64,000 nt of DNA from contig NZ_BDCR01000001.1 in the NCBI RefSeq assembly GCF_001618385.1, forward strand, positions 248,001 to 312,000, in the 5' to 3' direction. Under the pieces are notes generated by a model. It did no database searches. It saw only the letters and a list, made by a program, of their open reading frames with translations, and was not told where the DNA came from. Position numbers and translations under genes: made by a program. This DNA comes from Paludibacter jiangxiensis. GTDB lineage: Bacteria > Bacteroidota > Bacteroidia > Bacteroidales > Paludibacteraceae. This document shows, one piece after another, positions 1-64,000 of the stretch; position 1 is the first letter of the stretch, and each line of letters begins with the position of its first letter.

Positions 1-287
1 AAGATATGAAAGCTGACTATCAGTTTTCAAAAGAATATCAACTGGACAAAACGACGCTTGAGCAAACCACATCGGATGCTAAATTCAATTGCAGCTACTC
101 TGATTTTGGCACGTTTGACACAGTTGTTTTTCCGGCGCTCTGTTCCATTGATGCATCTCACAATCAGAAACAAGCCGGATTTACTATCTCGTACAACAAG
201 CTCACATTTAACACTCCGTTAAACATCAACGCAATTAATCTATCAGACTACAATCGTGTAGGACTCGATCAAATTCTTCCATTCTAA
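1..287 (+). CDS. DUF4292-type lipoprotein, C-terminal part (cut by window edge)
   Basis: The reading frame is open from the window edge to a stop at 285-287, so only about the last 94 residues are visible; the ATG at position 6 is probably internal. The fragment is rich in beta-strand-like alternation and ends 10 bases before the EnvC-like gene. In Bacteroidota the gene directly before this EnvC homologue is commonly a DUF4292 lipoprotein with an LolA/LolB-like fold, and the fragment fits the end of such a protein. The family call rests mainly on position and length, since no diagnostic motif falls in the visible part. Confidence 0.55.
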   Translation, partial: DMKADYQFSKEYQLDKTTLEQTTSDAKFNCSYSDFGTFDTVVFPALCSIDASHNQKQAGFTISYNKLTFNTPLNINAINLSDYNRVGLDQILPF

Positions 288-297
288 AACCGGTCAG

Positions 298-1692
298 ATG
301 TACGCAAAAAGGAATTTTGTCATTTTTCTATTGCTCGCAATAATTTCATTTCCTGCCTTTTCTCAATCGATCAAGGATTTGCAGGCTCAAAAAGCAAAAT
401 TGCAGGAAGAGCTGAAAATGACCAACAAATTGCTCATTGACACAAAAAAATCAGCAGCTTCATCAGAAACAAAACTCGCCATCATACGCCAGACTATTGC
501 ATCGCGAAAAGTGTTGATTGAAAATCTCAGTCTACAAATCAATGCTTTGGATCGGCACATGGACACGTTGCAATCAGAAAAAACGCGTCTTTCACAACGA
601 CTTTCACGGTTGAGAGCAGACTATGCCCGACTGCTTCAGGAAGCACAAATTCGCAAAAGCACTTACTCCCAATTACTTTTCTTATTCTCGTCAGAATCCT
701 TTGGACAGGCATATCGTCGTTTGCGTTATCTTCAGGAGAGCAGCGATTATAGAAAGAAACAAGCGTATGAAATTTTAGGCGTTCAGGAAACAATCACACA
801 CAAACAAAACGAAATCGTTCAGGCCAAGCAATCGAAAGTTGTAACGCTAAGCCAGAAAGAACAGGAAAACAAGCAATTGCAAAGCGAGCAATCAAAAGAA
901 AATAAATCGCTCAACGAATTAAAAAAGAAAAACAAAGAGCTACAGGCTCAGCTCTCAAAGCAACAACGCCAGGCAAATACCCTGAATGCGAGAATAGAGA
1001 GAGCCATTATGGAGGAAATGCGCCGTGAAGAAGCCCGCAGAGAGGCTGCCCGACGCAAAGAACAACAGGCAAGAGAAGCGGCTGCGACCAAGAAAGCAGC
1101 AGCGGATAGAGCAGCTGCTGAGCGTGCTGCAAAAAAACAAGGCAAAAAATCCAAACAACCCGTTGCTACAGAAGAAAAAGCACAGACTCCGGTTGAAACA
1201 TCAAAACCATCACCAGCAGCACTTCCGGCAACATCAGCCTACGTTGACATGATGACAAAAGAGGAAGCGCTTGTTTCGGGTAACTTTGCCGCGAACAGAG
1301 GCCGCTTGCCCTGGCCGGTAGAAAAAGGCTACATCCGCGGTCATTTCGGCATTCAGCCCCACCCGGTTCTGAAACACGTAACCACCAATAACAAAGGAAT
1401 ATACATTCAGGCTCCGCGCAACTCCGATGCACGAGCCGTATTTGACGGGATTGTTACTCAGCGATTTGCCATTCCGGGCAACAACAATGCCATCATTATC
1501 CGTCATGGAAATTATCGTACGGTCTATGCTAACTTAACCTCAATTTATGTGAATGTAGGCGACCATGTTTCGCCTCGTCAACGAATAGGAAAGATCTTTG
1601 TCGACGATGAAAACGGCGGAAAGACAGAGCTATACATGATGCTGTGGCAAGACAAAACTTTGTTGAACCCCGAATCGTGGCTTGCCCGATAA
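298..1692 (+). CDS. EnvC-like murein hydrolase activator (degenerate LytM/M23 domain)
   Basis: 464 residues: signal peptide (1-23, cleaved after FSQ), a long charged coiled coil (about 25-290, turning Lys/Ala/Glu rich near 235-300), and a C-terminal LytM (peptidase M23) domain at about 340-460. The usual zinc ligands look absent: the HxxxD position reads NNKGIYI, the HxH position reads YANL, and the last motif reads ELYMML in place of LHFE. That pattern matches E. coli EnvC, which activates amidases rather than cutting murein itself. It follows the DUF4292 gene by 10 bases and is probably co-transcribed. Role inferred: control of septal peptidoglycan splitting from the periplasm. Confidence 0.88.
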   Translation: MYAKRNFVIFLLLAIISFPAFSQSIKDLQAQKAKLQEELKMTNKLLIDTKKSAASSETKLAIIRQTIASRKVLIENLSLQINALDRHMDTLQSEKTRLSQRLSRLRADYARLLQEAQIRKSTYSQLLFLFSSESFGQAYRRLRYLQESSDYRKKQAYEILGVQETITHKQNEIVQAKQSKVVTLSQKEQENKQLQSEQSKENKSLNELKKKNKELQAQLSKQQRQANTLNARIERAIMEEMRREEARREAARRKEQQAREAAATKKAAADRAAAERAAKKQGKKSKQPVATEEKAQTPVETSKPSPAALPATSAYVDMMTKEEALVSGNFAANRGRLPWPVEKGYIRGHFGIQPHPVLKHVTTNNKGIYIQAPRNSDARAVFDGIVTQRFAIPGNNNAIIIRHGNYRTVYANLTSIYVNVGDHVSPRQRIGKIFVDDENGGKTELYMMLWQDKTLLNPESWLAR

Positions 1693-1744
1693 CACATAAT
1701 ACCCGACAGAACTCTATAAAATGTTAAGAGGGCGTCTCTTTCGG

Positions 1745-1774
1745 TTGGTCATTCCGAAATCCATCGTATATTTG
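1745..1774 (+). promoter_or_regulatory. Bacteroidota sigma-70 promoter for the SpoU gene
   Basis: TTGG at 1745-1748 (-33) and TATATTTG at 1767-1774 (-7) with about 19 bases between. Transcription should begin near 1780, which favours the ATG at 1801 over the one at 1786. Confidence 0.7.
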
Positions 1775-1800
1775 ACCATCAACTAATGCTGTCTAAATCT

Positions 1801-2559
1801 ATGTTATCCGCTTCCCAGATAAAATTCATTCGTTCGCTTGCTCAAAAAAAGGAGCGGGATGCTTCCGGTCTTTTCGTGGCGGAAGGTTCGAAAAGCGTAC
1901 GTGAGTTGCTACAATACTTCGACTGTCAACTGCTTATCCTTCCAAAAGAAGATACTGAAAAATACGAAGGTCGTATTGACGAAACCGTTTATGCGTCACC
2001 CAAAGAAATTGAAAGGGCATCGTCTCAAAAAACGCCGCAGGGTGTAATTGCTGTTTTGAAAAAACCCCAAAACAACAAGCTACCAGACTTCTCTGAAAAC
2101 AATCTTTATCTGGCATTAGACGGCATTCAAAACCCGGGAAACCTCGGAACTATTATCCGGCTGGCCGACTGGTTCGGAATACGGCATATTTTCTGCTCAG
2201 CCGACACCGCCGACGCATTTGGCCCGAAAACCGTTCAGGCCACAATGGGAGCATTAGGACGTGTAATGATTCATGCTGTCGATTTACCCGAATTTCTCCG
2301 TGACAACCAACCGAAAATTCCTGTTTACGGAGCTTTCCTTGGAGGTGATTCGATATACAGTGCCAGTTTGCCCGATAATGCCATAATCGTCATGGGCAAC
2401 GAAGGCAATGGCATTTCCGATAAAGTTGCAGAGCACATCAATAACCGGTTGGAGATACCCTCTTTTGCCAATGGCGGAGAGACATCTGAGTCATTGAATG
2501 TTGCTGTGGCAACCGCGATTGTCTGCTCCGAATTCAGGCGCAGAACACTACCCCTCTAA
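1801..2559 (+). CDS. TrmH/SpoU-family RNA 2'-O-methyltransferase
   Basis: About 252 residues from ATG 1801; an in-frame ATG at 1786 would add five residues. I chose 1801 because relatives begin with a Met followed by xIKFIRSL and because the promoter would start RNA near 1780. The N-terminal substrate-binding domain (1-95) is followed by the SPOUT knot domain with its three motifs: DGIQNPGNLGTIIRLAD (about 106), VMGNEGNGIS (about 197) and FANGGETSESLNVAVA (about 222). It methylates a ribose in rRNA or tRNA with S-adenosylmethionine; the target base cannot be told. porX follows 31 bases later. Confidence 0.9.
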   Translation: MLSASQIKFIRSLAQKKERDASGLFVAEGSKSVRELLQYFDCQLLILPKEDTEKYEGRIDETVYASPKEIERASSQKTPQGVIAVLKKPQNNKLPDFSENNLYLALDGIQNPGNLGTIIRLADWFGIRHIFCSADTADAFGPKTVQATMGALGRVMIHAVDLPEFLRDNQPKIPVYGAFLGGDSIYSASLPDNAIIVMGNEGNGISDKVAEHINNRLEIPSFANGGETSESLNVAVATAIVCSEFRRRTLPL

Positions 2560-2590
2560 TAGATGAAACAAAACATTGCAATTTAACGTT

Positions 2591-4141
2591 ATGACTAAAG
2601 ACAAGATTCTGTGGACTGACGATGAGATTGACCTGCTACGGGGCTACGTCCTTTTTCTCGAAGAAAAGGGTTACGAAGTTTCGACTGCCACCAACGGCCC
2701 CGATGCAGTGGAAATGTGCCGACAACAACGTTTTGACATCATCTTTCTCGATGAAAATATGCCTGGTCAAAGCGGGCTTGAGACCCTTGGCTTTATCAAA
2801 GAGATAGATCCGTCTGTACCCGTGGTGATGATCACGAAAAGCGAAGAGGAAAATATCATGGACATGGCCATCGGAAACAAAATTGCCGATTACCTTACCA
2901 AACCGGTAAATCCCAGCCAGATACTGCTTACTCTCAAAAAAAATCTTCACAAGAGGGAAATTATTTCCGAGCAAACCACTTCGGCTTATCGCTCCGACTT
3001 CAACAAGCTTGGAATGCAAATAAATGACTCGTTCTCTCATGCCGACTGGGAAGAAGTTTACCGCCGCCTTGTTTATTGGGAACTGGAACTGAGCGAGGCA
3101 GAAAACAACATGGACGAGCTGCTGCTGATGCAAAAAAACGAAGCAAACGCTGCTTTTGCCAAATTCATTAAGCGCAACTACGCCAAATGGTTCGAAGACC
3201 CGGACAACCGACCACTCATCAGTCCCGATCTTTTCAAAAAACGCATTTTCCCGCTGCTCGATCAGGGCGAGAAGGTGTTTGTTATTCTGATTGATAATTT
3301 CCGCTTCGATCAGTGGCGCCTTATCAAAGAGATTCTGAGTGAGTTTTTTGTTTTTGACAAGGAAGAACTTTATTACAGCATACTCCCGACAGCAACACAA
3401 TATGCCCGTAATGCCATTTTTTCTGGGTTAATGCCGTTACAAATTGTGCAGATGTTTCCCGAACTTTGGGTAAGCGAAGAAGACGAGGAGCACAAGAACA
3501 TTCACGAAGAAGAGTTGCTGAAGAGCCAGATTGAACGTTTTCGAAAGAAATACAGCTTTTCGTTCCACAAAATATTTGACACTACCGCCGGAGAAAAATT
3601 GGTTGAGAAAATACCTCAACTTTCCAACAACCAGCTGAATGTTTGCGTATTAAACTTCGTCGATATGCTTTCGCACGCGCGTACGGAATCGAAGATGATA
3701 CGAGAACTGGCTCATAGCGAGGATGCCTACCGTTCGCTCACTTTATCCTGGTTTCGCCATTCGTCTACCTATGACTTATTCAAATCGCTGGCCGAAAGCA
3801 ACTACAAAGTGATAGTGACCACTGACCACGGCACCATCAAAGTTACCAATCCGGTAAAAATTGTAGGAGACAAAAACACGAGCACCAACCTCCGGTACAA
3901 AGCAGGCAAAAACCTGAATTACAATCCGAAAGAAGTATTTGAAATGTCACAGCCCTCCAAATACGGGTTACCTTCACCAAACGTCAGTACGTCGTATGTC
4001 TATTGTATGCAGGACGATTTCTTTGCGTATCCGAACAACTACAATCATTACGTCAGTTACTACAAAAACACGTTTCAGCATGGAGGCATTTCTCTGGAGG
4101 AAATGCTCATTCCATTCGTAACGATGAGTTCTAAAAAGTAA
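2591..4141 (+). CDS. porX: PorX, response regulator with PglZ phosphodiesterase domain (T9SS regulator)
   Basis: 517 residues from ATG 2591; an upstream in-frame TTG at 2576 is less likely. Residues 1-120 form a receiver domain with acidic pair D10-D11, phospho-acceptor D54 in FLDENMPG and K104 in LTKP. The rest (about 175-515) is a PglZ domain of the alkaline phosphatase superfamily, with the LIDNFRFDQW metal site, a catalytic Thr in ILPTATQYARNA, and TTDHGT. In Porphyromonas gingivalis PorX acts with PorY and SigP to control type IX secretion genes and hydrolyses cyclic oligonucleotides. It probably shares a transcript with the SpoU gene; neither porY nor sigP is in the window. Confidence 0.92.
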   Translation: MTKDKILWTDDEIDLLRGYVLFLEEKGYEVSTATNGPDAVEMCRQQRFDIIFLDENMPGQSGLETLGFIKEIDPSVPVVMITKSEEENIMDMAIGNKIADYLTKPVNPSQILLTLKKNLHKREIISEQTTSAYRSDFNKLGMQINDSFSHADWEEVYRRLVYWELELSEAENNMDELLLMQKNEANAAFAKFIKRNYAKWFEDPDNRPLISPDLFKKRIFPLLDQGEKVFVILIDNFRFDQWRLIKEILSEFFVFDKEELYYSILPTATQYARNAIFSGLMPLQIVQMFPELWVSEEDEEHKNIHEEELLKSQIERFRKKYSFSFHKIFDTTAGEKLVEKIPQLSNNQLNVCVLNFVDMLSHARTESKMIRELAHSEDAYRSLTLSWFRHSSTYDLFKSLAESNYKVIVTTDHGTIKVTNPVKIVGDKNTSTNLRYKAGKNLNYNPKEVFEMSQPSKYGLPSPNVSTSYVYCMQDDFFAYPNNYNHYVSYYKNTFQHGGISLEEMLIPFVTMSSKK

Positions 4142-4221
4142 TCAAAGATTATCGTCCCTCCGAATTACCTTTTTTAAGTGATTTTGAGCTATATTGACGC
4201 ATATTGAGATAGAAAACTCAC

Positions 4222-4252
4222 ATTGCCTCAACGAAAACAATTCGTATATTTG
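4222..4252 (+). promoter_or_regulatory. Bacteroidota sigma-70 promoter for the isomerase/OstA operon
   Basis: ATTG at 4222-4225 (-33) and TATATTTG at 4245-4252 (-7), spacer 19. A leader of about 90 bases follows before the ATG at 4349. Confidence 0.7.
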
Positions 4253-4348
4253 CAGGCAATATTTTAACAGCAACCGAAACTCAGGATTAAACGGACCATT
4301 TGGTTGCACTCCTAATTTCAGGAAGGCATTTTACAAGCCCTATCAGAC

Positions 4349-6364
4349 ATGAAACAACTATTGTTGATTACATTTTTTGCAATGGCAGGCTGCCTGGTTG
4401 CACAAAACGGAGATGATCCTGTTTTGATGACAATTAAAGGCAATCCTATCCACAAGTCTGAATTTGAATATCTCTACAACAAGAACAATACTCAAAACAC
4501 ACTCGATAAAAAGTCGCTAGCCGAATACCTGGTCTTATTCGAGAATTTCAAGATGAAAGTTCTTGAAGCAGAATCACTCGGCATGGATACTACCAAAGCT
4601 TTTCTTGAAGAATTGTCAGGATACCGCCGTCAGCTCAACTCCGTTTACCTTACCGATACTGCCACACAAAACAGTCTGGTGAAAGAAGCTTACGACAGAC
4701 TAAAGGAAGACGTAGATGTAAGTCACATTTTGATCCGGTTAGCACCGAACGCGACACCGGATGACACGCTTGCGGCCTACAACAAAATAGCTACCATTCG
4801 CGAACGTATTGCAAGAGCTCCACGTACAATCACGCCCAAATGCGGATTTTTTACCAAACTGTTTGGCAAATGCAAACCGACAACTATCGAGCCCGAGAAT
4901 TTCAATGAAGTTGCACGGAAAGAATCAGAAGATCCTTCTGCCGCAGAAAACAGCGGGCACCTTGGCTATATCACCGGATTTATGACGATTTACCCATTCG
5001 AGAGTGTCGCTTACAATACGCCGGTCGGTCAGATCAGTTCTCCCATAAGAACTTCTTATGGCTACCACATCATCAAAGTGGACGGACGCCGCCCTTCGCG
5101 TGGTAAATTACAGGTAGCTCATATCATGAAATTCGTCCAGAAAGATGCTTCTGATTCGATAAAAAACAAAATGAAGGTCGTTATCGACAGCCTTTACAGG
5201 GAAGTAAAAAACGGAGCCGACTTTGGAGCTTTAGCCCGTAAATCCTCCGACGACAAAAGCTCTGCTGTCAATGGCGGAATGCTGCCCTGGTTCGGATCCG
5301 GCAATATGGTAAAAGAGTTTGAAGATGCGGCATTTCAGCTACAGAAGGGAGAAATAAGCCGCCCCGTTTTATCTCCTTATGGCTGGCATATCATTAAGCT
5401 GATTGACACAAAACAGTTGGAACCGCTGGCTGAAAAGAGAGCCGAAATTGAGCGTCGCATCCAGCGCGATGACCGGGCAAACATTATCACTCTGTCTTTC
5501 ATCAACAAATTGAAAGCTCAGTATAACTTCAAAAACAATGTCGCTGCTCTTGCTCCTTTTTACCAACTGGCAGAGAAATACTCCTTGAAGGATTCGGCTT
5601 TCATCAATGCGACAGAGCACATAGAAGGAACCATGGCAACTTTTGACGACCAAACACTTACTCAGTGTGATTTTGCATTCTTCCTGAACCGATATCCCAA
5701 TAGCCAGCAGATAGATAAAAAGGCGCTGATTGATGAAAAATTCCAGCAATTTACGAATACTGCGCTGGTCAATTACAAAGACGAACAACTGGAAAAAGAA
5801 TATCCTGAATTCGGGAACCTGATGCGGGAATACCACGACGGCATCCTGTTGTTCAACATAAGCAATGAAAAAGTATGGGACAAGGCAACCCGTGACACCA
5901 AAGGGCTTGAAACCTTTTTCAGAACCTACCGGAGTAATTACACCTGGGCTGACCCCCGTTTCAAAGGTTGGGTTATCTCTTGCAAAGACGAAGCTACCAA
6001 AGCGAAAGCAATGGAATTGATTGCAAAAGCGCCCAAGGACTCATTGGACAACTACCTTACAGCAAAGCTCAACAAAGACACAATTGTGGCTAAAGTAGAG
6101 AAAGGTTTGTACGTGAAGGGTGACAACAATGCGGTTGACAAATTCGAATTTAAGTCGGGAAACTTTACACCGAGCAAGGTTTATCCCGTTGTGTTTACAT
6201 ACGGAAAAATATTAAAGAACGGACCGGAAAGTTATTCCGACGTCATGGGAATTCTCACATCCGACTATCAGGCTTATCTGGAAGATCAGTGGATGAAAGA
6301 ACTCCGACGCAAATATCCGGTCGTTATAGACCAGAAAACGCTTAAAAGCATAAAAGAAAATTGA
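4349..6364 (+). CDS. Periplasmic peptidyl-prolyl isomerase with two parvulin domains
   Basis: 671 residues. It starts with a signal sequence (1-19) that contains a possible lipobox Cys15, followed by an SurA-like helical part (25-125). Two PpiC-type rotamase domains lie at about 128-250 and 253-355, each ending in a YGYHIIK or YGWHIIK strand. The first carries an insertion with CGFFTKLFGKC, two cysteines that could form a disulfide. The C-terminal 310 residues are mostly helical and without a recognised domain. First gene of a block with a second isomerase (25 bases on) and an OstA-like protein, so folding of outer-membrane proteins is the likely job. Confidence 0.9.
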   Translation: MKQLLLITFFAMAGCLVAQNGDDPVLMTIKGNPIHKSEFEYLYNKNNTQNTLDKKSLAEYLVLFENFKMKVLEAESLGMDTTKAFLEELSGYRRQLNSVYLTDTATQNSLVKEAYDRLKEDVDVSHILIRLAPNATPDDTLAAYNKIATIRERIARAPRTITPKCGFFTKLFGKCKPTTIEPENFNEVARKESEDPSAAENSGHLGYITGFMTIYPFESVAYNTPVGQISSPIRTSYGYHIIKVDGRRPSRGKLQVAHIMKFVQKDASDSIKNKMKVVIDSLYREVKNGADFGALARKSSDDKSSAVNGGMLPWFGSGNMVKEFEDAAFQLQKGEISRPVLSPYGWHIIKLIDTKQLEPLAEKRAEIERRIQRDDRANIITLSFINKLKAQYNFKNNVAALAPFYQLAEKYSLKDSAFINATEHIEGTMATFDDQTLTQCDFAFFLNRYPNSQQIDKKALIDEKFQQFTNTALVNYKDEQLEKEYPEFGNLMREYHDGILLFNISNEKVWDKATRDTKGLETFFRTYRSNYTWADPRFKGWVISCKDEATKAKAMELIAKAPKDSLDNYLTAKLNKDTIVAKVEKGLYVKGDNNAVDKFEFKSGNFTPSKVYPVVFTYGKILKNGPESYSDVMGILTSDYQAYLEDQWMKELRRKYPVVIDQKTLKSIKEN

Positions 6365-6389
6365 TTACACGTAACTCCAATTCATAAAC

Positions 6390-7751
6390 ATGAAGAAAAC
6401 AACATTAAAACTGGCAATCCTGATTTTTCTTTGTGGCTTTCAACAGTTAGCCACTGCTCAAAACAACATTATCGACGAAGTTATTTGGGTGGTTGGCGAA
6501 GAAGCCATTCTCCGCTCTGACGTTGAAAATCAAAAATTGCAGATGCAATATCAGAACGAGAAAATCGATGGTGATCCCAATTGCGTATTACCCGAACAGA
6601 TGGCTATACAAAAGTTATTTCTCCATCAGGCAAAGCTCGACAGTATTGTTGTGAGCGAAAGTCAGATTAACAGTGCGGTTGAACGCCGTATCAACTATAT
6701 GATTTCTCAGATCGGCTCAAAAGAAAAACTGGAAGAGTACATGAATAAACCTCTCTCTCAAATTCGTAATGAGTCGTACGAACCTACAAGAAACCAAATG
6801 TTGGTTGAGGAGATGCAAAAAAAACTGATCGGTGATGTCAAAATCACCCCTGCCGAAGTTCGCACTTATTATAAAACACTTAAAGCAGACAGTATTCCTA
6901 CCGTACCTGCATCATTAGAAGTACAAATCGTCACTAACGATCCTGTTATTCCTCAAAAAGAAATTGACCGGGTAAAAGATCGCTTACGCGGTTTCTCCGA
7001 CAGAATTACTTCCGGCGAATCCCAATTTTCAACATTGGCACGTCTTTATTCAGAAGATACAGAGTCTGCAAAACGAGGCGGAGAACTCGGCTTTATGGGT
7101 CGTGGACAGTTGGTGCCCGAATTTGCCAATGTTGCTTTCCTGCTTAACGACCCCAAAAAGATTTCGCGTGTAGTCGAAACTGAATACGGATTCCATATTA
7201 TTCAGTTGATAGAAAAAAGAGGAGAAATGGCCAACTTCCGCCACATCCTGATGAAACCGCAAGTTTCACTGGATGCCGAAAACAAAGCCATCCACAACCT
7301 GGACAGCGTGTTGACATTGATTCGCAGCGGAAAACAAACATTTGAAGAAGCTGTGGCCAGAAATTCTTATGACAAAGACACCCGTATGAACAACGGGCTC
7401 ATGATGAACGCCAATACCGGGACATCTAAATTCGAATTGCAACAGCTTCCGCCGGAAGTTGCGAAATTGGCTGAAGGCATGAGTGTTGGTGAGCTTTCAA
7501 AACCCTTTGTCATGCTCAACACCAAAACCAACCGCGAAGTATGTGCATTTATCAAAATCAAATCAAAAACACCCAGCCACAAAGCAAATCTCGGAGATGA
7601 TTATCAGACTTTGAAATCTATTGTTGAAAACAAACAAAAGACTGAAATCATACACAACTGGATCGTAAAAAAACAAAAGGAAACTTACGTAAGCATCGAT
7701 CCTAAATGGCAGGATTGTAAATTCCAATATCCGGGATGGGGCAAAAAATAA
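6390..7751 (+). CDS. SurA-like periplasmic peptidyl-prolyl isomerase
   Basis: 453 residues with a signal peptide (1-23, ending TAQ), a SurA N-terminal helical domain (about 25-165, beginning IIDEVIWVVGEEAILRSDVE as in SurA), a first parvulin domain (about 175-280, ending YGFHIIQL) and a second, more divergent one (about 282-390). This is the SurA architecture: a chaperone for outer-membrane beta-barrels in the periplasm. It sits between another isomerase and the OstA-like gene, and the three are probably one operon starting from the promoter at 4222-4252. Confidence 0.92.
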   Translation: MKKTTLKLAILIFLCGFQQLATAQNNIIDEVIWVVGEEAILRSDVENQKLQMQYQNEKIDGDPNCVLPEQMAIQKLFLHQAKLDSIVVSESQINSAVERRINYMISQIGSKEKLEEYMNKPLSQIRNESYEPTRNQMLVEEMQKKLIGDVKITPAEVRTYYKTLKADSIPTVPASLEVQIVTNDPVIPQKEIDRVKDRLRGFSDRITSGESQFSTLARLYSEDTESAKRGGELGFMGRGQLVPEFANVAFLLNDPKKISRVVETEYGFHIIQLIEKRGEMANFRHILMKPQVSLDAENKAIHNLDSVLTLIRSGKQTFEEAVARNSYDKDTRMNNGLMMNANTGTSKFELQQLPPEVAKLAEGMSVGELSKPFVMLNTKTNREVCAFIKIKSKTPSHKANLGDDYQTLKSIVENKQKTEIIHNWIVKKQKETYVSIDPKWQDCKFQYPGWGKK

Positions 7752-7796
7752 AGTTACATGTTCTCTATTGAAAAGTTGAACATTGAATCTTAAACT

Positions 7797-9596
7797 TTGA
7801 AATTAAAACTTCAAGCTGGCATTTTGAAACCTGAATTTTTCAAATCATTCAACAGGCATATCGTACTTTTAGGTGCGTTATGCTTGTTTTTGCATTGGTT
7901 AGTTGCTCAACAAACCGATCCTAAATTATCGTTTCCTTTACCGAAACACCAGACATTGACAAGTCCGGAAGAACTGATAAAGGCAAAAGTAGACAGAGAA
8001 GCGGCATTCAAAGGGGGAGCACAGCAGGTGTTACACCCTGTGCCATTGCCCAAAATCAACAAAAACAGCAAATCGTTCGTTTTCCTCGAAAAAGCGGATG
8101 TGATGCTCACCAACCCAGCCTTCCCAGGTGTGCAGATTATTTCGCAAAACGTACGTTTTCGGCAAGATAATACCTATCTCTATTGCGACAGCGCCTACTT
8201 CTACGAACAGGAAAACTCTCTGGATGCTTTCGGCAATGTACACATGATACAGGGAGATACGTTAAACCTGTACGGCGACGTACTCTTTTACGATGGCAAC
8301 AGCAAACAGGCGCATCTTAAATATAACGTAAGGATGGAAAATAAGGGCACCATTCTGACTACTGACTCACTTTTGTACGATCGGATCGTAAACGTGGGTT
8401 ATTATACGACAGGCGGGCGCATTACCAATGGGGATAACGTACTAACCTCACTCATCGGACAATATTACCCCACCACACATACAGCCTATTTCAAAACGGC
8501 GGTCAAGCTGGTCAATCCCGATTTTGTGATGCGTTCCGACACGTTGCAGTATGATACACACTCCGGCGTTGCTACTATCGTTGGGCCGACGAATATTGTC
8601 CATAAGAATAAAACTACCATCACCTCTACCAGTGGATGGTACGACACGCATACCGATCACTCACAGCTGTTGAACCGTTCAATAGTCAGAAACCCTGACG
8701 GAAGACAACTGACGGCCGATACGATTTTTTATGACAAAAAACAGGGAATCGGCAATGCTTACCACAATGTTGAAATAAACGACACTGCACAGCAAGTGAC
8801 ATTGTACGGGCATTACGGCTATTACGACGACAATAAAAGCTACGGTTTTGTTACCAAACATGCGCAACTTGTTCAACGTTCAAAGGAAGATACCCTCTAC
8901 ATGCATGCCGATACTCTGGCAATGCTGAAAGATTCGACGTTTAAAAGCGCCAAAGGGTTTCACAACGTACGCTTTTTCCGTAGCGATCTGCAGGGCAAAT
9001 GCGACTCGATTTTTTATTCCGATCGCGATTCCGTGATGCGGATGTACGGTCTGCCAGTCTTGTGGTCAGACGAGCAACAAATTTCCGGAGAGGAAATTCA
9101 TGCCTATTCAAAAAACAAAGAGATAGAGCATATTCATGTCATCCGGGCAGCCTTTGCCATACAGCAAAGCGACAGTATCCGGTTTAACCAGATTTCAGGA
9201 AAAGATTTGAAAGCCTATATCCGGAATCGCGAGATTTACAGGATAGATGTAAGCGGCAACTCCGAATCACTCTATTTCCCGCGGGACAAGGACAGCACTC
9301 TGATTGGGATGAATACTACGCAAAGTAGTTTTCTCACGATGTATATAAAGGATAAAAAAGTGGACAAAATTATCCTCCGGCCACAATCCAACGGAACATT
9401 GTATCCTCCTGAAAAAACGAAGAAAGACCAGATGTTTTTGAAAAATTATAACTGGAAGGAAGCCACGCGACCGAAAAACAAAGAAGATATTTTCACCTTC
9501 ATACCAAAAGACGCATCAACGAACTCCGGTGGAAGACGAAAACAAATTGGCGTCAAAAAGACAACGGAAAAAGAAGACAAGAAAGAGAAAAAATAA
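7797..9596 (+). CDS. OstA-like (LptA/LptD N-domain family) envelope protein
   Basis: 599 residues read from a TTG at 7797. A stop lies two codons upstream and there is no ATG before the hydrophobic segment (about 22-38, ending VAQQ), so the TTG is the only start that keeps the signal sequence. The body is built of OstA/LptA-type beta repeats marked by phrases such as YLYCDSAYFYEQENSLDAFG and LTADTIFYDKKQGIGNA. OstA/LptA domains bind and carry lipopolysaccharide across the periplasm. The tail is Lys-rich. It closes the isomerase operon and is followed by a bidirectional terminator. Confidence 0.87.
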   Translation: MKLKLQAGILKPEFFKSFNRHIVLLGALCLFLHWLVAQQTDPKLSFPLPKHQTLTSPEELIKAKVDREAAFKGGAQQVLHPVPLPKINKNSKSFVFLEKADVMLTNPAFPGVQIISQNVRFRQDNTYLYCDSAYFYEQENSLDAFGNVHMIQGDTLNLYGDVLFYDGNSKQAHLKYNVRMENKGTILTTDSLLYDRIVNVGYYTTGGRITNGDNVLTSLIGQYYPTTHTAYFKTAVKLVNPDFVMRSDTLQYDTHSGVATIVGPTNIVHKNKTTITSTSGWYDTHTDHSQLLNRSIVRNPDGRQLTADTIFYDKKQGIGNAYHNVEINDTAQQVTLYGHYGYYDDNKSYGFVTKHAQLVQRSKEDTLYMHADTLAMLKDSTFKSAKGFHNVRFFRSDLQGKCDSIFYSDRDSVMRMYGLPVLWSDEQQISGEEIHAYSKNKEIEHIHVIRAAFAIQQSDSIRFNQISGKDLKAYIRNREIYRIDVSGNSESLYFPRDKDSTLIGMNTTQSSFLTMYIKDKKVDKIILRPQSNGTLYPPEKTKKDQMFLKNYNWKEATRPKNKEDIFTFIPKDASTNSGGRRKQIGVKKTTEKEDKKEKK

Positions 9597-9597
9597 A

Positions 9598-9640
9598 AAA
9601 GAAAACCGGCAACTACCTGTGATAGTTGCCGGTTTTCTTT
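9598..9640. terminator. Bidirectional terminator between the OstA-like gene and purN
   Basis: An 18-base perfect stem (9598-9615 with 9623-9640) around a 7-base loop, A-rich on the left and T-rich on the right. It can end transcripts from both convergent genes. Confidence 0.88.
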
Positions 9641-9642
9641 TG

Positions 9643-10215
9643 TTATAAAGAGTCCGAAATAATCTTTTCGATCACTGGCGGGAAATGTTCATATTCGAGG
9701 GCATGTACTTTATTGGCCACATCATCCGCAGTATCGGAAGGTAATACCGGACAAGTAGCCTGAAAGGCAATCTGCCCTTCATCGTAGTGATTATTTACAA
9801 AGTGAATCGTAATACCCGACTCTTTTTCTCCAGCCGCAACAATCGCTTCGTGTACGCGACTGCCATACATACCTTTACCTCCATATTTAGGCAAAAGCGC
9901 CGGGTGGATATTCAAAATCCGGTTTGGAAATGCAGCAATGAGGTTGTCAGGCACTTTTAGCAGGAATCCCGCCAAAATTAACCAGTCAATTTTATTCTCA
10001 ATCAGCAAATTTAACAGAGAATCACTCTCATTCATCTCTGTTTTTGAAAAAACCACTGCAGGAATATTCAGTTTTTTTGCTCTTTCGAGAACATATGCAT
10101 CCGCTTTGTTTGTTAAAATTAATGAGACCGATATGCAAGGATGAGATTCAAAATAACGGACTATGTTTTCAGCGTTACTGCCTGATCCAGAAGCAAAAAT
10201 AGCAATATTTACCAT
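9643..10215 (-). CDS. purN: Phosphoribosylglycinamide formyltransferase
   Basis: 190 residues from ATG at 10215; the frame stays open further upstream, but the family starts at this MVNIAIFASGSGSN. It transfers a formyl group from 10-formyltetrahydrofolate to GAR, the third step of purine synthesis. Visible signs are the GSGSN phosphate-binding loop at the start, LAGFLLKVP, the catalytic HPALLP region (ILNIHPALLPKYGGKGMYG) and a GITIHFVNNHYDEGQI motif with the catalytic Asp. It is alone on the minus strand and divergent from acpP; a PurF-like gene lies 24 kb away. Confidence 0.95.
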   Translation of the reverse strand: MVNIAIFASGSGSNAENIVRYFESHPCISVSLILTNKADAYVLERAKKLNIPAVVFSKTEMNESDSLLNLLIENKIDWLILAGFLLKVPDNLIAAFPNRILNIHPALLPKYGGKGMYGSRVHEAIVAAGEKESGITIHFVNNHYDEGQIAFQATCPVLPSDTADDVANKVHALEYEHFPPVIEKIISDSL

Positions 10216-10370
10216 GAGAAAAAAGAGAATTTTTATGCACATTAAAGTGCGATTTGTGCAGAAACATCTCATTTTTATGAGAAAAAGCATGGCTTTTCCA
10301 AAAAAAATTCGTTCCTTTGCAGCGCAAATTTATAAAACAAATTTCATTTACAACCAAAAACTTTAAAGTT

Positions 10371-10604
10371 ATGTCAGAAGTTGCAGACAAAGTAAAAGCG
10401 ATCATCGTTGACAAATTAGGCGTTGACGAATCAGAAGTAACACCTCAAGCTAGTTTTACTAACGACTTAGGCGCTGACTCACTCGACACTGTAGAATTGA
10501 TCATGGAATTCGAAAAAGCCTTTGGCATTACTATTCCAGACGATCAAGCAGAAAAAATTTCGACAGTGGGCGAAGCTATTGCTCATATCGAAAGCGCGCT
10601 TTAA
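10371..10604 (+). CDS. acpP: Acyl carrier protein
   Basis: 77 residues from ATG 10371; an in-frame upstream extension to 10317 overlaps a probable promoter (-7 like TTCCTTTG at 10312-10319). Typical ACP: acidic, four helices, with the phosphopantetheine-carrying Ser37 in [10 protein letters not shown]. It carries growing acyl chains in fatty acid synthesis. fabF follows after 18 bases, the classic pair. Confidence 0.97.
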
Positions 10605-10622
10605 TAACTCGACCAACTCTGT

Positions 10623-11885
10623 ATGGAATTAAAACGAGTAGTAGTAACAGGTCTTGGTGCTGTCACTCCGTTAGGTAACTCTGCCCCTGAAACATGGGAA
10701 GGGTTGATTAATGGTGTGAGTGGCGCAGGACCTATTACTCATTTTGACGCATCACTATTTAAGACTCAATTTGCATGCGAGGTCAAAAATTTTGACCCAA
10801 GTCAGTTACTTGACAGAAAAGAGTTAAGAAAATGCGACCGCTATACGCTTTATGCTATTGCTGCCGCTAAAGAAGCTATAGACAACTGTGGAGTTGATCT
10901 TGACACAGTTGACAAAAACGAAGTAGGTGTGATTTTCGCTGCCGGTATCGGAGGTATTCAAACCTTTGAACAGGAAATTGGCGGATATTATTCAAACGCT
11001 GCTATCGGGCCGAAATTCAACCCGTTCTTTATCCCGAAAATGATTTCGGATATTGCAGCCGGTCAGATTTCTATAATCTACGGATTTCACGGACCTAACT
11101 ACAGTACTGCTTCTGCTTGTGCTTCTTCAACCAATGCACTCATCGATGCATTCAACTATATTCGTCTCGGGAAAGCAAACATGATTGTAGCCGGCGGTGC
11201 CGAAGCAGCAATCACTCCTGGCGGTGTCGGCGGTTTCAACGCGTTGACAGCCCTTTCTACCCGTAACGATGATCCTCAGGGAGCTTCCCGTCCTTTCAGC
11301 AAAAGCCGCGATGGTTTTGTTATGGGAGAAGGAGCCGGTTGTGTTATCGTTGAAGAATTGGAACACGCTCTTGCGCGCGGTGCAAACATCATCTGCGAAA
11401 TTGTCGGTGGTGGTTTGTCAGCTGATGCATATCACCTGACAGCAACTCACCCTGATGGACTAGGTGCAAAATTAGTGATGGAAAGAGCATTGAAAGATGC
11501 TGGAATGAGTCCCGAAGATATTGACTATATCAATGTTCACGGAACTTCGACCCCTGTAGGCGACATTTCCGAATCGAAAGCTATCAAAGATGTATTCGGC
11601 GACCACGCTTACAAACTGAATATCAGCTCCACAAAATCGATGACAGGACACTTGCTTGGCGCCGCCGGTGCCGTTGAAGCAATGGCCAGCATCCTTGCCG
11701 TGGTGAATGATATTGTTCCGCCAACCATCAACTTCCATGAAGGCGATGAAGATGAAGAGATAGATTACAAACTGAACTTTACCTTTAACAAAGCCCAAAA
11801 GCGTACAGTTCGAGCTGCATTATCGAACACGTTTGGATTTGGCGGTCACAATGCAAGTATTATTGTAAAGAAATTTGCAAAGTAA
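10623..11885 (+). CDS. fabF: Beta-ketoacyl-ACP synthase II
   Basis: 420 residues, full length. It condenses malonyl-ACP with an acyl-ACP during chain elongation. The Cys-His-His catalytic triad is visible: Cys in STACASSTNA, His in NVHGTSTPVGD, His in SMTGHLLGAAGAVE, plus the C-terminal FGFGGHNAS loop. Second gene of acpP-fabF-rnc, with the rnc start only 3 bases after its stop. Confidence 0.97.
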   Translation: MELKRVVVTGLGAVTPLGNSAPETWEGLINGVSGAGPITHFDASLFKTQFACEVKNFDPSQLLDRKELRKCDRYTLYAIAAAKEAIDNCGVDLDTVDKNEVGVIFAAGIGGIQTFEQEIGGYYSNAAIGPKFNPFFIPKMISDIAAGQISIIYGFHGPNYSTASACASSTNALIDAFNYIRLGKANMIVAGGAEAAITPGGVGGFNALTALSTRNDDPQGASRPFSKSRDGFVMGEGAGCVIVEELEHALARGANIICEIVGGGLSADAYHLTATHPDGLGAKLVMERALKDAGMSPEDIDYINVHGTSTPVGDISESKAIKDVFGDHAYKLNISSTKSMTGHLLGAAGAVEAMASILAVVNDIVPPTINFHEGDEDEEIDYKLNFTFNKAQKRTVRAALSNTFGFGGHNASIIVKKFAK

Positions 11886-11888
11886 TCA

Positions 11889-12779
11889 GTGATTATTCAG
11901 AAACTCTATAAAAGGATAAGGCTCTTGACGAATTCTCGAAAGGAGCCTTATCTGTTATTTTATCGGCTGACCGGTATTATACCCGACAATCTGGATCTCT
12001 ATGAAATGGCCATGTGCCACAAATCAACCGGAGTGAAAGATTTCAAGGGAAATTCCGTCAACAATGAACGCCTCGAATTTCTGGGCGATGCCATCCTCAA
12101 CTCTATTGTAGCCGATATTGTCTACCACCAATTTACCGACAAAGAAGAAGGATTCCTGACCGATACCCGTTCGAAGATTGTGCAACGCGAATCGCTCAAT
12201 AAACTGGCTATAGAACTGGGAATTCCGAAGATCATGCAACTTTCGTCGAAAAACGGGGCTTTGCATGGCAATAACGTTTTCGGCAATGCTTTTGAAGCTC
12301 TGATAGGAGCCATTTATTTGGATCAGGGATATGAACGGTGCAAGCAATTTATCGAATCTAAATTGATTGCTTCGTGTATTGACGTCAATAAAATGGCTCA
12401 AAAAGAGGTTAATTTCAAATCGCGACTGATTGAATGGGGACAATCCAACAAGGTTCCTGTCGAATTTGAGGTAATAGAAACCTTTCACGACCGCCGACAC
12501 GAACTAACATTTCAGACGCACGTGTTAATCAACGGCCTGGTTGGTGGCCTGGGAGTCGGGCATTCTAAAAAAGAATCGCACCAGAATGCAGCCAAAATGG
12601 CGCTGAAGAAGCTTCAGGAAGACGAAGACTTCATAGAACAGGTGCTACAGCCCAAACCGGAATTTCCGGACATAGAAGAAGCTGAATTAACAACAGAAAA
12701 TACAGAACCGATAGAGGTTACTGAGACAACAGTTCAGGAAGAAAGCGCTGAACAAACAAATAAACCGATAGAAAACTGA
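11889..12779 (+). CDS. rnc: Ribonuclease III
   Basis: 296 residues from a GTG at 11889, three bases after fabF; the N-terminal phrase IRLLTNSRKEPYLLFYRLTGIIP matches Bacteroidota RNase III, so the GTG is preferred to a later ATG. The catalytic domain carries the signature NERLEFLGDAIL and the second metal site GNAFEALIGAIYLDQG. A double-stranded RNA binding domain covers about 170-240, and a Glu/Thr-rich tail of about 50 residues follows. It cuts double-stranded RNA in rRNA maturation and mRNA decay. Its place in acpP-fabF-rnc mirrors other Bacteroidota. Confidence 0.95.
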   Translation: MIIQKLYKRIRLLTNSRKEPYLLFYRLTGIIPDNLDLYEMAMCHKSTGVKDFKGNSVNNERLEFLGDAILNSIVADIVYHQFTDKEEGFLTDTRSKIVQRESLNKLAIELGIPKIMQLSSKNGALHGNNVFGNAFEALIGAIYLDQGYERCKQFIESKLIASCIDVNKMAQKEVNFKSRLIEWGQSNKVPVEFEVIETFHDRRHELTFQTHVLINGLVGGLGVGHSKKESHQNAAKMALKKLQEDEDFIEQVLQPKPEFPDIEEAELTTENTEPIEVTETTVQEESAEQTNKPIEN

Positions 12780-12812
12780 CTACAGTTTAATCGACATAAG
12801 AGTTAATACAAT

Positions 12813-13562
12813 ATGGAGATCCTTTTTTTAGGAACAGGAACGTCAAACGGAGTTCCTCAGTTGTGCTGTAATTGCGACACGTGTGCCTCGACCGACACAC
12901 GCGATAAGCGGTTGCGTGCTTCTGCTCTGATAAGTGTCAACGGAAAAAATATTCTGATCGATTGTGGGCCGGATTTTCGTCAGCAGATGTTAACCCACCA
13001 CATCACTTCACTTTCGGCTATTTTGCTCACACATGAGCACTACGACCACGTGGCAGGATTGGACGATGTACGTTCGTATCGTGCTGTAGACGTATTTGCA
13101 GAAGAACGGGTAAACCGTGCGTTAATGAAAACGATGCATTACTCATTTTCTGCTAACAAATACCCGGGAACACCGGAACTGAAACTGCACGAAATTTCAG
13201 AATACATACCTTTCGAAGCTGCCGGTGTAGAAGTAACTCCACTCCGGGCCATGCATGCGCAGCTACCCATACTTGGCTTTCGCATAGGTAATATGGCATA
13301 TGTAACCGACTTCAAAACCTTACCCGAAAAAACTCTGGATCAACTAACAGGACTTGACCTGTTGGTAATGGGAACCTTGCGTTTCAAACCTCATTTTTCG
13401 CACCTGATGGTGGACGAATCTCTTACCCTGATAAACCGTCTTACTCCAAAACAAACCTATTTTACGCACATGAGCCACGACATGGGACTTCATGAGCTTG
13501 CAGAAAAAGAGCTGCCTCCGAATGTAAGGTTAGCCTATGACGGATTGAAAATTAAACTATAA
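12813..13562 (+). CDS. MBL-fold metallo-hydrolase (PhnP-like)
   Basis: 249 residues with the metallo-beta-lactamase motif LLTHEHYDHVAGLDD and an N-terminal GTGTSNGVPQLCCNCDTC. The Cys cluster near the start is typical of the PhnP/lipoate-associated branch, which can bind an extra zinc. Later metal ligands are in MHAQLP and in YFTHMSHDMG. PhnP itself is a cyclic phosphodiesterase, but here there are no phosphonate genes nearby, so the substrate is unknown. It lies 33 bases after rnc. Confidence 0.85.
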   Translation: MEILFLGTGTSNGVPQLCCNCDTCASTDTRDKRLRASALISVNGKNILIDCGPDFRQQMLTHHITSLSAILLTHEHYDHVAGLDDVRSYRAVDVFAEERVNRALMKTMHYSFSANKYPGTPELKLHEISEYIPFEAAGVEVTPLRAMHAQLPILGFRIGNMAYVTDFKTLPEKTLDQLTGLDLLVMGTLRFKPHFSHLMVDESLTLINRLTPKQTYFTHMSHDMGLHELAEKELPPNVRLAYDGLKIKL

Positions 13563-13657
13563 CAAATAACAATCACTGAGGCTGTAAGTGCGATGGCTCT
13601 TGTTCGAGATGAATACGGGCGATCCGGACACGCTGGCCGAAGTACAAATCAGAACAC

Positions 13658-15457
13658 ATGCAAAATATCAGAAACATTGCAATTATTGCCCACGTCGACC
13701 ACGGAAAAACGACACTGGTAGACAAAATGTTGTTGGCCTCAAAGCTCTTTCGTGAAAACGAATCGGTAGGCGAACTAATCCTGGACAATAATGACCTGGA
13801 ACGCGAACGCGGGATCACTATTCTTGCCAAGAACGTTTCCGTAAATTACAACGGATGCAAGATCAACATTATTGATACTCCGGGCCACGCCGACTTCGGT
13901 GGTGAAGTGGAACGCGTGCTCAACATGGCCGACGGCGTAGTGCTGCTGGTTGATGCCTTTGAAGGTGCTATGCCGCAAACACGTTTTGTACTACAAAAAG
14001 CGCTGCAACTGGGTCTTAAACCAATTGTGGTAATAAACAAAGTAGACAAACCCAACTGTCGTCCCGAAGAGGTGCAGGAAGAAGTATTCGACCTGATGTT
14101 CAGCCTCGACGCAACTGAAGAGCAGCTCAATTTCCATACGATATTCGGTTCTGCCAAAAACGGTTGGATGTCGAACGATGTTCACGTGGTAAAAGACGAC
14201 ATCACCGACTTGTTTGACGCCATCATCGAATACATTCCGGCTCCCGAATATATCGAAGGCACACCGCAAATGCTTATCACTTCACTCGATTACTCTTCTT
14301 ACGTAGGACGTATTGCCGTAGGACGTGTTCACCGCGGAGAATTGAAAGAAGGCATGGCTGTATCGCTGGCAAAACGCGATGGCTCCATCGTCAAAGCGCG
14401 CATCAAGGAGTTGAACGAATTTACCGGCCTGGGACGCTCCAAGGTTGAAAAAGTAGGCTCTGGCGACATTTGTGCTGTTGTGGGTATCGACAATTTCGAA
14501 ATCGGCGACAGTATTTGCGACATCGAAAATCCGGAACCGTTGAAACCGATTGCCATTGACGAACCGACCATGAGTATGTTGTTCACAATCAACAACTCTC
14601 CATTCTTCGGAAAAGAGGGGAAATTTGTTACCTCTCGTCACATCCACGACCGTCTGATCAAAGAGTTGGACAAAAACCTTGCTCTTCGCGTTGAAAAAAG
14701 CGAAAATCAGGATTCATGGAACGTTTTCGGACGTGGTGTACTCCACTTGTCGGTACTGATCGAAACCATGCGCCGTGAAGGTTATGAATTACAGGTAGGT
14801 CAGCCACAGGTTATTATCAAGGAAATTGACGGCGTGAAATGCGAACCTATGGAGCAACTCACCATCAACGTTCCCGAAGAATCGTCAGGAAAAATCATTG
14901 AAATGGTTGCTACCCGCAAAGGTGACATGACCAACATGGAACATAAGGGCGAACGCGTGAACCTCGAATTCACAATTCCTTCGCGCGGTATCATCGGTTT
15001 GCGTAACAACGTACTGACGGCATCGGCCGGTGAAGCTATCATGGCTCACCGCTTCCTCGAATATCAACCTTACAAAGGAGAAATCGAACGTCGTAACAAC
15101 GGTTCCATTATTGCAATGGAAGGCGGTACTGCGTTTGCTTATGCTATCGATAAACTTCAGGACAGAGGTAAATTCTTTATCTATCCTCAAGATGAAATTT
15201 ATGCAGGACAGGTGGTTGGTGAACACAGCAAGGAAGGTGATTTGGTCGTAAACGTAACTAAATCGAAAAAACTGACCAACATGCGTGCATCAGGTTCTGA
15301 CGACAAAGTACGTCTTTTCCCTCCTATCGTTTTCAGCCTCGAAGAAGCGCTTGAATACATCAAGGAAGACGAATACGTTGAACTGACTCCGAAGTCGATC
15401 CGTCTGCGCAAGATTATTCTTGACGAAAACGAACGCAAACGTATGGCTAAGAAATAA
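13658..15457 (+). CDS. typA: Ribosome-associated GTPase TypA/BipA
   Basis: 599 residues, full length. EF-G-like translational GTPase with G1 AHVDHGKTTL, G2 in RERGITI, G3 DTPGHADFGGE and G4 NKVDKP, then domain II, an EF-G III/V-like part and the TypA-specific C-terminal domain (SGSDDKVRLFPP). BipA binds the ribosome and helps 50S assembly and stress adaptation. It is single, with its own terminator 36 bases downstream. Confidence 0.96.
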   Translation: MQNIRNIAIIAHVDHGKTTLVDKMLLASKLFRENESVGELILDNNDLERERGITILAKNVSVNYNGCKINIIDTPGHADFGGEVERVLNMADGVVLLVDAFEGAMPQTRFVLQKALQLGLKPIVVINKVDKPNCRPEEVQEEVFDLMFSLDATEEQLNFHTIFGSAKNGWMSNDVHVVKDDITDLFDAIIEYIPAPEYIEGTPQMLITSLDYSSYVGRIAVGRVHRGELKEGMAVSLAKRDGSIVKARIKELNEFTGLGRSKVEKVGSGDICAVVGIDNFEIGDSICDIENPEPLKPIAIDEPTMSMLFTINNSPFFGKEGKFVTSRHIHDRLIKELDKNLALRVEKSENQDSWNVFGRGVLHLSVLIETMRREGYELQVGQPQVIIKEIDGVKCEPMEQLTINVPEESSGKIIEMVATRKGDMTNMEHKGERVNLEFTIPSRGIIGLRNNVLTASAGEAIMAHRFLEYQPYKGEIERRNNGSIIAMEGGTAFAYAIDKLQDRGKFFIYPQDEIYAGQVVGEHSKEGDLVVNVTKSKKLTNMRASGSDDKVRLFPPIVFSLEEALEYIKEDEYVELTPKSIRLRKIILDENERKRMAKK

Positions 15458-15493
15458 ATTCGCTGTCGAAAGACAACGCGATACAACGATAAG

Positions 15494-15525
15494 AAAACCA
15501 TTCCACACACGGAATGGTTTTTTTT
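15494..15525 (+). terminator. Rho-independent terminator after typA
   Basis: Stem AAAACCATTCC / GGAATGGTTTT around ACACAC, followed by a run of T. Confidence 0.9.
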
Positions 15526-15535
15526 GTGCCTGAAA

Positions 15536-15568
15536 TTTGCATATGGCCCCTTCCATGTTCTATATTTG
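15536..15568 (+). promoter_or_regulatory. Promoter of the first BFD-like gene
   Basis: TTTG at 15536-15539 and TATATTTG at 15561-15568, spacer 21. The following leader (about 15575-15639) contains a hairpin whose arms are CCAACG at 15574-15579 and CGTTGG at 15598-15603. Confidence 0.65.
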
Positions 15569-15639
15569 CACTCCCAACGAATGACACGTCAGTGAAACGT
15601 TGGAGATAAATTCAATTACCAACTATAAAAAATTACACA

Positions 15640-15810
15640 ATGGAAGATATGATATGCAATTGCAACCAGATCACAAGAGGTGACATAATCAATGCAATAC
15701 AACAAAAAGGATTAACAACGGTTGAAGAAATTCAGGATGTTTTAGACGCAGGCACCGTTTGCGGCTCTTGTGTAGAAGACATCGAAGAAATTCTGAAATC
15801 GGTGAAATAA
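15640..15810 (+). CDS. BFD-like [2Fe-2S] mini-protein, copy 1
   Basis: 56 residues. The whole protein is one BFD-like (Fer2_BFD) domain: Cys6 and Cys8 in MICNCNQ, and Cys41 and Cys44 in GTVCGSC, the CxC...CxxC pattern that ligates a [2Fe-2S] cluster. In the founding protein, Bfd, this domain passes electrons to bacterioferritin; in nitrite reductases it sits next to flavin domains. Here it is free-standing, with its own promoter and terminator, and is 2.2-4.9 kb from two close paralogues around the NO reductase gene. It may be an electron carrier or a cluster-based sensor; the sequence alone does not decide. Confidence 0.88.
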   Translation: MEDMICNCNQITRGDIINAIQQKGLTTVEEIQDVLDAGTVCGSCVEDIEEILKSVK

Positions 15811-15833
15811 AAAAACTTCAATAACTATTTTGC

Positions 15834-15867
15834 AAAGCCATCCTCATAATGAAGATGGCTTTTTTAT
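15834..15867 (+). terminator. Rho-independent terminator after BFD-like copy 1
   Basis: AAAGCCATC (15834-15842) pairs with GATGGCTTT (15854-15862), followed by TTTATTTT. Confidence 0.88.
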
Positions 15868-15969
15868 TTTGACGAGAGGGATAACAACGTCGCAATGCGA
15901 ACCACCCACCCTATTTAATGTAGAGCCACAATGCTTGCGGCTCTACAACAGATGGAAACCGTCTTTTAA

Positions 15970-16013
15970 AAATCGAATCGCGGGATCACATTGGCAACCC
16001 CGCGATTCGATTT
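15970..16013 (-). terminator. Strong hairpin, likely terminator of the DUF6249 gene
   Basis: A perfect 15-base stem (15970-15984 with 15999-16013), loop 14. Read on the minus strand it ends in a short T run, and it lies 30 bases beyond the stop of the DUF6249 gene. A smaller stem GTAGAGCC/GGCTCTAC sits beside it at 15920-15946. Confidence 0.65.
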
Positions 16014-16042
16014 AACAAATTATCATCTCCTTTCCTTGCTGT

Positions 16043-16462
16043 TTATTCTTCCTTTTTCTTCTTCAAAAAATTCAGTTCTACGATAAAAGCAACCAGCAAG
16101 CCCAGTCCGCCGAACAACAGCACCGACGCGCCGTAAATAACGCCTGAGGCTTGATAGGCTTCGTGTCCAGAATTGTCGAAATTGAAGCCAGGAATCGTGT
16201 TAAGGCAGATAAAATAACCGACGAGTAATCCCAGACCCACGCCCAGCAGGAGGCAAGCCACTTTCAGCGTACCAAAATTGAACTGCCCATCGATGCGCAC
16301 CGGCAGCGACAATTTGGTTTGCATCACCGACACATCGAGCTTATCTCCAAGTTTTTCGATAATTGTGAGACGTTCTCTCCTTTTTACAAAAAGTTCGAAC
16401 AGTTTGTAAATGCCCAGCGTAATCATCCCTACTACCAAAGGGATTGTAATAAAGTCCATCAT
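16043..16462 (-). CDS. DUF6249-like inner-membrane protein
   Basis: 139 residues with three predicted membrane segments (about 4-24, 67-88, 108-130). A charged cytoplasmic stretch lies between the first two (KRRERLTIIEKLGDKLD) and the tail is Lys/Glu-rich (KKKKEE). Proteins of this kind are often found beside ECF sigma factor genes in Bacteroidota. It is divergent from such a gene here, and a promoter of the same TGTAAC-N16-CGTC type as the sigma gene's own lies 44 bases before its start. Function unknown; a member of the sigma factor's regulon by inference. Confidence 0.75.
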   Translation of the reverse strand: MMDFITIPLVVGMITLGIYKLFELFVKRRERLTIIEKLGDKLDVSVMQTKLSLPVRIDGQFNFGTLKVACLLLGVGLGLLVGYFICLNTIPGFNFDNSGHEAYQASGVIYGASVLLFGGLGLLVAFIVELNFLKKKKEE

Positions 16463-16505
16463 AATCGTGTAAGTTTAGGTGAATATTTTCTTCTTTGCTA
16501 TGTTT

Positions 16506-16531
16506 GACGCAGCTATTGCAAATCGGTTACA
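16506..16531 (-). promoter_or_regulatory. ECF-type promoter facing the DUF6249 gene
   Basis: On the minus strand TGTAAC (16526-16531), 16 bases, then CGTC (16506-16509). Same boxes and spacing as the two other copies in this region. RNA would start near 16498, giving a leader of about 36 bases. Confidence 0.65.
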
Positions 16532-16584
16532 CATTTGGCAAATTTTCTTTTCTCTTTAATAGCATAACCTCTCCGGGCGGCTTT

Positions 16585-16644
16585 TTAAAGAGCGCCAGTC
16601 AGGATAAGCCACAAAAAAAGCAGAAATAAAAACAGGTTTGTCAT
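16585..16644 (-). CDS. Possible 19-residue hydrophobic peptide (small ORF)
   Basis: ATG at 16644, stop at 16585-16587, encoding MTNLFLFLLFLWLILTGAL, a single hydrophobic stretch long enough to cross a membrane. It begins 44 bases downstream of the ECF-type promoter at 16688-16713 and is separated from the DUF6249 gene by another promoter of the same type. No ribosome binding site is evident, which is normal in this phylum. The support is its position behind a matching promoter and its composition; a hydrophobic ORF of this length can arise by chance. Confidence 0.4.
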   Translation of the reverse strand: MTNLFLFLLFLWLILTGAL

Positions 16645-16687
16645 GATCGGTTGGTTTATGCAATTAATTTTGTTCTTTGCAATATTT

Positions 16688-16713
16688 GACGCAACTTCGC
16701 ACGATTAGTTACA
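16688..16713 (-). promoter_or_regulatory. ECF-type promoter facing the 19-residue ORF
   Basis: On the minus strand TGTAAC (16708-16713), 16 bases, then CGTC (16688-16691). The surrounding 60 bases resemble those of the copy at 16506-16531 (shared TTCTTTGC and TTTGACGCA on the plus strand), as if the promoter segment had been duplicated. Confidence 0.6.
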
Positions 16714-16746
16714 CTTTGTGGCGGATTTATTTTTTTTCGCACAACG

Positions 16747-16772
16747 TGTAACCGAAACGGCAGCCTTGCGTC
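16747..16772 (+). promoter_or_regulatory. ECF-type promoter of the sigma factor gene (autoregulation)
   Basis: TGTAAC at 16747-16752, spacer of 16, CGTC at 16769-16772. The ATG of the sigma gene is only 10 bases further, so the transcript would be leaderless or nearly so. Such TGTAAC/CGTC pairs are typical of ECF sigma factors (for example sigma-X and sigma-M of Bacillus subtilis). Confidence 0.68.
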
Positions 16773-16782
16773 TAACGGATAT

Positions 16783-17340
16783 ATGGATAATCGGGACGAA
16801 TTACAGATCATCGAGCGCATACGGCAAGGAGAAACGAACCAGTTTTCGCATCTCCTCAACCGTTATAGCAATGTCATCTATTCGCTGATCGCCCGCATTA
16901 TTCCATCGAAAGAAGATGCTGAAGAGCTAACGCAGGACACGTTCCTGAAAGCGTTCCGAAAACTCGACACCTTCAAGGGCGATTGCAGTTTTTCCACCTG
17001 GCTGTTCCGCATTGCCTACAACACGGCAGTGTCGGCCACACGGAAAAACAAAATTGTTTTCCCTCTGATCGACGAAACGGTACTTGCCCGTGTTGCCGAC
17101 GAAGAGGCCGACGCCGTTTTCGAAGAAGACGAAAACGAAGAGCTGCTCCAAAAGCTGGAGATAGCCCTCGGGCAACTCAATCTGGAAGAGAGAGCTTTGA
17201 TCACGTTATATTACACCGAAAACAAACCAGTAGCCGAAATCGCTGCCATCATGGAGCTGACGGCTGACAATGTAAAGATCAAACTCTTTCGTATCCGCAA
17301 GAAATTATACGTATTAATTAACAAACAACAAGCACAATGA
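16783..17340 (+). CDS. ECF RNA polymerase sigma factor
   Basis: 185 residues. Region 2 covers about 10-80, with SKEDAEELTQDTFLKAFRKLDTFKGDCSFSTWLFRIAYN, and region 4 about 125-180, with the helix-turn-helix VAEIAAIMELTADNVKIKLFRIRKKL. An acidic linker (DEEADAVFEEDENEE) joins them. The next gene overlaps its stop (ATGA) and encodes a two-helix membrane protein, the usual place of an anti-sigma factor. Three TGTAAC-N16-CGTC elements in the intergenic region suggest that it drives itself and the divergent genes. Confidence 0.92.
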   Translation: MDNRDELQIIERIRQGETNQFSHLLNRYSNVIYSLIARIIPSKEDAEELTQDTFLKAFRKLDTFKGDCSFSTWLFRIAYNTAVSATRKNKIVFPLIDETVLARVADEEADAVFEEDENEELLQKLEIALGQLNLEERALITLYYTENKPVAEIAAIMELTADNVKIKLFRIRKKLYVLINKQQAQ

Positions 17341-17708
17341 AGCAAGACAAAGCAATCGCAAAAGCTCTAAAAAGACAGACCGGACCTCTTCTTCCCGACG
17401 GGTTCAACAGTCGGATGATGGAGAAGATTTTTCTTGCTGAAGCGAAAAAGAAGAGACAAGCCTTCATTTTCAACATCTGCCTGATTTCGTTCGTTTCGCT
17501 GGGACTGATTGTCATGGCTGGTTATCTTATGCGGGATTATCTTTCCGGAATGACCTTCCGCATGCCTACTATGCATGTCACTTCCGAAGCTCTATCGCAG
17601 TACGGTTTTTGTTTTTACATTGCTTTTTTGGTGATGGTACTGTTCGGGTTCGATCATTTTTTCCGTTCTCGTTGGCAAAAGAAGCAACTCAAAGAAGCGG
17701 GACATTAA
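17337..17708 (+). CDS. Small membrane protein, putative anti-sigma factor
   Basis: 123 residues, start codon overlapping the sigma gene's stop (ATGA), so the two are translationally coupled. A basic cytoplasmic N-terminus (1-42, with LLPDGFNSRMMEKIF) is followed by two membrane segments (about 44-66 and 90-109) and a basic tail. No zinc-binding anti-sigma motif and no large periplasmic domain are present. The coupling and topology suggest it holds the sigma factor at the membrane; this is inference. Confidence 0.7.
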   Translation: MKQDKAIAKALKRQTGPLLPDGFNSRMMEKIFLAEAKKKRQAFIFNICLISFVSLGLIVMAGYLMRDYLSGMTFRMPTMHVTSEALSQYGFCFYIAFLVMVLFGFDHFFRSRWQKKQLKEAGH

Positions 17709-17779
17709 CAAACAAATACTCTAACCACATTCAAAAAACCAACACTTCATTTAAATCGAAGCTCTTACTAACAATGTAC

Positions 17780-17820
17780 AAAAAGCCCGTCTTTCCTTAT
17801 AAAGACGGGCTTTTTGTTTT
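17780..17820 (+). terminator. Rho-independent terminator of the sigma operon
   Basis: A perfect 15-base stem (17780-17794 with 17801-17815), loop CCTTAT, ending in TTTTTGTTTT. Confidence 0.92.
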
Positions 17821-17871
17821 CCCGGCAACCATTTTCACGAACCGTTAAAACTCTCACATACAGCTTTAAAA

Positions 17872-17904
17872 TTTGGATTTCAGCAAATTGCGCATATATA
17901 TTTG
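17872..17904 (+). promoter_or_regulatory. Promoter of BFD-like copy 2 and the NO reductase gene
   Basis: TTTG at 17872-17875, TATATTTG at 17897-17904, spacer 21; the same -7 box as the other two BFD-like genes. Confidence 0.65.
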
Positions 17905-17977
17905 TATCGCCAAACAATCTTCACTCGGCTTATATTCTGCGTCATTTTATATATCTCATTCTCTAAAACCATTTGTT

Positions 17978-18154
17978 ATGGAAGATATTGAAATTTGTCA
18001 TTGCAACAATGTGATGAAAAGCGAGATTATCAAAGCTATCAAAGAAAAAGGTCTTACCACAGTAGAGCAAGTGCAGGATGCCACCGATGCCGGTACCGTT
18101 TGCGGCAGTTGCATCCCCGATATCGAAGAAATTCTCACATCCGTCAACGGATAA
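17978..18154 (+). CDS. BFD-like [2Fe-2S] mini-protein, copy 2
   Basis: 58 residues from ATG 17978, chosen because both paralogues start with the same MED and because a promoter lies inside the longer frame. Cluster ligands are Cys7 and Cys9 (ICHCNN) and Cys42 and Cys45 (VCGSC). It shares long identical stretches with copy 1 (KGLTTVE, DAGTVCGSC, DIEEIL). The NO reductase gene starts 23 bases after its stop, so they should be one transcript; this makes it the best candidate for an electron carrier or a sensor dedicated to that enzyme. Confidence 0.9.
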   Translation: MEDIEICHCNNVMKSEIIKAIKEKGLTTVEQVQDATDAGTVCGSCIPDIEEILTSVNG

Positions 18155-18177
18155 TTGTTCCATTTAAAATCTGTACT

Positions 18178-20427
18178 ATGAACACCAAACAACTTTGGAT
18201 TGGATTTATCGCCGTTATGGTGGTATGTTTTTCGATTCTGGGCATTTTTGGGTATGAATTGTACCTGCAAAAGCCTCCGATTCCGGATAAAGTAATCAGT
18301 GCAAGTGGCGAATTGCTCTTTACGGGTCAGGAGATTCGCGACGGGCAGAGTGTGTGGCAATCAATAGGAGGCCAGGAAGTAGGCACGGTGTGGGGCCACG
18401 GATCATATGTGGCACCCGACTGGTCGGCCGACTGGCTACATCGCGAAGCAGTTTTTATGCTCAACAAACTGGCGCTGCATCAACAGGCAAACTCCATTCC
18501 TTACAACAAGGAAAAACCGGAGAATCAGGCGTTCCTGAAGAGCCTACTGCAAAAGGATCTGCGCACGAACAGCTATAACGAGGCAACGCACACGTTGGTT
18601 ATTTCGGACCTCAGGGCACAAGCTATCAAGGCCAACATGGAGTATTACAAAAAACTCTTCACCAACGGCAAAGATCTTGAAAAGACAAGAGTTGCCTATG
18701 CCATCCCGGCAAATACCATCAAGAACGATGCCAGCATGAAGAAGATGAATGCATTCTTCTTTTGGACTGCATGGGCATGCATTACTCAACGACCGGGCAA
18801 AATCATTACCTATACCAGCAACTGGCCTGCCGACGATTTGGTGGGCAATCATGCCACCAGTGCTCACCTGTTCTGGTCGATGTTCAGCATTGTGATGCTT
18901 TTACTGGGCATCGGGCTGCTGGGATTCTACTATGCCCGCAATCAGGACAAAACCCCTGTTCACGACCATTATCCGGATAAAGATCCGCTGATCAACCTTC
19001 AACCGACGCCTTCGATGGCGGCAACGTTGAAATATTTCTGGATAGTCACGGCATTGATTGTGGTACAGGTTCTTTCTGGAGTTATCACGGCACATTATGG
19101 CGTAGAAGGGAAAGGCTTTTTCGGCTTACCTCTCGACAATATTCTCCCCTACTCTATTTCTCGTACCTGGCACGTACAGCTTGCCATCTTCTGGATAGCA
19201 ACTGCCTGGCTCGCCACGGGACTATTTATTGCTCCCGCAGTATCAGGTTACGAACCGAAATTCCAAAAACTCGGAGTTAATGTACTGTTTGGTGCGCTGT
19301 TGATAGTGGTGATCGGTTCGCTGGCCGGAGAATGGATGGGCGTGATGCAAAAACTGGGTTTAGTACAAAACTTCTATTTCGGACATCAGGGCTACGAATA
19401 TGTCGATCTTGGACGCTTCTGGCAAATCCTTCTTTTTGCGGGATTAATTATCTGGCTCATTCTAATGGTACGAGCCTTATTGCCAGCTCTGAAAATTAAG
19501 TCGGAAAGCAGAAATCTGCTGATTCTATTCGTGATTTCATCGGTTGCCATAGCTGCATTCTACGGCGCCGGCCTTATGTACGGACGTCAGTCGCACCTAT
19601 CGGTTGCCGAATACTGGCGCTGGTGGGTGGTCCATCTCTGGGTCGAAGGATTTTTCGAAGTGTTTGCCACTACGGTTATCGCATTTATTCTGGTAAAACT
19701 GGGACTTGTCAACATCAAAACCGGCACCACAAGCGCTCTGTTTGTCACCATCATCTACCTGTTAGGAGGTATTGTCGGCACCTTCCACCACCTCTATTTT
19801 GCAGGAGCACCTATATCCATTATTGCTTTGGGAGCATCGTTCAGCGCACTGGAAGTTGTGCCTCTGGTAATGGTAGGGTCGGAAGCATGGCATAATTTCA
19901 AACTGACAAAAAGCACCGAATGGATCAAAAAATACCGTTGGGCCATCTTCTGTTTCATTGCAGTGGCCTTCTGGAACCTTGTCGGAGCCGGCGTATTCGG
20001 ATTTCTCATCAATCCGCCCATTGCCCTTTACTACATGCAGGGACTTAACACAACGCCGGTTCACGGACATACTGCCTTGTTCGGAGTGTACGGCATGCTG
20101 GGCATCGGACTGATGCTCTTCTCCCTACGCGGCATGACGCTGAAACACGAATGGCGCGAAGACGTGCTCAAATACTCTTTCTGGGGCTTTCAGATCGGAC
20201 TTATTTTGATGGTACTGCTCAGCATCCTGCCGGTAGGCATCAAGCAAACCATTGCGGCGGTCGATCATGGTATCTGGTACGCCCGCTCGATGGAGTTCAT
20301 GCAGGAACCTCTTATGCAGACGCTTCGTTGGTTGCGCGTTATCGGCGACACCATATTCGGACTGGGAAGTGTGGGATTGGTCTATTTTGTTGTCGGATTG
20401 AAAACCGGCTGGTCGCTGAAGAAATAA
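18178..20427 (+). CDS. norB: Quinol-dependent nitric oxide reductase (qNOR)
   Basis: 749 residues from ATG 18178; the frame is open further upstream but that part overlaps BFD copy 2 in another frame. Single-subunit type: an N-terminal helix plus extracytoplasmic domain (about 30-220, with ISASGELLFTGQEIRDGQSVWQSIGG and the GHGSYVAPDWSADWLHRE motif), fused to a 12-helix heme-copper-like core. Conserved histidines are seen in HVQLAIFWI, HLWVEGFFEV, GTFHHLYFAGAP and TPVHGHTALFG. It reduces two NO to N2O with electrons from quinol in the cytoplasmic membrane. No other denitrification gene is in the window, so detoxification is more likely than respiration. Confidence 0.96.
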   Translation: MNTKQLWIGFIAVMVVCFSILGIFGYELYLQKPPIPDKVISASGELLFTGQEIRDGQSVWQSIGGQEVGTVWGHGSYVAPDWSADWLHREAVFMLNKLALHQQANSIPYNKEKPENQAFLKSLLQKDLRTNSYNEATHTLVISDLRAQAIKANMEYYKKLFTNGKDLEKTRVAYAIPANTIKNDASMKKMNAFFFWTAWACITQRPGKIITYTSNWPADDLVGNHATSAHLFWSMFSIVMLLLGIGLLGFYYARNQDKTPVHDHYPDKDPLINLQPTPSMAATLKYFWIVTALIVVQVLSGVITAHYGVEGKGFFGLPLDNILPYSISRTWHVQLAIFWIATAWLATGLFIAPAVSGYEPKFQKLGVNVLFGALLIVVIGSLAGEWMGVMQKLGLVQNFYFGHQGYEYVDLGRFWQILLFAGLIIWLILMVRALLPALKIKSESRNLLILFVISSVAIAAFYGAGLMYGRQSHLSVAEYWRWWVVHLWVEGFFEVFATTVIAFILVKLGLVNIKTGTTSALFVTIIYLLGGIVGTFHHLYFAGAPISIIALGASFSALEVVPLVMVGSEAWHNFKLTKSTEWIKKYRWAIFCFIAVAFWNLVGAGVFGFLINPPIALYYMQGLNTTPVHGHTALFGVYGMLGIGLMLFSLRGMTLKHEWREDVLKYSFWGFQIGLILMVLLSILPVGIKQTIAAVDHGIWYARSMEFMQEPLMQTLRWLRVIGDTIFGLGSVGLVYFVVGLKTGWSLKK

Positions 20428-20452
20428 CAATTGCAAAAATCCTCTTACTTGC

Positions 20453-20488
20453 AGAAGAGACGTGGATACCGCGTCTCTTCTTTGTTTC
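20453..20488 (+). terminator. Terminator after the NO reductase gene
   Basis: AGAAGAGACG (20453-20462) pairs with CGTCTCTTCT (20472-20481), followed by TTGTTT. Its right arm touches the -33 box of the next promoter. Confidence 0.75.
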
Positions 20489-20511
20489 CTGCCGGAAATA
20501 GAATATATTTG
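20481..20511 (+). promoter_or_regulatory. Promoter of BFD-like copy 3
   Basis: TTTG at 20481-20484 and TATATTTG at 20504-20511, spacer 19. Confidence 0.65.
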
Positions 20512-20533
20512 TGGAATAAAAACCTCTCAAAAT

Positions 20534-20710
20534 ATGGAAGACACAGAAATTTGCCATTGCAACAACGTTTCGAAGAACGAAATTACCAATGCTATCTGCC
20601 AACACGGATATACCTCCGTAGCCGAAATACAGAATAAACTCAAAGCCGGCATTATTTGCGGGCGCTGTATTCCTGAGATACGGGACATTCTGGCAAAACA
20701 AAACCAATAA
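20534..20710 (+). CDS. BFD-like [2Fe-2S] mini-protein, copy 3
   Basis: 58 residues from ATG 20534, supported by the promoter just upstream and by alignment with the paralogues. Ligands are Cys7 and Cys9 (ICHCNN) and Cys42 and Cys45 (ICGRC); an extra Cys22 is unique to this copy. It is more divergent than the other two (basic KLKAGIICGRCIPEIRDIL). It follows the NO reductase gene but has its own promoter. The next gene begins 56 bases on and may be co-transcribed. Confidence 0.88.
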   Translation: MEDTEICHCNNVSKNEITNAICQHGYTSVAEIQNKLKAGIICGRCIPEIRDILAKQNQ

Positions 20711-20766
20711 TAAGTTCGTAAATTTTTCGTTGACAAATAACAGAAACCTTCTAAATCAATATCATT

Positions 20767-21300
20767 ATGTCAGAAACAATATTGGGCGTAGGTTCCCGCG
20801 TGAAACATCCGCAATTTGGCAAAGGCGCTGTGGTACAACTTCGTTCCGATGCCTACGAAGTATGTTTTGTTGATTGTGGTGTTCGCATTATTGCCCGTGA
20901 CTACACGGCCTGGGAAGTGATTGAAGCAGTAGAAACGCCGTCCGATCTGGCCACTTACGAAAAAATTGAGAAGAGTCTGATCCGGGTATTGCAACGCTTT
21001 AGCGACATCACCGAAAAGACAGAACTGGGACAGCGGTGGAACAATGGAAAGATGATTCTGATTCCCGGCGACAAAGAAACTAAAGAAAAAGAAGTGTCGC
21101 TCGAAACCTTCTTCCACAAAATAGTGATGGTTCGCGACCGCCTGCGTGTGCTCGAAGCCAAAATCAACGCCAGCAACCTCACCGACGAAGAAAAAGTGGA
21201 GCTCCAGCAATACATTACCCGTTGCTACGGTAGTCTCACCACCTTCAACGTCCTGTTCAAAAACAAGAACGACCAGTTTGTTGGCGAAAAAGGAGCATAG
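20767..21300 (+). CDS. Conserved hypothetical protein with N-terminal Tudor-like fold
   Basis: 177 residues, soluble, no signal. Residues 5-50 (VGSRVKHPQFGKGAVV...) resemble the small beta-barrel found at the end of UvrD helicases and in CarD/Tudor-like domains, which bind nucleic acid or RNA polymerase. The rest is helical and charged (about 60-165). I do not recognise the whole family. It lies 56 bases after BFD-like copy 3 with no clear promoter between, so it may belong to the same unit. Confidence 0.7.
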   Translation: MSETILGVGSRVKHPQFGKGAVVQLRSDAYEVCFVDCGVRIIARDYTAWEVIEAVETPSDLATYEKIEKSLIRVLQRFSDITEKTELGQRWNNGKMILIPGDKETKEKEVSLETFFHKIVMVRDRLRVLEAKINASNLTDEEKVELQQYITRCYGSLTTFNVLFKNKNDQFVGEKGA

Positions 21301-21315
21301 CTTTGAAACATAAAA

Positions 21316-21349
21316 AACCGATCCGACGACAGTTGCCATCGGATCGGTT
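21316..21349 (-). terminator. Terminator of the eIF1-like gene (minus strand)
   Basis: An 11-base stem AACCGATCCGA / TCGGATCGGTT; on the minus strand it runs into six T. It may also serve the convergent plus-strand gene. Confidence 0.8.
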
Positions 21350-21366
21350 CTCGTATAGAATACAAA

Positions 21367-21702
21367 CTATTTAAAATTGATTTTCTTCACTTTGTAGCCC
21401 ATTGCCAACAGCATTTCACCTATTTTTACACGAAAATCGCCCTGCACCAGTATTTCACCGTCGCGAGCCGAGCCGCCTGCGCCGCACTTCACTTTCAGCG
21501 TTTTCCCCAGCTCTTTCAGCTCTTCGTCACTACCGAAAAAGTTCGAGACGATAGTAGCCGGCTTGCCATTCCGCTTATCAAGTTCCACCCGTAATGGCTC
21601 CGGCTGCTTTTTCACAACCGGGGTTACCAGCCCCTCCTCCGGCACATTTTCGCCTTCGGGCAACACCTCTTTCAATCCACTGAGTTTATCTTTCCAATCC
21701 AT
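21367..21702 (-). CDS. SUI1/eIF1-like translation factor (YciH family)
   Basis: 111 residues with an SUI1 domain in the C-terminal 75: VELDKRNGKPATIVSNFFGSDEELKELGKTLKVKCGAGGSARDGEILVQG is diagnostic (described in pieces: RNGKPATIV, LKVKCGAGGS, ILVQGDFR). Bacterial YciH proteins resemble eukaryotic eIF1 and can affect start-codon choice at the 30S subunit. Single gene. Confidence 0.9.
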   Translation of the reverse strand: MDWKDKLSGLKEVLPEGENVPEEGLVTPVVKKQPEPLRVELDKRNGKPATIVSNFFGSDEELKELGKTLKVKCGAGGSARDGEILVQGDFRVKIGEMLLAMGYKVKKINFK

Positions 21703-21733
21703 TATGCCGCTTTAATATTGATATACAGATAAT

Positions 21734-21918
21734 GTGAATCTGAAGTTGAAAATAATTACTAAACATCTCATCATCAACTTGACCGTAGGTCATACATATC
21801 AATAGAAAATGTAATTCCTGCATTAATGCAACCCCGTATGTGGTTGAACTTTGGTACAATATTTTTTTTCTATTGATATCTAAGTCCTAACGGACTATTT
21901 TCAACTTCTGATTCGCAC
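21734..21918. repeat. Nested inverted-repeat intergenic element (MITE- or REP-like)
   Basis: The outer arms 21734-21753 and 21896-21918 are near reverse complements (shared core GAAGTTGAAAATA). The inner arms ATATCAATAGAAAA (21796-21809) and TTTTCTATTGATAT (21866-21879) are perfect. Small palindromes TGACCGTAGGTCA and GTCCTAACGGAC lie inside, and no ORF is present. Looks like a dispersed palindromic element. Confidence 0.5.
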
Positions 21919-21937
21919 AGACAATTGACCTGTTTTG

Positions 21938-22378
21938 TTATTTCAATTGAGGTTTCACCAACGACCAATGCGTCTGCACAATTTTCCACTCTCCAGTTTC
22001 CTCCCGACGATATACTTCGGTACAGTTCCATCTGTGCACCGTTTCATTTACATATCCTTCGAAATTGAACGTAAGCACAGCCATCGAGTCGGTAGCCTGC
22101 ACATGCGGGTTCAGTAACTCGTACCGATCCATATACACCTGCCCTCTGATGCTGTCATACAAAGCCCTTAACTCGTCAATTCCGTCCAACCGTTTTTCAA
22201 CGAAAGGATCAAAATAAACCACATCCGGGGCCGAAATATCCAGAAAACCGTCCGGATTTCCATTCCCCCATTGGTCGAGAGCTGCTTTTTCCATTGCAAT
22301 AATGTGTGCAGCTACTTCCTCCTCATTTTTTTGTGCTTTTGTAGCAACTGTCGCCTTGATGTCATCCTGATTTTTCAT
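21938..22378 (-). CDS. NTF2-like (SnoaL/DUF4440-type) protein
   Basis: 146 residues, soluble. The pattern AHIIAMEKAALDQWGNGNPDGFLDISAPDVVYFDP with later WNCTEVYRREETGEWKIVQTHWS is that of a SnoaL-like cone fold. These folds bind small ligands or act as isomerases, and no catalytic residues can be assigned. A single gene with no informative neighbours. Confidence 0.78.
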   Translation of the reverse strand: MKNQDDIKATVATKAQKNEEEVAAHIIAMEKAALDQWGNGNPDGFLDISAPDVVYFDPFVEKRLDGIDELRALYDSIRGQVYMDRYELLNPHVQATDSMAVLTFNFEGYVNETVHRWNCTEVYRREETGEWKIVQTHWSLVKPQLK

Positions 22379-22682
22379 CTGTAAATAATTTAGATTTTAA
22401 ATGAAAATCACATTCTACGTTAGCTGATGTCCATTAAATCTCACGGACATTTTAAACTACAAAAATACAAATTATTTGTGCCGAAATTGAATTGAGAATC
22501 AGGAAAGCTAATTAACAATCACGACCGCACCTTAAAAACGCGCCAACCAAATGAGGTATACAATGTTTCCCTAAGTTCACCCAAAGCAAATCCCAGCTCT
22601 CTGAGTTAATTTGCAAGGTTTGGGAGTAGCGCCATCCAATTATAAACTCATATTAAAACAGACCTCTATCTTTCTCCTTCGA
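22379..22682. other. Intergenic stretch without a gene
   Basis: About 300 bases before the NTF2-like gene. It contains a possible minus-strand -7 box (TATTTTTG, 22460-22467) and a small stem ATGTCC/GGACAT at 22427-22450 in the leader. No ORF, repeat or RNA gene was recognised in the rest. Confidence 0.4.
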
Positions 22683-23570
22683 TTATTGTTTCTTTTGCAG
22701 CCAGGCCGGTTTCCAGCTTATTCCTAACTCAAAAGCTAAAGCATTAGCATTGGTATTGCGGCTTTTACCTGCCATAGAGTTAATTTTACGGTCGTTATTG
22801 ACCAATGGCTGCGCCGTGCCCGAATTATTTGCCATATTTCTCAGACCCAAGCAGGCATTAAGTCCGGCTGTAAGGGCGACGGCAGGAGAAATATTGTATT
22901 TACACCCCAATGCCATCTGCACGCCGATGTCGCTTTTGAGCTTAAGTTTTCCATCGCTCGACATGGCTTTGTTTGTAGGATAGAAATAGGGAGAATTGGC
23001 CACATCCACATCAAAAAGCGTTGCATTGTATTTTGGATAATAAGCCCTTGCCGTATAATCCATCGTTGTGCTGTATTTTTTGCTCACGAACATCGACACA
23101 TACATACCGGCATTGAGGTACATGTCAAATTTACCGGCAAGCGGGTAATCGAAACGTAGCAGCACCGGCACGTTAATAGCGCTTAGCTTCTGGGTTTCGC
23201 TCAGACGGTTGCCCTTCTCGTACAGGTGAACGTTTTCGGCATCGGCATCGGTAGTCCAGAGCGAATCGCTGTAATTGAGCTTTATGCCGGAACTGTAATA
23301 GCTGTAATTGACACCCAGCGACACACCTATGTTCACTTTCTTAAAGGACATGAAGTAATAAGCGGCATCAAGCCCGCCACTAAAACCTGCTTTAGTGCTC
23401 ACGGCATCACTGTATGGCGAATTGCTGATTTTGGTAAGCGCGGGAGCCGCATGGAAGTTCAAAATCACACTACCTGGCTCAGTCGTCATTTTGCCGGCAT
23501 TCTGGGCTACAACCCCCAGCGCGTTAAATGCTAAAGCGAACATTATTGCGTAATGATAATATCTTTTCAT
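22683..23570 (-). CDS. Outer-membrane beta-barrel protein (PorT-like)
   Basis: 295 residues with a signal peptide (1-22, ending VAQN). Alternating hydrophobic strands run throughout (for example AAYYFMSFKKVNIGVSLGVNYSYYSSG and MYLNAGMYVSMF), and the end LAFELGISWKPAWL fits a small barrel. It starts 51 bases downstream of the giant T9SS adhesin gene and is probably its operon partner; an anchor or assembly role is inference. PorT/OmpA-like barrels of this size are common in the phylum. Confidence 0.8.
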   Translation of the reverse strand: MKRYYHYAIMFALAFNALGVVAQNAGKMTTEPGSVILNFHAAPALTKISNSPYSDAVSTKAGFSGGLDAAYYFMSFKKVNIGVSLGVNYSYYSSGIKLNYSDSLWTTDADAENVHLYEKGNRLSETQKLSAINVPVLLRFDYPLAGKFDMYLNAGMYVSMFVSKKYSTTMDYTARAYYPKYNATLFDVDVANSPYFYPTNKAMSSDGKLKLKSDIGVQMALGCKYNISPAVALTAGLNACLGLRNMANNSGTAQPLVNNDRKINSMAGKSRNTNANALAFELGISWKPAWLQKKQ

Positions 23571-23621
23571 TGTCTGTAATTTTTATTTAATTTCAACACC
23601 AACTTCATATTCTCAACATGG

Positions 23622-26600
23622 CTATCTGCTAATTATGACCCGCTTGGTATCTTTAAAATCACCCATCTGAAGCTCGACGTAATAAACGCCGGCAGGGACA
23701 TAACCAAGATTGAGGTCATATGTTTCCACCATACTGTTTTTAGCTACCGGAAGTGTTTGTATTACCTCTCCCCTGGTGTTTACAACCCTGATGACGGCAT
23801 TACCTCTTTTTGCATCCGTATAGTTTACAGTGAAACGCTGTGTCGAGACAGTCGGATATACCACCAAGCTGGCAGATTTGACCGTTACCGATTTTGACGC
23901 CGACAAACGCTTGCAACCGTTGGTATCGGTAGTAGTCACTTTATAGGCCGCGTTCATGTTTTCGGGATTCAGCACCAGGAACTGGTTGGCAGCAGCCATG
24001 CCCGAAGGAAGCGCAGACCCATCGGCATACGTCCACTGATAGGATGTAAACGCATTGCTTGTATTGTCTACAACCAAAATGGAGATAACACCCGGTTGCT
24101 TCTTTTCGTACACCACCGGCGTAACGGCCGGGTATTCGGCAATGGTTGCCACATTCGACACACTGGCGCAGCTGGTAGCGTTATCCGTTACCTTCAGACT
24201 GTATGCACCGGCTGCGTTATCGGGCAAAGTGTATTCGGTTACGGATGCACCCGGGATGTCCTTACCGTCTTTTTGCCAAATGTAGGCTAACGAAGCATTT
24301 GCATTTGAGCAGGTTAATACATCTCCTGCGCACAAGGTGGCTTTAGCACCTGCAATAACAGGTTTTGCCGGATTCGGGTCGGTATTGAAGGTAGTTTCGT
24401 ACAGCGGCAGCAGGTTTCCGGCCATATCGGCAAAGGCTCCCGCTTTAAGGGCAATGTAATAGGTGGTATTACACTTAAGCGTCGCCGCCACCACCAATTG
24501 CATGATGTCGGACGCAGCAGTTTTCAGGCCGGCGACATTGGCCCGGCTGTTTTTGCGCTTGCCGCTGCTTATGGCAAACGGCAGATCAACACCATTTTTA
24601 CCACCCTCACGGAATATAATCGCGCTGGCCAAATCGGTCACCACCGGCACAACCTGTTCCGAGAAGTCTATCACGGTATTATCAAACACATGTACGGCAG
24701 TTTTGCCAATAGTACTGGTGAATAATGCTGCCGGAGATGTATTGTCTATTACATAACTGTGTATATCCAATCCCCCGGTAACCAGGTTACCTGCGGGGTC
24801 GGTTGCCGTAACCGAAATCGCAACCGTTGTATCGATTCCTGCCTGTACCGTCCATGTGTATGTCCATACCAGATTGGTGATTTTGTTCATAGCAACGTTT
24901 ACTGCCAGATCGCCAATGGTAATGGTTGGCGCAGGACTTTCGCTGATACCGTTTGCATCGCTAAAGGTTGCTGTAAAGGTAATGACGTCGCCTGCCTTCA
25001 CCGCGTCTTTATCCGAGCTGTAGGTCAATTTCATTGTCGGTGGCACAATATCGGTTGCCGTGTAATTTTCGCCCGACAGATTTGCCCTGACGTTGGTATA
25101 CACTTTATTGGCCGAAAAACTGTAACCTGCCAGCGAAGGAGTAACCGTACCGCTCCAGTATACCGGAACAGTTATCGAATAGTCCCCGCTGGCTCCGGCC
25201 ACAACAATTTTGTCCGTACCGTCAAAGTAGCTCAATGTAGCGCCTGCAATGCCCGCATTGCCCGATATTGTAAAGGATGACGGCGTAATACTGAAGTTGT
25301 TTCCAACGAAGGTGACGGCGTAATTAGCGCCGGCACTCAATGCACCCTGATTAATGGCGTACGTACCCACATCTTCGCCCGCGACCCGGGCTAACGCTCC
25401 TGTAAAGGCGTCGCCTGCTTTCAGCGCCGGACTAACCGAATAGGTAAGCGCCGGATCGCTTTCTCCATACAGCTTGCTTTGACCTGCGTTTACAGTTACC
25501 GTCACTGGCAGTGCATTTACCGTTAAGGACTGCGAAACCGGAGTAGCTGCATCGTATGAAGCATTACCTGCCTGATTGGCTGTAATGGTACAGCTTCCGG
25601 CTTTCAACAGGGTAATAGTGGCGCCGTTTGTGCCGGTACAGGTAGCCACCGTCTCGTCGGAACTGGTAAATACTACCGGATTGCCCGACGCGCCACCCGT
25701 GGCCGCAAGGGTAAACGAAGCATCTCCGTAGGTATGGGTACTTAAAGCATTAAACGTAATGGCCTGGGGTTGGGAGAAGCGAATGGACACGGCGTCGCTG
25801 CCGGACATAAAGAGCATATTACCCGCAATCAAGCCGGTGCTGCTTGTAATCGCTGTTGTGCCGTTGGTGGCGTTCTCAATCATAGCAGGTTTAGTAGTAC
25901 TGCCTACGGTGAGTTTAGATTCATCCTCCTCACCTCCGGCACAAATTGCCGCACTGAGTGAATGCCCTGCTGCATTTTTAGCAATTACACTACCGCCGGT
26001 GATTTCAATCTCGCTGGCACCAATACCTACACTCGAGGTGGCATCTCCTCCGGTTGCGACAACGCGCCCTCCGGAAATAGTCAGTTTGGCACTATAGATA
26101 CCAACGCTCGCGCTTCCGTCGCCCTTGGAGGTCGTCGCAGTGTTTCCGATGGAGATAACATCAATATCACCACCGAGGGTCAGATTCCCTTTACTGAAAA
26201 TACCAGCGCTCAGGCAATCATTAATATGACCCGTTTGTTCGGCGGTGCCGGAGACAGAGCTTAACTTACCGCTACCCTGTATGGTCAGTGCACCTTCACC
26301 GCAGATACCAAAAGCGTATGCATCATCTCCGGTGGTGATATCCCCACCTGCGATTGTGTTTGTCGTGCCCGCCGCTAGAAGTATGACGGTCTGGTCGGGA
26401 ACGAGCAGGGCGCGCGCGCCGGTAGTGTTGATGGTCAGGCCGGAAAGAACAAGTGTGTTGGCGGCGTAGGTATCGCTACCAACTGTCGTTTGGGCGGCAT
26501 ACCAGCTCCAGCCTTCATTGGCATTGGTATAGACATCACCGTCTTTCGTAGAGCCATAGAGATTCGACGCTCCGATATCCGTCACATCCAGCGCCGTAGT

Positions 26601-29273
26601 GCGGATGGTACGCAGGGTTGTACCCAAGCCGGTGGTCCACTTGGCGTAATAAGTTACTCCATTGTCTCCGTTCCCGGTCAAGGCAGTCCCTTCACCGTTG
26701 GGCGCGGTATACCAGCCCGCGAAAGTGTAGTTTGTTTCCCATGAGGGATTATTGGTAGGCTTGCCGCTTACGGTTGTGCCGTGGCAGTCGTCAAAAACCG
26801 GAGCAGGTATAATGTAAGTAAACTGGTCTGCACTACTCGTTGCACTGGTACCCCCGGCAGTGGTAACCGTAATATCCACTGCTCCGGCAGAACGCGCAGG
26901 TGAAGTAGCTGTAATCTGTGTATCTGAGTTAACCGTAAAACTGGCGGCATTGGTTGAGCCAAATTTCACGGCGGTAGCGCCTGTTAAGTTCGTTCCGGTT
27001 ATTGTTACCGTAGTACCGCCAGCGGTGGTTCCGCTGGTGGGTGAAATGCTTGTAATGTTAGGAAGAGCTGCAAATTCAATATTTACTTTAAATTTTCCGT
27101 ACATGTTATTTGTAAATAGCAAAATGTAATAGGTTCCCGGAGTTAAAACAGCAGTTGTTCCGTTACCAACTGCCATGTATTTATAGGAACTTGCGTCGTA
27201 ACTTGTCGAAACCAGAAATGCAAAATTATTTGTTGTAATTTCCTTTGACAAAGCAGATAAAGAAATTTTACCGTTTGTAGAAAGAGATACCTTATATCCT
27301 TTCGTAGGATATAATTGCGATAAAGAAGTAATACTCATTGTTGGTGCCAATGTCGAAGAAGACATATCTACACTATCCGTAGGGGCAAAAGGAAAGGCAA
27401 TTTGTTCGTAAAATGATTCTGTCAGAGCAGTTGTTCCAGTAGTAAATGTCTGATCCTGTCCATTCACTGTTCCTCCGGCATTCACTCCCACCACCCGGTA
27501 ATGATATGTGGTATTTGGAGTTAATCCTGACAGAGCATAACTAACTCCAGTTGCCGGTACTCCTGTAACCGGACTTTGAGCAGCGGCAACTGCTTTCCCG
27601 TAGCTTGTCGTCAATCCATATTCGAACTTTACAGCTGTGCTGGCACCGTTGGCATTAATGCTGCCGTTAAGCGTTGCTCCTGTTGAACTAATGCTGGTTG
27701 CGACATTGGTGGTTACTGTTGGAGCCGCAACATACGTAAATTGATCAGCAGTACTCGTAGCACTCGTACCCCCTGCTGTGGTAACGGTAATATCCACTGC
27801 TCCGGCAATGCCTGCCGGGGAAGTAGCAGTAATCTGTGTAGCTGAATTAACCGTAAAACTGGTGGCATTGGTTGAACCAAATTTTACGGCAGTAGCATCT
27901 GTCAGGTTTGTTCCGGTAATAGTAACCGTTGTTCTTCCTACTGTTGAGCCTGCTGTGGGTGAAATAGAGGTTACCGTTGGCAAAGCACCTGCCTGTGTTA
28001 CCGTAATGGTTTTGCTGACGTTATTATCATCAGTCTTGAGTTGAATTTCAAAGGTTCTGGGACTCGTTGACGTATTATCCGAGGTAGCCGCGATGGTAAG
28101 AGTCGTATTGCCATAACCGCTAAATAAACCAGTATTTACGCTCAATCCTGTCGGTGCGGTATACTTCCAATAGGTATTGGACGATACATTCACAGTAGCG
28201 GTTTCCCCTGCCGTACATGGTAGGCTTATGGCAGCCGACGTGTTCAGCGTGCTTGCTTGTAAATCGTCGGTGATGGTACAATAATTTCCCCAACCGGCAG
28301 TAGTATATGAATTCATACTCCCCACGGGGACATGCAATGTTTGGGTGCTGGGAGAGCTGGCAAAAGAACTAGAAATATTGTCGCGAATACTGGGGGAGTT
28401 AATTCGGTACTCGTTGATTGTTAAGTTGGTAGAATTGCAATTAAATGAGTATTGTTCAATAGTTTCCACTGAATTAGGGATAGTAATCGAAGTTAGCCCG
28501 TCGCATTTATGAAATGTGCCATTATTAATGGTTGTAACTGAATTAGGAATAATAATCGAAGTTAGTGCGGTACAATAGCCAAATGCGTATTCTCCAATAG
28601 TTGTCACAGAATTGGGTATGGTAAGCGAAGTTAAGTTTTTGCAATTGTAAAACGCGTACGGATTGATAATGGTTACTGAGCAAGGAATTACATAACTTGT
28701 TTTTGTTGTGAAACCATGCATTAGTATGCTTTTGCCTTTGTTATAAAGTACCCCGTATTCCGAACTATAATTTGGGTTAGCGGCATCTACCGTGACCGAA
28801 CAGGGGGTAACTGTAAATGCGTTATCTCCAATCGATGTCACTGAGCTCGGAATGGTAATGGACGTTAGTGCGCTACATCTCTGAAACGCACTAGCTCCAA
28901 TCGATGTAACCGAATTAGGTAGAATTATATTAATTAACTTGGGCGTGCTCATAATACTGCTAAATGCACCATCCGGTATGGCATATCCTTCAATAGAGGC
29001 CTCGCTGAGGTCGAGATAGGTCAGGTTCCAGGTTGTCATGGTTTGTAGGATGCCGCCAGATCCGTAACCAGATCCGACAAAGTCGGTACTCTTAAGGTTT
29101 CCGGTAATTTTAAGCGAGGTAACAGTGCTGGTATTTATGCCGGCAGAGGTAAGAGCTGCTGAGAGCGTGCCAGCCGTGGGCACATTTACGGTTACGATTT
29201 CTGCGTGTAGGGAGAGCGTGCTGCACAGCAAAGCACAGCAGAGAAAAAGGAGTGAGAGTAGATGTTTTGCCAT
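23622..29273 (-). CDS. Giant T9SS-secreted multidomain surface protein (BspA-type LRR)
   Basis: 1,883 residues. Order of parts: signal peptide (1-24); BspA-type leucine-rich repeats (about 95-330, repeats of about 23 residues with LTSITIPNSVTTIGEYAF); BACON-like domain (345-425); IPT/TIG domain (430-512); fibronectin III-like (515-610); PPC-like stretch (615-735); second IPT/TIG (738-822); Listeria-Bacteroides (InlB B) repeat (830-885); a Gly/Thr-rich repetitive region, possibly a beta-helix (885-1165); two MBG-type modules (1170-1335); Ig-like modules (1335-1790); and a T9SS type A sorting domain (about 1800-1883, VYPTVSTQRFTV...GVYYVELQ). It should be exported by T9SS and stay on the cell surface, probably as an adhesin. 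A truncated relative lies just upstream. Confidence 0.9.
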   Translation of the reverse strand: MAKHLLSLLFLCCALLCSTLSLHAEIVTVNVPTAGTLSAALTSAGINTSTVTSLKITGNLKSTDFVGSGYGSGGILQTMTTWNLTYLDLSEASIEGYAIPDGAFSSIMSTPKLINIILPNSVTSIGASAFQRCSALTSITIPSSVTSIGDNAFTVTPCSVTVDAANPNYSSEYGVLYNKGKSILMHGFTTKTSYVIPCSVTIINPYAFYNCKNLTSLTIPNSVTTIGEYAFGYCTALTSIIIPNSVTTINNGTFHKCDGLTSITIPNSVETIEQYSFNCNSTNLTINEYRINSPSIRDNISSSFASSPSTQTLHVPVGSMNSYTTAGWGNYCTITDDLQASTLNTSAAISLPCTAGETATVNVSSNTYWKYTAPTGLSVNTGLFSGYGNTTLTIAATSDNTSTSPRTFEIQLKTDDNNVSKTITVTQAGALPTVTSISPTAGSTVGRTTVTITGTNLTDATAVKFGSTNATSFTVNSATQITATSPAGIAGAVDITVTTAGGTSATSTADQFTYVAAPTVTTNVATSISSTGATLNGSINANGASTAVKFEYGLTTSYGKAVAAAQSPVTGVPATGVSYALSGLTPNTTYHYRVVGVNAGGTVNGQDQTFTTGTTALTESFYEQIAFPFAPTDSVDMSSSTLAPTMSITSLSQLYPTKGYKVSLSTNGKISLSALSKEITTNNFAFLVSTSYDASSYKYMAVGNGTTAVLTPGTYYILLFTNNMYGKFKVNIEFAALPNITSISPTSGTTAGGTTVTITGTNLTGATAVKFGSTNAASFTVNSDTQITATSPARSAGAVDITVTTAGGTSATSSADQFTYIIPAPVFDDCHGTTVSGKPTNNPSWETNYTFAGWYTAPNGEGTALTGNGDNGVTYYAKWTTGLGTTLRTIRTTALDVTDIGASNLYGSTKDGDVYTNANEGWSWYAAQTTVGSDTYAANTLVLSGLTINTTGARALLVPDQTVILLAAGTTNTIAGGDITTGDDAYAFGICGEGALTIQGSGKLSSVSGTAEQTGHINDCLSAGIFSKGNLTLGGDIDVISIGNTATTSKGDGSASVGIYSAKLTISGGRVVATGGDATSSVGIGASEIEITGGSVIAKNAAGHSLSAAICAGGEEDESKLTVGSTTKPAMIENATNGTTAITSSTGLIAGNMLFMSGSDAVSIRFSQPQAITFNALSTHTYGDASFTLAATGGASGNPVVFTSSDETVATCTGTNGATITLLKAGSCTITANQAGNASYDAATPVSQSLTVNALPVTVTVNAGQSKLYGESDPALTYSVSPALKAGDAFTGALARVAGEDVGTYAINQGALSAGANYAVTFVGNNFSITPSSFTISGNAGIAGATLSYFDGTDKIVVAGASGDYSITVPVYWSGTVTPSLAGYSFSANKVYTNVRANLSGENYTATDIVPPTMKLTYSSDKDAVKAGDVITFTATFSDANGISESPAPTITIGDLAVNVAMNKITNLVWTYTWTVQAGIDTTVAISVTATDPAGNLVTGGLDIHSYVIDNTSPAALFTSTIGKTAVHVFDNTVIDFSEQVVPVVTDLASAIIFREGGKNGVDLPFAISSGKRKNSRANVAGLKTAASDIMQLVVAATLKCNTTYYIALKAGAFADMAGNLLPLYETTFNTDPNPAKPVIAGAKATLCAGDVLTCSNANASLAYIWQKDGKDIPGASVTEYTLPDNAAGAYSLKVTDNATSCASVSNVATIAEYPAVTPVVYEKKQPGVISILVVDNTSNAFTSYQWTYADGSALPSGMAAANQFLVLNPENMNAAYKVTTTDTNGCKRLSASKSVTVKSASLVVYPTVSTQRFTVNYTDAKRGNAVIRVVNTRGEVIQTLPVAKNSMVETYDLNLGYVPAGVYYVELQMGDFKDTKRVIISR
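26814..27071 (-). repeat. Internal DNA repeat, IPT/TIG copy 2
   Basis: About 260 bases inside the adhesin gene, roughly 80% identical by eye to 27732-27992. Both encode an IPT/TIG domain with shared GTNLTxATAVKFGSTN. The copies are about 660 bases apart. Confidence 0.75.
27732..27992 (-). repeat. Internal DNA repeat, IPT/TIG copy 1
   Basis: Partner of the segment at 26814-27071. Shared stretches such as GGTAATATCCACTGCTCCGG-like blocks indicate recent duplication rather than mere domain similarity. Confidence 0.75.
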
Positions 29274-29370
29274 ATGTTTGGAGATTTAATTTCTAAACGG
29301 GTGAATATAAATAGTATGTTCGGTTTGTTGTTATCGATTCAACGGGTTGATGATCTATTCGAAGTCATCT

Positions 29371-29742
29371 TCACTTTTCCTGAATATGTAAATTATAACA
29401 CGTAGTGCATTTGGAATAAAGAACATTGTTTTTGTGGAAGGCATGCTGTTGAATCTCACCAGCCGGATAATTCATTGTGCCGGTTGTACCAGGAATGTTT
29501 ACACCTGCCGCTATCGTAGCTCCGCTTAAGTCTAGCGTGGCCAGCTTTGGCATTGCATCGCGCATGGCTTTAAAGTCGCGGGCATCGATGGTGCCGGTAA
29601 CGGCAAGATCAGTAACAGCTGTTAACTATATACTTGCATCAGCAGCCAAATGTCCAGCAGTAGTAGTTACTGTATGGCTTTCGGTAGCTTGCGCTACAAA
29701 AAAGAGACATAAAAAAAATAAAAGAGTAAAAGTTTTTCTCAT
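29371..29742 (-). pseudogene. Truncated N-terminus of a BspA-type T9SS protein
   Basis: Read from ATG 29742 on the minus strand: a good signal peptide (about MRKTFTLLFFLCLFFVAQAT), then a TAG at codon 39 (29626-29628). The frame continues beyond it with DLAVTGTIDARDFKAMRDAM and PKLATLDLSGATI, the usual start of LRR surface proteins. It then ends after about 123 codons in unrelated sequence (CTTCYNLHIQEK). It lies about 100 bases upstream of the giant adhesin gene on the same strand and looks like the remains of a neighbouring copy. Confidence 0.75.
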
Positions 29743-30083
29743 ATTAGTTGTTTATTGTTTGCATTTTTCTGCTAAAGCCAATCTTTCAGACGATGCTATT
29801 GTGATTCTTTTTTTTGAACATAGTGAACCCGTGGTGCATATTGACCCCTATGGGTTTGTATGACATGTAAGGCCACAAACCTGTGCATTGGCCATTCCGG
29901 CTTCTGTTGCCGGAATGGTTTTCTCTTTGATTTGACGGTAAGATTTTTTCCCTCGAAGTGATTATTGAATTCGCATAGAGACCTTTTCTTTTTCAGTACG
30001 GGAGCTAACGTCAAAAAAAACCTCTCAGGAGAGACGGCGTGTCTTTAGCGAACGCACAAATGTATGGAAAATCGAAAAGTGAG

Positions 30084-30123
30084 GTGTTTCATATTTACAA
30101 AATCGGTGTTCCATATTTACAAA
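30084..30123. repeat. Tandem direct repeat with 22-base period
   Basis: GTGTTTCATATTTACAAA and GTGTTCCATATTTACAAA, two helical turns apart, as for a dimeric or tandem DNA-binding protein. No gene follows directly; the nearest downstream genes are the broken LRR gene and the adhesin on the minus strand. Confidence 0.45.
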
Positions 30124-30241
30124 TTTCTATTGTTTTGGCGGGTTTATTGCGGCTACGGACGCAAACTTAACCCGTAGGCAGGAAAAATTCAATAAAAATT
30201 TGACAAAAGGAATAATGGCACAATTTTCCGGTATTAGATAA

Positions 30242-30286
30242 ATTGCCCAACACCGGCCGGATAAAGTCGGCTGGTATTGGGCAATT
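30242..30286 (-). terminator. Hairpin after the Nudix gene, probable terminator
   Basis: ATTGCCCAACACCGGCC pairs with GGCTGGTATTGGGCAAT with a few G-U or mismatched pairs. It lies about 55 bases beyond the Nudix stop on the minus strand. Confidence 0.5.
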
Positions 30287-30340
30287 TAATCTTTACGCGT
30301 AATGCAATAGGCATTAATCCCGAAAAGCTAAAAGGCACGC

Positions 30341-30892
30341 CTAATTTTGATCACAGGAATGATTTGCCGAAATTTTCTTCTCTTTATATATCGTCACCGC
30401 TTTTCGGATGGAAGTCAGGCCGAACTGTTCCGGATCGAGTTCTTCTGATTTCACAAAGAAAGCCTCCGCCACATCGTCGGCCGCTTGCAATGTCGAAAAA
30501 TCAGAAACTCTACAGACAAAAAAGAAATCGAGCGTAGGGATATTCATCCCCGAATAACAATACCAGTTGGGCAGTGAAAAGAGAATCTCCGAACTATCCA
30601 CGGTCAGATTGAGCTCCTCCTTGATTTCGCGGGCAATGGTTTCGGCACAGGTTTCCTCCATATCGGTAAAGCCACCCGGCAGATCGAGTGTTCCCTTGAC
30701 CGGTTCTTTACCGCGACGGCACACCAACAGCTCTCCCTGTTCATTTTCAATAAATGCAGCAGTAGCCGCCGAAGGATTGAGATAATAGACAAAACCGCAA
30801 TCGGCACACTTTTTTGATTTCACGTTGTTCACGTTGAAATGCTGCGACCCACACACCGGGCAATAACGGAAAATATCGAGGCAATGACTCAT
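30341..30892 (-). CDS. Nudix hydrolase with N-terminal zinc ribbon
   Basis: 183 residues from ATG 30892; a longer frame exists but would overlap the divergent GH95 gene. A zinc ribbon CPVCG...CADCG (residues 10-32) precedes the Nudix domain, whose box is GGFTDMEETCAETIAREIKEEL. Members with this ribbon resemble NADH pyrophosphatase-like and ADP-ribose-type hydrolases; the substrate here is not clear. The probable promoter on the minus strand (TAAATTTG, 30938-30945) sits back to back with that of the GH95 gene. Confidence 0.88.
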   Translation of the reverse strand: MSHCLDIFRYCPVCGSQHFNVNNVKSKKCADCGFVYYLNPSAATAAFIENEQGELLVCRRGKEPVKGTLDLPGGFTDMEETCAETIAREIKEELNLTVDSSEILFSLPNWYCYSGMNIPTLDFFFVCRVSDFSTLQAADDVAEAFFVKSEELDPEQFGLTSIRKAVTIYKEKKISANHSCDQN

Positions 30893-30948
30893 AGTTTTAG
30901 GTTCAATTTTGAGTAACAGTAGCTGAAAATGCTTCAGCAAATTTACTG

Positions 30949-30956
30949 TATATTTG
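30949..30956 (+). promoter_or_regulatory. -7 box of the GH95 gene
   Basis: TATATTTG; no good -33 box was seen. A leader of about 60 bases precedes the ATG at 31023. Confidence 0.45.
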
Positions 30957-31022
30957 TCACAGAATAATGCGATCGGCCAATTATACGCATTATCAACATT
31001 TACCTGACCACCATTTTCAATC

Positions 31023-33446
31023 ATGACTGACACGAACCTACTCCGCAAAGCATTTTTATGCTGCACAGCTTTGGCTCTTTGCATTTTTGCCTCAGCACAA
31101 AAACCAGAAACGCTTCGTTTGTGGTACGATCAACCGGCTTCCAAATTCGAAGAAGCCCTCCCTCTGGGCAACGGACGATTAGGCCTGATGGTGTATGGTG
31201 GCGTAAAAGATGAGTTATTGAACCTCAACGAAGGTTCTTTTTGGTCGGGAGTTCCCTCCAATACCAATCCGACACCCGACGCTCCGACTTTTCTGCCGAA
31301 AGTACGACAACTACTGTTTCAGGGGAAAAACAACGAAGCCACGACAATTCTGAAAAACATTCAGGGTCCCGATGTTCAGGCTTTTCTCCCAATGGGAAAT
31401 CTGCAAATACAGCAACATCGCAGCGGTACGCCGGTGGGATATTGCCGCGATCTCGATATTTCAAAAGCAATAGCAACCACGACGTTCCGAATCGACAGCG
31501 TGGAATACAAAAGAGAGTTTTTCGTCTCCGCCCCCGATCAGGTAATCGTTATTCGACTGACGGCTTCCAAGAAAAGACAATTATCCTTCGATCTGACCGG
31601 CAACACGCCATTTGCCGGAGCCTCCATCACGGCTATAGGCGACAACGAATTTGTACTCAAGGGAACCGCACCTTATTCTCTTCCTTTTGAAGGCCGTTTC
31701 CCAATTGTTTACACAAATCCCAACGGAGAAAAAGGCATGCGGTATCAGTATCGGGTTCGGGTGATCAGTTGCGACGGAAAAGTAAGCACCAACGCCTGTT
31801 TGCATGTAACCAATGCATCCGAAGTTGTCCTGCTGGTCTCGGCTGCTACCAGTTTCAATGGCTTCAAAAATAATCCGCAAACCAACGGAAAAGACGAAGA
31901 TGCGCTCTGCAAGAATTATCTCGACAAAGCGACGTCACTCTCGTTTGATCTGCTAAAAGAAAACCACATTCGTGACTATTCGCAATTTTTCAACCGCATG
32001 TCGCTCGATTTGGGAAGCAACGGCAAAGAAACCCAGCCGACCGACGAACGACTGAAACTGTACGCTTCAGGAGAAAAAGATCCTTCACTCGAAACCCTCT
32101 ACTTCCAGTTCGGACGTTACCTGCTAATTTCATGTTCACGACCGGGTGGAACGGCAGCCAACCTGCAGGGAATATGGAATAAAGATCAACGTCCGCCATG
32201 GAACTGCAACTACACAACCAACATCAACCTGCAGATGAATTACTGGCCGGCCGAAATGCTGAATCTGTCTGAATTAACAGAACCACTCATTCATCAGATA
32301 GAGAACCTCGCTGTTAACGGAAAAGATATAGCCCGTAATTTTTACAACATGAAAGGCTGGGCTGTGCATCACAACTCCGATATCTGGGCCAGTGCCAATC
32401 CGGTTGGAGGAAAAGAAGGCAATCCTATGTGGGCAAACTGGGCTATGGGTTCGCCCTGGCTATCTCAGCATCTCTACGACCATTACCGTTTTACCGGTGA
32501 CAAAGAGTACCTGAAAAACACAGCTTATCCGCTGATGAAATCGGCAGCCGATTTTTGTATAGACTGGTTGATAAAGAAAAACGGGCATCTGGTAACAGCA
32601 CCATCAACCTCTCCCGAAAACAGCTACAGAGATGAAAAAGGACAAGTCAATGTTGTAACCATCGCTTCATCGATGGACATGGAGATTTTGTGGGATCTCT
32701 TCAACAACCTGATAGAAGCTTCACAAGTACTAAACACAGATGCCGATCTGCAAAAAGTATGGAGAGAAAAACGGGATCAGCTGCGCCCGTTAAAAATCGG
32801 CAAAAAAGGGAATCTTCAGGAGTGGATAAAAGATTACGCGGATGTGGATCCGCAGCACCGCCATGTATCGCACCTTTTCGGGCTACATCCGGGACGTGAA
32901 ATCTCTCCCATTACCACACCGGATCTTGCCAATGCATGCCGCAAAACGCTTGAAATTCGTGGTGACGGTGGTACAGGTTGGAGCAAAGCATGGAAAATAA
33001 ACTTCTGGGCCCGCCTGCTCGATGGCGATCACAGTTACAAGATGTATCGCGAGCAACTCTCCAAATCGACACTCAACAACCTGTTTGACACTCACCCGCC
33101 CTTCCAGATTGACGGAAACTTTGGCGGCGCATCAGGCATAGGCGAAATGTTGCTTCAGAGCCATTTGAACGAAATAGATTTACTTCCGGCACTTCCTTCC
33201 GAATGGAAAAACGGAGTTATGAAGGGAATGAAAGCTCGGGGTAACTTCGAAGTAAGTTTTACCTGGAATAACGGCAGGCTGACGACAGGCTCAATTATAT
33301 CGATGGCCGGACAACCTTGTAAATTGCGTTCCAAAACACCGCTGGCGATTACCGGAGCGGATGTTACCGAGAAGCAAGAGAATGGGTATTATCTGTACTC
33401 GTTCAATACTGTCATTAATAAAGAGTATAAACTTACAGGAAGATAA
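31023..33446 (+). CDS. Glycoside hydrolase family 95, alpha-L-fucosidase type
   Basis: 807 residues with a signal peptide (about 1-26, ending ASAQ). Near-full GH95 architecture: N-terminal beta domain beginning [28 protein letters not shown], helical (alpha/alpha)6 barrel, and C-terminal beta domain. Catalytic-site phrases are [16 protein letters not shown] (the two Asn that activate water in the Bifidobacterium enzyme) and [16 protein letters not shown] (the conserved Asp). It should remove fucose from glycans with inversion. Stands alone, with no SusC/SusD pair in the window. Confidence 0.92.
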
Positions 33447-33550
33447 CTTTTTAAGTATTCCGGTTCAAAAAAAGAGGTAAAACGACTCAAAACAGATCCA
33501 TATTAACAAGTTTACCCTTTCTCAAAAGGGAGGTTTCGGCAAAAATTCGT

Positions 33551-33558
33551 TATCTTTG
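33551..33558 (+). promoter_or_regulatory. -7 box of the PurF-like gene
   Basis: TATCTTTG about 48 bases before the ATG at 33607; the -33 region (GGTTTCGG) is imperfect. Confidence 0.5.
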
Positions 33559-33606
33559 CATTTTGAAGGATAAACCTACGTTAAATTCGTAAATCCCTAC
33601 TAATCA

Positions 33607-35511
33607 ATGAGCGATCCGATAAAACACGAATGCGGCATTGTACTGATGCGGTTACTTAAACCACTCGAATACTACAAAGCCAAGTATGGAACCACCCGTT
33701 TCGGGCTGAACAACCTCTATCTTTTGATGGAAAAACAGCACAACCGGGGTCAGGAAGGTGCTGGCATCGCGTGTGTCAATTTGAATGCAACAGCCGGAGA
33801 AGAATATATATTTCGTGAAAGAGCTTTAGGTAACGGTGCCATCACCGACGTATTCAACAGCGTAGGCCGTCAGATTGAGGCTTACGAAAAAATGCCGGAC
33901 AACGAAAGATGCACCAATGCTCCGTTTATCGGCGAACTGTACATCGGCCACCTGCGTTACAGCACCATCGGTCGTTCCGGTATTTCATATGCACACCCAT
34001 TTCTTCGTCGCAACAACTGGAAAAGCAAGAACCTCTGTCTGGCCGGCAATTTCAACCTTGCCAATGTCGACGAGATTTTCGATCATATCGTGGCCGAAGG
34101 GCAACACCCGCGCCACAACGCTGATACATTTATCATTCTTGAACAACTCGGCGGCAGACTCGACTCCGAAGTAGAACATCTCTACACCAAATTTGCCCTC
34201 GAAGGCATGGCCGGACAAGAACTCAATCAGGCTATCGAGCAGCATCTCGATCTGGAACGCATCATCAAACGCGCTACTGCAATGTGGGACGGCGGCTTTG
34301 TGATTTGCGGTCTTACAGGTAGCGGCGATGCTTTTGTTTTCCGCGATAAATGGGGTATTCGCCCGGCATTCTATTTTGCTAACGATGAAATCGTGGTAGT
34401 TACCTCCGAACGTCCGGCAATGCAAACCGTGCTCAATATTTCGACGGAAGAAATTCAAGAACTGAACCCGGGTGCTGGCCTTTTCATCAAGCAAGACGGT
34501 TCATTTAAAATCAGCCAGATACACAAGTCGGAAAATCCGGCTCCCTGTTCATTCGAGCGCATCTATTTTTCACGAGGCAGCGACCGCGACATCTATCGCG
34601 AACGCAAGACTCTTGGACGATTGCTGACTCCGCAAATTCTCGAAGCCATTAATCACGATGCTGATCACACAGTACTTTCTTTTATTCCTAACACAGCAGA
34701 GGTTGCCTATTATGGCATGATGGAAGGATTTGAGAACTATCTGAATCAGCAAAAGACCGCGGCTATTCTGAATAAAAAGAAAACACTGTCGGAAGCTGAG
34801 GTGGAAAAAATTCTTCAGAAAAAAATACGTACAGAGAAGCTAACCATCAAGGACATCAAGCTGAGAACCTTCATCACCGAAGATAAAAACAGAAATGACC
34901 TTGCCGCTCACGTTTACGACATCACCTACGGCACTATCAAGGAGAACGAAGATTATATCGTGGTGATCGACGATAGTATTGTACGCGGAACGACCCTCAA
35001 ACAGAGCATTATCAAGATTTTGAGTCGTCTCAAACCAAAGAAAATTGTAATTGTCTCTTCTTCTCCGCAGATTCGTTACCCTGACTGCTACGGCATCGAC
35101 ATGTCTCGCATGAGCGAATTCATCGCTTTCAATGCCGCCATCGAACTGCTGAAAGAACGTGGCATGGAAAACGTGATTCACGATGTGTACAAAAAGAGCA
35201 AGGAGCAGGAAAATCAACCCAAAGAATGGATTGTAAACCACGTCAAAGACATTTATGCTCCTTTCACAGACACTGAAATAGCAAAAAAAATCGGAGAGAT
35301 GGTAACTCCGGACAATTGTACGGTAGAAGTGGAAATCATTTACCAAACCATAGAAAACCTCCACGTTGCATGCCCGAAGCATAACGGAGACTGGTACTTT
35401 TCGGGCAACTACCCCACTCCCGGGGGAAACAGAATTGTTAACCAGGCATTTATCAACTATTACGAGAAGAACGATTTACGCCCGGGCAAACAGACAACAA
35501 AGCGCAAATAA
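33607..35511 (+). CDS. PurF-like amidophosphoribosyltransferase (long Bacteroidota form)
   Basis: 634 residues, about 130 longer than common PurF. A class II glutamine amidotransferase domain begins at Cys9 (MSDPIKHECGIV). Cys must be N-terminal to act, so removal of an eight-residue propeptide is implied, as in B. subtilis PurF. A PRPP-binding site follows (VVIDDSIVRGTTLKQSI), and the inserted region about 380-420 is Lys-rich (KKTLSEAEVEKILQKKIRTEKL). The family reaction makes phosphoribosylamine from PRPP and glutamine. Many Bacteroidota also carry a standard PurF, so the role of this longer form is less sure. Confidence 0.85.
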   Translation: MSDPIKHECGIVLMRLLKPLEYYKAKYGTTRFGLNNLYLLMEKQHNRGQEGAGIACVNLNATAGEEYIFRERALGNGAITDVFNSVGRQIEAYEKMPDNERCTNAPFIGELYIGHLRYSTIGRSGISYAHPFLRRNNWKSKNLCLAGNFNLANVDEIFDHIVAEGQHPRHNADTFIILEQLGGRLDSEVEHLYTKFALEGMAGQELNQAIEQHLDLERIIKRATAMWDGGFVICGLTGSGDAFVFRDKWGIRPAFYFANDEIVVVTSERPAMQTVLNISTEEIQELNPGAGLFIKQDGSFKISQIHKSENPAPCSFERIYFSRGSDRDIYRERKTLGRLLTPQILEAINHDADHTVLSFIPNTAEVAYYGMMEGFENYLNQQKTAAILNKKKTLSEAEVEKILQKKIRTEKLTIKDIKLRTFITEDKNRNDLAAHVYDITYGTIKENEDYIVVIDDSIVRGTTLKQSIIKILSRLKPKKIVIVSSSPQIRYPDCYGIDMSRMSEFIAFNAAIELLKERGMENVIHDVYKKSKEQENQPKEWIVNHVKDIYAPFTDTEIAKKIGEMVTPDNCTVEVEIIYQTIENLHVACPKHNGDWYFSGNYPTPGGNRIVNQAFINYYEKNDLRPGKQTTKRK

Positions 35512-35692
35512 CCAAGCCGGAGCAAAGGACAAAGAGCAATGCATGACGAATTCAACCATCATCCTGCGAGCTCTTTGTTGATAATATTCGCAATTTGAAT
35601 AAAGCTTACGCTGCTTTCAAACACTATTTGGCACAAACAGAACAGTGTCTTTGCTCTTGGTTCTTTATTTTGTAATCTAAAAACAAAAAGAT

Positions 35693-36526
35693 ATGAAGTT
35701 CACAAAAATGCAAGGCGCCGGAAACGACTACGTTTATGTAAACGGGTTTGTCGAACAGATTGAAGATCCGGCTACGTTAGCGACTGCCATTAGCAACCGT
35801 CACTTCGGCATCGGATCCGACGGTCTGGTTCTCATTTTGCCTTCCGAAACGTGCGACTTCCGCATGCGCATGTTCAACTCCGATGGCTCGGAATCGGAAA
35901 TGTGCGGCAATGCCACCCGTTGTATCGGCAAATTTGTATATGACAAAGGGTTAACCGACAAAACAGAGCTCACGCTCGAAACGCTTGCCGGTGTAAAACA
36001 CCTCACGTTGAACATAGAAAACGGCAAAGTAAACTCCGTTCGTGTCGATATGGGCGAGCCGATTCTTGCTCCCAAACAAATACCCATCAACCTCGACGAA
36101 ACCAGTGTAATCAACTACCCCATCGCTCTTGAAAGCCGCAAGGTAAACATCACTGCAGTTTCCATGGGAAACCCACATGCCGTGATTTTCATGGATTCGC
36201 TCGAAGAACTGGACATACAAAAAAGCGGCCCGAAAGTGGAGCACCATCCACTCTTTCCACGTCGCACCAACACCGAATTCGCACAGGTTATCTCCCCGAC
36301 TCACATCAAAATGAGGGTATGGGAACGCGGTGCCGGTGAAACACTTGCCTGCGGAACAGGAGCTTGTGCAACTGCCGTGGCTGCTGTATTGAATGGCAAA
36401 ACCGAACGTAAAGTAACATTGGAACTCCTCGGCGGAAACCTCGAAATAGAATGGTCGGAAGCCGACAACCACGTCTACATGACCGGTCCGGCAGTAACCG
36501 TTTTCGAAGGAGAATACCTACTGTAA
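35693..36526 (+). CDS. dapF: Diaminopimelate epimerase
   Basis: 277 residues. It converts LL- to meso-diaminopimelate for lysine and peptidoglycan. Both catalytic cysteines are visible: Cys71 in [10 protein letters not shown] and Cys220 in [11 protein letters not shown]. dapL follows after 86 bases, so the last two steps to meso-DAP are encoded together. The gap between them has a GAATCTGTA/TACAGATTC stem (36562-36586). Confidence 0.97.
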
Positions 36527-36612
36527 AATTTACAATTTATTAATTTACAATTAACGATTTAGAATCTGTACCGTCACTACAGATTCCATTTTCAAATCCC
36601 CAAATTAGCAAT

Positions 36613-37845
36613 ATGGCTTTTGTAAACGACAATTTTTTGAATATCCCCGAAACCTATCTTTTTTCGGAGATTGCACGTAAAGTAAATACATACAAGGAAG
36701 AAAATCCATCGGCAAACATCATCCGTCTGGGTATCGGCGACGTAACTCGCCCGCTCGCTCCGGCCGTTATCAAAGCGTTGCATGCTGCCGTTGACGAAAT
36801 GGGCGATGCCAACACTTTCCGTGGTTACGGTCCCGAACAGGGTTACGCTTTCCTGCGCGAAACAATTGTCGCTAAAGATTATACAGCGCGCGGCATCGAC
36901 ATTGCTCCCGACGAAGTATTCGTGAGCGACGGCGCCAAAAGCGACACCGGCAACTTCGGCGACATTCTCGGTCCGAACAACGTAATTGCGGTTACCGACC
37001 CTGTTTATCCCGTTTACGTGGATACAAACGCTATGGCAGGCCGTGCCGGCAAACCGACGGCCGATGGCAAGTGGGAAAAGATTGTTTATTTGCCCTGCAC
37101 AAAGGAGAATAACTTCATCCCCGAACTTCCGGAAACACGTCCCGATGTAATTTATCTCTGCTACCCAAACAACCCGACAGGAACAACCCTGAAGAAAAAC
37201 GAGTTGAAACAATGGGTCGACTACGCACGTGCCAACGACGTACTGATTCTGTTCGATGCAGCTTATGAAGCCTTTATCAGCGAACCGGACGTTCCACATT
37301 CCATCTACGAAATTGAAGGTGCCCGTGAGGTAGCTGTTGAATTCCGCAGCTTCTCTAAAACTGCAGGCTTTACCGGATTACGTTGCGGTTACACTGTCGT
37401 TCCGAAAACGGTATTGGTTAATTCTGCCGAACACGGACGTGTACCACTCAACCGCCTCTGGAACCGCCGCCAGACAACAAAATTCAACGGTACCGCCTAC
37501 ATTGTACAACGTGCCGCCGAAGCTATTTATTCTGCCGAAGGACAACAACAGATCAAAGAAACCATCGCCACTTATATGAACAATGCCGGCATCATCCGCA
37601 AAGGAGTTGAAGCAAAAGGCCTGAGTGCTTTCGGAGGTGTAAACGCGCCATACATCTGGCTAAAAACTCCCGATGGCATCTCATCATGGCAATTCTTCGA
37701 TCGTTTGCTCAACGAAATGAATGTGGTTGGTACTCCGGGGGTTGGCTTCGGCCCTCACGGCGAAGGCTACTTCCGCCTCACTGCATTCGGAAGCCCGGCT
37801 CAAACCGAAGAAGCTATGCAACGCATTGCCAACTGGAAACTGTAA
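36613..37845 (+). CDS. dapL: LL-diaminopimelate aminotransferase
   Basis: 410 residues, fold type I PLP enzyme. The PLP lysine is Lys249 in [15 protein letters not shown]; other signs are the [10 protein letters not shown] loop and [11 protein letters not shown]. DapL makes LL-DAP directly from tetrahydrodipicolinate, bypassing the succinylase and dehydrogenase routes. It sits next to dapF, and asd, a step upstream in the pathway, is at 61 kb. Confidence 0.97.
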
Positions 37846-37963
37846 TTAATTAATAATGAAGAATTAATAATTAATAATCTCACCATAGAATGAGAATTTG
37901 CAGTAGCCTTCGGTCTCTGTAAATTCTCATTATTCATTTTTAATTATTAATTATCTACTGACT
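37846..37963. repeat. AT-rich inverted repeat between dapL and the radical SAM gene
   Basis: Nearly the whole gap folds on itself. TTAATAATTAATAAT-like sequence occurs at both ends, and GAATGAGAATTTGCAG pairs with CTGTAAATTCTCATTATTC around CCTTCGG. Could be a terminator or a small palindromic element. Confidence 0.5.
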
Positions 37964-38740
37964 ATGCCTACATTTTTATTCGATAAGATCGTCTTTGGAC
38001 CGGTAAAAAGCCGCCGCTTGGGGACTTCGCTCGGCATCAACCTATTGCCTGTCAATGCTAAAATCTGCACGTTCAACTGCATCTATTGCGAATGCGGATT
38101 CAATTTCAAACCGCAGGAAGCTCACATCCCCACGCGCGAAGAGGTAAAAAATGCCCTCCGGATTGCACTGTCGGAGATGAAAGTGGATAGCAAGAAGCTG
38201 GATGTAATCACCTTCGCGGGCAACGGAGAACCAACCATGCATACCGACTTTGCCGGTATTGTCGACGATACTATTGCCCTTCGAAACGAGTTTTTCCCAG
38301 AGGCAAAGATCAGCGTGTTGTCCAACAGCACCTTGATACACAAGCCGTCTGTATTTGACGCTTTGAACAAAGTGGATAATAATATTCTGAAACTGGATTC
38401 TGTGTTCGACCAGACAATCCGCTTGCTCAACCAACCGGGATCTGCCACTTTTTCGGGCAAATGGCTCATTGAACATCTAAAACGATTCAATGGCAACCTC
38501 ATCATCCAAACGCTCTTTTTACAGGGAGAAATCGAAGGACAACAGATAGACAACACCACAGAGGAAGAGCTGAGTGCGTGGCTGGATGCCGTGAATGAAA
38601 TAAGACCAAAACAGGTTATGATCTACACACTGGCAAGAGACACTCCTGTTCAGGCGCTCAAAAAAGCATCTCACAAGCAACTCTCCCATATTGCAGAGAG
38701 AGTAAAGGCTCTTGGCATCGAAATTTCTGTTTCCGAATAA
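37964..38740 (+). CDS. Radical SAM protein (COG0731-like)
   Basis: 258 residues. The cluster motif CTFNCIYC is at about residues 28-35 after VFGPVKSRRLGTSLGINLLP, which is diagnostic for the branch related to wyosine synthesis proteins. The motif TFAGNGEPTMHTDF follows. It binds a [4Fe-4S] cluster and S-adenosylmethionine; the substrate in bacteria is not established. Single gene. Confidence 0.87.
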   Translation: MPTFLFDKIVFGPVKSRRLGTSLGINLLPVNAKICTFNCIYCECGFNFKPQEAHIPTREEVKNALRIALSEMKVDSKKLDVITFAGNGEPTMHTDFAGIVDDTIALRNEFFPEAKISVLSNSTLIHKPSVFDALNKVDNNILKLDSVFDQTIRLLNQPGSATFSGKWLIEHLKRFNGNLIIQTLFLQGEIEGQQIDNTTEEELSAWLDAVNEIRPKQVMIYTLARDTPVQALKKASHKQLSHIAERVKALGIEISVSE

Positions 38741-38761
38741 TACAGTTTTTGACATTTATTC

Positions 38762-38790
38762 TTTGAGATGGACTTTTTTTTGTATATTCG
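38762..38790 (+). promoter_or_regulatory. Possible promoter of the PpiD-like gene
   Basis: TTTG at 38762-38765 and TATATTCG at 38783-38790 (one mismatch to TAnnTTTG), spacer 17. A leader of about 125 bases follows. Confidence 0.4.
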
Positions 38791-38922
38791 TGCCCTGATT
38801 TTAAAGTTTTAGAAAAGAGTAATGCCGACACGTTCACATCCGCATTGCTACTGACTATAAAACAATTATCGGCCTTAAAATCATAATCAAAACAGAATCA
38901 TATTTTTAACTGAAACAAATCA

Positions 38923-41064
38923 ATGGCAACATTAGAGAAAATTAGAAGCAAAGGAGTATTCCTGTTGATAGTGGTTGGTTTAGCAATGTTTGCTTTCATT
39001 ATCGGCGACTTTCTGAATTCAAGCAAAACCTATTTCGGCCAGCAAAAGCAAAAGATTGGGGTTGTTGACGGAGAAACTGTAAAGTATGCAGATTTCATGG
39101 AAGCTGTCGAACAATTATCAACAGTTTACAAAATTGAAACCGGTCAACAAAATAATGACGAAATGAGCGAACAGATTCGTCAACAGGTATGGGATAACAA
39201 AGTGACTGAAATCCTTTTGGGCAAACAAACTGAAAATGTGGGTATTGCGGTTTCTAAAGATGAATTAAAAGACTTAACCATTGGTAACCATATCAGTCCG
39301 ATCATTTACAGCCGTCGTACTTTTACCGATCCTAAAACAGGTACTTTCAGCAAAGAAGCTCTTCTTGGCTTTCTGACTTCTCTGGATCAGGCTTCAAAAA
39401 GTAAAGACAAACAACATGCAGACGAAGTGAAAGAATACCAACAATATTGGTCATTCCTCGAAAACATGGTAAAACAAAATACTTTACAACAAAAGTACAA
39501 CGCGTTACTTTCTAAAACTATTACAGCCAACTCGCTCGATGCTAAATTCGCATTTGAACGCAGCCAAACATCAGTAAATATGGTTTACACAATGCAACCT
39601 TATTTTACTGTACCCGACGGAGCTGTAAAAGTATCAGAAAGCGAAATCAGTGACCTTTACAAAAAACGCAAAGCTCTTTACAAACAAGAAGCTAATTTCG
39701 ATCTTAAGTATGCTCAATTTGATGTAAAACCGTCAAAAGCAGACTACGCTGAAGTTGAAAAGAAAATCAACAGTCTGCAAAACGGATTTACTACCGCCAC
39801 TGACATTAAAGGTTTCGTAAACTCTAACTCAGAAGAGAAATATATTGACATTGCTCTGACAAAGAAAGAAGTTCCTCCGTTCCTCCAGGATTTTGCTTTC
39901 GGTGGCAAAACCGGTGATGTTGTTGGTCCGAAAATTGAAGGAGATACCTACTACATGGCTAAAATTGTTGAAGGTGGTATCAGTGAACCTGACTCTGTAA
40001 AAATCCGTCACATTGTTCTTCCTGACAGCGAAAGCAAGCTGGCCGACAGTCTTGTTGCTGCAATCAAAGGTGGTGCTAAATTTGCCGACTTAGCTCAAAA
40101 ATTCTCCAAGTTGCAACAAACTGCAGCAAACGGCGGTGAAATTGGTTGGGTACGCCAGATGAATCTTTTACAAAACGGATTCAAACAAGATCTCGTTACA
40201 AAACTTTTCAGAGGTGGTGTTAACGAAGTTATTCTTGACAAACAAACATCTTCTATCCAGATTCTTCAGGTTGAAGAAAAAACGTCAAGCATCAGCAAAG
40301 TAAAACTGGCTTTATTGGCACTGAAAGCTGTTCCCAGCGACCAGACAAGAGAAGCTGTTTACAATCAGGCTAAAGAATTTGCAGCAGCAGCAACCAGCAC
40401 CGAAAAATTCGATCAGGCTGCCAAATCAAAAGGTATCACAGTTCGCCCTGCAAACGGAATAGACCCCAACGCTCCCCGCTTGGGTAACGTGAAGAATACC
40501 CGTACGGTTTTCCGTTGGGCAAACGATGCGAAAGCCGGCTCTACATCAGACGTATTTGAATGTGGCGAACGTAACGATGTTCTTATCGTAGCCAACCTGA
40601 TTGCATCGCATCCGAAAGGATACCGCGATCTGAAAGATGTTTCAGCTGAATTGAAAGCCGAACTCATCAACGACAAGAAAGCTGAAGTGATCACCAAAAA
40701 CATGAACTCAGCAATGGCTACAGCTAAAACTGTTCAAGCTTTGGCTGCTGCTTTGAAACAAAAAACAGACACCGCTTCGAACCTGAACTTCTTCAGTGCA
40801 CAAGCCGGATCTCTTGGAATGGAACCTGCCGTTATCGGAGCTGCTTCTGCTTCTAAACCAAATCAGCTTTCAGCTCCTGTCAAAGGGAAAGCCGGTGTAT
40901 TTGTTTTCAGTGTTGTAAGTGAACAAAAAAGAAACGATAAGTTTAACGCCAAGGCTCAGATTGACATGCTGAATTCCCGTTATGCTTATATGCTTCCTTA
41001 CATGACACTGCAAGTTCTGAAAGACAAAGCAGACATAACAGATAACAGGATCAAGTTCTTCTAA
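38923..41064 (+). CDS. PpiD-like membrane-anchored peptidyl-prolyl isomerase
   Basis: 713 residues with an N-terminal membrane anchor (about 12-30, GVFLLIVVGLAMFAFIIGDFL), a SurA-N-like chaperone region (to about 330), a PpiC rotamase-like domain (about 355-455, with IRHIVLPDSESK and NGGEIGWV) and a helical tail. PpiD acts at the exit of the Sec channel on outgoing proteins. Third parvulin-type chaperone in this window. Its terminator follows 20 bases later. Confidence 0.9.
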   Translation: MATLEKIRSKGVFLLIVVGLAMFAFIIGDFLNSSKTYFGQQKQKIGVVDGETVKYADFMEAVEQLSTVYKIETGQQNNDEMSEQIRQQVWDNKVTEILLGKQTENVGIAVSKDELKDLTIGNHISPIIYSRRTFTDPKTGTFSKEALLGFLTSLDQASKSKDKQHADEVKEYQQYWSFLENMVKQNTLQQKYNALLSKTITANSLDAKFAFERSQTSVNMVYTMQPYFTVPDGAVKVSESEISDLYKKRKALYKQEANFDLKYAQFDVKPSKADYAEVEKKINSLQNGFTTATDIKGFVNSNSEEKYIDIALTKKEVPPFLQDFAFGGKTGDVVGPKIEGDTYYMAKIVEGGISEPDSVKIRHIVLPDSESKLADSLVAAIKGGAKFADLAQKFSKLQQTAANGGEIGWVRQMNLLQNGFKQDLVTKLFRGGVNEVILDKQTSSIQILQVEEKTSSISKVKLALLALKAVPSDQTREAVYNQAKEFAAAATSTEKFDQAAKSKGITVRPANGIDPNAPRLGNVKNTRTVFRWANDAKAGSTSDVFECGERNDVLIVANLIASHPKGYRDLKDVSAELKAELINDKKAEVITKNMNSAMATAKTVQALAAALKQKTDTASNLNFFSAQAGSLGMEPAVIGAASASKPNQLSAPVKGKAGVFVFSVVSEQKRNDKFNAKAQIDMLNSRYAYMLPYMTLQVLKDKADITDNRIKFF

Positions 41065-41379
41065 CTAATCCTCCCTACATAACAAAAAAAGGTTGCCAAA
41101 CGGCAGCCTTTTTTTGTACGTGAATCTATCCTAAACAAGCTTCAACAGCGGTTAAAAAAGCCTGAATCTGACTAATTATCCTACAATATCAAAATTTGTT
41201 ACTACATTTGCACTAATATAAAAAACTATCTGATAAGAATAGCCTTTAATACTTTTATTTGCCTGAATATCAGCCCGCAGACTTTAACATCCGATTAAAA
41301 GGATCATAACGAAGCAAAAGTAAAAGAAGCAAGTGCCGGCAAAAGGTTAAAAAATTTATTTCAAAAACCAATTTTCTTC
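41065..41379. other. Intergenic region with terminator and promoter
   Basis: Holds the terminator of the PpiD-like gene (41083-41115) and a -7 box TACATTTG at 41203-41210 for the DUF6242 gene, then an A-rich leader of about 165 bases in which I see no ORF or clear structure. Confidence 0.5.
41083..41115 (+). terminator. Terminator after the PpiD-like gene
   Basis: AAAGGTTGCC / GGCAGCCTTT with one G-U pair, loop AAAC, then TTTTTTT. Confidence 0.88.
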
Positions 41380-42777
41380 ATGAAACAGCTTAAATATTTG
41401 GTTATTTCTTTGTTCACCTTAGGATTGCTCGTATTTAACTCTTGCCTCAGTAACAGCGTCACAAATTACTCCGACGATGCCCGCGTCTACTCCTTTGGAA
41501 TAAAGAGTGACAGCGTACCTGCATTTGCAAAAGCAAAATTTACTGTTGATCAAACAGGGGGTAGTGCATATAAAACCAACGGATTAATCTACAACGCCGA
41601 CTCTCTCCCTTTCAAAACAAAACTGTACGGCCATTTCAGAGCCATACCTGTCATTTCCACCTACTCGTCGGCTGCTATGTTTTTCAACAAAAAAACCTAC
41701 AAATCAGGCGACTCAATCGATTTCAGAACTAAACAGGTTTTATTAAATTATGCTGCAAATGGAACCGACACATTGTCATATTATGTAGATGTACGCGTTC
41801 ACCAAGTAGAACCGGATTCCATCGCATGGCAATTACGGACATACCCTTCATATGGTTCTTCCGAGACAGAACAAAAGGCAGTCTATTGTAACGATCAGGT
41901 AATGTTGTTTCTGAATAACGGCAGCGCCATTAGCATGTACAGCACTACCGACGCAAAAAGCTGGAACGGAGGATCGACCATTTCAACCTTGCCGGCATCT
42001 GCTTCATTGCAAAACATGATCGTTCTCAACAATGTGATGTATGTGATTGGAGACGGACAAACCATCTATTCCAGCACAAACGGCACATCCTGGAACAAAA
42101 TTACGATTTCATCGGCTAACCAGTTAAAATCACTGATCGCTGGTTATGACAACAAACTGTTTGCCGTTATGTACGACAGCAGCAACAATTACTACGTAGA
42201 AACATCCAGCGACGGAGCCAACTGGTCGGTACAATATCCGATAGCCAACATTGAACTGAATTATAACAACGGCAATAAATTTAACAGTTTCCCGATTTCT
42301 GACTTTGCAGCAACGACTTTCCAGCCTCAGACAGGAAGTCCAAAACTAATGCTAATCGGAGGTAAAGACAAAGCCGGAAGTACTGTAAACTCTGTCTACA
42401 CTTACATGGCTGGCACCGGACAATGGATGGACTTCTCAACAGAAATCAAAGCCGACTCATTCCCTGCCAGCAAAAATGCTTCGTTGATTTGGTACGATAA
42501 CCGCTTAATGCTTTGGGGTGGTACCAATGCTTCAGGCGCTATCGCAAAAGACACATTGCTTTGCTCTAAAACCGAGGGATACATATGGACAAGGCGTGAT
42601 ACACTGGTCAACTTCCCTAAAGTCCTTAATTACAAAACCAGAACTAAAGCTTCTGTTGTAGTCGATAAGTACAACCGAATATTTATGATCGGAGGTAAAG
42701 ATGCCAACGGTAATTTTATCAAAGAAGCCTGGGTAGGGCGAAAAAACAAGTTAGGATTCGGTTTATCTGCTATGTAA
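41380..42777 (+). CDS. DUF6242-type lipoprotein with kelch-like repeats
   Basis: 465 residues. A lipoprotein signal ends at Cys22 (LVFNSC). The N-terminal part (25-155) is beta-rich, followed by kelch-like blades in which phrases such as MLIGGKDKAGS and IFMIGGKDANGNFIKEAWVG repeat. A beta-propeller attached to the outer membrane is likely. Found widely in Bacteroidales as a single gene; function unknown. Confidence 0.82.
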   Translation: MKQLKYLVISLFTLGLLVFNSCLSNSVTNYSDDARVYSFGIKSDSVPAFAKAKFTVDQTGGSAYKTNGLIYNADSLPFKTKLYGHFRAIPVISTYSSAAMFFNKKTYKSGDSIDFRTKQVLLNYAANGTDTLSYYVDVRVHQVEPDSIAWQLRTYPSYGSSETEQKAVYCNDQVMLFLNNGSAISMYSTTDAKSWNGGSTISTLPASASLQNMIVLNNVMYVIGDGQTIYSSTNGTSWNKITISSANQLKSLIAGYDNKLFAVMYDSSNNYYVETSSDGANWSVQYPIANIELNYNNGNKFNSFPISDFAATTFQPQTGSPKLMLIGGKDKAGSTVNSVYTYMAGTGQWMDFSTEIKADSFPASKNASLIWYDNRLMLWGGTNASGAIAKDTLLCSKTEGYIWTRRDTLVNFPKVLNYKTRTKASVVVDKYNRIFMIGGKDANGNFIKEAWVGRKNKLGFGLSAM

Positions 42778-42800
42778 TTTACGCTCCGGATATTTATAAT

Positions 42801-42830
42801 AAAAACTGTTCTTTCGGGAGCAGTTTTTTG
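42801..42830 (+). terminator. Terminator after the DUF6242 gene
   Basis: AAAACTGTTC pairs with GAGCAGTTTT (one G-U), ending in TTTTTTG. It ends only 13 bases before the aroA ATG. Confidence 0.8.
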
Positions 42831-42842
42831 TTTACGCACCAC

Positions 42843-44060
42843 ATGATTCAACTTTTTCCACCGACAACACAACCTGTTACAGGTTCAATAGGCCTGCCGG
42901 CTTCAAAAAGCATCAGCAACAGAGCACTGATCCTCTCAATGCTTAGTAAAAGTACGAAAGAGATCAGCCATTTGGCCGACTGCGACGACACGAAAGTAAT
43001 GCTGGAAACCCTCAAACTGGACAAAAAAACTTTCGATATCGGAGCTGCCGGAACATCTATGCGATTCCTCACAGCTTATTTATCAAACCTACAGGGAAAT
43101 TGGATCTTAACTGGCAGTGAACGCATGAAAAACCGCCCAATCGCCGTTCTAATTGATGCACTCAACCACCTTGGTGCCGACATCGAGTACATAGAAAAGG
43201 CAGGCTATCCCCCACTCCGCATATCAGGGAAAGCGTTACAAGGCGGCAAAATCAAACTTGCTGGTAATATCAGCAGTCAGTACATTTCAGCTTTACTGAT
43301 GATTGCCCCGACGATGAAGAATGGCTTGGAAATGACTTTGGAAGGCAAAATCATCTCTATTCCTTACATCAGGATGACACTTCACATGATGGAGGAATTC
43401 GGTGTGTCTGCAAAATGGGAAGGACAAACCATCACAATCCCTCATCAGGAATACCGCCCAATAGCATTTCACGTTGAGTCAGACTGGTCTGCCGCATCGT
43501 ACTGGTATGCCATTGCTGCACTTTCCAAAGGAAGTTCATTCAAACTATTGGGTCTAAAAAAGGAGAGCACTCAGGGAGATTCTCAGGTAGCAAAGATTTT
43601 CGAATCGTTGGGAATAAAAAGCGAATTCACTGCTGACGGCGTTGTTATTTCTTCTGTGGCCAATCCTGTTTCTAACTTCGTTTACGACTTTATCAATCAA
43701 CCGGATCTTGCCCAAACGGTAGTAGTTTGCTGCTGTTTGCTTAATATCCCATTCTCTTTTTCAGGTTTACAAACGCTGAAGATTAAGGAAACGGATCGGA
43801 TAGCCGCCTTAAAAAACGAAATGGTTAAGTTGGGTTATATACTCGAAGAACCGGAAGATGGCATGCTTGCATGGAACGGGCAACGCACCAACCCCGACTA
43901 CGAACAAGCCATCTGCACCTATGAAGATCACCGCATGGCGATGGCTTTTGCGCCGGCTGCATTGATTCATCCAATCAAAATAGAACATCCAGAAGTAGTT
44001 TCCAAGTCTTACCCGGAATTCTGGTCAGACTTACAAAGCGTAGGTTTCTCTATCAAATAA
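42843..44060 (+). CDS. aroA: 3-phosphoshikimate 1-carboxyvinyltransferase (EPSP synthase)
   Basis: 405 residues from ATG 42843; an in-frame TTG at 42828 falls in the terminator of the preceding gene and is unlikely. It joins shikimate-3-phosphate and phosphoenolpyruvate in aromatic amino acid synthesis. Substrate-binding PASKSISNRALIL lies near the start, GAAGTSMRFLTAYL covers the usual G-x-AGT-MR site, and KIKETDRIAAL and YEDHRMAMAFAP near the end. The protein is slightly short and divergent compared with E. coli AroA, as in other Bacteroidales. Confidence 0.95.
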   Translation: MIQLFPPTTQPVTGSIGLPASKSISNRALILSMLSKSTKEISHLADCDDTKVMLETLKLDKKTFDIGAAGTSMRFLTAYLSNLQGNWILTGSERMKNRPIAVLIDALNHLGADIEYIEKAGYPPLRISGKALQGGKIKLAGNISSQYISALLMIAPTMKNGLEMTLEGKIISIPYIRMTLHMMEEFGVSAKWEGQTITIPHQEYRPIAFHVESDWSAASYWYAIAALSKGSSFKLLGLKKESTQGDSQVAKIFESLGIKSEFTADGVVISSVANPVSNFVYDFINQPDLAQTVVVCCCLLNIPFSFSGLQTLKIKETDRIAALKNEMVKLGYILEEPEDGMLAWNGQRTNPDYEQAICTYEDHRMAMAFAPAALIHPIKIEHPEVVSKSYPEFWSDLQSVGFSIK

Positions 44061-44064
44061 AAAA

Positions 44065-44107
44065 ACGAAGGCTGTCGATCGCAATGATGACAGCCTTCGT
44101 TCTTTTT
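44065..44107. terminator. Bidirectional terminator between aroA and gyrB
   Basis: A 12-base stem ACGAAGGCTGTC / GACAGCCTTCGT (44065-44076, 44089-44100) with A-rich and T-rich flanks; serves both convergent genes. Confidence 0.88.
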
Positions 44108-44117
44108 CTATCTGTTC

Positions 44118-46091
<1,974 letters not shown>

Positions 46092-46124
46092 TTAGAAACA
46101 CGTCATTCTTTTTCAAAAAGCAAA

Positions 46125-46155
46125 CAAAGTTACTATTTATCATCCATATTAACAA
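46125..46155 (-). promoter_or_regulatory. Promoter of gyrB
   Basis: Minus strand: TAACTTTG at 46125-46132 (-7) and a TTG-containing -33 near 46153-46155, spacer about 20. Confidence 0.55.
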
Positions 46156-46192
46156 GCAATTTAAAGCGCTTCAAAGCAAAAAATCGACAAAA

Positions 46193-46230
46193 AAAAGGGC
46201 ATAAATGAAGCGATCCATTTATGCCCTTTT
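46193..46230 (-). terminator. Terminator of the sufS-sufE unit
   Basis: A perfect 15-base stem AAAAGGGCATAAATG / CATTTATGCCCTTTT, loop of 8, running into a long T tract on the minus strand just beyond the sufE stop. Confidence 0.9.
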
Positions 46231-46251
46231 AAGAATAATTTTACAATTAAT

Positions 46252-46671
46252 TTAAGACTTCGCCTTAAAGGCTAAAGCATACAGTTTTATCTGTTTCACC
46301 ATCGACAGGAGGCCATTGGCGCGAGTGGGAGAAAGGTGTTCCTTTAACCCAATTTGATCTATAAAATAGAGTTCGGCCTCCAGAATCTCATCGGGTGTAT
46401 GCCCCGACATCACACGGATAAGCAGAGAGATAATTCCTTTCACAATCACGGCATCGCTTTCGGCCGTAAACACTACCTTACCTTCTTGTTCTGCAGCATC
46501 GAGCCAAACCCGGCTCTGACAGCCTTCAATTAAATTCTGCGGTATTTTTGCTTTCTCATCAATAGGATCGAGCGAGTTTCCGAGATCAATCAGATAAGCA
46601 TATTTATCCATCCAGTCGGAGAACTCGCTAAACTCTTCTATTACCCGATCTTGCGCTTCGTTTATTGTCAT
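46252..46671 (-). CDS. sufE: SufE-type sulfur acceptor
   Basis: 139 residues. SufE accepts the persulfide from SufS and raises its activity. The conserved loop is visible: LIEGCQSRVWLDA contains the acceptor Cys. It lies directly downstream of sufS (54 bases) on the same strand, so donor and acceptor are co-expressed. The short gap between them has repeated AAAGTTNAAAG words, a common filler in this phylum. Confidence 0.94.
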   Translation of the reverse strand: MTINEAQDRVIEEFSEFSDWMDKYAYLIDLGNSLDPIDEKAKIPQNLIEGCQSRVWLDAAEQEGKVVFTAESDAVIVKGIISLLIRVMSGHTPDEILEAELYFIDQIGLKEHLSPTRANGLLSMVKQIKLYALAFKAKS

Positions 46672-46725
46672 TATTTAAAGTTCAAAGTTAAAAATCTAAA
46701 GTTGAAAGCAGACAGAGTCAGCTTA

Positions 46726-47949
46726 TTAAAACATTTTTTGTACCCGGTCGACAGCCGCCACCAGCGCATCAATTTCTTCTTTGGTATTATAAAAAGCGAA
46801 CGAAGCTCTGATCGTTCCTTCAATGCCTAATGTGTGCATTAACGGCATGGCACAATGATGCCCGGTGCGCACCGCAATTCCAAGTTTGTCGAGCAGGGTT
46901 CCCATGTCGAAATGATGAATATCGCGCACAAGGAATGAGATGACACTTGCTTTTTCGGCTGCAGTTCCAAAAATGCGCATCCCGTCGATTTTCATCAACT
47001 GTTCGGTGGCATACTGCAACAACTGATGTTCGTAGTCTCCGATAGCTTTCAGACCAAACTTCTGCATATAGCGGATTGCCTCGCCCAACGCAACCGAACC
47101 GACATAATCAGGAGTTCCGGCTTCGAATTTAAACGGAAGTTCGGCATAAGTCGTTTTCTCGTAGGTGACAGTTGCGATCATCTCGCCACCACCGTGGTAC
47201 GGAGGCAACTGCTCCAGCCATTTTTCCTTCCCGTACAACACGCCGATACCGTTAGGCCCGTACATTTTGTGTCCGGAAAAGACATAAAAATCGGCATCCA
47301 GAGCTTGTACGTCAACCGGCATATGCGAAACCGCCTGTGCTCCATCCACCAGCACCGGAATGTTGTGTGCATGTGCTTCGGCAATAATCTTTGCCACCGG
47401 ATTTACAGTCCCCATTACATTAGAAATATGAGCAACGGAAACTAATTTTGTTTTTGGAGAAAGCAGTTTGGAGAAAGCCTCCATATCCAACTCGCCACGT
47501 TCATTGAAGGGTACAACTTTCAACACAATGCCTTTCCGGTCTCGCAGCAATTGCCAGGGAACGATATTGGCATGATGTTCCATGCCGGTAATCAGGATTT
47601 CGTCGCCTTCGTTGCAAAAGGTCTCTCCGAACGAAGTTGCGATAAGATTAATTGCCTCGGTTGTTCCACGGGTAAAAATAATTTCGCGCGACTCGGCAGC
47701 ATTGATAAAAGCCTGTACCGTTTGGCGCGCCTCTTCGTGCGCTTCGGTTGCCACCTGACTCAGGTAATGAACTCCGCGGTGAATATTAGCGTTTTGGTTG
47801 TAATAAACCTTCTCGATCGCCTCCACCACACAACGGGGTTTCTGCGATGTGGCCGCATTGTCGAAATAGACCAACGGACGGTCGTAAACAGTGCGGGAAA
47901 GTATGGGAAAATCGGCCCGTATGGCCGCAATATCTAAAGTGGTATCCAC
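46726..47949 (-). CDS. sufS: Cysteine desulfurase SufS
   Basis: 407 residues, class II cysteine desulfurase with PLP. Lys in VFSGHKMYGPNGIG binds PLP, and the catalytic Cys is in VRTGHHCAMPLM; VYFDNAATSQKP marks the start. It releases sulfur from cysteine for iron-sulfur cluster assembly. sufE follows, but sufB, sufC and sufD are not in the window, so the usual suf operon is split or lies elsewhere. Confidence 0.95.
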   Translation of the reverse strand: MDTTLDIAAIRADFPILSRTVYDRPLVYFDNAATSQKPRCVVEAIEKVYYNQNANIHRGVHYLSQVATEAHEEARQTVQAFINAAESREIIFTRGTTEAINLIATSFGETFCNEGDEILITGMEHHANIVPWQLLRDRKGIVLKVVPFNERGELDMEAFSKLLSPKTKLVSVAHISNVMGTVNPVAKIIAEAHAHNIPVLVDGAQAVSHMPVDVQALDADFYVFSGHKMYGPNGIGVLYGKEKWLEQLPPYHGGGEMIATVTYEKTTYAELPFKFEAGTPDYVGSVALGEAIRYMQKFGLKAIGDYEHQLLQYATEQLMKIDGMRIFGTAAEKASVISFLVRDIHHFDMGTLLDKLGIAVRTGHHCAMPLMHTLGIEGTIRASFAFYNTKEEIDALVAAVDRVQKMF

Positions 47950-48255
47950 GAGAAAATGTTTTATGGGTGATTGATTTTAAAACAAAACATTTCAGGTATC
48001 GAATTCAGGCAATAATTGAATCAAATGTTTCGTTATCCGTAAAAATTGGATAATGCAAAGATAGCTATTTAACCACAAAAACAGGATATTCAAACTGCAA
48101 AAACACATGTTCATAGCCAGATACTCAACCAAGGTATTTATTTTCGGTTTTTTTTTGAGTAATTTTGTGTCGCTTGAACACAAAATCAGGATACCGCAAT
48201 CCAAACTGTTGCAAATGACAAAACAAGCATAAAACTTCAAGTAATTTCTATTTTC
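47950..48255. other. Divergent promoter region between sufS and the DUF4835 gene
   Basis: About 300 bases without a gene. A minus-strand -7 box TATCTTTG at 48056-48063 would serve sufS with a leader of about 100 bases. A plus-strand TAATTTTG at 48160-48167 would serve the DUF4835 gene. No clear operator or RNA structure was seen. Confidence 0.5.
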
Positions 48256-49155
48256 ATGAAACAAATCATCCTTTCTTTCGTAGCTCTGATAATGACATTC
48301 AGCATTTCCGCACAAGAATTGAGATGTCGTGTTCAGGTAAATTCCAGCTTAATTCAGGGGACAAACAAGCAAATTTTCACGACACTTGAGAAAGAGCTGA
48401 ATGAATTGATGAACAACCGAAAATGGAGCAATGCGACTTACACTTCCAACGAACGCATTGAATGTTCGCTCGTCATCACCATAAAAAACTACTCGGGCGG
48501 CGACAATTTTACCGGAGAATTACAAGTTCAGGCTCGTCGTCCGGTATACAACTCCACCTACTTTACGACATTATTCAATTTCAGGGATCAAAATTTCAAT
48601 TTTAACTATATTGAATCACAACCTCTGGAAACAACTGAACGACAGACATCCAACAATTTGGTTGCCATGCTCTATTTTTATGGCTATGTCATTTTAGGCT
48701 ATGATGCCGATTCATTTTCACGCTTAGGTGGTTCTCCTTTCTTTCATCGCGCCGAAGAGATTGCCAATGCAATGCAAAGCTCATCAGAAACAGGATGGAA
48801 AGCTTTTGAATCAGAACACAACCGCTACGCCCTGATTAATGGCATTCTGGACGAAAAACTGCGCCCCGTACGCGAACTTTACTATGACTACCACCGCCTG
48901 GGACTGGACATAATGGCCGAAAATGCAGATAATGGCCGGTCAAAAATAGCATCATCGCTCATGGTGCTTCGTCAGGCAAATAACGACCGTCTTTACAACA
49001 TAGCCATAACATCTTTCCTTGACACGAAAATTGATGAAATCGCCGATATTTTCAGCAATGGGCAACCAAAGGAGAAAAGTGATGTCTATGCCTTGCTGTT
49101 GGACGTAGCTCCATCGATGCAAAAACGCTTTGAAAAAATTCAGAACGGAAAATAA
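48256..49155 (+). CDS. DUF4835 family protein (PorD-like)
   Basis: 299 residues with a signal peptide (1-20, ending ISAQ). The start ELRCRVQVNSSLIQGTNKQIFTTLEKELNELMNNRKW is the family's hallmark: in each member a short N-terminal motif is followed by FxxLExxLxEFxNxxKW. Related proteins have been linked to type IX secretion as PorD. recN follows by 18 bases, which is the usual order in Bacteroidota. A T9SS role here is by family. Confidence 0.85.
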   Translation: MKQIILSFVALIMTFSISAQELRCRVQVNSSLIQGTNKQIFTTLEKELNELMNNRKWSNATYTSNERIECSLVITIKNYSGGDNFTGELQVQARRPVYNSTYFTTLFNFRDQNFNFNYIESQPLETTERQTSNNLVAMLYFYGYVILGYDADSFSRLGGSPFFHRAEEIANAMQSSSETGWKAFESEHNRYALINGILDEKLRPVRELYYDYHRLGLDIMAENADNGRSKIASSLMVLRQANNDRLYNIAITSFLDTKIDEIADIFSNGQPKEKSDVYALLLDVAPSMQKRFEKIQNGK

Positions 49156-49173
49156 ACCCGCACAAGCCCGCAA

Positions 49174-50835
49174 ATGATAACTTCGCTACACATAGAAAAC
49201 TACGTACTGATTTCCAATCTTGACATACAGTTCCAATCCGGCTTTTCGGTTATTACCGGAGAAACCGGAGCCGGAAAGTCGATTATACTGGGCGCTCTGG
49301 GACTTATTCTTGGACAAAGAGCCGACTCTAAAACCATAAAGAATGGCGCCTCAAAATGCATCATTGAAGGGTCGTTTCGAATAGGCGATTATAACCTGCA
49401 GGAATTCTTCACACAAAATGATCTGGATTACGATAACGAATGTTTGATTCGCCGGGAAATATCCGGCAACGGGAAATCACGCTCATTTATCAACGACACT
49501 CCCGTTGGACTTCAACAGTTAAAAGAGCTGGGCGACAAACTGATAGACATTCATTCTCAGCACCAGAATTTACTGTTGTCAAACGACAGCTTTCAACTTC
49601 AGGTTGTAGACACAATCGCAAAAAGCAGTCAGGAATCAATCACATATCAAAAAAAATATTTCGACCACAAACGTTGCACACAGGAACTTTCGATACTCAA
49701 AGCATCTGCACTGCAACAAAAAGCCGAAAGTGATTTTCTGCAATTTCAGTTCAGTCAGCTCAATGAGGCTCAGCTTATGGCAGGTGAGCAGGAACAACAG
49801 GAACAGGAATTACAACTGCTTTCTCACGCAGAAGAAATCAAGACCGAATTATCAAAAGCCGCATACCTGATTGACGATGAAAATGGCTCCGCAATGCCAC
49901 CACTCAAAGAAGCTTTGATGGCTTTGCGACACGCAGAAAAAATTTATCCGCAAAGTTCAGAATGGATGCAACGCCTCGACTCCTGCATCATAGAACTAAA
50001 AGATCTGGCTACAGAAATACACAAAACTCAGGAAAACATTGATGTAGATCCGGCAAAAGCGGAACAAATCAAACAACGGCTGGACTTACTATACACGTTG
50101 GAACAAAAACATCGGGTTGCTTCGGTAGAAGAGCTGATTGAACTGCGCGAAAAATTTGACGGGCAGTTGCAACAAATAGAATCTCTCGATGATAAAATTG
50201 AACATCTCGAAAAAGAAGCTACCAAACTTCACAACGAAATGCTGGAAGCCGGTGCGAAGCTGACTCAAAAGCGCAAGGCAGCATTTCCTCTGATTGAAAA
50301 ACACCTGATTTCACAGCTCCGGCAACTCGGAATGCCTGAAATCCGGTTCGAAGTAAGACTCACTCCCCGTCTCGATTGGTCGGTAACCGGCAACGACGAT
50401 ATTCAATTTTATTTTTCGGCAAACAAAAACAGCCAATTGCAACCCGTTGCCCAAACCGCTTCCGGAGGTGAAATTTCACGCGTAATGATAAGTCTCAAAT
50501 CGCTAATTGCCAGTGCAAAATCATTACCAACCATCATTTTCGACGAAATAGACATGGGCATTTCCGGCGAAGTGGCCAACTCTATGTCGCTCATAATGAA
50601 AACCCTGGGGACATATATGCAGGTAATAGCCATCACTCACTTACCCCAGATTGCAGCGCAAGGATCATCGCATTATAAGGTATTCAAAAGCAACCAAAAC
50701 GATTCGACAGAAACCTCGATCAAACAACTAACGAATGAAGAACGAGTTACCGAGATTGCAGGGATGCTGAGCGGAAATTCGATATCTCAGGCTGCCATAG
50801 AAAACGCGAAACAACTTTTATCTGTTACAGCATAG
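49174..50835 (+). CDS. recN: DNA repair protein RecN
   Basis: 553 residues, full length. SMC-like ATPase: Walker A GETGAGKSIILGALGL (about 28), central coiled coil (about 160-370), ABC signature TASGGEISRVMISLK and Walker B TIIFDEIDMGISGEVA, with the D-loop/His region ITHLPQIAA. RecN gathers broken DNA ends for recombination. It is preceded by the DUF4835 gene on the same transcript. Confidence 0.96.
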   Translation: MITSLHIENYVLISNLDIQFQSGFSVITGETGAGKSIILGALGLILGQRADSKTIKNGASKCIIEGSFRIGDYNLQEFFTQNDLDYDNECLIRREISGNGKSRSFINDTPVGLQQLKELGDKLIDIHSQHQNLLLSNDSFQLQVVDTIAKSSQESITYQKKYFDHKRCTQELSILKASALQQKAESDFLQFQFSQLNEAQLMAGEQEQQEQELQLLSHAEEIKTELSKAAYLIDDENGSAMPPLKEALMALRHAEKIYPQSSEWMQRLDSCIIELKDLATEIHKTQENIDVDPAKAEQIKQRLDLLYTLEQKHRVASVEELIELREKFDGQLQQIESLDDKIEHLEKEATKLHNEMLEAGAKLTQKRKAAFPLIEKHLISQLRQLGMPEIRFEVRLTPRLDWSVTGNDDIQFYFSANKNSQLQPVAQTASGGEISRVMISLKSLIASAKSLPTIIFDEIDMGISGEVANSMSLIMKTLGTYMQVIAITHLPQIAAQGSSHYKVFKSNQNDSTETSIKQLTNEERVTEIAGMLSGNSISQAAIENAKQLLSVTA

Positions 50836-50903
50836 CATTTTTTAGGGTAAAAGAGCATCAATCCGCGGAAAAGTAACTATTTTTGTACAAAACACAGGTG
50901 CTT

Positions 50904-51212
50904 ATGAGGAAATGCTTTACCATTCTATTATTGTCATTTTTCCTGTTATCAACCAGCCATTTAGCTGCACAAACCACTACTTATCCTGACACACAGGAGC
51001 AAACTCAACGCATTGGAGTTGTGGTTTCTGAGAAAAAAATGACCGTGTTTAATGCCCCTTACAACACCTCATTAAAGGTTTTCAGCCTCGTAGGCGTGAA
51101 AGTCGCAGAGTTTAAGGTCACGTTAACACGACAGGATTTTTATCTGGATCTCCCAATTGGCTATTACATCGTCAAAGTTGGAGAACAGACGTTCAAAATC
51201 GCTATAAGATAA
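50904..51212 (+). CDS. Mini-protein made of a signal peptide and a T9SS-tail-like domain
   Basis: 102 residues from ATG 50904. The signal peptide (about 1-23, ending LAAQ) is followed by a short Thr/Gln linker and then a single beta domain (about 43-102) that looks like a T9SS type A C-terminal domain: NTSLKVFSLVGVKVAEFKV, then DLPIGYYIVKVGEQTFKIAIR. Normal cargo has such a domain behind a large passenger; here almost no passenger exists. It is the third gene after DUF4835 and recN and has its own terminator. Confidence 0.72.
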   Translation: MRKCFTILLLSFFLLSTSHLAAQTTTYPDTQEQTQRIGVVVSEKKMTVFNAPYNTSLKVFSLVGVKVAEFKVTLTRQDFYLDLPIGYYIVKVGEQTFKIAIR

Positions 51213-51213
51213 A

Positions 51214-51246
51214 CAAAAAAGGATGCCGGTTGGCATCCTTTTTTTG
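51214..51246 (+). terminator. Terminator after the mini T9SS-tail gene
   Basis: AAAAAAGGATGCC / GGCATCCTTTTTTT around GGTT. Confidence 0.9.
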
Positions 51247-51388
51247 TATCCCTTTATGAGTACGACCAAAAAGTACCACTTTTTTTCCTGTTGATATTAC
51301 CACATCCGCCTTTGAGTATCGTAATTTTGCATCAAAGAAATTATTGTTGTTTCAGCTGAAAGTAACACAAGAACTAAAAATTACGATT

Positions 51389-51961
51389 ATGAAAAAGATT
51401 GCTTTATCAATAGTTTTAGGCATGTTTGCCTTATTAGCTTCGGCGCAAACCTGGGTCTCGGATCCCGCTCACTCCCATTTAACCTTTGCCGTCAGTCACA
51501 TGACCATCTCGGAAGTAACCGGCAATTTCACTCAGTTTGAAGTGAAAGTTACGGCAACAAAACCCGACCATAGCGACGCAAAAGTGGAGGTAACCGTTCA
51601 GGTTGCCAGTATCAACACCGACGTGGAAGCTCGTAACAACCACCTGAAGACAGCCGACTTTTTCGACGTGGCCACCTATCCGACAATGAACTTCAAAAGC
51701 ACGTCGATTAAAAAAGTACAGGGAAACCATTACAAAATGGCAGGCAACCTCACCATGCACGGAGTAACCAAACCCATTGTACTGGATGTGTATTACAAAG
51801 GCACCGTCACCAATCCGATGAACAAAAAAGAGACATCCGGATTCTTGCTTAAAGGGAAGCTCAACCGTATGGATTACGGCGTCGGCCCGAAATTTCCGGC
51901 AGCGTTCGTTGGAACTGACATTACCATCTCCGGGAGCGTTGAATTTACAGAGAGTAAATAA
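51389..51961 (+). CDS. YceI-like lipid-binding protein
   Basis: 190 residues from ATG 51389; the longer frame lacks a sensible signal start. The signal peptide (1-20, ending ASAQ) is followed by one YceI barrel with TWVSDPAHSHLTFAVSHM, the repeated phrase VEARNNHLKTADFFDVATYPTMNFKST and LTMHGVTKPIVL. The lipocalin-like fold binds isoprenoid-type lipids in the periplasm. Ends in a long bidirectional hairpin. Confidence 0.93.
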   Translation: MKKIALSIVLGMFALLASAQTWVSDPAHSHLTFAVSHMTISEVTGNFTQFEVKVTATKPDHSDAKVEVTVQVASINTDVEARNNHLKTADFFDVATYPTMNFKSTSIKKVQGNHYKMAGNLTMHGVTKPIVLDVYYKGTVTNPMNKKETSGFLLKGKLNRMDYGVGPKFPAAFVGTDITISGSVEFTESK

Positions 51962-51973
51962 AGTGTTTCGAGA

Positions 51974-52019
51974 TTTAAACGACAAAAGGCAGCCTAAAGA
52001 CTGCCTTTTGTCGTTTAAA
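51974..52019. terminator. Bidirectional terminator between the YceI and DUF1015 genes
   Basis: A perfect 19-base stem (51974-51992 with 52001-52019) and 8-base loop, one of the longest hairpins in the window. Confidence 0.85.
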
Positions 52020-52031
52020 GAAGTGCCGGAA

Positions 52032-53276
52032 TTAATCCAGCTTATGAATTACCAGACCTGAACGCAATTTCGGTTCAAACCAGGTTGTTTTTGGAGGCAT
52101 AATATTTCCGCTATCAGCAATATCGATCAATTGCTTCATCGAAACGGGATAAAGAGCCAACGCCACCTTCATTTCTCCGTTATCTACACGGCGTTTCAAT
52201 TCACCCAGACCACGAATACCGCCCACAAAGTCAATGCGCTTGTCAGAACGAAGGTCTTTGATGCCGAGAATTTCGTCTAAAATCAGGTTCGACGAAATAG
52301 TTACGTCCAACACACCGATAGGGTCGTTATCGTTGTAAGTACCCGCCTTAGCTGTCAACGAGTACCATTTACCAGAAAGGTAAAGTGCAAAATTGTGTAA
52401 AGCTGTCGGTTTGTAAATGTCAGCACCTTTTTCTTCTACAACGAAATCTTTTCCCAAAGCCGACAAGAACTGTTCGTCTGTCAACCCGTTCAAATCTTTC
52501 ACTACACGATTGTAGTCGATAATATTCAGCTGGTTATCCGGGAAACAAACAGCAAGGAAGTAATTGTATTCTTCGTCGCCGTTGTGATTTGGATTTTGTT
52601 TGCGTTTTTCGTCACCCACCAAAGCAGCAGCTGCGCTACGGTGATGACCATCAGCAATATACATAGCCGGAATAGACGCAAAAATCTCGGTAATGCGACT
52701 GATGGTAGCATCGTCATTAATCACCCAGAAATGATGACCAAAACCATCGGGAGCCACAAAATCATATTCGGGCGCGTTTTTGGTAACATTACTAACAATA
52801 GCATCCAATTCAGCCTGATGCGGATAGGCAAAAAATACCGGTTCGATGTTGGCATTATTCACGCGGACGTGTTTCATGCGGTCTTCTTCCTTGTCGCGAC
52901 GTGTCAGTTCATGTTTTTTGATGTTGCCTTTCATGTAGTCTTCTACGGCAGCTGCCACGCAAAGTCCGTACTGAGTGCGACCGTTCATTGTTTGTGCATA
53001 TACATAATAACGATCTTTATCATCCTGCACCAGCCAGCCCTCTTTCTGAAACTTATTAAAGTTTTCGACTGCTTTGGCATACACTTTTTCGTCGTGTTCG
53101 TCAGTACCGACCGGGAAATCAATTTCCGGCTTAATGATATGATAAAGCGATTTCTGGTTATCCCCGGCTTCAGCACGGGCTTCTTCGGAGTTCAACACAT
53201 CATAGGGACGCGAAGCTACCTGTTCCACTAATTCTTTCGGTGGACGCACGCCCCGAAACGGTTTTATTATTGCCAT
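52032..53276 (-). CDS. DUF1015 family protein
   Basis: 414 residues from ATG 53276; a TTG two codons earlier is less likely. Soluble, with the family phrases IIKPFRGVRPP at the start, RPYDVLNSEEARAEAGDN, the central YIADGHHRSAAA and, near the end, PPKTTWFEPKLRSGLVIHKLD. The function is not settled; these proteins are often beside serA or serC, yet neither is here. Single gene. Confidence 0.9.
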   Translation of the reverse strand: MAIIKPFRGVRPPKELVEQVASRPYDVLNSEEARAEAGDNQKSLYHIIKPEIDFPVGTDEHDEKVYAKAVENFNKFQKEGWLVQDDKDRYYVYAQTMNGRTQYGLCVAAAVEDYMKGNIKKHELTRRDKEEDRMKHVRVNNANIEPVFFAYPHQAELDAIVSNVTKNAPEYDFVAPDGFGHHFWVINDDATISRITEIFASIPAMYIADGHHRSAAAALVGDEKRKQNPNHNGDEEYNYFLAVCFPDNQLNIIDYNRVVKDLNGLTDEQFLSALGKDFVVEEKGADIYKPTALHNFALYLSGKWYSLTAKAGTYNDNDPIGVLDVTISSNLILDEILGIKDLRSDKRIDFVGGIRGLGELKRRVDNGEMKVALALYPVSMKQLIDIADSGNIMPPKTTWFEPKLRSGLVIHKLD

Positions 53277-53408
53277 AATCAAGTATAAATTTGGGTTTTC
53301 AAAGGAGTAGCAAAGGTAGCTACTTTTCCCGACTTATTAAAGCAAAAGCAGGCGATGTTTACTCCTCATTATCAAAGAAGAAAGCCACAATAAAAATTTA
53401 CCGAACTC

Positions 53409-53440
53409 TTTGGTTTGAAAGAAAAAAATGATTACTTTTG
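53409..53440 (+). promoter_or_regulatory. Promoter of rplU-rpmA
   Basis: TTTG at 53409-53412, TACTTTTG at 53433-53440, spacer 20. The leader to the ATG at 53535 is about 90 bases, long for this phylum and possibly structured. Confidence 0.65.
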
Positions 53441-53534
53441 CATCCTGATTTTCCGAAGGGGTCTTTAGAAAGTAGCGCTGTTGCAGAGAAGCCGCATCTC
53501 ACCTCCCGGATGTAATTGAAAAACAATTTATTAC

Positions 53535-53849
53535 ATGTACGCAATTGTTGAAATTTTAGGACAACAGTTCAAGGTGGAAGCCGGACAAAAACTGTTTGTT
53601 CATCGCATGCAGGAAGCCGAAGCTGGCTCGCAGATCGAATTTGAAAAAGTCTTATTGGTAGACAAAGACGGTGCTGTTACCGTTGGTGCTCCAGTTGTTG
53701 AAGGTGCTAAAATCGTAGCCGAAGTAAAAGGCCACGTAAAAGGCGACAAAGTTCTTGTTTTCAAAAAGAAAAGAAGAAACGACTATCAGAAAATGAATGG
53801 TCACCGTCAGTACTTCACTGAACTGTTTGTAAAAGAAATCGTAGCATAA
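53535..53849 (+). CDS. rplU: Ribosomal protein bL21
   Basis: 104 residues, with [18 protein letters not shown] at the start and [21 protein letters not shown] near the end, both characteristic. A 50S protein that binds 23S rRNA. First gene of rplU-rpmA. Confidence 0.98.
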
Positions 53850-53870
53850 ACTCATTAAAACTTAACAATA

Positions 53871-54134
53871 ATGGCACATAAAAAAGGCGTCGGTAGTTCC
53901 AAGAACGGTCGCGAATCGGAAAGTAAACGACTTGGAGTGAAAATCTTTGGCGGCCAGTTTGCTAAGGCAGGCAACATCATCGTTCGTCAACGTGGCACTG
54001 TTCACAACCCTGGCGAAAACGTTGGTTTAGGCAAAGACCACACACTGTTTGCTTTGGTTACAGGCAAAGTTGTTTTCCGCAAAAGAAAAGACAACAAATC
54101 TTTTGTATCTGTAGAACCGGTTGCTGAAGCGTAA
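53871..54134 (+). CDS. rpmA: Ribosomal protein bL27
   Basis: 87 residues, beginning [24 protein letters not shown] and containing [17 protein letters not shown], diagnostic for bL27. Its N-terminus reaches the peptidyl transferase centre. It lies 21 bases after rplU and is followed by a terminator. Confidence 0.98.
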
Positions 54135-54159
54135 GCCCAGGCACTGCAAAACAATATAA

Positions 54160-54197
54160 AACCTCCCCGTTCGATGGAACGCGGGAGGTTTTTTTGT
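54160..54197 (+). terminator. Terminator of rplU-rpmA
   Basis: AACCTCCC...GGGAGGTT stem with an inner GTTC/GAAC step, ending in TTTTTTTG. Confidence 0.9.
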
Positions 54198-54309
54198 TAT
54201 TTCTCCGCCAAAACACCAAAAGACACATCAAGGAACCGACACCGCTACCAAACCTGTCTTTTGATTGCGTTTTAATTTAAATCCATTTCAATAAACAGCG
54301 GATAAATCG

Positions 54310-54317
54310 TACCTTTG
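54310..54317 (+). promoter_or_regulatory. -7 box of serS
   Basis: TACCTTTG 61 bases before the ATG at 54379; the -33 box is poor. Confidence 0.45.
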
Positions 54318-54378
54318 TTCCTCTGCTAAACACAGAGAAAATATTTCAATTGAAAATTGTAAATTATAAATATACAAC

Positions 54379-55647
54379 ATGTTAACGCTAAAATTCATCA
54401 CCGAAAACAAAGAAGAGGTGATTCGCCGGTTGGCAAAAAAACATTTTGATGGCGCCGAAATCATCGGGCAAGTTGTAGAACTGGATGCAAAACGCCGTAG
54501 TGTGCAAGCATCGCTGGATGCCGAATCCGCCGAAATGAACGCTCTTTCGAAAGCTATCGGAGAACTTTTCAAACAAGGCAAACAGGCAGAAGCATCTGAA
54601 GCAAAAGCTAAAACTGCCGAGCTGAAAGAGGCTATCAAAGCTCAATCGACCGAATTGGATGCCATCGAAAAACAGTTGATCGACATTTTGGTAACCATCC
54701 CGAATCTTCCTCACGAGTCGGTGCCCGAAGGACGCGTTGCCGAAGACAACGTGGTGGAAAAAATGGGCGGTACTATACCTGAACTCCCCGAAGATGCCCT
54801 TCCCCACTGGGAATTGGCCAAAAAATACGACCTGATTGATTTTGAACTAGGCGTAAAAATAACCGGAGCAGGCTTCCCTGTTTACAAAGGTAAAGGAGCC
54901 CGTTTGCAACGCGCTTTGATCAACTTCTTTCTCGACAATGCACGTGACGCCGGCTATTTGGAAATACAACCTCCTTACGTGGTAAATCAGGCTTCCGGCT
55001 ACGGAACAGGCCAGTTGCCCGACAAGGAAGGCCAGATGTATCACGCCAATCTGGACGATCTTTACCTGATTCCTACAGCAGAAGTTCCCGTCACCAACAT
55101 TTACCGTGATGTAATTTTACAGGAAAGCGAACTGCCCGTCAAAAACACTGCTTATTCGGCCTGTTTCCGTCGCGAAGCCGGTTCGTATGGCAAGGACGTG
55201 CGCGGATTGAACCGCCTTCACCAGTTCGACAAAGTAGAAATCGTTCGCATCGACAAACCGGAACACTCCTACGATTCATTGAAAGAGATGGTTGCTTACG
55301 TTCAAACATTAGTGGACAAGCTGGAACTTCCCTGGCGCATCCTGCGCCTTTGCGGTGGCGACATGAGCTTTACTTCTGCACTTACATTTGACTTCGAAGT
55401 ATTTTCTGCCGCTCAAAAACGCTGGTTGGAAGTAAGTTCGGTATCCAATTTCGAAAGCTATCAGGCAAACCGTCTGAAATGCCGTTACAAAGGTGAAGAT
55501 AAAAAGGCTCAGCTTTGTCACACATTGAACGGAAGCGCTTTGGCTCTGCCGCGTATCGTAGCAGCATTACTCGAAAACAACCAAACACCCGAAGGTATTC
55601 GCATACCGAAAGCTTTGGCTCCCTACACCGGATTTGAAATGATCTAA
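54379..55647 (+). CDS. serS: Seryl-tRNA synthetase
   Basis: 422 residues, full length. The N-terminal coiled-coil arm that holds tRNA-Ser (about 25-105, Ala/Lys/Glu rich) is followed by a class II catalytic core with motif 2 FRREAGSYGKDVRGLNRLHQF and motif 3 NGSALALPRIVAALLENNQ. Single gene with its own terminator. Confidence 0.97.
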   Translation: MLTLKFITENKEEVIRRLAKKHFDGAEIIGQVVELDAKRRSVQASLDAESAEMNALSKAIGELFKQGKQAEASEAKAKTAELKEAIKAQSTELDAIEKQLIDILVTIPNLPHESVPEGRVAEDNVVEKMGGTIPELPEDALPHWELAKKYDLIDFELGVKITGAGFPVYKGKGARLQRALINFFLDNARDAGYLEIQPPYVVNQASGYGTGQLPDKEGQMYHANLDDLYLIPTAEVPVTNIYRDVILQESELPVKNTAYSACFRREAGSYGKDVRGLNRLHQFDKVEIVRIDKPEHSYDSLKEMVAYVQTLVDKLELPWRILRLCGGDMSFTSALTFDFEVFSAAQKRWLEVSSVSNFESYQANRLKCRYKGEDKKAQLCHTLNGSALALPRIVAALLENNQTPEGIRIPKALAPYTGFEMI

Positions 55648-55673
55648 GACAACTTTTCCAAGAAAAAACGTCC

Positions 55674-55707
55674 AACCGCTCTTCCCACAAGGAGCGGTTT
55701 TTCTTTT
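55674..55707 (+). terminator. Terminator after serS
   Basis: AACCGCTC / GAGCGGTT around a 10-base loop, then TTTCTTTT. Confidence 0.85.
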
Positions 55708-55829
55708 AAATTGAAAATAAAAAGGTAATAATAATTTCAATTTAAAACACAAAGCGTTAATTTAATTGAATACACATCAATTTTTACCAAAACAACCCGT
55801 TTTATCAGTTTATTCTTTTTATCTTTGTT

Positions 55830-56015
55830 GTGCAAACATTCAGACAAGGACTGGAGCACACACAACACAACAACAGGCTTAACCAACCTGCTATTTTCAG
55901 CCCGCTTATTTGTCCTCCAAAAGAGAAATTCGGTTTGCATCCTGATGAAAGGATAAGACAACTAACCATTCGACAAACGACGGCAAAAAGTTAACTTGCC
56001 GTTATCTTTTCTTTT
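55830..56015 (+). ncRNA. Candidate orphan small RNA with its own promoter and terminator
   Basis: A -7 box TATCTTTG lies at 55820-55827. A rho-independent terminator follows, ACGGCAA (55980-55986) with TTGCCGT (55996-56002), then TATCTTTTCTTTT. Between them, about 150 bases hold no usable ORF. The early TGCAAAC (55831-55837) is the perfect complement of GTTTGCA (55933-55939), and AGGAC (55847-55851) of GTCCT (55912-55916), suggesting a long folded rod. Size and shape would suit a 6S RNA, but I cannot identify the family. The -33 box is poor. Confidence 0.5.
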
Positions 56016-56025
56016 GTGCCAACAT

Positions 56026-56219
56026 CTCTGACTGATGTGTCAGAGCAAATTATCATCCCAATGATATACACTTAGGCATATATTCTTACCTAATAAAATA
56101 TAAACGCTCATGAGTATGCAAAGCATCTCATTTTTTCTCAATTATTCACTTTTAAGTTACAGAGCGACGTGAGGTCGCTTTGTAACTACAACACCACCCT
56201 GCTGATGTTTCAGAACATC
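56026..56219. repeat. Cluster of three hairpins downstream of the exonuclease gene
   Basis: CTCTGAC/GTCAGAG (56026-56045), GTTACAGAGCGAC/GTCGCTTTGTAAC (56156-56186, 13 bases with one G-U) and GATGTT/AACATC (56204-56219). The middle one could end the minus-strand operon. Otherwise 56016-56284 shows no gene. Confidence 0.5.
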
Positions 56220-56284
56220 CTCAAGCCCCGTTTACCCTTAGAAAACAATAGCAAAACGCAGCTCCTTAATAGCCGATAAGATTT

Positions 56285-56833
56285 TTATAGTGCTTTCAAT
56301 TTCAACCCGGACCGAGCTAACAAACTCTCCAACGAAGGTGTAACCATTTCTTCTCCGGCTTTCAGCACTAATTTTGCACACGCTTCGGCATCTGCTCCCG
56401 CACGGTGATGACGAAACCGGATATCAAACATATCGCACAAGCTGTTTAATTTATAAGATGGTAGGCCCTTCCAGGTTTTCTTCGACAAGGATACACTGCA
56501 AACGTAATCGCTATGCGGAATTGCCAAATCATAATGGCGCAGCGAAGCTCGTAACACTCCCATATCAAAAGCCGCATTATGAGCCACCAGAACCGTATCT
56601 TCCAACCAGGGACGCAATTCGCCCCACATCTCCTCAAATGTTGCTTCAAACTGCAGATTGGAAGATGAAATTCCGTGCACTTTTTGACACCACGGGTTCA
56701 TATATGGAAAACACGCAGGCTTAATAAGCCGTGAAAAGGTCTTCGTAATTTCACCGTCTTCTATACGGCACAATCCTATCTCACAAGGAAACTGCGCATG
56801 TGCCGTTTCAAAATCTATTGCTGTAAAAGTCAT
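56285..56833 (-). CDS. DnaQ-like 3'-5' exonuclease
   Basis: 182 residues, DEDDh family. Exo I has the Asp and Glu in TAIDFETAH, Exo II is HNAAFDMGVL, and Exo III is HHRAGADAEACA, with His and Asp in place. It is free-standing, without a polymerase or GIY-YIG domain, so it may trim DNA or RNA ends in repair. Last gene of a minus-strand unit after the S41 peptidase (53 bases). Confidence 0.92.
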   Translation of the reverse strand: MTFTAIDFETAHAQFPCEIGLCRIEDGEITKTFSRLIKPACFPYMNPWCQKVHGISSSNLQFEATFEEMWGELRPWLEDTVLVAHNAAFDMGVLRASLRHYDLAIPHSDYVCSVSLSKKTWKGLPSYKLNSLCDMFDIRFRHHRAGADAEACAKLVLKAGEEMVTPSLESLLARSGLKLKAL

Positions 56834-56886
56834 TATATATTGATATTCTGAATTTTAATTCACTAACGTGCAGATGTATTTTTTCA

Positions 56887-58458
56887 TCACTTTCCCTGTT
56901 TGTCGAGATTATCCATCACCCATTTTAACTCAGGATCTGTGCTTTTTAATCGGTCATCGAGTGTCGGAACAACCGGTACATCAGGCATAACACCTCTGCC
57001 ATCAGGATTAAATACATAAGGAGTCACAACCTCAAGAAGCCCGAACGACATTTTCAGTTTGCTTCCGGGAAGTGTAAACGAAGGCATTTGACCGGCAACA
57101 CAACCATTATAAGCTCCTCCGGTTTCCTCGCCAACAAATATAGCCCGGCCGGAACCTTTCAGATTGGCAGAGATAATAGATGATGCCGAAAAACTACATC
57201 CGTTAATCAGCACGTATACTTTTCCCTTGAAACGATTTGCTTTAGGATGTTTCTGCCAAATAGGAGGATAGTAAAAATAGTAGCGACCATCCGCTTTTTT
57301 ATGCGTTATAAGTGTAGTAAACGTGTTATAAACCAGCCAACCGGGAGTTCCAAGAACGCGCAGCGCAAATTGCGATGGAGAGGAAGCATTGAAATAGTCG
57401 TCATGCCACAAACTGGTTTTTGAGGTAACCACCGCAGGTTTCACGAAACGGAAGTTATTTTCAGCCAGATATGAATACAGACATTGAATATCAGAAAGGT
57501 CTCCGCCTGTATTATCACGCAAATCCAACACCAGTGCACGAGTCTGAACCGAATCAATCTTTCGGAAATTATCAGCATAAAAACGCTTGTACTTTCCTTT
57601 CACAAAATCCTTCACAGTAAGCACGGCAACACTACTATCCTGTCCCATAAAACGCAGGTTCTTACTGAACTCTCCGGTCAACGCATCATATCCCTGCACC
57701 TTTTTCTGATGTTCAAACACTCTCTTTTTCTGCTTTTCCGCATCAGAAGGCGAAGACAAAGGCTTCTCCTGCTTTTTCTTCTGCCGCTCCGGAGGCTTGA
57801 GCCACACAGACCGAACAACACCACCATTACTCACCTTGCAAAGCACACTATCTCTCACTCCTGTTTCGTAATAAAAGTATGATGCAAATTTCTTATTAAA
57901 AAGGCGATCGTGAAAAGTCGTATTAAAACCGTCGGAGGCAAATGTAGGTGCATATTTAGCAAACAGCTGCTGCGGAGTAATACTGTCGAGCGACAAGATT
58001 TCGGACCCTGGCTTCAAAGTCGAATCGGAAGCTGTTGTTTTCAATAAATAAAGCCGGTGATCCACCCATCCCAGATGCAGTTTCATTACCGGAGAAGCAC
58101 CGTTTTTCCGCGCTTTGACCATCTCTTGTTTCGTTAAACGCCGTGTCAAAGGAAAAATTCGTGTATGTCCCTGACGAACGGATGCAACCACAGGGCTTAT
58201 CCGAAAAAAGAATTCATTGCTGGTCATCGGCGACGCGATGGAAGTTTTCAGACTATCGAATTTACGATCCAGCTCCTGCTTACTTATATATCTGTATAAT
58301 GACGGGTGAAGTTTTTCCAGCTTGTGATGCACAAAATCGACGTCCGACCTCAACGCTTTCACACTTTTAGGCGTACGAAGCTGCCTATTAAAAGTTTCGA
58401 CCGACACACAACCACACATCACAACAATAAAAGAAAGCAAAACAACCCCAATTCTCAT
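56887..58458 (-). CDS. S41 family (C-terminal processing-type) peptidase, lipoprotein
   Basis: 523 residues with a lipoprotein-like signal (VVMCGC). After a helical N-terminal domain and a PDZ-like part (about 120-240), the S41 core shows ALVLDLRDNTGGDLSDIQ and the catalytic Ser region INGCSFSASSIISANLKG, followed by VGEETGGAYNG. A Lys/Gln-rich insert at about 222-250 (KKKQEKP...KKRVFEHQKK) is unusual. It degrades or processes periplasmic proteins. It lies 23 bases after the lamin-tail gene, probably co-transcribed. Confidence 0.9.
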   Translation of the reverse strand: MRIGVVLLSFIVVMCGCVSVETFNRQLRTPKSVKALRSDVDFVHHKLEKLHPSLYRYISKQELDRKFDSLKTSIASPMTSNEFFFRISPVVASVRQGHTRIFPLTRRLTKQEMVKARKNGASPVMKLHLGWVDHRLYLLKTTASDSTLKPGSEILSLDSITPQQLFAKYAPTFASDGFNTTFHDRLFNKKFASYFYYETGVRDSVLCKVSNGGVVRSVWLKPPERQKKKQEKPLSSPSDAEKQKKRVFEHQKKVQGYDALTGEFSKNLRFMGQDSSVAVLTVKDFVKGKYKRFYADNFRKIDSVQTRALVLDLRDNTGGDLSDIQCLYSYLAENNFRFVKPAVVTSKTSLWHDDYFNASSPSQFALRVLGTPGWLVYNTFTTLITHKKADGRYYFYYPPIWQKHPKANRFKGKVYVLINGCSFSASSIISANLKGSGRAIFVGEETGGAYNGCVAGQMPSFTLPGSKLKMSFGLLEVVTPYVFNPDGRGVMPDVPVVPTLDDRLKSTDPELKWVMDNLDKQGK

Positions 58459-58481
58459 CCCCTAAATTCCTATAAGTTTAT

Positions 58482-61058
58482 TTATTTTACGGCAACAACA
58501 CAGACAATCTTTGCCTTTTGCCGCTTACCTTTGAGAGGCAAAACCGCATCTACATATACAACATAAACGCCGGCATTGGCAAGTTTACCTGCATCCGTCA
58601 ATCCATTCCAAACCAGAACACCTTCACCTCCCAGCAATGCATTGTTGGCAATCTGCCTCACCCGGCGACCCATGGCATCGTAAATCGTCACCGTGGCAGA
58701 ATAGCCGTTATCCGGCATTTTATATCGTAGCAAAAGCATATCCTCCAGACCATCATTATCCGGCGTAAAGGACTCATTATCGAGCCAAAAATACTTTACC
58801 ACAGTTGCACTGTCTGACATTTGCCGAAACTGTGAGTTCTTGTAACCAGGCGTAGCATATCCGGCATCAGAAGCGCAGGAGTGCCAATTATCCGGATTAT
58901 TACTCGCCCAATCGTGATTTACCCGTTCAAACGACACTCCGGCAGGATCTTTAATCGTCACATCGTGCCGTTTTTCATCGTAACTCACAGAGTCAATCAC
59001 AGCGCCTGCACGATTGACCAGCATCACATTGCCCGACACATTAGGCAACGACACAAAATTACTCATTTCGTTCCACTTGCTCTCTGTTTTACAATCATAA
59101 AAATCATTCACTCCTTTTTGTGAATCCGTTAATATCAAATAATCTCCCGGCAAGATTTGCCGCCCCTGAGGCGCAATTGGAGAACCGACATCCAGTCTAC
59201 CGTCTGACTTGATCCGGTTTAGCCAGAGATTTTTCAATTCTATAACTTTTTGCGAACGATTGTACAACTCAACAAAAGTGACACCTCCGCTTTTAGGGTG
59301 AGACAACACTTCATTAATCACCAAATCATTATATTCGCAACTATCCGGCACTCCAAACATTATCTTTTCGTCCAGAAGATTTTGATTTACATCTCTTAGG
59401 TGGCTCAACTGCAACTGATATAAAGAACCGGTTTTGGCAGCTGGCGATAACGCCAACCGCACCCATTTGCCCTGAGGAAAATCTGCCTTGGCCGACTTCA
59501 TCTCTAAGCCACTCCCCAAAACATAATGAGACAACACCGACAAATCGGACAACAACATTGATTTATTAAAAACAACAAGCAATGTATCGGGCACAATGTA
59601 AGAAACCGCCACCACATGCGGATCAACATTATCTTTTACAATGGCAACCGAAGAATTCTTTCGTCCGGGAGTACCTCCTGAAGCATCCGATGATGCAACC
59701 CAGTTGAATGATGCCCCACTCATATTTTCACTGTCCATACACTCAATAGACCAGCCGCCAGAGGCTTTGAAATCACTTTTATACCAACTACCGCTATAAT
59801 TCACGAACGAGATCAGAGAATCTTTTTCATTGGTAAGGTAGAGTAATTGCCCCGTGGCCGAAAGTGATGGGAAGCTGCTCATTGTGGCCGTAGCGCCATA
59901 GGACGACATGACCGGCACAGACGCGGAAGCGCACAATAAAAGGTAACCGTTTGCCGGAATTTTACCTCCGGAAATTTTATACGGCTTATCGCCATAATAG
60001 AGTTTCCAGCCTGAAAGATCGACCGGAAAAGCCTTTCTATTGTAGAGTTCTATATATTCCGCTTCAGGCAATCCTACTTTCGGAGAAGGATCGCACATAA
60101 TCTCATTAAAAACAATGTCGCCAAACGTGGTAGGGAAAAGGCCGAATGACAACTCGCTTTTTGGAAGGAAATTGCCGGCAACATCCACGATTTTATCCAG
60201 AGTTACCGCGAAGGTTTGATAACGAGGAATCGGTTTATCGAACAGAAAAGTAAGCGTATCGCCCGAAAAGCACTGAGCATAGCTTCCCAATGACGCAGGA
60301 ACAGTAACAGCGGCACCTGACAACGATACAGGCTCTGAAAACACCACCTTCAATTTTCGATCTCCCACAAGCTGATACGACACAATAGAAGGCGGCACAG
60401 TATCAAGCACAGCAGAACCGGTCACAGCAAAATCATCAAACACAAACTTCTGACTGTTCGTTGAGGAGTATTTACAGTAGATTCCGGAGAAGCTGCTTTT
60501 ATCAAACGCTGCATCATGCGCAGTCCCTTCAAGCACAAACACGCTTTCCGATGGCAATTTCGAATAGAGAGCCCAGTTACCGGCGGCATCACGCGTCACC
60601 CGGATCGTAATTTCGGTCACACTCCCGGAAGTCGGAAGTCGCTTGCTAACCCCGGCCACCAGCTTCGTTTTTGTCGTCCCCGACTGCCTGTACAATGCCA
60701 CTTCTTTATTGGTGCTGCCAACCATCACATAATAACCGTTTAAAGCTTTGGACAGATCACTGCTATTAGCGACCAAATAATAATTCACATAATTACCACT
60801 TGTCAGCAACAATCCTGCTTTCATGTAGAATTGCCATGAAGCATTATAGATTGCACCCGACGAGGTAGACAAATAAGCTGATGAACTTGCCGCAGGAGCC
60901 TTCAACTGAAGTTGTTGAGAAGAAGACACCACAAATTTATCTGCTGTACCGATCCATGATGGATTAGAAGCAAATTCCCCGTCCGAAAAATCATCTTTAT
61001 ATTGTCCGAACGAATAAACCGTAAGCCAGAGAAGTGAAAAAGTAATAATCTTTCGCAT
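58482..61058 (-). CDS. Lamin-tail-domain surface protein
   Basis: 858 residues with a signal peptide (1-18, ending SFGQ). In order: a concanavalin-like beta domain (20-215), an Ig-like stretch (about 225-310), a first lamin-tail domain (about 315-470, FGDIVFNEIMCDPSPKVGLPEAEYIELYNR), another Ig-like stretch, a second lamin-tail domain (about 575-740, VINEVLSHPKSGGVTFVELYNR), and a C-terminal FlgD-like domain (about 760-858, TVTIYDAMGRRVRQIAN). The tail resembles gliding/T9SS type B C-termini, so surface export is likely. First gene of a three-gene operon with the S41 peptidase and the exonuclease. Confidence 0.85.
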   Translation of the reverse strand: MRKIITFSLLWLTVYSFGQYKDDFSDGEFASNPSWIGTADKFVVSSSQQLQLKAPAASSSAYLSTSSGAIYNASWQFYMKAGLLLTSGNYVNYYLVANSSDLSKALNGYYVMVGSTNKEVALYRQSGTTKTKLVAGVSKRLPTSGSVTEITIRVTRDAAGNWALYSKLPSESVFVLEGTAHDAAFDKSSFSGIYCKYSSTNSQKFVFDDFAVTGSAVLDTVPPSIVSYQLVGDRKLKVVFSEPVSLSGAAVTVPASLGSYAQCFSGDTLTFLFDKPIPRYQTFAVTLDKIVDVAGNFLPKSELSFGLFPTTFGDIVFNEIMCDPSPKVGLPEAEYIELYNRKAFPVDLSGWKLYYGDKPYKISGGKIPANGYLLLCASASVPVMSSYGATATMSSFPSLSATGQLLYLTNEKDSLISFVNYSGSWYKSDFKASGGWSIECMDSENMSGASFNWVASSDASGGTPGRKNSSVAIVKDNVDPHVVAVSYIVPDTLLVVFNKSMLLSDLSVLSHYVLGSGLEMKSAKADFPQGKWVRLALSPAAKTGSLYQLQLSHLRDVNQNLLDEKIMFGVPDSCEYNDLVINEVLSHPKSGGVTFVELYNRSQKVIELKNLWLNRIKSDGRLDVGSPIAPQGRQILPGDYLILTDSQKGVNDFYDCKTESKWNEMSNFVSLPNVSGNVMLVNRAGAVIDSVSYDEKRHDVTIKDPAGVSFERVNHDWASNNPDNWHSCASDAGYATPGYKNSQFRQMSDSATVVKYFWLDNESFTPDNDGLEDMLLLRYKMPDNGYSATVTIYDAMGRRVRQIANNALLGGEGVLVWNGLTDAGKLANAGVYVVYVDAVLPLKGKRQKAKIVCVVAVK

Positions 61059-61086
61059 AAAACAGTGTTATTTGAGTAAAATAGAG

Positions 61087-61094
61087 TAATTTTG
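61087..61094 (+). promoter_or_regulatory. -7 box of asd
   Basis: TAATTTTG, giving a leader of about 80 A/T-rich bases; the -33 box is weak. Confidence 0.4.
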
Positions 61095-61181
61095 CACAGA
61101 ATTTCGGGTAGTGTGAAAAACTAAATAAAACCGGAATAAAAGTACAAACATTTTTTTAATTTTTCAATTTTTAGAAGAAAA

Positions 61182-62192
61182 ATGAAAGTAGCAATTGTCG
61201 GCACAAGCGGCGCCGTAGGACAAGAATTCCTGAAAGTGCTTGCTGAGAGAGATTTTCCGATGGACGAACTACTACTGTTCGGCTCATCGCGCAGTGCAGG
61301 AACCTCTTACACCTTTAAGGGTAAACAGATCGTCGTCAAAGAGCTTAAACACAATGACGACTTCAAGGGTGTAGATGTTGCTTTCGTATCTGCCGGTGCA
61401 GGAATCTCCAAGGATTATGCCGAAACCATCACCAAATTTGGAGCTGTGATGATTGACAATTCAAGTGCTTTCCGTATGGACAATGATGTACCATTGGTAG
61501 TTCCCGAAGTGAACGCCGCCGATGCGAAAGTCCGTCCGAGAGGCATTATTGCCAATCCGAACTGTACAACCATCCAGATGGTTGTCGCGTTGAAACCCCT
61601 CAACGACATCTCCAAAATAAAACGGGTGCACGTAGCTACTTATCAGGCTGCAAGCGGCGCAGGTGCTGCTGCCATGGATGAACTTCTCCAACAATACAAA
61701 GAAGCTCTCAATGGCGATCCTGTGACTGTAAAGAAATTTGTACATCAGTTGGCATTCAACATGATTCCTCAGGTAGACGTATTCACCGATAACGGCTACA
61801 CAAAAGAGGAAATGAAAATGTATAACGAAACCCGCAAGATCATGCACACCGACGCTGAAGTAAGCGCCACATGTGTTCGCGTACCTTCTTTAAGAGCCCA
61901 CTCAGAAGCTGTTTGGGTTGAAACCGAAAAACCGGTTTCAGTAGAAGAAGCCCGAAATGCATGGTCAAATGCAGATGGTGTTATTCTTCAGGACAATCCT
62001 GCAGAAAAAGAATACCCGATGCCATTGTTTATCGCAGGTAAAGATCCTGTTTATGTGGGACGTATCCGCAAAGACCTCTCCAACGAAAAAGGACTCACTT
62101 TTTGGTGTGTCAGCGACCAAATTAAAAAGGGAGCGGCTCTTAACGCTGTACAAATAGCAGAATATCTGATAAAAGAGGGCGATTTGAAATAA
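61182..62192 (+). CDS. asd: Aspartate-semialdehyde dehydrogenase
   Basis: 336 residues. NADP-binding [14 protein letters not shown] lies at the start, catalytic Cys128 in NPNCTTIQM, and the substrate loop in [12 protein letters not shown]. It reduces aspartyl phosphate to the semialdehyde, the branch point to lysine/DAP, threonine and methionine. With dapF and dapL, three genes of the DAP route are in the window, although not in one operon. Confidence 0.96.
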
Positions 62193-62216
62193 AATCAACT
62201 TTACATCTATACTCAT

Positions 62217-62252
62217 AACGCCGTCTGCGAACAGACGGCGTTGTTTGTTTTT
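62217..62252 (+). terminator. Terminator after asd
   Basis: AACGCCGTCTG / CAGACGGCGTT around CGAA, then TTTGTTTTT. Confidence 0.9.
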
Positions 62253-62288
62253 AAAATACAAAATACATGCAGGTTAAAATTTGATTCG

Positions 62289-62318
62289 TATCTTTGCAGC
62301 CGAAGCCGGCTCCGGCTT
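62289..62318 (+). promoter_or_regulatory. queC promoter and leader hairpin
   Basis: -7 box TATCTTTG at 62289-62296; then, at the expected transcript start, AAGCCG (62303-62308) pairs with CGGCTT (62313-62318) around GCTC. No preQ1 riboswitch sequence could be recognised. Confidence 0.5.
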
Positions 62319-62362
62319 ATTTTCATCGACCCTTCATCTTTTACCGCAATATTTTATTTACA

Positions 62363-63004
62363 ATGAACGCATTAATCGTATATTCAGGAGGGTTGGACAG
62401 CTCCACACTTCTACACCAATACAAAGACGACATCCGTTTGGCAGTATCGTTTCACTACGGATCGAAACACAACGATCGTGAGATTTCATATGCCCGACAA
62501 AACTGCGAGGAACTGGGGATTCGCCATATTGTGATCAACCTTGGCTTTATGAATGAATACTTTAGAAGCGACCTCCTACAAAGCGGCGGCGACATTCCCG
62601 AAGGGCATTATGAAGCCGACAATATGCGAAAGACAATAGTTCCCTTTAGAAACGGCATCATGTTGAGCATCGCCGTGGGATTGGCCGAAAGCAACGATCT
62701 TGACGCCGTGCTAATAGGCAATCACTTTGGAGATCATGCCATCTACCCCGACTGCCGCCGCTCATTTATCGATGCTTTCACAGCCGCAGCGAAAGCCGGC
62801 ACAGAAGTTGGCATTCAGATTCTTTCTCCGTATTGCGATATCAGCAAAAGAGAAATCGCACTTATCGGACAAGAGCTGGGAATCGACTACAACAAAACCT
62901 ATTCCTGTTATAAAGGAGGCGAAAAACATTGCGGCAAATGCGGCACCTGTGTCGAACGTAAGGAAGCACTGGAAGGTTTTGATCCTACCGAATACGAAGC
63001 ATAA
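62363..63004 (+). CDS. queC: 7-cyano-7-deazaguanine synthase
   Basis: 213 residues from ATG 62363. The longer frame from 62294 would overlap the promoter. The PP-loop YSGGLDSSTLL lies at the start, and zinc ligands in CYKGGEKHCGKCGTCVERKEAL near the end. It makes preQ0, the precursor of queuosine in tRNA, from carboxydeazaguanine with ATP and ammonia. A TSUP gene follows after 11 bases, though the two functions are unrelated. Confidence 0.96.
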   Translation: MNALIVYSGGLDSSTLLHQYKDDIRLAVSFHYGSKHNDREISYARQNCEELGIRHIVINLGFMNEYFRSDLLQSGGDIPEGHYEADNMRKTIVPFRNGIMLSIAVGLAESNDLDAVLIGNHFGDHAIYPDCRRSFIDAFTAAAKAGTEVGIQILSPYCDISKREIALIGQELGIDYNKTYSCYKGGEKHCGKCGTCVERKEALEGFDPTEYEA

Positions 63005-63015
63005 ACCACAAAATA

Positions 63016-63786
63016 ATGGAAATAGGATTTATAATTTTAGGCATAGCTGCCGGAATATTATCCGGATTATTCGGCATTGGAGGCGGAATGGTAATGGTTC
63101 CTTCGCTGATAGCGATTTTCGGGTTGCCCATCCTCGATGCCAATGCAACATCTTTAGCGGCTATGCTACTACCGGTAGGTATTTTAGGAGTAATAACCTA
63201 TTACAAAGCCGGATATATAAACATACGGAATTCTTTATGGATTTCCGGCGGTCTGGTTATCGGGTCTTACTTTGGAGCCGAATGCGCAGTTCTTGCCAAA
63301 GAATCAATCCTGGCAAAATGTTACGCAGCGCTGCTATTTTACATTGCCTTCAGCTACCTCGACATTCCGGCATATTTCAAGAAAGACAAAACTCCACTAC
63401 CGCCATCCAACCCCTCAAAACATCTCAATTTGTGGGGCTTGATAGCAGTGGGCATAGCCGCCGGAATCATTGCCGGTCTTTTTGGTAAAGGCGGAGGCAT
63501 TATCATCGTTCCTGCCATGGTAAAATTCTTCAAGTACGACGCTAAAGCAGCTGCCGCCACTTCACTGGCTGCCTTACAGCTACCAGTTGGACTACCCAGC
63601 GTGATGGTATATGCCGAAAACGGACACTTAAACCTTCTTAATGCAGGACTAATTGCCGTTGGTATTGTTTTCGGCGCCTTTGTCGGCACCAAACTTGCCG
63701 TGAAAATGCCAAGCAAAATGTTCAAAAAAGTATATGCTGCCTTCTTACTGCTGGTGGCATTCTACATGGCTTTCAAATACGCATAA
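63016..63786 (+). CDS. TSUP family permease (TauE/SafE-like)
   Basis: 256 residues with about eight membrane segments in two homologous halves. Each half has the glycine-rich family motif: LSGLFGIGGGMVMVPSL near residue 15 and IAGLFGKGGGIIIVPAMV near 155. The family moves sulfite, sulfonates or thiosulfate-like anions across the inner membrane; the substrate here is unknown. Located 11 bases after queC and probably in the same unit. Confidence 0.92.
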   Translation: MEIGFIILGIAAGILSGLFGIGGGMVMVPSLIAIFGLPILDANATSLAAMLLPVGILGVITYYKAGYINIRNSLWISGGLVIGSYFGAECAVLAKESILAKCYAALLFYIAFSYLDIPAYFKKDKTPLPPSNPSKHLNLWGLIAVGIAAGIIAGLFGKGGGIIIVPAMVKFFKYDAKAAAATSLAALQLPVGLPSVMVYAENGHLNLLNAGLIAVGIVFGAFVGTKLAVKMPSKMFKKVYAAFLLLVAFYMAFKYA

Positions 63787-63822
63787 AAAAAGCCTTTGCT
63801 CTTTCCGAACAAAGGCTTTGAT
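63787..63822. terminator. Bidirectional terminator between the TSUP and tyrS genes
   Basis: AAAGCCTTTG / CAAAGGCTTT (63789-63798, 63810-63819) with A-rich left flank, suited to ending tyrS on the minus strand as well. Confidence 0.8.
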
Positions 63823-63839
63823 AAATATCAGGGGAAGAA

Positions 63840-64000
63840 TTACTTTGCTGTAAGCAGAAAGTAGTTCTTCTTTCCTTTTTGCACCAACAGATAACGACCG
63901 TTCAATAACTGATCGGCAGTCACGACAGCGTCCGGCTGATCCAATTTTTCTTTATTAATAGCAACTCCGCCACCCTGAGTCATTTTGCGCATTTCACCTT
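63840..64000 (-). CDS. tyrS: Tyrosyl-tRNA synthetase, C-terminal end (cut by window edge)
   Basis: The minus-strand frame is open from the window edge to a stop at 63840-63842. The last 53 residues are visible, with [18 protein letters not shown] and ending [17 protein letters not shown]. This is the S4-like RNA-binding tail of bacterial tyrosyl-tRNA synthetase, where VRxLxxxGGVxxN is typical. The catalytic part lies outside the window. Confidence 0.85.

Follow-up and report, generated by a model that had tools for sequence, protein, structure and literature searches.

The SigW-RsiW system of Bacillus subtilis and the RpoE/AlgU-type ECF sigma factors are encoded in autoregulated sigma/anti-sigma operons, and the SigW-RsiW and RpoE-type systems have related AAC/CGT-type promoter boxes. 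In ECF promoters of this -35/-10 type the order and spacing are like those of TGTAAC...CGTC boxes, with transcription usually beginning 6-9 nt past the CGTC. Within Bacteroides, EcfO-Reo and the ECF21 system Das-Dma each consist of an ECF sigma factor with an adjacent membrane partner and are associated with envelope stress (PMC13088901, PMC13114119, PMC9308784), and the partners Reo and Dma contain a C-terminal outer-membrane beta-barrel. The ECF factor of the CirY-CirZ-spy locus of Phocaeicola vulgatus is described as raising its own locus most strongly, its targets being spy and two downstream genes (PMC13114119). A set of promoters in Flavobacterium psychrophilum SM6, including that of a sigma/anti-sigma pair, has a conserved CGT -10 box (PMC9723704).

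A locus in Paludibacter jiangxiensis, analysed here within a window of 64 kb (the whole stretch of DNA under study), is in kind an autoregulated ECF locus, which is a well known type. It comprises an ECF sigma gene, a downstream gene for a protein with two transmembrane (TM) helices and a divergent gene for a DUF6249 membrane protein (Table 1). The locus resembles SigW-RsiW further in that RsiW tops the solved matches of the two-TM family, and SigW (5wuq) stands with 6in7 (sigma-H), 8z6g and sigma-E (1or7) among the best solved structures for the sigma profile. Unlike in SigW-RsiW and RpoE-type systems, however, the partner in the window has two TM helices, a zinc finger being found, among the partner frames read, just in the distant locus L202, and the regulon looks confined to a single locus in which DUF6249 is the usual divergent partner. 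With EcfO-Reo and Das-Dma the locus shares a Bacteroidales ECF sigma factor and a membrane partner encoded alongside, but the partner here is of only 123 residues with an all-helical model, and the tether plus outer-membrane beta-barrel of the ECF21 Das/Dma and EcfO/Reo proteins is absent from it. Similarly, CirY-CirZ-spy offers a Bacteroidales ECF acting on its own locus, a likeness by description and not by compared sequences, where the target proposed in the window is instead the divergent DUF6249 gene. The SM6 promoters are alike in belonging to the Bacteroidota and in their CGT-type -10 box; their regulon, on the other hand, is broader and includes T9SS genes, and the available part of that account gives no TGTAACC-like -35 (PMC9723704). 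A literature search of titles and abstracts returned no description of this version of the locus; the ECF reclassification, in which the motif may be present, lay outside that search.

Table 1. Features of the sigma locus and their coordinates in the window.
Feature	Position	Strand	Remark
DUF6249 membrane protein, 139 aa	16043-16462	-	PF19762, 35.9 bits against a gathering cut-off of 33
P1 leader, 43 nt, to DUF6249	16463-16505	-	CAAAGAA-type stretch also in close relatives
P1, reverse promoter	16506-16531	-	precedes the DUF6249 gene
Candidate micro-peptide frame, 19 aa, hydrophobic	16585-16644 (including stop)	-	
P2 leader, 43 nt, to 19-aa frame	16645-16687	-	26/43 identical to the P1 leader
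P2, reverse promoter	16688-16713	-	precedes the 19-aa frame
Sigma operon promoter, TGTAAC-N16-CGTC	16747-16772	+	CGTC ends 10 nt upstream of the sigma ATG
ECF sigma factor, 185 aa	16783-17340	+	regions 2 and 4 by family match
Two-TM protein, 123 aa, candidate anti-sigma factor	17337-17708	+	start overlaps the sigma stop (ATGA); putative role

The assignment of the sigma factor is straightforward. Sigma70_r2 is found at residues 24-90 and Sigma70_r4_2 at residues 124-175, the match to TIGR02937 scores 98.3 bits (cut-off 42.9), and the presence of regions 2 and 4, the lack of region 3 and a length of about 200 aa are those of an ECF (group 4 sigma-70) factor, as are the AAC-type -35 and CGT-type -10 boxes before its own gene. 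Paludibacter MAGs are the nearest named records, the sigma factor being 96% identical in NZ_WASO01000001 and 97% identical in a Bacteroidota MAG. Around the locus lie genes for BFD-type [2Fe-2S] ferredoxins, two recognised by family match and a third alike by eye (15640-15810, 17978-18154 and 20532-20710, + strand), and a large membrane protein (18180-20427, + strand) which, judged by eye, looks like a quinol-dependent nitric oxide reductase. In L020, the neighbours of the sigma locus look different from those in the window.

An earlier sequence-only reading had placed three copies of TGTAAC-N16-CGTC in the gap between the sigma and DUF6249 genes, one directed towards the former and two towards the latter. 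A pattern search of the whole window found exactly these three sites, all in that gap, against a mean of 0.07 sites in dinucleotide shuffles and with three or more sites in 0 of 100 shuffles. The same reading had also assigned a 16-base spacer and a TG ahead of CGTC to every copy. Both hold for the three window sites, but neither is a rule in relatives: forward spacers are of 16 nt in 72, of 17 nt in 17 and of 15 nt in 1 of 90 cases, and TG is only a preference, found in 11/14 close and 21/58 distant loci for forward N16 sites and in 11/14 close and 25/41 distant loci for reverse ones. The consensus refined from the aligned sites is TGTAACC-N15-GCGTC(A/T)AA in A+T-rich surroundings.

Conservation of the boxes in orthologous loci had been set beforehand as a test of the promoter assignment. 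Among 150 genomes of the family, the organism's own included, a sigma ortholog (E <= 1e-30) occurs in 12, and 11 of these have exact forward and reverse sites; in the twelfth (L018) the forward site has one mismatch and the reverse site an N17 spacer. Across the order, 164 of 393 genomes match the sigma family profile at E <= 1e-30. From these, 30 loci came from the initial profile search and 60 were picked among the matches listed, the top ones first and then weaker ones; together with the 12 family loci, L020 and L024 they give a set of 103 sigma genes, which are related loci and not a random draw, with L096 (a copy of L007), L019, L021, L022, L023 and L025 (contigs of genomes already in the set) and the more distant loci L026-L040, of which L032-L040 are short or weaker matches, kept outside it. 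TGTAAC-N15-17-CGTC lies within 300 nt upstream of 90 of the 103 genes, where shuffling predicts 0.085 and the reversed pattern gives 0. A reverse copy within 700 nt is seen in 69 loci, a divergent DUF6249 gene in 67 and all three features in 63. By profile score, the complete arrangement is present in 14/14 loci at 300 or more, 10/12 at 200-300, 26/50 at 170-200, 11/13 at 150-170 and 2/14 below 150. Moreover, the boxes are kept in distant loci where mean identity of the N16 spacer is down to 0.33-0.38. In other words, the boxes persist while the spacers diverge, and the pattern is conserved and linked both to this sigma factor and to DUF6249; the proposition that the promoter code of the adjacent sigma factor can be read at the locus is supported as far as sequence goes.

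The 13 sigma genes with no exact motif directly upstream are of several kinds. In five of them (L018, L113, L149, L155 and L195) a copy with one mismatch stands at the expected place, and from four (L165, L193, L196 and L207) both the motif and DUF6249 are missing. In L189, L191, L198 and L199 the DUF6249 gene lies upstream of the sigma gene on the same strand, and in three of these four (L189, L198 and L199) an exact TGTAAC-N16-CGTC stands before DUF6249 and not between the genes, L191 having no motif. These three rearranged loci support a promoter link to DUF6249 itself. Two relatives, L015 and L017, have their sigma promoter farther off, some 100-110 nt upstream of where the sigma gene is modelled to start, against the usual distance of about 10 nt. 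The group L026-L031, at 34-37% identity, was set aside as by eye another locus, the exact motif being absent before the distant named Bacteroidales sigma genes L026, L027, L029, L030 and L031. In three of them from Bacteroidaceae and Prevotellaceae (L026, L027 and L031), two to three tandem GTAACACTA...CGT units occur some 100-200 nt ahead of the sigma match.

The position of the forward site is itself informative. From the end of CGTC to the first in-frame sigma ATG there are 8-13 nt in 70 of 89 measured loci, which, if transcription starts 6-9 nt past CGTC, would leave a leader of few nucleotides; the sigma transcript thus probably has almost no leader. Leaderless mRNAs make up 5.5% in F. 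psychrophilum (PMC9723704). This short distance bears also on whether the sites might be operators of a DNA-binding regulator rather than promoters, as might be supposed from three copies sharing one gap and from two conserved boxes of the kind found in a bipartite site. Such a role is very improbable, since the boxes are non-palindromic and directional, always face a gene here, mostly stand at this distance from the ATG and resemble the ECF -35/-10 type in their order and spacing. Nor does a housekeeping promoter account for the three elements: TAnnTTTG occurs at 16499 and 16665 (+ strand), in neither case with a TTTG at a fitting distance, and 29 of the 103 sigma genes have it among the 60 nt that precede them (a raw, uncontrolled count). 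Elements of this type may supply basal transcription.

Taking the sites as ECF promoters, the next matter is which sigma factor would read them. Forward and reverse spacers have equal lengths in 61 of 67 loci (16/16 in 51, 17/17 in 10, mixed in 6), an agreement which is suggestive of a common reader of both directions; a tree-aware test on the 67 sigma factors, with 2 usable independent pairs on starred branches, was not significant, and the agreement was dropped as proof of a common reader because the independent pairs are too few. The back-to-back pair, searched as one pattern, occurs in 3 of 395 genomes of the phylum (control 0), in three families and each time beside this sigma family. As only five further members of this order were drawn, and three of those lack the pair, the search tests specificity outside the order and says less of spread within it. 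Moreover, of the 19 Sigma70_r4_2 matches in the organism's own genome, the exact motif is found in the 250 nt upstream of the window sigma gene alone. It is improbable, therefore, that the promoters are read mainly by another ECF factor of similar code with the window sigma as a mere target, although the code may be shared among paralogs or cross-read by them: in an ECF gene of the same genome (L130, near G000:C3:318492) GTAAC-N17-CGTC precedes the ATG by 13 nt, in an ECF gene of other type in G033 (L069) an exact TGTAAC-N16-CGTC is found 12 nt upstream of the start, and overlapping ECF regulons are suggested for F. psychrophilum (PMC9723704). Another ECF gene of the organism (L136, near G000:C1:815807) has a looser CGTC box 10 nt before its ATG, and, to judge from L130 and L136, autoregulated ECF genes with almost no leader may be frequent in this genome.

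The frequency of the motif elsewhere speaks in the same way for a local reader, off-locus exact sites being no commoner than in the control. The sequence-only reading had proposed a genome-wide search for TGTAAC-N16-CGTC, and this uncovered no wider regulon: the 3.66-Mb genome contains 6 exact hits against 8 for the pattern read backwards, such that the signal lies in the clustering of three copies over 267 bp of a single gap, which exceeds chance, and the regulon looks local. The three exact sites away from the locus are within long open frames and have no TG before CGTC. Relaxed searches of the same genome gave no excess either, with 36 hits against 63 for one mismatch plus GCGTC and 18 against 21 for N15-17 spacers. 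Of the off-locus sites in the N16 and one-mismatch searches, 28 of 33 were viewed; 24 overlap long open frames, and of the other 4 none has an intact TGTAAC. The N15-17 search added 12 new sites, 10 of them overlapping long frames and two (L214 and L217) not. L214, with an N15 spacer 128 nt upstream of a 457-aa frame, is a possible but unlikely target, as N15 is found in just 1/90 sigma promoters. A search of ten relatives gave 59 exact hits against 68 for the control, with 23 of the 59 at the sigma locus, and a wide regulon of exact sites was accordingly rejected on the counts from the own genome and the relatives. There may be weak additional regulon sites beyond the exact pattern. Among 28 assessable exact sites of the relatives (about half of those there were viewed), five are intergenic elsewhere (L068, L069, L073, L076 and L081) and precede unlike proteins, as judged from the first 40 residues; they are possible lineage-specific targets or paralog promoters, one of them preceding a different ECF sigma gene.

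The protein encoded downstream of the sigma factor is a candidate for its anti-sigma factor. The downstream frame is readable in 76 of the 103 loci, the fetched DNA having ended before it in most of the remaining 27, and a hydropathy scan gives two TM helices in 69, one in 6 and none in 1; in 19 of the 76 it overlaps the sigma gene by 4 nt. An FxxxxM motif stands just ahead of TM1 in 23 aligned partners, F23 being invariant and M28 nearly so. The best solved match of the profile, RsiW, is aligned over residues 50-78 of an 80-residue chain (E 0.12, 15.6 bits), a match that is not significant alone. A co-evolution study describes the binding of anti-sigma helix 4 to sigma region 2 (PMC7406223), and the RsiW-aligned segment would correspond to this helix. 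The model of the window protein consists of plain helices of middling confidence, at 4-13 and, as one long helix, at 23-71. Strict membership of class I fails, because the N-terminal three-helix bundle, often with Hx3Cx2C, is missing, there being about 40 residues before TM1. Neither zf-HC2 nor any family above its cut-off is found in the window protein. Of three partners scanned for the zinc finger only the distant L202 has it, zf-HC2 scoring 25.5 bits against a cut-off of 22.2 ahead of a similar motif and TM helices; L202 might be a link between the stripped two-TM family and classical anti-sigma factors. For 23 further two-TM proteins, zf-HC2 is not among the best 25 of 47 and of 32 families, where weak matches to anti-sigma families do appear (three to Sigma_reg_N, with an E of 0.053 at best, and one to NF052375, with an E of 0.012) beside stronger ones that look unrelated. 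We infer from these features that the two-TM protein is a class I anti-sigma factor stripped of its bundle. It could alternatively be an effector made together with the sigma factor and with no anti-sigma function, for which the missing bundle, the absence of a family match in the window protein and the RsiW match at an E value of 0.12 may all be cited; this is unlikely, though by no means negligible, given its position and ATGA overlap with the sigma gene, the alignment of its short cytoplasmic segment ahead of TM1 with RsiW, and the above-threshold zf-HC2 of L202, which is followed by a motif of this type and by TM helices. In this regard, class I anti-sigma domains adjoin just 6% of Bacteroidetes ECFs in a survey (PMC7406223), from which it follows that the partners of most ECF factors in the phylum are unknown.

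As for DUF6249, a PF19762 match at E <= 0.01 is obtained for every one of 25 aligned members, and the model, likewise of plain helices and middling confidence, contains three long helices with a mean pLDDT of 72.5. A literature search on the domain gave a sole match which, by its title and abstract, concerns a plant kinase family. That the regulon would include DUF6249, as had been suggested from the window, is supported by the site before it in 3/4 re-ordered loci and by the occurrence of the promoter pair beside this sigma alone. Since the promoter code of DUF6249 is that of the sigma gene, and since the two genes have operon-like strand and order in some genomes, its membership of the signalling module is favoured over a role as a distant effector.

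The second reverse promoter is a lineage-specific matter, two reverse sites being found only in L007-L010 (G000, G114, G078 and G060) among the 103 loci. P2 stands about as far from the sigma promoter as does the reverse site of many relatives that have only one, and P2 and P1 each lie 43 nt upstream of an ATG. The similarity of their leaders (as high in 0/5000 shuffles) and of the first 45 coding bases (21/45 identical, 0.004 by shuffling) suggests that promoter, leader and DUF6249 start were duplicated in tandem. The suggestion that the regulon might also contain a micro-peptide stands in part, there being a plausible frame after P2, but in four genomes only. Whether the duplication gave rise to a function is finely balanced. 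A neutral duplication, with no function for the 19-aa frame or for the second promoter, falls only a little short of an even chance; it agrees with the four-genome distribution and with the comparison of L007 and L010, in which changes by codon position (9, 6, 9) have no bias and are as frequent in the frame (24/60) as in the adjoining spacer (23/52). Between these same loci, however, the length and 11/19 residues of the frame are kept, whereas in simulations of drift the frame survives in 0.12 of runs and, where it does, is as similar as observed in 0.001 (a comparison chosen post hoc), and in the three closest genomes 1/60 bases of the frame differ, as compared with 10/53 and 12/53 in the bases that follow.

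Overall, it is very likely that the three sites are promoters for the adjacent ECF sigma factor, and that the sigma/two-TM operon is autoregulated and DUF6249 driven from the same gap, the two-TM protein being the probable holder of the sigma factor; in other words, activation by the sigma factor of both its own genes and the neighbour is very probable. In the mechanism that we infer, the two-TM protein, ATGA-coupled to the sigma factor, would in the resting cell probably keep the latter at the membrane, until an envelope or membrane signal frees it. RNA polymerase loaded with the freed sigma factor would then read all three elements, firing the back-to-back promoters together: the forward one would give an almost leaderless mRNA of the sigma/two-TM operon, and hence positive autoregulation, while both reverse promoters would serve DUF6249 and P2 additionally the 19-aa hydrophobic frame. 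Newly made two-TM protein would reset the switch, with DUF6249 as the most constant output, which may feed back on the sensor.

As judged from gene and promoter arrangement, the module is widespread in the order. A fuller picture may tentatively be drawn, although in its entirety it is somewhat more probably wrong than right, of a Bacteroidales-wide membrane switch in three parts: a near-leaderless ECF sigma factor, a two-TM anti-sigma factor which has no bundle but would keep the region-2 clamp, and DUF6249 under the same code, with one lineage in which duplication of the DUF6249 promoter, leader and first-helix codons brought a new 19-aa TM peptide into the regulon. Many families of a single order allow promoter, partner and target to be read side by side, and the code is as such directly testable. 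Moreover, the locus offers a candidate family of anti-sigma factors and a regulatory home for DUF6249, a domain of unknown function.
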